Part shown: piece by piece, positions 1 to 32,664 of the stretch
Position numbering within the stretch: position 1 is the stretch's first letter
Layout of the letters: each line of letters begins with the position of its first letter
Source: an uncultured Rhodospirillales bacterium
GTDB taxonomy: Bacteria; Pseudomonadota; Alphaproteobacteria; Acetobacterales; Acetobacteraceae
Assembly: GCA_903927465.1 (NCBI GenBank)
Contig: CAIYMY010000059.1
Span: 1-32,664, forward strand
Direction of reading: 5' to 3'
Length of the DNA stretch: 32,664 nucleotides
Program-made: the position numbers and the translations under genes
Notes under the pieces: generated by a model
The model's input: the letters and a program-made list of their open reading frames with translations, nothing else
Database searches by the model: none
What the model was told of the DNA's origin: nothing

Positions 1-344
1 ATCGGACGATGCTGCGCATCATCCGCAACCTTCTGAAGCAGCTTGAATTCAACAATGTTGATGAAGCTGTGGATGGGCAGGAAGCCTTGGCCAAGCTGCG
101 CGCGGGCAATTTTGGGCTCGTGATCAGCGATTGGAACATGGTGCCCATGACTGGGCTTGACCTGCTCAAGGAAGTGCGAGCGGATCAGCGTCTGAAAGAC
201 ATGCCATTCATCATGATCACCGCCGAAAGCAAGACCGAAAACGTTGTGGCTGCCAAGCAGGCCGGCGTTTCCAATTACATCGTGAAGCCCTTCAACGCTG
301 AGACGCTTCGCGAAAAGATCGAAAAGGTGCTGGTCCATGCCTGA
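1..344 (+). CDS. cheY: CheY-like response regulator, 5' truncated by window edge
   Basis: Single-domain chemotaxis receiver that, when phosphorylated, would bind the flagellar switch and alter rotation. The reading frame is open to the window edge, so the true start and the N-terminal acidic pocket lie outside; the first in-window ATG at 9 is internal. Visible receiver landmarks are the phosphoacceptor Asp in LVISDWNM, the Thr of the IMITAES strand and the Lys of the YIVKPF segment. The N-terminal stretch [13 protein letters not shown] is typical of stand-alone CheY rather than of a DNA-binding regulator, and the protein ends directly after the receiver. Its last 8 bp overlap the cheZ start, so the two are probably translationally coupled. 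Confidence 0.93.
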
Positions 345-951
345 CGGAACCCCCCAAGGGCCGGAAGGTGACCGGATTGAGGCAACGGTACGCGCTGTGC
401 TGACAACCATGGCGGGCGATTTGACCGCCAAGGAATCCGCCCTGCTGGCCGAACTGGAAGGGCTTGGGCGCACCATCGCGCGTGCCAAGGCCGAAATCGC
501 CGCCCTCAAGGTCGAAGATATTCGCGACGCGCATATCCCCTCGGCCACTGATGAATTGGATGCCATCGTCGAACATACGGCGCATGCGACCAATGAAATC
601 CTGGATTGCTGCGAAACGCTGGAGCAGTTGCAATCCGAATTATCCGGCGAAGCGGCGGACAAGTTGCAAGGTGCGGTCACTCGGATATACGAAGCCTGTT
701 CCTTTCAGGACATCACCGGGCAGCGGATTGGCAAGGTTGTGACAGCTCTCAAGGCTATTGAAGGCAGGATTGCATCGGTGGTTTCCGCCGCCAGCGGCAT
801 GCCGGGCCCCAATGCCGCCCTGGCGCCGGCTGCCGCGCCCGCGCATGATAATAAGCGTACCGAAGGCGAAAAGCTTGCCAATGGTCCGCAGCTTCCTGGT
901 GCTGGCGTTTCGCAAAGCGAAATTGACCGGCTTTTGGCGAGCTTCGATTGA
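337..951 (+). CDS. cheZ: CheZ-family CheY-P phosphatase
   Basis: Predicted 204-residue phosphatase that would end the chemotaxis signal by dephosphorylating CheY-P. The central part is a long helical hairpin (about residues 20-150). The catalytic signature FQDITGQ is present, with Asp125 and Gln129 matching the acidic residue and catalytic Gln of enteric CheZ (FQDLTGQ). After a low-complexity Ala/Pro linker (about 150-185) the protein ends in [15 protein letters not shown], which resembles the C-terminal CheY-binding peptide of CheZ. The ATG at 337 overlaps the end of cheY, and the stop overlaps the next start, so the three genes read as one operon. The product is close to the family's usual length. 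Adjacency to CheY strengthens the call. Confidence 0.88.
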
Positions 952-3900
952 TGCGCCTTGCGGGTGCCTTGCTGATGATCTGGATCGCCTTGGGCGTTCC
1001 GGCTTTTGCGCAGCAGGCACCCGCTGTCGGTCTAAGGGTCGGGAGCCACCCGACCTATGGCCGGGTGGTGATGGATTGGCCCGAAGCGGTGACTTATCGG
1101 GCGGAGGAATCAGGTAATCGACTGATCCTCCGCTTTGATGCGCCGGCGCGATACGACCTTTCAGGCGCCTTGCGACTGCCCAAGAATGTTGAAAGCTTAT
1201 CGGCGATTGATGGCGGGATCGTGCTGCAAGCCCCGCCCGGGACACGGTTTCGGCATTATCGGCTGGGCAATCGCGTGGTGATTGATGTGCTGGATGGGGC
1301 CGAGGCCGGCACCACCGCGCCACCGGCCGGGGCTGTATCCCCCCCGGCAATAATCGCCGCGCAGCCAAGTCCGGCCGCAGCGCCGCCGTCCACCACCGTG
1401 GCGCCACCGACGCAAGCCAGGGCAGCACCGCCCGCCACGCCAGCCGCGCGGCCGCCCCCCACGGCACCACCGCCACGAGAGGCCACACCCCAGACAAGCC
1501 CGGCTGCTACCGCATCCGCCCCGGCCCTTTCCGCGGCGGATGTTTCGCGTCCCGGGCCGGGGCCAAATGCGGGGCCCACACCCCAGCCTGCCCATGCTGG
1601 AACACCCATGCCACCCGCAGCCGCGCCGCCTGCTACACCTGCACAGGCGCAGCCTGCTCCTTTGGCGCAGCCACTGGTTGTGGTACCGCCCCGGCGCACC
1701 ACGCAGGTTGGACTGCTGCCGGAAGGGCGAGCCATTTCGCTTGATCTAGGGGCAGAAGCCTCCGCCGCTGTCTTCCGCCATGGCGATTGGGTGATTGCCG
1801 TTTTTGACAAGCCCGAGGCGCTGGACCTTTCTCAATTGCAGGGCAGCGCCATTTTCCGCGGTATGGAGACACGCCAGACCGGCGATACCACCATTCTCCA
1901 ATTGCGCCTTGCCGCACCCGGCACGCTCCGCCCACGGCGAGAGGGCAATGCCTGGGTGATGGAAGCCTTCCGCGACGCGGTTGAAGCCAATCGCGCACTG
2001 ACCGCCATAACGCCGGAATTGGATCAGGGGCCGCCGGTAAGGCTAGTGCTGCGCGCAGCACGCCCGGGCCGCAGCGTGACTGTGCTTGATCCCGAAACCG
2101 GCAGCCCGCTTCTGGTTGGCACCCTGCGGGAAGCCGGGCAAGCGGTTGCCATTGGCCGGCGCCAGCCAGAATTCCAACTACTGCCCGCCATGCTCGGCGT
2201 CGCGGTGCTCCCCAAAGGGGACAACATCCAACTGCGCGCGCTGAATGATCGCTTCATTCTGCAAGCCTCCGGGATGGATTCTCTGCGGCTTGGCGGGGAT
2301 GCGGGGCGGGAGCCACTGGCCGAGGCCGCGACGCTCAGCCGCATCATGGATTTGCCTTCAGCCAATGCCGCGACACTTTTGGAAAGGCTGCGCACAGCCT
2401 CATCCAATATCGCCGCGGCAGGGCCGCTTGGCCGTTCTGAGGCGCGGCGCGACGCGGCGGAAACGCTGCTTGCCCTTGGCATGGCGCAGGAAGCCCAGGC
2501 CATGGCCACCGTTGCTTTGCAGGAAGACCCGCGCGCCGGGGCCGATGCTCGGCTTGTGATGGTACAAGCCGCCGCTGCTCTGGTCGCGGGGCGTGAGGCC
2601 GAGGCGCGGCAGCTTGAAAACACGCAAATGCCATCAAGCGATGAAACCACGCTTTGGCGCGGTTTTCTGGCCGCTGCGCGGGGCGATCACGCTGTGGCCG
2701 GCCCTGCAATTGCTGCCAGCCTCCCGCTTTTGCTTTCTTATCCAAAGCCGCTGGCCCAGCGGCTGATCCCAATCGCCCTGGAAAGCCTTGCGGCGGCCGG
2801 TGAATTGACCGCAGCCAACCGCTTGGGTGACTCCGATCCGGACAACCCCAGCCTGCACTTTGCCCGCGGCATGATTGCCGAAGCCGATGGCCGGATCGAT
2901 GATGCGCTGACAGCCTATCGTCAGGCGATCCAGGGTCGTGACCGCTTGCGACGCGCACGTGCGATCAGACGCAGCGTGGAATTGCGCTTGGCTGTGGGGC
3001 AGCTTGATGCTGCCGGCGCCACGGCCGAATTGGAAGCAGCACTCTTTGCGTGGCGCGGCGACACGGACGAGCTGAATGCTCGCATCCGCCTTGCCGAATT
3101 GCAGCGCGAAGCAGGCAATGGTCGTGCGGCTTTTGAATTGCTCCAGGAAACTCATCGCTTCTTCCCGGAGCGCGAGACTGATCTGCGCCCGCATCTGCGC
3201 GCCGCCTTTGCCGCAGCGCTGCAAAGCGCGCCCCCCTTGAACGCCGCCGCTTTCTATGATGCGCATCCGGAATTCCTACCGGAGGATGAGGCGGGCATCC
3301 GTTCCGTGCTTGCCCTGGCGGATCGGCTGGCCGCGCTTGACTTGGTTGATCGGGCTTCGGCCGTGCTGCGTGACGCGCTGGGGCGTCTGACTGATCCGGC
3401 GGCGCGCAAGCCCGTCAGCACCAAGCTTGCAGCCTTGCGCCTTTCGGAAGGCGACTCCCCAGGGGCGCTGGCCGCCTTGGATGCGGCCGCCGATGGCAGC
3501 GCCGAGGAGCTTGAACGCACCATTCTGCGCGGGCGCGCCCTTGCGCGCGCAGGAAATCGTCGCGTCGCCGAAGGAGTGCTTTCCGAACTTGGGAATGATG
3601 GGGCAGAGGCGCTCGCGGAAATTCGCGCCGAGGTACAGGATTGGGCAGGCGCTGCCTCAGCCATGCTTCAACATATTGACGCCAAGATTCCGCCCGCGCC
3701 TGCGCCGCTCAGCCCAGCGATGCGGCGTGATTTGGCGCGCGCGGCGGCCTATGCGGCGATGGGCAATGACACCAACGCGCTGGCGCAACTTCGCGATAAC
3801 TATGGCGCACGGATGCAGGGTGGGCCGCTGGCGGAAGCCTTCACGCTGCTGACGGGCGAATCGCTGCGCGGCGTGCAGGATTTGCCGCGGCTGCAACGCG

Positions 3901-3971
3901 AAATCACCCAATTACGCCTGCTGCCGCAAAGATTGGGCGGGTTGAACACTACCGCGCCGCCGCGGCGGTAA
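951..3971 (+). CDS. Large exported TPR-type protein with AMIN-like N-terminus, function unknown
   Basis: Encodes 1006 residues from the ATG at 951, whose A is also the last base of the cheZ stop (TGATG); a TTG one codon earlier is less likely. Residues 1-20 look like a Sec signal peptide ending AFA-QQ. Residues about 25-112 form a beta-rich module (RVGSHPTYGRVVMDW, then VVIDVLD) resembling AMIN-type envelope-binding domains. Residues about 117-248 are a Pro/Ala-rich linker. Residues about 252-345 look like a second similar beta module. From about 472 to the end the protein is Ala/Leu-rich helical, with TPR-like periodicity such as ALTAYRQAI. I infer a periplasmic scaffold. Its position after cheY-cheZ suggests a motility or polar envelope role, but no specific function can be assigned. 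Confidence 0.8.
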   Translation: MRLAGALLMIWIALGVPAFAQQAPAVGLRVGSHPTYGRVVMDWPEAVTYRAEESGNRLILRFDAPARYDLSGALRLPKNVESLSAIDGGIVLQAPPGTRFRHYRLGNRVVIDVLDGAEAGTTAPPAGAVSPPAIIAAQPSPAAAPPSTTVAPPTQARAAPPATPAARPPPTAPPPREATPQTSPAATASAPALSAADVSRPGPGPNAGPTPQPAHAGTPMPPAAAPPATPAQAQPAPLAQPLVVVPPRRTTQVGLLPEGRAISLDLGAEASAAVFRHGDWVIAVFDKPEALDLSQLQGSAIFRGMETRQTGDTTILQLRLAAPGTLRPRREGNAWVMEAFRDAVEANRALTAITPELDQGPPVRLVLRAARPGRSVTVLDPETGSPLLVGTLREAGQAVAIGRRQPEFQLLPAMLGVAVLPKGDNIQLRALNDRFILQASGMDSLRLGGDAGREPLAEAATLSRIMDLPSANAATLLERLRTASSNIAAAGPLGRSEARRDAAETLLALGMAQEAQAMATVALQEDPRAGADARLVMVQAAAALVAGREAEARQLENTQMPSSDETTLWRGFLAAARGDHAVAGPAIAASLPLLLSYPKPLAQRLIPIALESLAAAGELTAANRLGDSDPDNPSLHFARGMIAEADGRIDDALTAYRQAIQGRDRLRRARAIRRSVELRLAVGQLDAAGATAELEAALFAWRGDTDELNARIRLAELQREAGNGRAAFELLQETHRFFPERETDLRPHLRAAFAAALQSAPPLNAAAFYDAHPEFLPEDEAGIRSVLALADRLAALDLVDRASAVLRDALGRLTDPAARKPVSTKLAALRLSEGDSPGALAALDAAADGSAEELERTILRGRALARAGNRRVAEGVLSELGNDGAEALAEIRAEVQDWAGAASAMLQHIDAKIPPAPAPLSPAMRRDLARAAAYAAMGNDTNALAQLRDNYGARMQGGPLAEAFTLLTGESLRGVQDLPRLQREITQLRLLPQRLGGLNTTAPPRR

Positions 3972-3979
3972 AGTTTTTT
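3952..3979 (+). terminator. Possible intrinsic terminator after the TPR gene
   Basis: The last codons of the TPR gene contain overlapping GC palindromes: CCGCG-CCGC-CGCGG at 3952-3965 and CCGCCGCGGCGG at 3957-3968. They are followed by TAAAG and a run of six T at 3974-3979. A short strong GC stem before a T run is the classic intrinsic terminator layout. The stem lies inside the coding end and two foldings compete. It would separate the chemotaxis operon from speD. Confidence 0.45.
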
Positions 3980-4075
3980 GCCGATAGGGCTACTAGCCAG
4001 AAATTTCATAATCGAAATTGCGGTTTTCCCTTGCATATCCTTCCCGCTTGCCCCATATGCCCGCGCTGTTGACCT

Positions 4076-4092
4076 GATCAGATATTCTGATC
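4076..4092. promoter_or_regulatory. Perfect 17-bp palindrome upstream of speD
   Basis: GATCAGA-TAT-TCTGATC is a perfect inverted repeat (7-bp arms, 3-bp centre) that ends 35 bp before the speD ATG. It lies in the 156-bp gap between the TPR gene and speD, so it could be an operator for a dimeric repressor or a small hairpin in the speD leader. A TTGACC sequence lies just upstream at 4069-4074, but I see no convincing -10 element at the right distance. Confidence 0.45.
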
Positions 4093-4127
4093 GCCCTGGT
4101 CATCTGCTGGCTGGAAGGAGCCCTGCT

Positions 4128-4586
4128 ATGGAAGCTCTCGTCCAACCGGGGATGGTCTCGGATTTGCCGAGCGACACCCGGAATATTGACGATGACATCT
4201 CGGCCCATGCCGAGAAGGATTATTTCGTTCAGCGTGACGGTGTGCGCTACGCCGGGACGCATCTGATCGTGGATCTTTGGGGGGCGACCAATCTGGATGA
4301 CCCCAGCCATATAGATGCGGTGTTGCGTGAAGGCGCGCTCGCCACTGGGGCGACGATCCTGCATGGGCATTTCCATCATTTCTCGCCTAATGGTGGGGTA
4401 TCCGGCGTGCTGGTGCTGGCGGAAAGCCATGTGTCCATCCACACTTGGCCGGAACGCGATTACGCCGCGCTCGATATTTTCGTCTGCGGCGAATGCGATC
4501 CCTATAAGGCGATCCCGGCGCTCAAGCGCGGCTTCCTGCCGGAACGCGTACAGCTTGCCGAACATAAGCGCGGCCTAATCGGCTGA
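4128..4586 (+). CDS. speD: S-adenosylmethionine decarboxylase proenzyme
   Basis: Pyruvoyl enzyme that decarboxylates S-adenosylmethionine to supply the aminopropyl donor for spermidine synthesis. The 152-residue product has the small bacterial (Thermotoga-type) form. The self-cleavage site is Glu99-Ser100 in LAESHVSIHTWPER, so Ser100 would become the pyruvoyl group. His105 and Cys120 (FVCGE) match the conserved processing and catalytic residues. I chose the ATG at 4128 because GGAAGGAG lies 7 bases upstream; the frame stays open to 3978 but that extension is not typical. The gene directly precedes speE, giving the complete last two steps of spermidine formation. Cytoplasmic. Confidence 0.94.
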   Translation: MEALVQPGMVSDLPSDTRNIDDDISAHAEKDYFVQRDGVRYAGTHLIVDLWGATNLDDPSHIDAVLREGALATGATILHGHFHHFSPNGGVSGVLVLAESHVSIHTWPERDYAALDIFVCGECDPYKAIPALKRGFLPERVQLAEHKRGLIG

Positions 4587-4610
4587 GCCCATTTCGATAT
4601 CGTTTTGATG

Positions 4611-4640
4611 GGGCCGGGTGGCAACGCCCGGCCCTTCTTC
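4611..4640 (+). terminator. GC-rich hairpin between speD and speE
   Basis: GGGCCGGG (4611-4618) and CCCGGCCC (4627-4634) form a perfect 8-bp stem with an 8-base loop, followed by TTCTTC. It lies 24 bp after the speD stop and shortly before the speE ribosome binding site. It could be a weak terminator or attenuator that lowers speE relative to speD, or an RNA-stabilising hairpin. The U tract is short and interrupted. Confidence 0.5.
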
Positions 4641-4657
4641 ATGAATGAGGTGCCGCC

Positions 4658-5527
4658 ATGGCGACCGATAGCTGGATCAATGAAACCCTTTACGCCGCCT
4701 GGGGCCAACGCTTCCGTGTGAAGCGCGAATTGGCGCGGGTGCAATCGGATTTTCAGGACATTGTCGTCTTTGAAAGCGAAACCCATGGCCGGGTGATGCT
4801 GCTGGATGGCGTAGTGCAGATCACCGAAGGCGATGAATTCGTCTATCAGGAAATGATCACCCATGTGCCCATCCTGGCCCATGGCGCGGCCAAGCGCGTA
4901 CTGATCATCGGCGCGGGCGATGGCGGCGTTCTCAAGCGCGTGCTTCAGCATCGCGGCGTCGAAAAAGCCGTGATGGTGGAAATTGATGGCGAAGTGGTGC
5001 GGCTTGCCAAGGAATTCCTGCCGACCATCGGTGGCAATGCCTGGAATGATCCGCGCGCCGCGGTGATCATTGGCGATGGCATTGATTATGTGCGTGCCGC
5101 GCCCGCCGAAAGCTTTGATGTGATCATCGTGGACAGCACCGACCCGATCGGCGTTGGTGAGGCACTTTTCACCGATGAATTCTACGCCAATGCGGCGCGC
5201 ATCCTCTCGCCGCGCGGCTTGATCGTCAATCAATGCGGTGTGCCCTTCATGCAAGCCGATGAATTGCACGAAACATCGCGCCGTCGCGCGAAATCCTTCC
5301 CGGATAATTGGGCCTATCTGGCCGCGGTGCCGACCTATGTTGGTGGCTTCATGACGCTGGGCTGGGCGGCAAAGGATGCGTCGTGCCGCGCGGTCGCCAC
5401 TGATGAAATTCGCCACCGAGCGGAAGCTTCCGGTATCCTTGGCACCACGCGCTATTGGACTCCGGAAATGCACACCGGCGCCTTCAACCTTCCGCCCTAT
5501 ATCGCGGAAAATCTTCCCGGCGCCTAA
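4658..5527 (+). CDS. speE: Spermidine synthase (polyamine aminopropyltransferase)
   Basis: Transfers the aminopropyl group from decarboxylated S-adenosylmethionine to putrescine, giving spermidine. The 289-residue protein has an N-terminal beta domain (about 1-60, with MLLDGVVQITEGDE), the YQEMITHVP substrate-binding segment (63-71), a nucleotide-binding GAGDGGV loop (85-91; the family usually has GGGDGG), the acidic VEID at 107-110, and the catalytic Asp159 in IIVDSTDP. GAGG-type spacing (ATGAGG ending about 7 bases before the ATG) supports the start. It pairs with speD immediately upstream, with a hairpin between them. It is convergent with fliP, only 13 bp away. Confidence 0.95.
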   Translation: MATDSWINETLYAAWGQRFRVKRELARVQSDFQDIVVFESETHGRVMLLDGVVQITEGDEFVYQEMITHVPILAHGAAKRVLIIGAGDGGVLKRVLQHRGVEKAVMVEIDGEVVRLAKEFLPTIGGNAWNDPRAAVIIGDGIDYVRAAPAESFDVIIVDSTDPIGVGEALFTDEFYANAARILSPRGLIVNQCGVPFMQADELHETSRRRAKSFPDNWAYLAAVPTYVGGFMTLGWAAKDASCRAVATDEIRHRAEASGILGTTRYWTPEMHTGAFNLPPYIAENLPGA

Positions 5528-5536
5528 ATGTTGCGG

Positions 5537-5558
5537 GGCTTCAACTCAAGTTGAAGCC
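5537..5558. terminator. Symmetric hairpin between convergent speE and fliP
   Basis: GGCTTCAAC (5537-5545), loop TCAA and GTTGAAGCC (5550-5558) make a perfect 9-bp stem. It covers the last codons and stop of fliP and begins 10 bp after the speE stop. As the stem reads the same on both strands it could act for both transcripts, but neither strand has a proper U tract. Confidence 0.4.
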
Positions 5559-6290
5559 TTGCACCAGGCTGCCTGAAACGAGGCGCCAGCCATCCACGAG
5601 CACGAAAAAGATCAGCTTGAAGGGCAGCGCCACGACGGATGGCGGCAGCATCATCATACCAAGCGACATCAGAATGCTCGCGATCACCATATCAATGACC
5701 AGGAAGGGCAGGAAAAGCAGGAAGCCGATTTCAAAGGCGCGCTTCAATTCACCCACGATGAAGGCAGGGATCAGAGCGCGCCAGGGAGTCTCAGCCGGAT
5801 TCGTGACTGCCTGTATGCCCCCCATATCCATGAAGAGCACCAGATCATCTTCGCGAATATTGGCCACCATGAAAAGGCGAAAGGGTTGTGCCGCCGTTTC
5901 CAGCCCGGCCAATTCGGAAATCCGCCCCTCGGTCATCGGTACAATGCCCTGCGTCCAAGATGCCTCAAACACCGGTTGCATGACGAAGAAGGTGAGGAAC
6001 AGCGCAAGCCCGATCAGCACCGGATTGGGCGGAATGCCAGGCGCGCCGATGGCGCTTCGCAGCAATGACAGCACTATGATTATGCGTGCGAAGGCGGTCG
6101 CCATCACCAGCAGGGAAGGTGCCAGGGAAAGCAGACCAATCAGTGCGGTCAACTGCACCAGCCGCGCCGTGGCCCCCGGCTGTCCTGTCTGACCAAGGTC
6201 AATTGAAACACTCTGGGCCAAAGCCACGCCGACAGGCAGCGCCAGTAAAGCAAGGCCGCCAAGGACCCAAAAAACTATTCTACGACTCAT
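5541..6290 (-). CDS. fliP: Flagellar export gate protein FliP
   Basis: Core membrane component of the flagellar type III export gate, built with FliQ and FliR. The 249-residue product starts with a cleavable-looking signal segment (MSRRIVFWVLGGLALLALP...ALA). The conserved FliP block follows: AFARIIIVLSLLR, a transmembrane helix ending FFVMQPVF, the periplasmic region, then LIPAFIVGELKRAFEIGFL and the C-terminal VIASILMSLGMMMLPP helices. The start at 6290 is chosen because it makes an ATGA overlap with the fliO stop; the frame is open 15 codons further upstream. Third gene of the minus-strand trio orf103-fliO-fliP. Its end forms a hairpin facing speE. Confidence 0.96.
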   Translation of the reverse strand: MSRRIVFWVLGGLALLALPVGVALAQSVSIDLGQTGQPGATARLVQLTALIGLLSLAPSLLVMATAFARIIIVLSLLRSAIGAPGIPPNPVLIGLALFLTFFVMQPVFEASWTQGIVPMTEGRISELAGLETAAQPFRLFMVANIREDDLVLFMDMGGIQAVTNPAETPWRALIPAFIVGELKRAFEIGFLLFLPFLVIDMVIASILMSLGMMMLPPSVVALPFKLIFFVLVDGWRLVSGSLVQGFNLS

Positions 6291-6565
6291 GGCTGGGGCG
6301 GTTCCTCGTTTTTGGACGGCAGCCAGCCCAGGCATAGATCCTGTGGCCCGCCGGTCAGCAATAGCACTTCTCGCCCATCACAGCGCAGGATGATCAGGCG
6401 CCGGCGCGCATCCAGCGCCAGCACTTCTTGCAATTTCAGGCGCTGCCCGCCTGTCTGAGGGGCCAGGCCCGTGGCGCGCAGCAACCGCGCCAGCAGCAAT
6501 ATCAGCCCCAGGACGAAAATCAGCGCGACCCCGGCAGTGAGCCAATTGGCAAGGCTAAGGGTCAT
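6287..6565 (-). CDS. fliO: Flagellar biosynthesis protein FliO
   Basis: Small membrane protein that helps FliP assemble into the export gate. The 92 residues comprise one N-terminal transmembrane helix (about 6-27, LTAGVALIFVLGLILLLARLL) followed by a short cytoplasmic beta domain with LKLQEVLALDARRRLIILRCDGREVLLL, typical of FliO. It is short but within the family range. It overlaps its neighbours on both sides by ATGA junctions, which argues for tight translational coupling with fliP. Sequence conservation in this family is low, so the call depends on topology plus its place before fliP. Confidence 0.9.
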   Translation of the reverse strand: MTLSLANWLTAGVALIFVLGLILLLARLLRATGLAPQTGGQRLKLQEVLALDARRRLIILRCDGREVLLLTGGPQDLCLGWLPSKNEEPPQP

Positions 6566-6873
6566 GGCCGATCCCCTACATTATTTGGCCGTGGCAGGGC
6601 TCGTGGCAGGGCTGCCTGTAAGCTTTCGACCTGCGCAAGCAAGACTACCAGATTGCGCCGCAGCGCCGGGGCCATGGCCGGGGGTGCGGCCTCAGCCGCG
6701 GCACAAAGCCGGGCAATTTCGGCATCCAGTCCGGTAAGATCGAGCGTACAACCCTCGGCAAGACTTGCCTCCGCCTGGGTCAGGCTTTCCCCCATGGCCT
6801 TAATGGCAGCAAGAACCGCCATCCCATGGCGGCTCGCTTCCGCGCCCGCGCTATGTTCTAAATCCGTGTTCAT
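6562..6873 (-). CDS. Small helical protein of unknown function, first gene of the fliO-fliP operon
   Basis: Encodes 103 residues from the ATG at 6873; the frame is open upstream to 7041, but that part would run through the flgB start and looks non-coding. The product is Ala/Leu-rich, probably all helical and without membrane segments or signal peptide (MAVLAAIKAMGESLTQAEASL, then ALRRNLVVLLAQVESLQAAL). Its stop overlaps the fliO start (ATGA), so it is very likely a real flagellar gene. Length and composition would suit an export chaperone of the FlgN/FliT kind, but I see no motif that proves this. No strong Shine-Dalgarno precedes the start. Confidence 0.65.
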   Translation of the reverse strand: MNTDLEHSAGAEASRHGMAVLAAIKAMGESLTQAEASLAEGCTLDLTGLDAEIARLCAAAEAAPPAMAPALRRNLVVLLAQVESLQAALPRALPRPNNVGDRP

Positions 6874-6945
6874 TGGGCTATCCAACAGGTTCGGTGGAAA
6901 AAAACCATTAGAAAATGTTGTAACAAGACGCTTTTTAACGCATTT

Positions 6946-6960
6946 TGGCCCGCAACGTGC
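6946..6960 (+). promoter_or_regulatory. Sigma-54-like -24/-12 sequence before flgB (doubtful)
   Basis: TGGCCCGCAACGTGC has the GG-N10-GC spacing of a sigma-54 promoter, with two mismatches to TGGCACG-N4-TTGC. It sits in the 99-bp divergent gap between orf103 and flgB. The predicted transcript would begin at about 6972, one base before the flgB ATG, leaving out the AAGGAT ribosome binding site at 6961-6966. That makes it doubtful unless the mRNA is leaderless. Nothing else recognisable was seen in the gap. Confidence 0.25.
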
Positions 6961-6972
6961 AAGGATAGGTTC

Positions 6973-7371
6973 ATGGACCCGACCAAAACCGGACTGATTG
7001 CCCTTGCCGAACAGCGGTTGCGCTGGACGGAAGCGCGCCAACGCGTACTAGCGCAGAATATCTCCAATGCGGATACGCCCAATTACCGGCCTTCCGATAT
7101 GCAGCCCTTCGCCAAGGTGCTGTCCGGCAAGCTCACGGAAAAGCAGATGGTGGCAACCAATGCCAATCATTTGCATGGCTCGCGGCAGCAGGATGGCCGC
7201 ACGCTCAAGGAACGTATCTCCGCCAATCGTGACCCAAGCGGAAATGCCGTGTCCCTTGAACGCGAAGCGCTGCGCGTTGCCGATACCGATTCTGCCCATG
7301 CCACCGCGCTTTCAGTGCGTCGGCGCTACATGAGCATGTTCATGACCGCCCTTGGGCGGAACCAGTCTTAA
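6973..7371 (+). CDS. flgB: Flagellar proximal rod protein FlgB
   Basis: Axial rod subunit next to the MS ring, exported by the flagellar type III system. The 132-residue product carries the rod/hook N-terminal signature RQRVLAQNISNADTPNYRPSD (about residues 23-43) in helical context and a C-terminal helix. The length fits FlgB (about 130). AAGGAT lies 6 bases before the ATG. First gene of a seven-gene plus-strand operon that continues with flgC 15 bp downstream. Confidence 0.96.
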   Translation: MDPTKTGLIALAEQRLRWTEARQRVLAQNISNADTPNYRPSDMQPFAKVLSGKLTEKQMVATNANHLHGSRQQDGRTLKERISANRDPSGNAVSLEREALRVADTDSAHATALSVRRRYMSMFMTALGRNQS

Positions 7372-7386
7372 GAAGGGCGCTGAGCC

Positions 7387-7794
7387 ATGGAACTTGATCG
7401 CGCAATGCGCATTGCGGCGGCTGGGATGGATGTGCAGACCTCTCGGTTGCGCGTGGTGGCGGAAAACTTGGCCAATCGCGACACCACGTCGGAAGTGGCG
7501 GGAGGAGACCCGTTTCGCCGCAAGAACGTGACCTTTGCCAATCGCTTTGACCGTGCGCTGGGGGCCAATACCATCCGGGTCGCCCGCGTTGGCACAACCA
7601 AGGGCGAATTTCCCACGCGTCATGATCCGAACCATCCGGCCGCCAATGCCCAGGGCTATGTGAAGACGCCGAATGTGAATTCCACCATCGAAACGATGGA
7701 TATGCGCGAAGCCCAGCGCAGCTACAGCGCCAATCTTTCGGTGCTGGAAGTCAGCCGCGGCATGTTGACCCGCACTATTGAGGCGATGCGCTAA
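7387..7794 (+). CDS. flgC: Flagellar proximal rod protein FlgC
   Basis: Second proximal rod subunit, 135 residues. The N-terminus IAAAGMDVQTSRLRVVAENLANRDTT is the family signature (with ANRDTT in place of the common ANANT/ANADS), and the C-terminal helix contains the usual MDMREAQRSYSANLSVLE. The phrase GYVKTPNVN is also characteristic of FlgC. AGAAGGG precedes the ATG at good distance. The stop codon overlaps the fliE start by one base (TAATG), so the two are coupled. Confidence 0.96.
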   Translation: MELDRAMRIAAAGMDVQTSRLRVVAENLANRDTTSEVAGGDPFRRKNVTFANRFDRALGANTIRVARVGTTKGEFPTRHDPNHPAANAQGYVKTPNVNSTIETMDMREAQRSYSANLSVLEVSRGMLTRTIEAMR

Positions 7795-8108
7795 TGTCCC
7801 TACCCCTGACCCCCGGCGGCGCTGCCGCCGCCTATCGTGCCAATATGGCGGCACCTTCCGCAGCCCCCGCTGCCCTCGGCGGCGGTGAGACCGGCAGCTT
7901 TGGTGACGCGCTGTCGCGCGCCGTGCAGAATGCGGTCTCCACCAGCCGTGAAGCCGAAACCGCTTCAGCGCGTGGCCTGATGGGCGAGGGTAGCGTGACC
8001 GATCTGGTGGTCGCCGTAGGGCGCGCTGAACTTACCTTGCAAACCGCAGTCGCAGTGCGTGATCGCGTGGTCGCGGCCTATCAGGAAGTGATGCGCATGC
8101 CGATCTGA
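7794..8108 (+). CDS. fliE: Flagellar hook-basal body protein FliE
   Basis: Small export substrate that joins the MS ring and export gate to the rod. The 104-residue protein has a disordered Ala-rich N-terminus (1-40), then the conserved helical part (SFGDALSRAVQNAV; SVTDLVVAVGRAELTLQTAVAVRDRVVAAYQEVMRMPI), ending in the usual YQEVMRMPI. It overlaps flgC by one base and precedes fliQ by 42 bp, the standard flgB-flgC-fliE order of alphaproteobacteria. Confidence 0.95.
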   Translation: MSLPLTPGGAAAAYRANMAAPSAAPAALGGGETGSFGDALSRAVQNAVSTSREAETASARGLMGEGSVTDLVVAVGRAELTLQTAVAVRDRVVAAYQEVMRMPI

Positions 8109-8150
8109 CGCCTGGTTTGGCGTTACGCATGGGCAAGGAAAGGCAGGGCG

Positions 8151-8420
8151 ATGGGCGGCATCGCTGAAGCAAGCAGGGAAGCGCTTTGGGTTACTCTGCA
8201 GATCGGTGGGCCGCTGCTGGTGCTGCTGCTGATTGTTGGCCTTGTGGTGGCTGTGTTCCAGGCGCTGACCCAAGTGAATGAGGCAAGCCTTTCCTTCCTG
8301 CCGAAAATGGCTGCTCTCGCCATCGCGCTTATTGTGCTGACGCCCTTCTTTACCGGCGTGCTGCGCGGCTATGCCCAAAGCCTGTTCGACATGATCATCC
8401 AAGTCGGATCAAGGCCCTAG
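8151..8420 (+). CDS. fliQ: Flagellar export gate protein FliQ
   Basis: Export gate subunit of 89 residues with two transmembrane helices (about 18-38 and 53-72). The family motif VVAVFQALTQVNEASLSFLPK links them. AAGGAAAGGCAGGG lies just upstream of the ATG. Usually fliQ runs directly into fliR, but here a 178-bp gap follows, of which 114 bp are a tandem repeat. Confidence 0.96.
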   Translation: MGGIAEASREALWVTLQIGGPLLVLLLIVGLVVAVFQALTQVNEASLSFLPKMAALAIALIVLTPFFTGVLRGYAQSLFDMIIQVGSRP

Positions 8421-8475
8421 CGGTGCGATTCATGTTGACCTTCCCCGCCGCCGGGATGCCCCCGCGCACCACTAG

Positions 8476-8589
8476 CCATATGTTTGGTGGGCCGATTCAC
8501 GCTGCTGTCGGTTCCAGACAGCAGCGATCGGACCATATGTTTGGTGGGCCGATTCACGCTGCTGTCGGTTCCAGACAGCAGCGATCGGA
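8476..8589. repeat. Two perfect tandem copies of a 57-bp hairpin repeat between fliQ and fliR
   Basis: Positions 8476-8532 and 8533-8589 are identical. Each unit holds a perfect 9-bp stem, GCTGCTGTC and GACAGCAGC, around the loop GGTTCCA (first copy 8501-8525). Outer arms CCGAT and ATCGG extend the stem across a small internal bulge. The array is bounded by near-identical 11-mers, CCACTAGCCAT on the left and CCACTGGCCAT on the right; the right one includes the AT of the fliR start. There are no unique spacers, so it is not a CRISPR array. The layout suggests a REP-like intergenic element or an RNA structure that adjusts expression across fliQ-fliR. It may displace the fliR ribosome binding site. 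Confidence 0.93.
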
Positions 8590-8598
8590 CCACTGGCC

Positions 8599-9375
8599 AT
8601 GACCGAAGCAGAATGGCTCGCAGCACTCCCGGATATGGTGTTTCGCGCTGTGCTGCTGCTGGCGCGCATCGGTGCGGTGGTCATGCTGATGCCAGGGCTT
8701 GGCGAACAGGAAGTGCCCAGCAATTATCGCCTGGGTTTGGGCTTTGCGCTAGTTATGGTGCTCTACCCCGTGCTGTCACCATCCCTACCGGTGGCGCCCG
8801 ATGCCGTTGGTGAAATGCTGCGCCTGGTCCTGATAGAAATCGTGATCGGTATTTGGTATGGCGCGCTCACCCGGCTGGTCACCCTGGCCATGACGATGGC
8901 GGGACAGCTTTTCGCCCTGCTGCTTGGGCTTTCGCAAATGCTGGCCCCCGATCCAGGCTTGGGCGGACAAAGCGCCGTGACCGGGCGCTTCTTTGGGTTG
9001 CTTTCCGTGGTCCTGATGATGAGCAGCGGGCTCTATGCGTTGCCACTGCGGGCCTTGGCAGAAAGCTATGCCGTATTGCCGGTGGGTGAAGGTTTTCTGG
9101 CCGGGCCAGGCGCTGAGGCTATAGCCGCGGCGGTTGGGCAAAGCTTCATCCTGGCGCTGCAACTCATGGCGCCCTTCCTGCTTCTGTCCGTTGTGCTGAA
9201 TGTCGCTTTCGGCCTGCTTGCGCGTATCGCGCCGCAGGTACAGATTTATTTCCTGGTGGTGCCTGGGCAGATTTTATTGGGCCTTGTGCTGCTTGGGCTA
9301 TTGCTGCCCGCCATGCTCGGGCTTTATTCAAGCATCGCACGCGAGACTTTCCTCACCCTGCCAGGAGTACGTTGA
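8599..9375 (+). CDS. fliR: Flagellar export gate protein FliR
   Basis: Third membrane subunit of the export gate core, 258 residues, with about six hydrophobic segments. The N-terminus ARIGAVVMLMPGLGEQEVPSNYRLGLGFAL and the middle GLSQMLAPDPGLGGQSAVTGRF are diagnostic. Length fits the family (about 255-265). The start at 8599 follows the end of the tandem repeat by 9 bases, and only a weak GATCGGA stretch from the repeat itself is available as ribosome binding site. This suggests the hairpin affects fliR translation. Followed by flhB after 3 bp. Confidence 0.95.
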   Translation: MTEAEWLAALPDMVFRAVLLLARIGAVVMLMPGLGEQEVPSNYRLGLGFALVMVLYPVLSPSLPVAPDAVGEMLRLVLIEIVIGIWYGALTRLVTLAMTMAGQLFALLLGLSQMLAPDPGLGGQSAVTGRFFGLLSVVLMMSSGLYALPLRALAESYAVLPVGEGFLAGPGAEAIAAAVGQSFILALQLMAPFLLLSVVLNVAFGLLARIAPQVQIYFLVVPGQILLGLVLLGLLLPAMLGLYSSIARETFLTLPGVR

Positions 9376-9378
9376 TCC

Positions 9379-10449
9379 ATGTCGGGCACCGGTGGTGGCG
9401 AGGAAGGCGGCCAGGACAAGACAGAAGAAGCGACGGCCCGACGCATTCAAAAAGCGCGGGAGGAAGGTCAGATCGTCATGTCCCGCGAAGTGGTTGGCTT
9501 CGTGGTGCTTGGTGCGGCGATGATCGGGATGGTTTTCGGTCTGCCACCGCTTGGTCATGAATTGATGCGCGGCATGCGCGGTGTGCTGGAAAACGCGCAT
9601 CAACTCCAAACTGGCCTGGTCGCAACTGAAATGCTGCGCCTTGGCCTGCTTGCCGTATTGCCCGTAAGCTTGCTTGGCATGGTGGGCGCCATTTCCGGTA
9701 CTATGCTGCAAAGTCGCGGACTTGTTTCGGCCAAAGGGCTCAAGCCGCAATTCTCGCGGATCAATCCTGGCTCTGGCATCAAGCGCCTGATTGGGCCCGA
9801 AGGGGCCATCGAATTCCTGCGCACGCTGATCAAGCTGACGGTGGTCGGCGCTGCGCTCTGGTGGGCGCTTGGTGACCCGCGTGAATTACGCGCGGCACTC
9901 TCGCTCGGGCCTGGTGATCTGCTGCGGATGATGGTGCGCGCGGCGATGGATTTTTTCATCGCGGCCCTGGTCGCCTTTGCCGGCATCGCGGTGCTGGATT
10001 ACCTGGTGGTTCGCTTTCGGCACTTGCACCGCTTGCGCATGACGCGTCAGGAATTGCGGGAAGAAATGAAGGAAACCGATGGGGACCCGATCATCAAGGG
10101 CCGCATCCGTAACCTGCGCATGGCGCGTGCGCGGCGGCGCATGATGGCAGCGGTGCCCAAGGCGGCGGTGGTGTTGACGAACCCAACCCATTACGCGGTA
10201 GCCCTCGCCTATGATGAGAATTCACAAGCCGCACCCAAAATTGTAGCGAAGGGAGCCGAGGCAGTGGCGGCACGCATCCGTGCGCTGGCCGAAGAATCCG
10301 GAGTGCCTTTGGTATCCAGTCCGCCTTTGGCGCGGGCATTGTTCAAGCTGGAACTGGACACCGAAATCCCGGCCGAACATTATCAGGCTGTCGCGGAAAT
10401 CATCGCCTATGTCTGGCGGTTGAGGGGCCGCACGGGAGCAGCGGCGTGA
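9379..10449 (+). CDS. flhB: Flagellar export switch protein FlhB
   Basis: Export apparatus protein that switches substrate specificity from hook to filament. The 356 residues begin with the conserved cytoplasmic segment QDKTEEATARRIQKAREEGQ, continue with four transmembrane helices (about 33-210), and end in the cytoplasmic domain with the self-cleavage motif NPTH (cleavage between Asn268 and Pro269), matching Asn269 of enteric FlhB. LVSSPPLARALFKLELDTEIPAEHYQAVAEIIAYVW is the expected C-terminal part. It is the interaction partner of FliK, encoded further on. Its last 4 bases overlap the following kinase gene (GTGA). Confidence 0.97.
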   Translation: MSGTGGGEEGGQDKTEEATARRIQKAREEGQIVMSREVVGFVVLGAAMIGMVFGLPPLGHELMRGMRGVLENAHQLQTGLVATEMLRLGLLAVLPVSLLGMVGAISGTMLQSRGLVSAKGLKPQFSRINPGSGIKRLIGPEGAIEFLRTLIKLTVVGAALWWALGDPRELRAALSLGPGDLLRMMVRAAMDFFIAALVAFAGIAVLDYLVVRFRHLHRLRMTRQELREEMKETDGDPIIKGRIRNLRMARARRRMMAAVPKAAVVLTNPTHYAVALAYDENSQAAPKIVAKGAEAVAARIRALAEESGVPLVSSPPLARALFKLELDTEIPAEHYQAVAEIIAYVWRLRGRTGAAA

Positions 10450-11966
10450 CCAGGCATGCCGAAGCAGCAGCGGATTCCTTCCGTAGGCTTTTCGAATCCG
10501 AGGAAGAAGCCGGCCTTGCCGTATTGGATTCGGAAGGGCGTATTCGGGCGGCAAGTGCCGTGCTGGAAAGACTTTGCGCCAATGGCCCGGCGCCGGGACC
10601 GGGGCGCGACCCCGCACTACTTTTCGCGGCTGCCAGCCAGGATGCGGTGCGCCAAATTATCACTGTGGCCCTGGCAGGCCCCCCTGCCCCGCCGGCGGTG
10701 GAAGCACAGCTCGCCACGTCGGATCATGCCCCCGATGCGGCGGTGGAGGTGCATTGCCGCCCCCTGCGTGGGGAGCCAGGGGCCCTTTTGCGGGTGCTGG
10801 ATATCACCGCGCGGCGCCGCCGGCAGGCGCAGTTGGAAGAAGCAGCGCGGCTAGAAGCTGTGGGCCGGCTTGCCGGCGGTGTCGCGCATGATTTCAACAA
10901 TCTGCTGGCGGCCGTGGGTGCGGCAGCGGAAACCGCGCTGGCGCGTGGGCAGGATACCGCAACTGCCGAGGATTTGCGCCAGATATTGGATAGCGCCGGG
11001 CGCGGTGCCCGGCTGGTGCGCCAGCTTTTGGCCTTTGCGAGCCGCCAGGCAGTGCAACCACGCGTGGTCGCACTCGATCGCGCGGTGGATGGCATGGCGC
11101 CGCTGCTCGCGCGGCTTTTGGGCCGGCGCATTCCGATCACGCTTGATCTTGCCCGGCCTGGCCCCTGCGCGCGGGTTGACCCGAGCCATATTGACCAGGC
11201 GCTGATGAACCTGGCGGTGAATGCACGCGATGCCATGCCGCAGGGCGGCAAGCTGCATATCTCCGTTAAAAGCCGCGACCTTGAGGCGCCAGAACCGGCA
11301 CAAGGCGGCACCATCGCGCCTGGTGCCTGGGTTGTCTTGGAAGTTCAGGATGAGGGTGCGGGCATGGAGCCGGAGCTGATCTCGCGCATCTTTGAGCCCT
11401 TCTACACCACCAAGCGCGATGGCGGCGGCACGGGGCTTGGGCTTTCGACCGTACTTGGCATTCTCAGACAATCGGGCGGGCATGTATCGGTACGCTCACG
11501 CCCCGGAGAGGGTAGTCGGTTTCGCCTATGGTTTCCGCGCGTTGCGGCGGAGCCCGATAATGCGGTGGCGCATACACCGGGCGTTCATGCCATCGGCGCC
11601 GGGCGGCGGCTTCTGCTGGTGGAGGATGAAGCGCCGCTGCACCGGCTTCTGACCCGCGCATTGACCACCGCTGGCTATGAAGTGACGGCGGTGGAAGATG
11701 GGGAGGCAGCGCTTGGTGCCATTACCGCCGGGCTCAAGCCCGATCTGGTGATTTCAGATGTCGCCATGCCGGGCAGCATTGATGGCCTGACGCTCGCGCG
11801 TCGCCTGCGGAAGACACATCCTGACCTGCCCATTGTGCTGATGTCAGGCTATGCTGAAGGCACGCTGAGCGGCGAGGTCGTGACCGAGAATTTCTATTTT
11901 CTGCAAAAGCCCTTCCGCATTTCCGAAATGCTGTCGCAGATCGCGGGTGCGCTCACGCGTGGCTGA
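10446..11966 (+). CDS. CckA-like hybrid histidine kinase with receiver domain, no transmembrane segments
   Basis: 506-residue sensor kinase starting at a GTG that overlaps the flhB stop (GTGA). Layout: an N-terminal PAS-like region (about 10-125), a HisKA dimerisation helix with His148 in GGVAHDFNN, an ATPase domain with the N box (Asn255, Asn259), DEGAGM (302-307), FEPFYTTK (316-323) and GGGTGLGL (326-333), then a receiver (about 386-505) with phosphoacceptor Asp438 and Lys488. The phrases LEAVGRLAGGVAHDFNNLL and RQLLAFASRQAVQPRVVAL closely resemble CckA, which feeds the ChpT-CtrA relay controlling flagellar and cell-cycle genes in alphaproteobacteria. Unlike Caulobacter CckA, no membrane helices are visible. 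It may be the organism's CckA or a paralogue. Confidence 0.85.
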   Translation: MTRHAEAAADSFRRLFESEEEAGLAVLDSEGRIRAASAVLERLCANGPAPGPGRDPALLFAAASQDAVRQIITVALAGPPAPPAVEAQLATSDHAPDAAVEVHCRPLRGEPGALLRVLDITARRRRQAQLEEAARLEAVGRLAGGVAHDFNNLLAAVGAAAETALARGQDTATAEDLRQILDSAGRGARLVRQLLAFASRQAVQPRVVALDRAVDGMAPLLARLLGRRIPITLDLARPGPCARVDPSHIDQALMNLAVNARDAMPQGGKLHISVKSRDLEAPEPAQGGTIAPGAWVVLEVQDEGAGMEPELISRIFEPFYTTKRDGGGTGLGLSTVLGILRQSGGHVSVRSRPGEGSRFRLWFPRVAAEPDNAVAHTPGVHAIGAGRRLLLVEDEAPLHRLLTRALTTAGYEVTAVEDGEAALGAITAGLKPDLVISDVAMPGSIDGLTLARRLRKTHPDLPIVLMSGYAEGTLSGEVVTENFYFLQKPFRISEMLSQIAGALTRG

Positions 11967-11994
11967 TTGTGGTGGTTGGCGCATGTCCCGCGCC

Positions 11995-12013
11995 GCCAAG
12001 TTTTCCACTTGGC
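11995..12013. terminator. Weak hairpin between the convergent kinase gene and flhG
   Basis: GCCAAG (11995-12000), loop TTTTCCA, CTTGGC (12008-12013), in the 63-bp gap between the two convergent genes. A 6-bp stem with no clear U tract downstream on either strand, so termination activity is uncertain. Confidence 0.25.
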
Positions 12014-12029
12014 TTGAAGATGTTCCAAT

Positions 12030-12791
12030 CTACCCCAAGGATTGCGCGATGGCTTCAATATCCGAAGCCGCCGCGGCGCTCGGGTGGCGTGTCAGCAACG
12101 GCACCTGATGGCGGATGGCGTCCCGCACCTTGATGTCGCGCCGTACAATGCCTGCCAAGGGAATTTCGCGCTTGAGAAAAGCGCCAGCCGCACGACGGAG
12201 CGCTTCATAGGTGCGCTGCCCGCTGGTGCGGTCATCCGCCATATTCACCACAATCCGCGAAACACCGTTGGGATTATCCATCCCATGCAGTTTCAGCACC
12301 GCATAGGCATCGGTCAGGCTGGTCGGTTCTTCGGTCGCCACCACCAGTAGCAAATCCGCCGCCGCCGCAATGCGCCGCTGCGCCATATCAAGCCCGGCGC
12401 CCAGATCAACCACCACATCCTGCCACTGCCGCCTTGCGGCCCCAAGCGCCGCCAGAAAAGCATCAAGCGCAGCTGGGCTGAGGGAGGCGAGCGCACCCGA
12501 ACCCGAACGCCCCGCCAGCACATCAAAGCCGGCATCCGGGATGCGCGTTGCCGCCTCAACCGCTGTCATGGTGCCGGAGAGCACGGCCGAGAGGTCACGT
12601 TCCGGCTGAATGCCAAGCTGCACATCAATATTCGCAAGCCCAAGATCAGCATCCGCCAACAGCACGAGCCGCCCCTTGCGCGCCAGCGCCTGAGCAAGGC
12701 TGATCGAAAACCATGTCTTGCCAACGCCGCCTTTGCCGGAGGCTACCACGATCATGCGTCCGGTTTGGGACGAGAAACTCCCGCTCGACAT
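12030..12791 (-). CDS. flhG: MinD-like ATPase FlhG (FleN), flagellar number regulator
   Basis: ParA/MinD-type ATPase that limits flagellar number and works against FlhF at the cell pole. The 253-residue product has a deviant Walker A motif GKGGVGKT (19-26), the ADADLGLANIDVQLG segment (46-60) characteristic of FlhG/FleN, and a Walker B-like VVVDLGAGLD. The ATG at 12791 shares a base with the flhF stop (TGATG); a TTG one codon upstream is unlikely. I see no clear C-terminal amphipathic membrane helix, which many MinD proteins have, though the tail AASDIEAIAQSLG is helical. Last gene of the minus-strand fliF operon. Confidence 0.9.
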   Translation of the reverse strand: MSSGSFSSQTGRMIVVASGKGGVGKTWFSISLAQALARKGRLVLLADADLGLANIDVQLGIQPERDLSAVLSGTMTAVEAATRIPDAGFDVLAGRSGSGALASLSPAALDAFLAALGAARRQWQDVVVDLGAGLDMAQRRIAAAADLLLVVATEEPTSLTDAYAVLKLHGMDNPNGVSRIVVNMADDRTSGQRTYEALRRAAGAFLKREIPLAGIVRRDIKVRDAIRHQVPLLTRHPSAAAASDIEAIAQSLG

Positions 12792-13786
12792 CAAGGGTTT
12801 TCCTTATCGGGCCTTGCGGCCCCACTTTGCGCAGAACCGCGCTGAGCAGACCCATGCTGAGCAGACCCATGCTGAGCAGACCCATGCTGAGCAGACCCAT
12901 GCTGAGCAGAGGATAGCAAGCGTGATGCCAGCCCTTCCGGGGTAAGCGTTTCAAGCCCATCGGCGACTTCCGGGCCGATACCCGCTTCGGTCAGTCTAAG
13001 CGGCCCCGCGGCGGCGGCCATCAATACGCCCCCCAGGCGCCGTGCGGCATCCAGCCTGGTTGGCAGCAAATGCTGCGCGCCAAGGGCGGCGAAAGCGCGC
13101 GCCAGATCGGCAGCTTCTGCCGGATCAAGCCCAGCCGGCAGCACCAAGATCATATCGGCCCCGGCCTGCACCGCCAATTGGCGTAATTGCCGCGCCTGGT
13201 CATGATTGAAGGGATCGCAGCCAGCGGTATCAATCACCACGGGCTGGCCGGGGCTGCGATGCGCCAACGCCTTGGCGAGCATGGCAGGCGTAGGGGCGAC
13301 CGCAAGCGTGACGCCCAAAACCCGCGTGAAGGCGGCAAGCTGTTCGACAGCACCGGCACGTTGGCCATCCGTGGTGATAACCAGCGGAGGTGTACCGCCC
13401 AGCACCATGCGCGCGGTGAGCTTGGCGGTCGTGAGCGTTTTTCCTGCGCCGGGCGAGCCGGCCAGCAGCAAGGGGCGGTCCCGACCCAAGGGCAGCGCGG
13501 TGAAGGCTAAGGCCTCGGCCAGGCTTTCCGACAAGGGGCCCTTGACCAAAGCCTGATATAGGCTCGCCGGAATATTGTGGAAATCGAGCGGCCCGGGCGC
13601 CGCAAACGGCGCAGCGCTGGTGAGCGGCTGAATCAGGATCAGTTCATCAGGCTCGAGTGCTGCGGTGATTTCCACCCCATTGCGTGTGCGGCGTTGTTCC
13701 AGGATGATGGCATCAACGCCGAGTTCCGCGCGGATCTGCGCCATGGCTTCGGCCATATTCGCGCCGTGAAAAACCTTGAGCCGCAT
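12791..13786 (-). CDS. flhF: SRP-type GTPase FlhF, polar flagellar placement
   Basis: GTPase of the signal recognition particle family that places the flagellum at the pole. Residues 1-45 carry the FlhF N-terminal signature (MRLKVFHGANMAEAMAQIRAELG). The G domain shows the P-loop GSPGAGKT (110-117), the SRP-type TTDGQRAGAVEQL (138-150), DTAG (186-189) and a TRLD variant of the usual TKLD base-recognition motif. At 331 residues it is short for FlhF, mainly because the linker between N-terminal and NG parts is reduced. The C-terminus ends in six SAQHG-like pentapeptides encoded by a 15-bp minisatellite. It overlaps flhG by one base. Confidence 0.92.
   Translation of the reverse strand: MRLKVFHGANMAEAMAQIRAELGVDAIILEQRRTRNGVEITAALEPDELILIQPLTSAAPFAAPGPLDFHNIPASLYQALVKGPLSESLAEALAFTALPLGRDRPLLLAGSPGAGKTLTTAKLTARMVLGGTPPLVITTDGQRAGAVEQLAAFTRVLGVTLAVAPTPAMLAKALAHRSPGQPVVIDTAGCDPFNHDQARQLRQLAVQAGADMILVLPAGLDPAEAADLARAFAALGAQHLLPTRLDAARRLGGVLMAAAAGPLRLTEAGIGPEVADGLETLTPEGLASRLLSSAQHGSAQHGSAQHGSAQHGSAQRGSAQSGAARPDKENP
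12841..12910. repeat. 15-bp minisatellite in the 3' end of flhF
   Basis: Four exact copies of GCTGAGCAGACCCAT (starts 12841, 12856, 12871, 12886) and a fifth partial copy (12901-12910). In flhF they encode SAQHG repeats, followed by the degenerate SAQRG and SAQSG. The unit is a multiple of three, so slippage would change tail length without a frameshift. Confidence 0.95.
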
Positions 13787-13837
13787 TCTTCAGCAGCCCC
13801 TTCGCGCGGCAGGCAAGTTAGGCGGGGTTTGCGACAC

Positions 13838-15907
13838 CTAAAGCGACCCAACAGTACGAATGCGCGCGCGCGGATGGATTTCGGTATGCGCCAGCACCGG
13901 GGTTGAAGGGCGGAAGCGTTCCACGATGGCCCGCACATGGGCGCGAATGGCCCCCGAACAAACCAATACAGGCTGTTCGCCCATGGCATTGGCCTTGTCG
14001 AAGGCATCCCTCAGCTTTTGCATGAAATCCGAAAGCTTGGACGGCGCCATGGCGAGCTGCCGATCGTCAGCCGGGCCAATCAGCGCTTCGGCAAAGGCCA
14101 CTTCCCAATCGGCCGAGAGCGTGATCATGGGCACATAGCCCTCAGGCCCGCGCGCAGCATCAGAAAGTTGCCGCGCCAGGCGCTGGCGCACGATTGCCAG
14201 GATGGAGGCAACGGTCCGCGCGCCGGCAGCATTGGATTCCTGGATGCCTTCCAGGATGGTGGGCAGATCGCGAATGGAAACGCGCTCTGCAAGGAGGCTT
14301 TGCAAAATACGCTGAATACCGCCAACACCAATCGGCTGCGGCACCAGATCTGTCACCAGCTTCTTCTGTTCCGCCGGCAAGTCATCCAGCAATTTCTGCG
14401 TCTCAGCGAAGGAGAGCAGCTCCGCCATATATTCTCGTACGATTTCGGTAATGTGCGTCGCCACCACCCCGGCGCAATCAACAACGGTGCAGCCACGCGC
14501 CAGCGCTTCCTCACGCCGTGATTCATCCACCCAAAGGGCAGGTAGACCAAAGGTTGGTTCGGTACAGCGTTCGCCCGGCATATCGGGCAGGCCGCCGGAT
14601 GGATCAATCGCCAGCAGCATGGGGTGGCGCAATTGACCTTTTCCCGCCTCAATCTCCTTGACCTTGATGACATAGGTATCGGAAGGCAAGGCTAGGTTAT
14701 CTTGGATACGCACAGATGGCAGCACGAAGCCCATTTCCTGCGCGATGCTGCGCCGCAGCCCCTTGATCTGTTCCGTGAGCCGCGGTGCATCGCCTGCCGC
14801 CAATGAGAGCAGCCCATAGCCGAGTTCTAGCCGCAGCAAATCCATCTTGAGCGTTTCGCTGATCGGCAAATCGGCTTCTGGCGTTGGCAGGGGCGGTGCG
14901 CGCGCTGCGATTTCGCGTTGTTGCTGCGCCTGCGTGAGCCGCCATGCCGCATAGCCAGCCACGCCCGCCAAGGCAAAAAAGGGAATAAGGGGCATGCCCG
15001 GCATCAGCGCCATGATGGCCGAAGCGCCCGCGGCGATGGCGAGCGGCTTTGGGCTTGAGGCCAATTGCTCCATCAGCGCCTGATCAGCCGTACCTTCGGT
15101 GCTGCCCTTGGTGACAACGATACCAGCCGCCACTGAAACCAGCAGAGCCGGGATTTGCGTGACCAGCCCATCACCCACCGTCAGCATCGAGAAATTGGTA
15201 ATAGCATCGCCAAAGCTCATGCCATGCCGGCCAATGCCAATAGCTATGCCGCCAATCAAATTGATGGCGGTGATGATCAGTCCCGCAATGGCATCACCGC
15301 GCACGAATTTCGCGGCACCATCCATGGAGCCATAAAAGCCGGTTTCCGCTTCCAATTCCTTGCGCCGCGCGCGGGCCTGATTTTCGTCAATCAACCCAGC
15401 CGAAAGATCGGCATCAATAGCCATCTGCTTGCCGGGCATGGCATCCAAGCTGAAGCGCGCCGCGACTTCAGCGATGCGCCCGCTGCCCTTCGTGATAACA
15501 ACAAAATTCACGATCAGCAGAATGAAGAAGACGATTAGCCCCACCACCACATCGCCACCCATGAGAAAGCCACCGAAGGCGGAAATCACATGGCCGGCGG
15601 ATTCCGGCCCCTCATGCCCATGGGTCAGAATGATGCGCGTGGTCGCCACATTCAGCGAAAGCCGCAAAAGCGTTGACAGCAGCAGCAATGTCGGGAAGGA
15701 CGTGAAATCAAGCGGGCGCCGCAGAAACAGCGAAGTCATCAACACCAGTATCGATAGCGTGATGGAAATCGCCAACCCCAGGTCAAGCAGCAGCACGGGT
15801 AGCGGGACGACAAGAACAACAAGCAATAGCGCGACGCCGAGCGCCAGCGACACGTCATTCCCGGGCTGAACCCGGCGTAACCAGGATGGAACGAGTGTTT
15901 CCGACAC
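13838..15907 (-). CDS. flhA: Flagellar export gate protein FlhA
   Basis: Large export gate subunit and docking platform for chaperone-substrate complexes. The 689 residues begin at a GTG. The N-terminal half has about eight transmembrane helices (from residue 20 to about 320). The conserved cytoplasmic FHIPEP loop lies at about 140-210 (GSGRIAEVAARFSLDAMPGK, then AIDADLSAGLI and FVRGDAIAG). The C-terminal half (about 350-689) is the cytoplasmic docking domain, including LRLELGYGLL and GQLRHPMLLAIDPSG. Length is normal for the family. It lies 5 bp after flbD, in the same order as in the Caulobacter fliF operon. Confidence 0.97.
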   Translation of the reverse strand: MSETLVPSWLRRVQPGNDVSLALGVALLLVVLVVPLPVLLLDLGLAISITLSILVLMTSLFLRRPLDFTSFPTLLLLSTLLRLSLNVATTRIILTHGHEGPESAGHVISAFGGFLMGGDVVVGLIVFFILLIVNFVVITKGSGRIAEVAARFSLDAMPGKQMAIDADLSAGLIDENQARARRKELEAETGFYGSMDGAAKFVRGDAIAGLIITAINLIGGIAIGIGRHGMSFGDAITNFSMLTVGDGLVTQIPALLVSVAAGIVVTKGSTEGTADQALMEQLASSPKPLAIAAGASAIMALMPGMPLIPFFALAGVAGYAAWRLTQAQQQREIAARAPPLPTPEADLPISETLKMDLLRLELGYGLLSLAAGDAPRLTEQIKGLRRSIAQEMGFVLPSVRIQDNLALPSDTYVIKVKEIEAGKGQLRHPMLLAIDPSGGLPDMPGERCTEPTFGLPALWVDESRREEALARGCTVVDCAGVVATHITEIVREYMAELLSFAETQKLLDDLPAEQKKLVTDLVPQPIGVGGIQRILQSLLAERVSIRDLPTILEGIQESNAAGARTVASILAIVRQRLARQLSDAARGPEGYVPMITLSADWEVAFAEALIGPADDRQLAMAPSKLSDFMQKLRDAFDKANAMGEQPVLVCSGAIRAHVRAIVERFRPSTPVLAHTEIHPRARIRTVGSL

Positions 15908-15912
15908 GCGCG

Positions 15913-17331
15913 TCAGTCAGCCACGGCCGTTGCCGGCATCTGCCCTGGAATGGGCGGCACCGAAACACCTGCGGCACGGTATTCATGAAGCTTGTTGCGC
16001 AGGGTTCGGATGGAAATGCCGAGCATTTCCGCCGCACGCGTCCGATTGCCAAGGCAGTGAGAGAGGGTTTCCAGGATCAATTCCCGCTCCACCTCCTCCA
16101 TCCGGCGCCCGACCATACCGGAAGCACTGCGCGGTGCGGCAGCCGGCACGGCAGCTGGCGCCTGCGGCATCGGGGGGGATGCCGTCTCAGGCATGGCCGC
16201 CGTGATCGGCGCGGCCATGGCAGCCACCGATGCAGGCGTCATCAATTCAATGGCATCGGGGCCAATCGTGCTGCCTTCGGCCAAAAGTACGGCACGATGA
16301 ATGGCATTTTCCAATTCGCGCACATTTCCGGGCCAGGGATGGTGCAACAGCATGGCTTCAGCTTCATGCGTCAGCAGGCGATGGGGCAAGCCATTGGCCT
16401 GGGCATAGCGTTCGGCGAAATAGCGCGCGAGAGGCAGGATATCAGCCAGCCTTTCACGCAGCGCTGGAATGCGGAGCCGTACCACAGCAAGGCGGAAATA
16501 AAGGTCTTCGCGGAAACGCCCATTGGCAACTTCCACCTGAAGATCACGATGCGTTGCGGCCAGAATGCGCACATCAATCCGAATGGGTGCGGCACTGCCG
16601 AGCCGATCTATTTCACGTTCCTGGATGGCGCGCAGGATCTTGGCCTGGAGCCGCGGGTCCATTTCGCCAATTTCATCAAGCAGCAGCGTACCACCATTCG
16701 CCTGTTCGAATTTACCCTTGCGCGCGGCGACGGCGCCGGAAAAGGCCCCCTTCTCATGGCCGAATAATTCGCTTTCAAGAAGCGCTTCGGGCAGTGCAGC
16801 ACAATTCAGCGCGACAAAGGGGCCATTGGCGCGGCGCGATGCGGCGTGCATATGCCGCGCCAGCACTTCCTTGCCCGTACCGCTCTCGCCAGTGATCAGC
16901 ACGGAAGCATCTGCACGCGCGATCTGCGTGGCGCGATCCAGCAACGACACCATGGATGGGTCCTGGACCACGGGCTTATCCGCCTCACCAGCTACGGTCA
17001 GCAGCATGGCTGCGATAAGCTCCGCATCAGGCGGAAGTGGCAGGAATTCCTTGGCCCCGGCGCGAATGGCGCGCACTGCCGCATCGGCATCAGTGGTTCG
17101 GCCACAGGCAATGACCGGGCAGGCAATACGTTCTTCCGCCAGGCAGGCAATCAGCCAACCCACATCATGCGTCACATCGCAAAGCACCAGGTCAGCCCCT
17201 TCCGCCCGTAAACGGGCAAGTCCGGCGGCAGCACCTTCGGCGACGGTCAGGCGCGCACCACGCGCCACGGCAATGCGCGCGGCCTGCCCGAGTTCGGCTT
17301 CGAGTGAGCCGATGATCAGGACACGCGCCAT
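15913..17331 (-). CDS. flbD: FlbD-type sigma-54-dependent flagellar activator
   Basis: 472-residue enhancer-binding protein: receiver-like domain (1-115), AAA+ domain (about 120-365) and Fis-type helix-turn-helix (about 425-452, GNRTRAAEMLGISIRTLRNKL). The AAA+ part has Walker A GESGTGKE (148-155), Walker B LLLDE (216-220), FREDLYFRL arginine finger region and a GAFSGA loop (195-200), a Ser variant of the sigma-54-contacting GAFTGA. The receiver is degenerate: the N-terminal acidic pair is missing (VLIIGSLEAE) and the usual Lys-Pro is replaced by LPLPP, although Asp52 remains. That matches FlbD. It probably drives the sigma-54 promoters at the fliK-flgE junction. Confidence 0.92.
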   Translation of the reverse strand: MARVLIIGSLEAELGQAARIAVARGARLTVAEGAAAGLARLRAEGADLVLCDVTHDVGWLIACLAEERIACPVIACGRTTDADAAVRAIRAGAKEFLPLPPDAELIAAMLLTVAGEADKPVVQDPSMVSLLDRATQIARADASVLITGESGTGKEVLARHMHAASRRANGPFVALNCAALPEALLESELFGHEKGAFSGAVAARKGKFEQANGGTLLLDEIGEMDPRLQAKILRAIQEREIDRLGSAAPIRIDVRILAATHRDLQVEVANGRFREDLYFRLAVVRLRIPALRERLADILPLARYFAERYAQANGLPHRLLTHEAEAMLLHHPWPGNVRELENAIHRAVLLAEGSTIGPDAIELMTPASVAAMAAPITAAMPETASPPMPQAPAAVPAAAPRSASGMVGRRMEEVERELILETLSHCLGNRTRAAEMLGISIRTLRNKLHEYRAAGVSVPPIPGQMPATAVAD

Positions 17332-17332
17332 T

Positions 17333-17659
17333 TCAGCTACCGCGATCCGACTTCACGATTTCTGTCATGGTGATACCTAGGCGATTATCATCCACCATCA
17401 CCACTTCGCCGCGCGCGACAAGGCGATTATTCACGTAGATGTCCACTGCCTCACCCAGGCGGCGATCAAGTTCAACCACTGCACCGCGACCAAGCTTCAG
17501 CAATTGGCTGACCTGCATGGTGGCGCGGCCGAGCACCGCGCTGATCTGCACCGGGATGTCATAAACAGCATCCAGATCCCGCATGGTGCCGGTTTGGCTT
17601 TGCGGGCGCTGATCCTGCGCTGGCGCTGCCATGGCTTCGAAATTATCCGATCCACTCAT
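17333..17659 (-). CDS. fliN: Flagellar motor switch protein FliN
   Basis: C-ring subunit of 108 residues. The first 28 are a disordered linker; the rest is the SpoA-type beta domain with DIPVQISAVLGRATMQVSQLLKLGRGAVVELDRRLGEAVDIYVNNRLVARGEVVMVDDNRLGITMTEIV, whose sequence is highly typical of FliN. Length is normal. It ends one base before the flbD start. Its ring partner FliM is not encoded in this window. Confidence 0.96.
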   Translation of the reverse strand: MSGSDNFEAMAAPAQDQRPQSQTGTMRDLDAVYDIPVQISAVLGRATMQVSQLLKLGRGAVVELDRRLGEAVDIYVNNRLVARGEVVMVDDNRLGITMTEIVKSDRGS

Positions 17660-17727
17660 ATCATTTTGTCCTAAAGCTTTGGGTTTTCCGAAGGCTGGCC
17701 AGTTTCAGATGAGAGGCCAGCGCCGGA

Positions 17728-18387
17728 TCACCGCTTTTGAATTTCGGGTTGCAGGTCAAGGCCCGCGGCGCTGAGCGCCCCGGCAATCGCAAGGCGTCGG
17801 TTCGCAAGATCGAATTCGGCGCCGCCGCCCTGCCAGGTGGCACGCGCATCACCTGGGGCAAGGGCTGCATCCGGCACCAGCGTGAAGGCAAGATCGCCAA
17901 CCAAGGCGCGCACATCCTCGATCAGGCCGGGCGCAATATGTAGATTCGCCTCGGGCAAAAAGCCGAGCGCCGGGCGCAGCCTTTCGGCGAAATCCGCGAC
18001 CAGGGCGGCACTTTGCTGGGCGGCAAGCCCCGGCAACGCCGCATCCAGCATGGCCAGCGCCACGCGCGCCACCCCCCTGCTGGCTTCGGTGGCAATATCG
18101 GCTGAAGCTTGCTGGCTGGCGGCGAGGCATTTGGCGATTTGCGCCAGGCTATCCGCAGCGCGATGAGCCGCTTCCTGGGTCATGGAGGCACGGCCGGCGG
18201 CGAAGCCATCTTCCCGCGCGGACGCCGCCACAGCGCGCAGCGTTTCCTCCATGGGATCGGGTTCGGGTGGCGGCGGGGGCATCCGGGCAGCCTCTGCCCG
18301 GGCCGCATCCAGTGCTTTAATCAGCGATGTGGGCGCAAATTCACGTTTGGGTCCAAGTCGCACGCCCGGGGTGAAGCCCTCCGACAT
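17728..18387 (-). CDS. fliH: FliH-type export ATPase regulator (FlbE in Caulobacter)
   Basis: 219-residue cytoplasmic protein in the fliH position between fliG and fliN. The N-terminus KREFAPTSLIKALDAARAEAARM is followed by a Pro-rich segment (PPPPPEPDP) and a long Ala-rich helical part with a GFAAGRASM segment; the C-terminal domain (about 120-210) shows the FliH/HrpE-like pattern, with HIAPGLIEDVRALVG. It would bind the export ATPase FliI, whose gene is not in this window. The ATG at 18387 shares a base with the fliG stop (TGATG). Family sequence conservation is low, so synteny carries much of the weight. Confidence 0.85.
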   Translation of the reverse strand: MSEGFTPGVRLGPKREFAPTSLIKALDAARAEAARMPPPPPEPDPMEETLRAVAASAREDGFAAGRASMTQEAAHRAADSLAQIAKCLAASQQASADIATEASRGVARVALAMLDAALPGLAAQQSAALVADFAERLRPALGFLPEANLHIAPGLIEDVRALVGDLAFTLVPDAALAPGDARATWQGGGAEFDLANRRLAIAGALSAAGLDLQPEIQKR

Positions 18388-19385
18388 CAATACACCATCT
18401 CGTCCTCACGCCCTTCCTGCAGAACGATCTGGCCCTGTGCGGCCAAGTCCTTTGCCATCACCACGACGGCGGCCTGTGCCTCATCCACTTCGCGCAAGCG
18501 CACGGGACCAAGACCAGCAAGGTCTTCCTTGAACATTTTGCCGGCACGTTCGCTCATGTTCTTGAGGAAGAGATCACGCAGGTTTTCCGATGCGCCCTTG
18601 AGAGCGAGGATCAGCTGTTCCTTCGGTACGTTGCGCAGCAGTACCTGTACGCCTTGGCCATCCAGACGCACCAGATCATCGAAGGTGAACATGAGCGAAC
18701 GGATGCGTTCCGCGGCGTCACGGTTGCGTTCTTCGAGGGCGGCCAGAATGCGGCTTTCGGATTGGCGGTCCAGATTATTGAAGATTTCGGCCATCATCTC
18801 ATGCGCGTCACGGCGTTGAGCGCGCGCCAGATTGGACATGAATTCGGCTTTCAGCGTTTTCTCAACACCGTCCAGCGCTTCCTTTTGAACGCTTTCCATC
18901 CGCAGCATGCGCATGACCACTTCCATGGCGAAGCTTTCGGGCAGCATGGAAAGAACCCGCGCCGCATGTTCGGCCTTCACCTTGGTCAGCACAACCGCTA
19001 CCGTCTGCGGGTATTCGTTCTTGAGGTAATTCGCCAGAACCGCCTCATTCACATTACCAAGCTTGTCCCACATGGTCCGTCCGGCAGGACCACGGATTTC
19101 TTCCATGATTTGCGAAACGCGTTCGCGCGGCAGCGTGCGCAGCAGCATGCGTTCCGTCGTTTCCCATGTGCCGACAAGATTGCCGGTCTGGCCTATGGTT
19201 TCGGTGAATTCGCGCGCCAGCTCCTCAACCGTGGAAGCCGAAACCGTGCCAAGGCTGGCCATGGCCTGAGAGATATCGCGGATTTCATCCTCATGCATCA
19301 TGGCGAAGAGCTTGGAGGCATGCTCCTCACCCACCGCCAGCATGAAGGTCGCGGCCTTTTGCGGGCCGCTCATTTTGCCGCTCAT
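18387..19385 (-). CDS. fliG: Flagellar motor switch protein FliG
   Basis: Rotor protein that transmits torque from the stator to the MS ring. The 332 residues show the normal three-part layout: FliF-binding N-domain ([17 protein letters not shown]), middle domain with EYPQ at 124-127 (a variant of EHPQ), and C-terminal torque domain with MFTF at 232-235 and the charged helix [14 protein letters not shown] (Arg280, Asp288). These charged residues match those needed for torque in enteric FliG. The start overlaps the fliF stop by ATGA. Confidence 0.97.
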
Positions 19386-21007
19386 GCCGGTTCCTCGGGT
19401 GGGGCTATCCAGCGCCTGATGACGTTGAGCGATTGATCGGGGTTACCTTCCACCAATTGCTGAAGCTGATTGATCGACGAAGCCCGCATCTGACCCTGCA
19501 CCATGGCCAGGGTAACCATGGCGTCCTGTTCAGCGCTACTAGCACCAGTCACCGCGGGTAAGCCGCCGCCAGCCCCGGCAAGTGTTGCACCACCCCCCGC
19601 CCCGGCAAGCGCGCCACCAGGTGCCGGCTTGGCCAGCGTCACCAAACGCCGCACCGCTGGCCGCCCAAGCAACAGAATGGCAATCAGCGCAACCAGGGCA
19701 AAAAGCGCACTTTCCACAATGCGCGCCACTGAGGAGGAGGTGAACGCAATATCAAAGAAGCCGCGTTCGCCACTATCTACAGGCAAGGGCGGTTCGGCGA
19801 AACGCATCGCCACCACTTCCACCTTATCGCCCCGGCGTTCGTCGAAACCAACGGAGCTCCGCACCAATGTCGCGATCCGCGCCAATTCCTCAGCCGAGCG
19901 TTCACGATATTGTGGCGCCCCACTGGCCTGTGGTTCCCAAACGCCATCCACCAGCACACCGATACTGATGCGCCGGACCATAGGCTGATCACGCGTTGTG
20001 CTGCGCGTGGTGCGGCCGATTTCGAAATTTGTGGTTTCTTCCTGGCGGCTTTCCTGTGTACTGCCGGGGGTGCTTTCATTGCCAGGCAGGTTGTTCTGCA
20101 CCGTTGTCGGCGCAGGTTCTGAACCGCGTGAGCTTTCCTGCACGCTCTGCTGGCTGCGCGCCACTTGATTATCGGGGTCGAAGCGTTCTTCCGTAATCTG
20201 GACGCGGTCAAAATCCATATCCAAAGAGGCTTCGGCCCGCACCCGCCCGGGACCAAGGCTGCGTTCCAACATTTCCTCAACCGAACGCGCCAAACGCAGT
20301 TCCTGGCTACGCCGAATTTCATCTTGCGATGCCGCCGCCGCTGGGCCGGATAATGCCTGACCGCCGCGTGCCAGAAGCGCCCCGCGCGAATCAACAATGG
20401 AGACATTCTGTGGCCGCAGCCCAGGGACACCAGTGGAGACCAAATGCAGCACGGCCTGGATCGCTTCCCGATCAAGACGCTGCGCGCCCTGCATGGTCAA
20501 CATCACGGAAGCCTGAGCATCGCCACGTTCACGCGAAAAAGCTTCACGTCGCGGCAGCACCAGATGCACACGCGCCGTGCGCACCCCGGATAGGGACGCA
20601 ATGCTGCGCGCCAATTCGCCTTCCATGGCGCGCACACGATTCATGTCCTGTTGGAAGGGTGTGGTTGTCAGACTTTCATTGCGATCAAAAATTTCGTAGC
20701 CAACGTTACCGCCCGCTGGCAGACCTTCACGCGCAAGCGAAAGCCGCACCCGCCCCACCTGATCATCCGGCACCATGATCCGGGTGCCATTACCTTCGAT
20801 GCGATACGGAACCTTGGCGCGGTCAAGCGCTGCGATCACCTGCCCGGCATCACGCTGTTCCAAATCGGCATAAAGAAGACCCATGACGGGCTGACTGGCG
20901 CGAAGCACAAGCCAGACCATTAACCCCAGCACCAGCATAGCCGTGCCGACCAAGGCCCCTAAGCGCCACATCCCCAAGGCGCGCAATTGAGCGACGAAAT
21001 TCCCCAT
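19382..21007 (-). CDS. fliF: MS-ring protein FliF
   Basis: Forms the membrane-supramembrane ring on which the basal body is built. The 541-residue protein has a first transmembrane helix at about 14-36, ring-building motifs (the [23 protein letters not shown] type segment and the [18 protein letters not shown] region), a second transmembrane helix at about 430-450, and a cytoplasmic C-terminus ending in LNVIRRWI, which binds FliG. I take the ATG at 21007; a GTG one codon and a TTG three codons upstream are possible, with a GGGGG stretch as ribosome binding site. First gene of the minus-strand operon that includes flbD. Confidence 0.96.
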
Positions 21008-21279
21008 CACCCCCAACCCTATCCCCCAAGCGTTCCCTGAGTCGCAGACTCGTCTGGGGAACCACTATATAACACGAACGGCAAAAATTTCCTCAAGAGA
21101 AAGCACGACCAAGAAGATTTATCAAAAAAAAAATTTCACGTCTATTTTTTAATACGAAAAGATAATCTGTCAACACGCCAAGGGCGGCAAAAAAATTCGC
21201 GCAGCTTCCACCAAGGGTTGCACAGGCTTTGTCGGGACCTTCTTGTGAAGTTCGATAGGCTGGCGCATCGCTGCGTCAC
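21008..21279. other. AT-rich upstream region of fliF with two CGGCAAAAA elements
   Basis: Non-coding gap, much richer in A and T than its surroundings around 21085-21170. It holds two copies of a similar element on the plus strand, CGGCAAAAATTT (21079-21090) and CGGCAAAAAAATT (21185-21197). In Caulobacter the fliF promoter is bound by FlbD at an ftr site with a CGGC core, so these may be FlbD sites; this is inference. I found no good sigma-54 promoter here on the minus strand. Confidence 0.45.
21146..21173 (-). promoter_or_regulatory. Tentative promoter for the fliF operon
   Basis: On the minus strand TTGACA (21173-21168) matches a -35 box exactly, and TAAAAA follows after 16 bases (21151-21146) as a poor -10 box. 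It sits in the AT-rich part of the gap, about 140 bp before the fliF start. Confidence 0.28.
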
Positions 21280-21313
21280 CTTGGCCCTGGCTGCGAACCA
21301 GGGGCCCGCCAAG
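21280..21313 (-). terminator. Hairpin downstream of flgD
   Basis: On the minus strand CTTGG and CCCTGG pair with CCAGGG and CCAAG around a 7-base loop, with a 5-base bulge between the two helical blocks. It starts 11 bp after the flgD stop and would close the fliK-flgD transcript. There is no U tract, so it may act with Rho or as an RNA-end stabiliser. Confidence 0.4.
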
Positions 21314-21324
21314 TCGCCAGAATC

Positions 21325-21984
21325 TTAGCCCCCTGTCCTGACGCTGCGAAGCTTATCGAAGCTGGCCTGCAATTGGCCGAGCTGAAGCTTAAGATCACCG
21401 CCCACCCTTTCGGCCCCGGTCACCTTGCCGATTGTTGTGAAGGGCAGTGCTTCGGTCTTGCCACCGGCACCAACACCGGTCACGCTGACCTTGTAGGCGC
21501 CATCCGGCATAGAAACCCCATCCGGGCCCTTGCCATTCCAGGACCAATTCCTGGGCGCGCTGCCAAGCTGCAAGGTTTCCTGGCTAATGATGCGATTGCC
21601 GCTGCCCAGGATGGTGACCGTGGCCATCTGCGAAGCGCCAGCAGCCGGTAGCTTGAGCGTCCCGGTACCGCTTTGCAGAGAAATCTGTTCGGCCTCAACC
21701 TCCACATTCTGGCCGATCAGCGGCGCGCTCGCAGTCAGCTGAGAGGCCTGTTCCAGGGTCAGCAGGCGCTGAAGGTTCTGATTCATGGCGACTTGCTGCT
21801 CGACCGAGGCGAATTGCACCAATTGGCTGGTCATCTGATTGGTGTCCAACGGATCGGTCGGGCTTTGATTCTTGATCTGCGTGGTCAGCAGCGTCAGGAA
21901 GGTATTGAAATCCCCCGCAAGTCGCGGGGTTTGCGCGGTGCTGGTGGCGGCATTGGCGGAAGCGGCAGAAATGGAAGCGGACAT
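21325..21984 (-). CDS. flgD: Hook assembly cap protein FlgD
   Basis: Scaffold cap that lets FlgE subunits assemble into the hook. The 219 residues have the conserved N-terminal block (about 25-64: DFNTFLTLLTTQIKNQSP, then DPLDTNQMTSQLVQFASVEQQ). A beta-rich C-terminal part follows, with NWSWNGKGPDGVSMPDGAYKVSV, the typical FlgD Ig-like/tudor region. ATG at 21984; the gene follows fliK after 14 bp and is probably co-transcribed from the sigma-54 promoter before fliK. Confidence 0.96.
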   Translation of the reverse strand: MSASISAASANAATSTAQTPRLAGDFNTFLTLLTTQIKNQSPTDPLDTNQMTSQLVQFASVEQQVAMNQNLQRLLTLEQASQLTASAPLIGQNVEVEAEQISLQSGTGTLKLPAAGASQMATVTILGSGNRIISQETLQLGSAPRNWSWNGKGPDGVSMPDGAYKVSVTGVGAGGKTEALPFTTIGKVTGAERVGGDLKLQLGQLQASFDKLRSVRTGG

Positions 21985-21998
21985 GTTTTGGTTTCCGT

Positions 21999-23570
21999 TC
22001 AGACAGCTATGTCAAGCAAGGAGGTAGCGGCACGCGCCGGCATTGGGATCGGCCCCAGGGGGCGTTCGAGTTCAATACCGGTCAGGGCGCCGGCGAAGCG
22101 ATTGGCACCATGATGGGCGGCATGCTGCTGCTGGTGCTGGCGCCCCTGATCCGAAGCCAGCGAAAAGGAGAGCGACCGCCCCATGTCATCAAGACCCGCC
22201 TGGTTGAGCGCCCGGTCCAATTCACGTTGGTCGCGCTGCAGCAAGGCAAGGGTTTCCGGGCGTTCCGCCACGATACGAATCTGGCCGGCTTCCCTGCCCT
22301 GACCGATGCTTACTTCAACACGGCCAAGCTCCACCGGATCAAGGGCGATGGTCAGCGCCTCATCCCCGCGTCCCAGCACAAGCGAAACCACCACCGGGGC
22401 AAGCTGACGCGCCGGCAGCGGGGCCGACGCTTCGCGCGCGGGGCTGCTGGGCAGCGGCGCATCGGCGCGCTGCAACATGCCATCAGGCCCCATAAATCCG
22501 GGCGGTTGCATCGAAACTCCCTCAGCACGCGATTCACCCGAAGGTTTGGTGCCAGCAGCTTTAGGTGCTTCCAGCTGCGCCAGACGCAAGCCCGGTTCCG
22601 CTGTTTCGTCGGCCATAACGACCTGCATCTCACGCGCTGCCTGAATATTGTTGAGAGCGTTGGAGAGCAGCGCCAAGGATTCAGACGGTTTAGTGGCTTC
22701 CACCGCATCACCGGCCGGGGCCGGCGGGGCGGGTTTGCGTGCGCCAGCCATGGCTTGCGGGTTCTGGACCGTCTGCGCTGCCGCAGCCTGGGCGGGCGCA
22801 GCCGCCAGGGCAGTGGCGATGTTTTGCTGTTGATCCGCCACGGTGGCCGGTGCGCTGCGCGAAGCCGCGCCATGCTGGGCCGCCTGAGGCACTGCCTGCG
22901 CCTCGGCTTCCATCACGCTGCCAGGCTGCGCTGCCATGATTTCAGAAGTAGGAGTAGTGGGAACACCGGCGCCCGCGGCGTCAACCTGCTTGGTTGCCAA
23001 GGCAGCCTTTGCGTCAGCTTGGCCCGCCACAGGTTCCATCGCGCCAGCCTGGATTTCCGGAACAGGGGTGCTGGCCAGTGGCTGCGACCCCGCCGCAACC
23101 CCAGATGGCTGGGCCAGAACCTGGCTTCCCGGCACATTTGCCGTCAGTAAAGCTTCTTGCCCTGCAGCGCTCTCAGTCACGGCGACCTCGATCAACAGGA
23201 TTTCAGTCTGCACGGCACCAGCCACTTTCGGGCTGCGCACTTCTTCCAACAAAGGCGCCGCAGCGGTGCCGCCGGCTTCATTATCGGCCTGGATGTTGGC
23301 CCCGCTGGCGGCAGGCTCAGAGGAACCCGACTGTATTGCTGCTGCATCCGTTTTGGGTTTTTCGAGCTCAGGGCGATCAGCATGGGGGTGATCCGCGGAT
23401 TCTGCTTCCACCCTGGGGCAGCGTGCTTGTTGCTCACCCTCGGGCGATTCAAGCGCTTCGCGAAGCCGCCCATGAAACCCGGCTTCTCCCTTGGCCGCAT
23501 GGCGCGCCGATCCGGCCGAAGCGGGGCTTACGGCGGGCTTGGGCTGCGGCAGAGAAACTGAGTCCAACAT
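21999..23570 (-). CDS. fliK: Hook-length control protein FliK
   Basis: Exported ruler that sets hook length and triggers the FlhB specificity switch. I take the ATG at 23570 (MLDSVSLPQPKPAV), preceded by TTGGAATTC, giving 523 residues; the longer frame opens only with a TTG at 23648 and would include most of the promoter leader. Residues 1 to about 390 are disordered and rich in Ala, Pro, Gln and Glu, as in other FliK rulers. Residues about 395-480 are the conserved C-terminal hook domain, with ALTIALDPVELGRVEVSI and RPETLALLQRDQRELDRALNQAGLD. First gene of the fliK-flgD pair. Confidence 0.9.
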   Translation of the reverse strand: MLDSVSLPQPKPAVSPASAGSARHAAKGEAGFHGRLREALESPEGEQQARCPRVEAESADHPHADRPELEKPKTDAAAIQSGSSEPAASGANIQADNEAGGTAAAPLLEEVRSPKVAGAVQTEILLIEVAVTESAAGQEALLTANVPGSQVLAQPSGVAAGSQPLASTPVPEIQAGAMEPVAGQADAKAALATKQVDAAGAGVPTTPTSEIMAAQPGSVMEAEAQAVPQAAQHGAASRSAPATVADQQQNIATALAAAPAQAAAAQTVQNPQAMAGARKPAPPAPAGDAVEATKPSESLALLSNALNNIQAAREMQVVMADETAEPGLRLAQLEAPKAAGTKPSGESRAEGVSMQPPGFMGPDGMLQRADAPLPSSPAREASAPLPARQLAPVVVSLVLGRGDEALTIALDPVELGRVEVSIGQGREAGQIRIVAERPETLALLQRDQRELDRALNQAGLDDMGRSLSFSLASDQGRQHQQQHAAHHGANRFAGALTGIELERPLGPIPMPARAATSLLDIAV

Positions 23571-23670
23571 GCAGAATTCCAAATAAACTGTTCCAACCGG
23601 CACTTCCCGCCCACTTGAAGGGCGTTCACCCCAAATGAACCCAGGCAAAGCACTGGTTGCGGCAGACTGA

Positions 23671-23685
23671 GCAAGGCGCGGGCCA
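23671..23685 (-). promoter_or_regulatory. Sigma-54 promoter for fliK-flgD
   Basis: On the minus strand TGGCCCGCGCCTTGC matches the consensus TGGCACG-N4-TTGC with one mismatch, and the next base is T, as preferred. GG and GC are 10 bases apart. The start of transcription would be near 23659, about 89 bases before the fliK ATG. Confidence 0.72.
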
Positions 23686-23704
23686 GCGATTACCGACTGT
23701 GATA

Positions 23705-23719
23705 CGGCAGGAATTGCCG
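23705..23719. promoter_or_regulatory. Palindrome between the divergent sigma-54 promoters
   Basis: CGGCA-GGAAT-TGCCG is a perfect inverted repeat. It sits between the two promoters, about 35 bp upstream of the fliK one and 87 bp upstream of the flgE one. Its CGGC core is like that described for Caulobacter FlbD (ftr) sites, so it is a candidate binding site for the FlbD encoded at 15913-17331. Confidence 0.5.
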
Positions 23720-23791
23720 CGAACTACGCAATACTTGCCCCGTGGCGGCGGATTCAGCCCTGGATTCACCATCCGAAACGGCATCCTACAC

Positions 23792-23806
23792 TGGCATGGC
23801 GCTTGC
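23792..23806 (+). promoter_or_regulatory. Sigma-54 promoter for flgE-flgK-flgL
   Basis: TGGCATGGCGCTTGC matches TGGCACG-N4-TTGC with one mismatch and exact GG-N10-GC spacing. Transcription would start near 23818, leaving a leader of about 40 bases that contains the AGGAG ribosome binding site (23845-23849). Confidence 0.8.
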
Positions 23807-23857
23807 CTCCCCACTGCCAGATGTCAGGTATTGAACCTTTCGGCAGGAGAATTAGCC

Positions 23858-25171
23858 ATGTCGCTTTATAGCTCGATGAACACCGCTTTGAGCGGCATGA
23901 GTGCGCAGTCCCGCGCGCTCGGACACATTTCGGACAATGTTGCCAACTCACAGACCACTGGCTTTAAGCGAACGGATACGAGTTTCGTATCCTACATTTC
24001 GGAAAGCAATTCCGAAACGCACCGCCCCGGCACCGTGCTGGCAAGACCCGACTTCACCAACCAGGTGCAGGGCACAATTGAGCAGGTGGAAAACCCGCTT
24101 GCCCTGGCGATTTCAGGCCAAGGCTTCTTCACCGCCGCGCTGCCGGTGGGCACGAATTCGGATGGCACAAAAAACTTCGATGCACGTAATTTTTATACGC
24201 GTGCAGGCGATTTCAACCGCGATCGCGAAGGCTACATGGTGAATGGTTCGGGCTATGCCTTGCAGGGCTGGCCAGTCACCGATGGCGTGGTGGACAAGAC
24301 ACAGCTTGTACCCATTCAGGTGAAGGAAGATGTCTTTACCCCGACGCAGACAAAGGAGCTTGATTTCACCGGCAATCTTGCTGCGGGAGGCACCACCAAC
24401 CAAAGCACGTCAATTCAGGTGATTGATACGCTGGGCAATTCCCGCGCGCTTCAGCTGACCTTTGCGCCATCAGCTTCGGCTACTGATAATACTTGGACGC
24501 TGTCGGTAGCGGCGCCAGCGGCGACAACGCCGGCGCTTGGCAGCATCAATATCCTGTTCGGCAAAGATGGTGCGGTGGATCAGCCGGACGGAACGCTCGC
24601 TGAGTTTACGACCCCACTTGGCACCGTCACCGGCACTGCCGCAACGGCTGGATCGCCAGCAACGGTCACTTTCCAGGCTGATTTCGGCCAGGGCCTCCAG
24701 ACCATGACACTCAATCTGGGCAGCTTTGGTGTCTCGGGCGGGCTAACACAATTTGCCTCCACCGGCGCAAGTGGTCTCAGCGTCAATAGCTTTGAGCAGG
24801 ATGGTATTCCGCTTGGCTCCTTCTCCTCGGTCACCACGCAGAAAAATGGTGATGTGCGGATTAATTATGACAATGGCCAGTCCCGCGTTGTAGCGCGGGT
24901 ACCGGTGACGGTGTTCAAGGACCCGGACAGGCTGGACCACCTGGACGGCCAGGCCTTCCTGCGCACCACGGAAAGCGGCGAAGCGCGCGTTGTAGAAGCC
25001 GGTGAAGACGGTGCAGGGCTTCTTTCCACGCGCGCCGTTGAGCGTTCTAATGTAGATATCGCGACTGAATTTTCCAAGCTGATCCTGGCGCAGCGCGCTT
25101 ATTCGGCTAATTCGAAGATCGTCACGACAGTAGATGAGCTTTTGCAGGAAACGCTGAACATGCGGCGCTAA
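23858..25171 (+). CDS. flgE: Flagellar hook protein FlgE
   Basis: Structural subunit of the hook, 437 residues. The start at 23858 (MSLYSSMNTALSGMSAQSRALGH) has AGGAG at good distance and matches the usual FlgE N-terminus; the frame is open for 67 further codons through the promoter region, which is not coding. The N-terminal signature DNVANSQTTGFKRTDTSFVSYI is at about 26-47. The C-terminus ERSNVDIATEFSKLILAQRAYSANSKIVTTVDELLQETLNMRR is the characteristic axial-protein helix. Between lie the hook beta domains. First gene of the flgE-flgK-flgL operon, under a sigma-54 promoter. Confidence 0.96.
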   Translation: MSLYSSMNTALSGMSAQSRALGHISDNVANSQTTGFKRTDTSFVSYISESNSETHRPGTVLARPDFTNQVQGTIEQVENPLALAISGQGFFTAALPVGTNSDGTKNFDARNFYTRAGDFNRDREGYMVNGSGYALQGWPVTDGVVDKTQLVPIQVKEDVFTPTQTKELDFTGNLAAGGTTNQSTSIQVIDTLGNSRALQLTFAPSASATDNTWTLSVAAPAATTPALGSINILFGKDGAVDQPDGTLAEFTTPLGTVTGTAATAGSPATVTFQADFGQGLQTMTLNLGSFGVSGGLTQFASTGASGLSVNSFEQDGIPLGSFSSVTTQKNGDVRINYDNGQSRVVARVPVTVFKDPDRLDHLDGQAFLRTTESGEARVVEAGEDGAGLLSTRAVERSNVDIATEFSKLILAQRAYSANSKIVTTVDELLQETLNMRR

Positions 25172-25205
25172 GGCCGCTTGAACCATCATTGATTGGCACT
25201 GAAAC

Positions 25206-26726
25206 ATGAGCATTGACGCTGCCCTGCTGATTGCACGATCGGGACTGCTGCATACGCAGCGGGCCCTGTCCAACGCAGCGGATAATGTGGCGAATGCCGA
25301 AACCGAAGGCTATACGCGCAAGCGTATCGTTAGTGATGCCGTTTCCGTCAATGGTGAGGGCATGGGCGTACGTAGCCTTGGCCCAATGCGTGACGTGGAT
25401 ACAGCGCTCACGAATGAAATGAACAAGCGTCGTTCGGTGAAATCCGCCGCAGAATTGCGGGATAATGTCTTGTCCCGCATCAATGAAGCGCATGGTGACC
25501 CGGCAAAAGGTGAAGGGCTTGGTGATCTGGTTTCCAAATTGCACACCAGCTTTGTCGAACTCCGGGTTGACCCCTCCCAGGTGGTCAAACAACAGGCCGT
25601 TGTATTGAATGCTGCGCAAAATACTGTGACGCGCTTTAATGATATCACCAGGGTCGTCGGGGAAGCCCGCCAGGCGGCACATGATGGCATTGTGCAGAAA
25701 GTCGCACAGATAAATTCCACGCTTCGCGAAATCGGTTTGCTGAGTTACAATGTTGTGGGGCGTACCGGTGCTGGTATGCCCACCGCCGATGTTGAAGATA
25801 AGGTTGATGTCGCACTTTCCCGGTTGAGTGATCTGTTGGAAGTGAAGCCCATTCGCCAGGCCAATGGTGGCCTTTTGCTTTTGGGCGCGGGCGGCATCAC
25901 CATTCCGATCCATAAAGAAGGCGATGTCTTCTCAGTACAAGATGCGGTCATTGCGCCGGATGGTTTTTACGGTGGGTCGGGCACGATTCCGGCCATCACG
26001 ATGAGTGGCATTGATGTCACGCGCCAATTGATCGGTGGAACGCTTGGTGAGTCCATCACGCTTCGTGATCAGACCCTACCGCGCTATCAGGCAGAACTTG
26101 ACGTCGCAGCCACAGAAATCGCTGACCGTTTCCGGGCGGAGGGCTTGCGGCTTTTCACCGATACTAACGGGACCGTTCCTGATCCCAATCTGGCCTATGC
26201 TGGCAGCGCGCAAGTTGGTTTCGCCAATCGGATTCAGGTTAATCCCGCTGTTCGCGCCGAAATCAGGCTGCTACGCGATGGTACGGAAACACTTACGGGG
26301 CCACCAAGCTTCACGCCAAACGACGTGGGTGGCCCGGCCGGCTTCGTGACCCTGATTGACCGCATCCTAAACTTTGCCTTCGGTGAGAAAAGTGCTTCCG
26401 GCGCAAGTTGGGGCGGCTTTGCCACAAGTGGTCTCGGCCCGGATGGGACGCTTTCCAGCCCCTTTGGATCGCCGCGTTCTATTGAGGATTACAGCGCACT
26501 TGTCACTGCCTCCCAAACTTCTGACAGCGCAGCAGCAACCAGCGCACTTGAAACCGCGAAGACGTTCAGTGATGGGCTGGAGGGGCGGTTTAACCGCGAA
26601 TCCAGGGTGGATGTGGATAGTGAAATGGCGTCTCTGATCCAGTTGCAGAATGCCTATGCAGCGAATGCGCGGGTCATGACTACGGCGCAGAGCATGTGGA
26701 CCACTTTCTTTGAATCGGTACGGTAA
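25206..26726 (+). CDS. flgK: Hook-filament junction protein FlgK (HAP1)
   Basis: First junction protein between hook and filament. The 506-residue product starts with the axial-protein signature ARSGLLHTQRALSNAADNVANAETEGYTRKR (about 10-40) and ends with VDVDSEMASLIQLQNAYAANARVMTTAQSMWTTFFESVR, both diagnostic for FlgK. Length is usual for alphaproteobacterial FlgK. It lies 34 bp after flgE and 3 bp before flgL. Confidence 0.96.
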   Translation: MSIDAALLIARSGLLHTQRALSNAADNVANAETEGYTRKRIVSDAVSVNGEGMGVRSLGPMRDVDTALTNEMNKRRSVKSAAELRDNVLSRINEAHGDPAKGEGLGDLVSKLHTSFVELRVDPSQVVKQQAVVLNAAQNTVTRFNDITRVVGEARQAAHDGIVQKVAQINSTLREIGLLSYNVVGRTGAGMPTADVEDKVDVALSRLSDLLEVKPIRQANGGLLLLGAGGITIPIHKEGDVFSVQDAVIAPDGFYGGSGTIPAITMSGIDVTRQLIGGTLGESITLRDQTLPRYQAELDVAATEIADRFRAEGLRLFTDTNGTVPDPNLAYAGSAQVGFANRIQVNPAVRAEIRLLRDGTETLTGPPSFTPNDVGGPAGFVTLIDRILNFAFGEKSASGASWGGFATSGLGPDGTLSSPFGSPRSIEDYSALVTASQTSDSAAATSALETAKTFSDGLEGRFNRESRVDVDSEMASLIQLQNAYAANARVMTTAQSMWTTFFESVR

Positions 26727-26729
26727 GCC

Positions 26730-27791
26730 ATGACCAATATCAACATGACTGCTCGGATCGGCCTTAACGCCACCCAGCTGCGCGAGCGCATTACGGTTCT
26801 TGGTGATCAACTTTCTACTGGCCGTAAGGGAAAAACCTATGCAGCGATTGGGTCAGATACACCGAAGGCCATAGACCTGCGCGGCGAAATCAGCCGTCGT
26901 GAAACCTATCAAACTACGATCAACCAGACACTCTCCAAGATCAGGGTTTCCCAAGGTGCATTGGATCGCATTGGCGCAATAGCCGAGAAATTCACAGCCA
27001 ACACAGCCAAGCTTTTGGGGGGCGCCAAGCCCGAGGAAATCCAAATCCAGGCCGCCCAGGCCGAAGCCGCCATGGCCGAGGTAGCGACACTGCTGAACGA
27101 GCAATTCGCTGGTGAATATCTTTTCGGTGGTTCCGATTCCCGTAACCCGCCCATCACAAATCCGCAGGCAATCGCAACAAGTGGCATGGGCCTTGCCATA
27201 AAGGCTCAGATCGCCTCGCTTAACGGGTCGAATGTGACAAGTGTTACGAATGCCACCAAGACTTTGGCGCAATCCAATGATGCGGGTACCACGCCTTTCT
27301 CGGTTTTCCTTTCCACTGGTGCTGGCGCCACACCGGAGCGGGTCAGCATCCTTGGGAACGACAATGATCGCGTTGAATACGGAATTAAGGCCAATCGCAA
27401 TGCGACCGTAAAGAGCACTGGGGAGACGACCGATTCCTGGGCCCGTGACCTGCTGCGCGGCCTGGCAAGCATTGCAGGTTTGACACCTGAGAAGGCTCAG
27501 CTAGGCAATGACTATACGACCTTCGTTACAACAGTCCGCAAGGGGCTGGACTCCGCCGTAGATGCCTTGGCGCTTGAGCGGGGTTCGCTCGGCTTGACCG
27601 AGGATCGGCTGCAGAGCATGGCGTCACGCCATGAAAGTGTCAGCATAAGCCTGAAGCTGCAGCTCAGCAGCCTAGAAGAAGTGGATATGGCGAAAACCAT
27701 CACATCTTTCCAGACAACACAGACCCAACTGGAAGCTTCTTATCGCGCCATTGCAATGGCGCAGCAGTTGAGCCTTACGCGCTTCCTATAG
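26730..27791 (+). CDS. flgL: Hook-filament junction protein FlgL (HAP3)
   Basis: Second junction protein, related to flagellin. The 353 residues have a flagellin-like N-terminus (LRERITVLGDQLSTGRKGKTYAAIGSD), coiled helices, the FAGEYLFGGSDSRNPPI segment typical of FlgL, and a C-terminal helix with TITSFQTTQTQLEASYRAIAMAQQLSLTRFL. Shares an operon with flgE and flgK. The next 510 bp hold no gene. Confidence 0.93.
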   Translation: MTNINMTARIGLNATQLRERITVLGDQLSTGRKGKTYAAIGSDTPKAIDLRGEISRRETYQTTINQTLSKIRVSQGALDRIGAIAEKFTANTAKLLGGAKPEEIQIQAAQAEAAMAEVATLLNEQFAGEYLFGGSDSRNPPITNPQAIATSGMGLAIKAQIASLNGSNVTSVTNATKTLAQSNDAGTTPFSVFLSTGAGATPERVSILGNDNDRVEYGIKANRNATVKSTGETTDSWARDLLRGLASIAGLTPEKAQLGNDYTTFVTTVRKGLDSAVDALALERGSLGLTEDRLQSMASRHESVSISLKLQLSSLEEVDMAKTITSFQTTQTQLEASYRAIAMAQQLSLTRFL

Positions 27792-27898
27792 CCCAGATCG
27801 ATTGGGCGTAATGCTGCCTGCCAGATCAAACTGAAGCCCGAATCGTACAGCCGCTTTTCCGCTACAGCGATCCCTCATTCCCATAACGGCCCCTGCCA

Positions 27899-27927
27899 GG
27901 CCCGACCGCGCTTGGTGTGGTTGGGCC
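27899..27927 (+). terminator. Hairpin after flgL
   Basis: GGCCCGACC and GGTTGGGCC form a 9-bp stem with one G-U pair and an 11-base loop, 108 bp after the flgL stop. It may end the flgE-flgK-flgL transcript. There is no U tract. Confidence 0.33.
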
Positions 27928-28288
27928 GTCGTGACCAAAAGGCCCCAAGTTCCTTGATGTGGCATTTGGCGTTCTTGACCGGCCTCATCAATCTCTTTCC
28001 CGCAGATGCGCGAATTCCGACCGCACGTAAAGAAACCACCGGTGGAGAAAAAAGAGTTCTTCGCTAATTTTTCGTCGGGCAAAAATTCATTTCCACAGAA
28101 CTCTCTTGACGCAGGAAGCATTTTTTGGATTCACAGAAATATTAAATCATTAATAGAGAAAATTCTGCGTTATTTACCTGATTTTTCAGCAATCATTCAA
28201 TTTCTCCCGTCATGATTACGTCATTCGCAAGAAGCGGATACAACCAGACCTTACGGCCACTTTCATTAGGGCACAGGTCACGAATGGG

Positions 28289-28302
28289 AAGGGGAATACC
28301 CC
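28289..28302 (+). promoter_or_regulatory. Flagellin Shine-Dalgarno paired in a GC hairpin
   Basis: The likely ribosome binding site GGAAGGGG ends at 28294. Its GGGG (28291-28294) can pair across AATA with CCCC (28299-28302), one base before the flagellin ATG. In Caulobacter, FlbT acts on the flagellin 5' leader; here flbT and flaF follow the flagellin gene. The hairpin is therefore a candidate translational control point. Pairing is seen in the sequence, control is inference. Confidence 0.5.
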
Positions 28303-28303
28303 A

Positions 28304-29125
28304 ATGGCTATGAATTCCGTAAATACCAATCTCGGCTCCATGGTGGCGCTTCAGTCCTTGAACCGCACTTCTGATCAGCTTTCTATCGTACAGAAGCGCA
28401 TCTCGACAGGCTTGCGCGTGTCGGACGCCAAGGATGATGGCGGCGCCTTTGCCGTATCCCAAGCGGTGCGCGCGGATGTCGCTGGCTTGACGGCAGCCAA
28501 TGAGCAGCTGGGCGGCACCAAGGGCGTTTTGGACACCACCTTTGCCGCTCTCGGCAAGGTCTCCGAAAGTATGGTCAAGGTCCGTGAAACCCTGACGCGC
28601 CTAGCGGACGGAACGCTCAATTCTGAGCAATTCGACCAATATTCTGCTCAATATACCGCTCTGCGTACTCAAATCCAGAACTTCATCACCGATGCCACCT
28701 ATAACGGCCGGACACTCCTGGATACGACCGATGGCGATATCGTGACCACACGTAACGAATCGGGCGATACCTTCACGGTTACGGCGATTGATGGGGCAAC
28801 CGACCTTGTTGTGGCTGCGGCGCCAGCCGATGTCACAGCGGCGCAGACCGCTTTGGGGGCTGCTGGTGACTTCAAAACCGTAGAATCCGCCATCGCTGAT
28901 GCCCTGAACCAGTTCGGGTCTGACAGCAACTATATTGATGCGCAGGTCCGCTACAACAAGGATAAGGTTGACGCCATAGAAGGCGGACTCGGCTCATTGA
29001 TTGACGCGGATCTTGCCAAGGAAAGTGCCAAACTTCAGTCGCTGCAGATCAGGCAGCAGCTAGGCACGCAGGCGATGTCTATCGCCAATCAGTCTCCGCA
29101 GATGTTGCTGAGCCTGTTCCGTTAA
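28304..29125 (+). CDS. fliC: Flagellin
   Basis: Filament subunit, 273 residues, short as in many alphaproteobacteria, with only a small variable middle (about 145-195). The N-terminal D0/D1 part has VNTNLGSMVALQSLNRTSDQLSIVQKRISTGLRVSDAKDDGGAFAVSQAVR, and the C-terminal part ends AKESAKLQSLQIRQQLGTQAMSIANQSPQMLLSLFR; both are typical. The ATG at 28304 is preceded by GGAAGGGG, which is partly trapped in a hairpin; a second in-frame ATG is two codons on. It is the only flagellin gene in the window, followed directly by its regulators flbT and flaF. Confidence 0.97.
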   Translation: MAMNSVNTNLGSMVALQSLNRTSDQLSIVQKRISTGLRVSDAKDDGGAFAVSQAVRADVAGLTAANEQLGGTKGVLDTTFAALGKVSESMVKVRETLTRLADGTLNSEQFDQYSAQYTALRTQIQNFITDATYNGRTLLDTTDGDIVTTRNESGDTFTVTAIDGATDLVVAAAPADVTAAQTALGAAGDFKTVESAIADALNQFGSDSNYIDAQVRYNKDKVDAIEGGLGSLIDADLAKESAKLQSLQIRQQLGTQAMSIANQSPQMLLSLFR

Positions 29126-29132
29126 TCAAGTC

Positions 29133-29159
29133 GGCGGCCCTGCCGAAAGCGGGGCCGCC
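29133..29159 (+). terminator. Strong GC hairpin after flagellin
   Basis: GGCGGCCC (29133-29140) pairs with GGGCCGCC (29152-29159) around an 11-base loop, 7 bp after the flagellin stop. With no U tract it more likely stabilises the flagellin mRNA end or partly terminates, reducing flbT-flaF relative to flagellin. Confidence 0.5.
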
Positions 29160-29179
29160 TACATCCGCGGGAGACAAAA

Positions 29180-29611
29180 ATGTCAACCCTAGTTCTTGAA
29201 CTTCGCCCAGGCGACATGATGATCGTCAACGGCGCCCCGATACGCTTTCGCAATCGCGCCCGTATCGAATTGACTGCGCGCGCACGCTTCCTGTTCGGCA
29301 AGCAATTGATGACGCCCGATATGGCCAATACCCCGGCCAGGCGCATCTATTTTGCGCTGCAAACCGCCTATATCGGTGATCATGATGAAAGACGCGCGGG
29401 CCTTGATCTTGCCCGTGAACTGATTGACGAATTCAGCGAAGCCACAACATCTGACATGGTACGCGACCTGCTGGACCGCGCCCTGAAGGCGGCGGAGGTG
29501 GATCAATGCTACCAGGCGCTGAAACTGGCGCGCCGCGTCATGCGCCATGAGGAGGTGGTGCTGGGTCTCACGCCCGTATCTGCCGTGTCGATCACGGAGG
29601 ATGTGGCATGA
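29180..29611 (+). CDS. flbT: Flagellin post-transcriptional regulator FlbT
   Basis: 143-residue RNA-level regulator found in alphaproteobacteria, which in Caulobacter binds flagellin mRNA and lowers its stability or translation until hook assembly is done. The conserved N-terminus LVLELRPGDMMIVNGAPIRFRNRARIELTARARFLFGKQLMTP is unmistakable, and the helical rest (ARRIYFALQTAYIGD, ARRVMRHEEVV) fits. It lies 54 bp after flagellin, beyond a hairpin, and overlaps flaF by ATGA. Confidence 0.95.
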   Translation: MSTLVLELRPGDMMIVNGAPIRFRNRARIELTARARFLFGKQLMTPDMANTPARRIYFALQTAYIGDHDERRAGLDLARELIDEFSEATTSDMVRDLLDRALKAAEVDQCYQALKLARRVMRHEEVVLGLTPVSAVSITEDVA

Positions 29612-29943
29612 ACATGATGCATGCGCACCGCGCCTATAAGATGACGCGGCAGGCGATGGACCCACGCGAACAGGAAGCCGATGTTGTTCGTCGTGTCACA
29701 TGGGCATTGAAGGAAGTGCTGGACCAGGAAGGCATCGCCCGGGCACGTGCCATCGCCGATAATAGGCGGCTTTGGATCGCGCTTGAAGCTTCGGTCCGCC
29801 ATCCCGCCAATCAATTGCCGCGCGATACAAAACTTGCGATGCTTAATGTCGGGCGCGCAGTATTGCGCGAAATGGAGGGCAACACGCCCGACCTTGGTTT
29901 TTTGATCGAGGTGAATGAGCAATTAGCGGCCGGACTGCGATAA
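29608..29943 (+). CDS. flaF: Flagellin biosynthesis regulator FlaF
   Basis: 111-residue partner of FlbT, needed in alphaproteobacteria for proper flagellin production or export. The sequence shows typical FlaF landmarks: HRAYKMTRQAMDPREQEADVVRRV at the N-terminus, then the RLWIALEASVRHPANQLP block and the C-terminal IEVNEQLAAGLR. The ATG overlaps the flbT stop (ATGA). Last gene of the flagellar region; tsaD starts 73 bp on. Confidence 0.94.
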   Translation: MNMMHAHRAYKMTRQAMDPREQEADVVRRVTWALKEVLDQEGIARARAIADNRRLWIALEASVRHPANQLPRDTKLAMLNVGRAVLREMEGNTPDLGFLIEVNEQLAAGLR

Positions 29944-30015
29944 GGCGCCATCACCAGGCCAGCAACGCGTCTGGCGCGGTTTGTGTTTGACCTGCGGCGT
30001 GGTAACGCCCGCCGC

Positions 30016-31053
30016 ATGAAGCGGGATGCGGTCATTCTAGGCATTGAAAGCAGCTGCGATGAAACAGCAGCCGCGGTCTTGCGCGCAGATGGCACCATCT
30101 TGGCCGAGGCTGTGTTCAGCCAGCAACAAGAACATGCGGCCTTTGGTGGTGTGGTGCCCGAAATCGCCGCGCGCGCGCATTTGCAGTATTTGCCCGGCCT
30201 GGTGGCCAAGGTCATGGACGAAGCTGGCATTGGTTATGCGGCGTTGCACGCGGTGGCCGCAACCGCGGGCCCAGGGCTCATTGGCGGGCTGATTGTTGGT
30301 TCTTCCTTCGCCAAGGGGTTGGCGTTGGCACGTGCCCTGCCCTTTCTTGCCATTAATCACCTGGAAGCACATGCGCTGACGGTACGCCTGCCGGGGCTAT
30401 TGCCGGGTGCGCCGCCGGAATTCCCGTATCTTTTGCTGCTGCTGTCAGGCGGGCATTGCCAATGCGTGCTGGTGGAAGGGCTTGGCCGTTATCGGCGCCT
30501 TGGCAGCACGTTGGATGATGCGGTTGGTGAGGCTTTCGACAAGGCCGCGAAGCTGCTTGGCCTGCCCTGGCCTGGCGGGCCACATCTGGAACGCTTGGCG
30601 GCACGGGGTAATCCATCCCTTGTTCCCTTGCCGCGCCCACTGCTTGGGCGGCCTGGGTGCGATTTCTCCTTCTCGGGCCTCAAGACCGCGGTGGCGCGGG
30701 CGGTGGCACTCGGGCAGGCAGGCCCTGAGGATATCGCGGCGTCCTTCCAGGCGGCGGTGGCTGCGGTGCTCGCGGATCGCGCTGCCCATGCGCTGGATAT
30801 GGCGCCGGGGGTCACGGCGCTGGTGGTCGCCGGGGGTGTGGCCGCCAATGGCGCAGTGCGCGCCGCACTTGGCAGCTTGGCCGCGGCCAGGGGCCTGCCG
30901 ATGCTTGCCCCGCCGCTGCGCTATTGTACCGACAATGCCGTCATGGTGGCCTGGGCGGGGCTTGAGCGGCTGCGCCACGGTTTGGCGGACCCGCTTTCGC
31001 ATAACCCCCGCCCACGTTGGCCGCTGACCGAGCTTTCCCCGCTGGCAGGCTGA
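30016..31053 (+). CDS. tsaD: tRNA N6-threonylcarbamoyladenosine transferase TsaD
   Basis: Catalytic subunit that, with TsaB and TsaE, transfers the threonylcarbamoyl group onto A37 of ANN-decoding tRNAs. The 345-residue product has the ASKHA-fold signatures [12 protein letters not shown] (8-18), PEIAARAH, the metal-binding His115 and His119 in [13 protein letters not shown], and [14 protein letters not shown] take the ATG at 30016; the frame continues upstream to a GTG at 29983, but the added residues are not typical. An unrelated housekeeping gene marking the end of the flagellar cluster; convergent with eno, 8 bp apart. Confidence 0.96.
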
Positions 31054-31061
31054 GCCGGGCG

Positions 31062-32414
<1,353 letters not shown>

Positions 32415-32468
32415 CTAAGGGGCGCCGAGGCGCTATGCCTTGCCGGAAGTTGAGAAAGGACCCCGTTC

Positions 32469-32664
32469 ATGCTGGATCGCCCGCACCCCACCCCGGCCGC
32501 CCCTTCGGCAGACCCCTTCGCGCTGGCCAAGGCGCTGTCGGGCCTGCATTTCATCGGCGGCGCCTATGTGCCCGCACGGAGCGGCAAAAGCTTCGCCGTG
32601 GTGAACCCGGCCACCGGCATTGAAGTGGCCCGTGCGGCGGAAGGCGATGCGGCGGATGTGGATG
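32469..32664 (+). CDS. Aldehyde dehydrogenase family protein, 3' truncated by window edge
   Basis: Only the first 65 residues are in the window. After a Pro-rich start comes FIGGAYVPARSGKSFAVVNPATGIEVARAAEGDAADVD, the usual N-terminal pattern of NAD(P)-dependent aldehyde dehydrogenases (FI-G--V-A-SGK-F-V-NPATG). The ATG at 32469 has GAGAAAGGA about 9 bases upstream. Substrate cannot be judged because the catalytic part is missing. The 129-bp gap to eno holds the divergent promoters; I see no clear boxes in it. Confidence 0.85.
   Translation, partial: MLDRPHPTPAAPSADPFALAKALSGLHFIGGAYVPARSGKSFAVVNPATGIEVARAAEGDAADVD

Follow-up and report, generated by a model that had tools for sequence, protein, structure and literature searches.

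Small intergenic repeats and the fliQ–fliR junction

The closest described kind to the repeat analysed here is that of the bacterial MITEs, especially the CIR repeats of Caulobacter, to which the likeness is one of description. CIRs, the CcrM-associated intergenic repeats of Caulobacter and Brucella (Chen and Shapiro 2003, via PMC2229807), are ~110 bp long and consist of two inverted-repeat arms and a linker, with conserved GANTC; the review gives them stops in all six frames, leaves their mobility open and names no target (PMC2229807). Our repeat resembles CIRs, so described, in its size, two arms, linker, alphaproteobacterial host and conserved GANTC, but one of its frames is open in 43 of 46 copies within the genus, and for this reason it is not filed as a CIR. 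With the MITEs RUP, Correia/NEMIS and ERIC it shares, according to the same review (PMC2229807), a length below 200 bp, the absence of any demonstrated gene of its own, terminal inverted repeats and a dispersed, mostly intergenic distribution, whereas it differs from them in having two separate arms instead of one end-to-end hairpin and in lying often on stop codons. For RUP, an IS whose ends resemble its own is the probable partner (PMC2229807). The 4-bp target of IS5 is C(A/T)A(G/A) (PMC11677980). Like our repeat, three resident insertion sequences of IS5/IS1182 type have CTAG on both sides; these encode a transposase and differ in their terminal repeats. In the portions of the literature searched, no description of this family was found.

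The window, the whole 32,664-nucleotide stretch of DNA analysed, carries fliQ (89 aa; 8151..8420, + strand; Pfam PF01313) and fliR (258 aa; 8599..9375, + strand; Pfam PF01311), with 178 bases between the fliQ stop, ending at 8420, and the fliR ATG at 8599. The first-pass annotation had recognized both genes, the gap, two identical 57-bp units and a 9-bp stem (GCTGCTGTC/GACAGCAGC) with outer pairing, all of which are present. It had taken the 57-bp unit for the entire feature, whereas positions 8417-8475 form the first arm of the same element. When the gap was searched against its own genome (a draft of 220 contigs and, like the relatives, probably a metagenome bin), the matches began at the second base of the gap, well upstream of the 57-bp unit. 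The junction repeat is a single copy of a 123-bp dispersed element in which a 57-bp duplication has produced a second arm II next to the first; including both target copies it spans 8417..8596 on the + strand, with element matches at 8417-8539 and 8533-8597.

The left end, CTAG (8417..8420), contains the fliQ stop TAG (8418-8420) and is read as a target copy by comparison with empty sites. In arm I (8417..8475, + strand), folds and pair counts place 8417-8427 opposite 8465-8475 around a long loop. The tandem array (8476..8592, + strand) comprises two units of linker plus arm II, 100% identical in the draft assembly (at lag 57 the sequence matches itself over 60 bases, starting at 8476); arm II, with its hairpin, lies at 8486..8537 and again, 57 bases on, at 8543..8594 (both + strand). 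The right target copy, CTGG (8593..8596), is read as a decayed CTAG. The fold of the whole gap reaches z = -5.2 against shuffles. The 11-mers flanking the array, previously interpreted as a target duplication, hold the inner and right-hand copies of the terminal sequence of the element itself (ACCACTAG / ACCACTGG).

Tandem full copies elsewhere in the family share one terminal tetramer, and since the array junction has no CTAG, the doubling looks like a local slip; the active copy correction suggested earlier finds no footing in a duplication of this local kind. It is improbable that the identical second unit is an error of draft assembly: the repeat is exact, and among the other collected matches none has arm II repeated alone beside a full copy, but the frame across the array stays open, and the 117 bases of the array lie within ordinary read length.

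A dispersed family with two hairpin arms

Searches of the host genome and of relatives returned further copies in both. We kept 65 matches, 58 of them full-length; 52 full copies at 95 bits or more entered the alignment, leaving out 6 weaker full and 7 partial matches, and removal of 3 identical rows (the copies of one genome had sometimes entered by two routes, e.g., L036 = G019:C5) left 49 distinct full copies with 86% mean column identity. The copies collected from relatives begin with CTAGTGGTGCGATTC and end with CGATCGGACCACTAG, so that a CTAGTGGTSCGAT-like sequence stands at both ends as terminal inverted repeats, and an inner copy of the end, GCACCACTAG, occupies element positions 50-59. 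The element has two hairpin arms and CTAG ends. Being short, dispersed and present in many copies with terminal inverted repeats, and with a target duplication that is likely, the family shows the general marks of MITEs. Single-arm copies of 56 bp occur in L008 and L018. In L035, L036, L041 and L077, tandem copies share one terminal tetramer (CTAG, but CGAG in L077), and those of L035 fall into two supported subgroups, both as predicted by repeated insertion into the terminal CTAG. A contig from a viral collection also carries a full copy (L128:10700-10822); its flanks are the same as those of L056/L057, and it is therefore probably a host fragment.

In its own genome the element was found at 10 places by DNA search, the window's included, and in 17 matches of model R1. 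Of 35 genomes in the genus, this model matched 23, the own one among them; 18 of these have a best E of 2e-13 or lower and 5 are weak, with one or two matches each and best E from 2e-9 to 6e-4. DNA search found the family in 10 of 39 genomes, own included, all in the genus. Across the class, R1 matched 6 of 289 genomes and the broader model R2 15 of 385, own included, in 12 families (weakest best E, 8e-5), the R2 count being a lower bound, since the filters were strict and 9 candidates were scored in each genome. R2 had no match in the 4 genomes from other genera of the same family, nor in the one replicon searched for comparison with RIME, pSymB of S. meliloti. The sequence was read in 5 of the 14 other class genomes and gave 20 distant copies; in 17 of these, one or both ends are an exact CTAG. 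A two-hairpin mobile family is defined with a testable model, in 12 alphaproteobacterial families by model and in 6, its own and five others, by sequence. Five copies gave 0 blastn matches in plasmid records. In Rfam the junction had no match above gathering score and no E below 0.13, and 7 copy-bearing loci had no match at E up to 0.1.

The hairpin of arm II persists between families. In a cross-family set of 24 sequences (19 of the 20 distant copies, L148 being left out, and 5 from the genus), 95.4% of arm II cells are paired. Covariation reaches 0.385, whereas shuffles give 0.115 (sd 0.014) and slid pairings no more than 0.078. Both sides have changed in 9 of the 12 distal arm II pairs, a bare count matched by 43 of 500 shuffles. 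Covariation is weak within the genus alone, and the strong result needs the distant families. This covariation between families argues that selection, or the transposition process, keeps the hairpin while the sequence turns over.

Judged from sequence, the repeat could also be a DNA methylation element, a CcrM-associated repeat of CIR type whose GANTC sites would matter to the host; we regard this as possible but unlikely. In CIRs the GANTC touches a terminal loop or lies partly inside it. In the window, one GANTC lies in arm I (8427..8431, + strand), at the border of stem and loop, and one in each arm II copy (starts 8494 and 8551), at the base of the hairpin. Three sites in the 180-bp element compare with 54 in the 32.7-kb window, the arm II site occurs in 43 of the 49 copies from the genus and in 18 of the 20 distant ones, and the size and two-arm plan agree with the CIR account of the review. 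The arm I site, however, is kept in only 31 of 49, and since GANTC lies within a generally conserved stretch, its conservation is not separate evidence for methylation.

REP/BIME sequences are short palindromes that lie close to the ends of genes and may form tandem arrays. The first-pass annotation had proposed a REP-like mobile element, of which the mobile part is supported, the family being dispersed, intergenic and evidently mobile, and the REP-like part is not. That this is a REP/BIME element moved by a Y1 (RAYT, HUH) transposase would fit hairpins that are intergenic, dispersed and at times in tandem, but the element is larger (123 bp), has two arms, ends on either side in like sequence, and its site lengths fit a target duplication; furthermore, 0 of 8 carriers, three of them <90% complete, have a Y1_Tnp match, against 5 of 14 control genomes. 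We give this origin almost no credence.

Empty sites, the likely target and a candidate transposase

Among 16 fliR relatives, two contigs start inside fliR, which with the window leaves 15 readable junctions. Seven are empty, 6 carry this family and 2 (L030, L039) carry another repeat. One contig (L041) starts inside the array, putting fliQ out of view. The empty junction of L040, GGCC-TTAG-TG-ATG, fits the gain of one element with one target copy, and the other 6 of the 7 have one base fewer between stop and ATG than the filled ones. A second comparison comes from the flhF-like gene. The site before it is occupied by this family in L046, L052 and L073 and is empty in the window, where the target CTGA lies at 13790..13793 on the - strand (coordinates derived from position 13786, where the gene starts). 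Here GGGGC-TG-CTGA-AGA-ATG (empty) stands against GGGGC-SG-CTAG...CTAG-GCS-ATG (filled), a net gain of 119 bp. The lengths near flhF fit one 4-bp target copy (or TA), although the empty sites have diverged: CTAG is found at 0 of 8, the sequences being TTGA, CTGA (2), TTAA, ATAA, TTAG and ATGA at fliQ–fliR and CTGA at flhF. From such comparisons a target duplication appears likely. Near the C-terminus of the flhF-like protein of the window, a 15-bp repeat (12841-12910, - strand; 4.7 exact copies) encodes SAQHG repeats.

The sister of the window in the fliR tree, L027 (support 99/98), has an empty junction. In this tree the occupied state takes three changes, two of which are forced by well-supported branches, and a single gain with subsequent losses, in place of multiple gains, is compatible with the tree. 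In the element tree the copies fall in three places: that of the window, those that come first in L035-L038, and that of L041 together with the later units of L035. The place of the window is unsupported, and the supported branches force one origin only. We consider that the fliQ–fliR site was probably hit more than once. Repeats of more than one family seem to have landed there: at the junctions of L030 (3893-4000) and L039, another sequence of ~105 bp follows the fliQ stop, and weaker matches to the L030 stretch occur in L007, L059, L112 and others. A further two-hairpin repeat, unrelated to the first family, is ~105 bp long, has CTAG-like ends and is present at L027:7365-7471, at L041:3643-3747 and in L062 and L065. 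In the last two it adjoins the first family at one shared terminal tetramer. Some of its copies have GATTC in the terminal loop, close to the CIR description.

The element often sits on gene stops. CTAG is scarce in the collected loci: their 334 kb hold 226, element copies included, whereas CATG occurs 2035 times. A gene stop lies within the terminal tetramer at 22 of 45 distinct sites. For CTAGs elsewhere in these loci the figure is 7 of 87 (p = 2e-7), and with the comparison restricted to stops and non-coding CTAGs it is 7 of 30 (p = 0.03). The excess over other non-coding CTAGs is modest, and target choice together with purging of harmful insertions could explain most of it. This count used frames of at least 100 codons with little overlap, a cut-off above the 89 codons of fliQ, grouped orthologous sites by hand and dropped CTAGs 300 bases or less from a locus end; it replaced a cruder one (24/44 vs 27/104), which included doubtful frames and merged one unrelated site. 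In the distant copies, a crude count finds a frame of at least 100 codons ending in the terminal triplet in 10 of 20. The likely CTAG target would make gene stop codons safe landing places.

Most probably, the junction element is a non-autonomous one of MITE type, which a DDE transposase like those of IS5/IS1182, supplied in trans, would have inserted into the YTAG formed by the fliQ stop; duplication of the tetramer would have let fliQ retain its TAG stop, and a later replication slip of 57 bp would have doubled the second hairpin. Such a history suggests a concrete way in which small repeats could come to lie within operons and leave the genes whole, and is a candidate explanation for the mobility of CIRs, which the review leaves open (PMC2229807). 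IS4/IS5-type transposases occur in 7 of 8 carriers. Three of the 30 loci examined are flanked by CTAG (L102:1472-2319, L107:367-1849 and L117:833-2124, of IS5 and IS1182 type by NCBIfam), and the first of these, of IS5 type, begins within the right-hand CTAG of a copy of the element. None of the three has the ends of our element, and the class of transposase is one that we infer. Unlike RUP, the family gave no partner IS in genomes G000, G005, G007 and G014, in which the full end-pattern listings (up to 3 mismatches), read by eye, held no inward-facing end pair at IS length.

The duplication may instead be one of 2 bp, TA, of IS630 type. IS630-type transposases do occur in 6 of 8 carriers. As partners, however, their loci were rejected, the 15 examined having 0 element profile matches and, as their nearest approach to the element ends, 13-mers that differ at 2 or 3 positions; we favour the 4-bp duplication.

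Consequences for fliR and the open frames

The fliR gene is intact and under purifying selection, with 98 silent codon differences and 19 residue changes between the window and L027, and the insertion is presumably close to neutral for it. The first-pass annotation had suggested that the folded RNA tunes FliR amounts relative to FliQ. A regulatory hairpin of this sort, setting the FliR:FliQ ratio and kept by selection at the junction, would draw on the strong fold and on the displacement of fliR from a purine-rich stretch that lies directly before it in the empty relatives (GAGG in 3 of 7, GAGA or AAGG in the rest). Against this, nearly half of the readable junctions are empty, that of the sister L027 among them, the same element stands at many other genes, and the fold is common to the entire family. 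We therefore hold such regulation to be very unlikely.

The reading frames make an unbroken open passage between fliQ and fliR no worse a guess than folded-RNA tuning of FliR. In all five filled operons readable from fliQ (the window and L035-L038), open frames form an unbroken chain that leads on from the fliQ stop and closes with a TGA overlapping the ATG of fliR. In the window this is a frame of 59 codons (8423..8602, + strand), which starts 2 bases past the fliQ stop, so that there is no overlap, and ends in ATGA; in L035-L038 a TAGTG overlap occurs at every unit. Such a chain would permit a translation relay, in which the element, seated on a TAG stop (TAG/GTG overlap, TAGTG), has a 39-codon frame ending exactly at the right-hand TAG and passes ribosomes through one to three tandem copies to the next gene. 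The relay would keep the operon coupled despite the insertion; we think it unlikely, and as a property of the sequence of this lineage it may matter.

The openness of the element frame within the genus exceeds a uniform null (35.8, sd 2.8; reached in 0.3% of runs). As a sign of coding constraint it was rejected, since a null weighted by variability gives 40.7 (sd 2.2) and reaches the observed value in 22% of runs, and a coding role was likewise rejected, codon positions showing no difference (0.104, 0.119, 0.112). In the distant copies the frame is open in 7 of 20 and that of the opposite strand in 10 of 20. At L051:1518-2306, where the right CTAG is CTGG, the element frame continues into the next frame of 221 codons, a possible N-terminal fusion.
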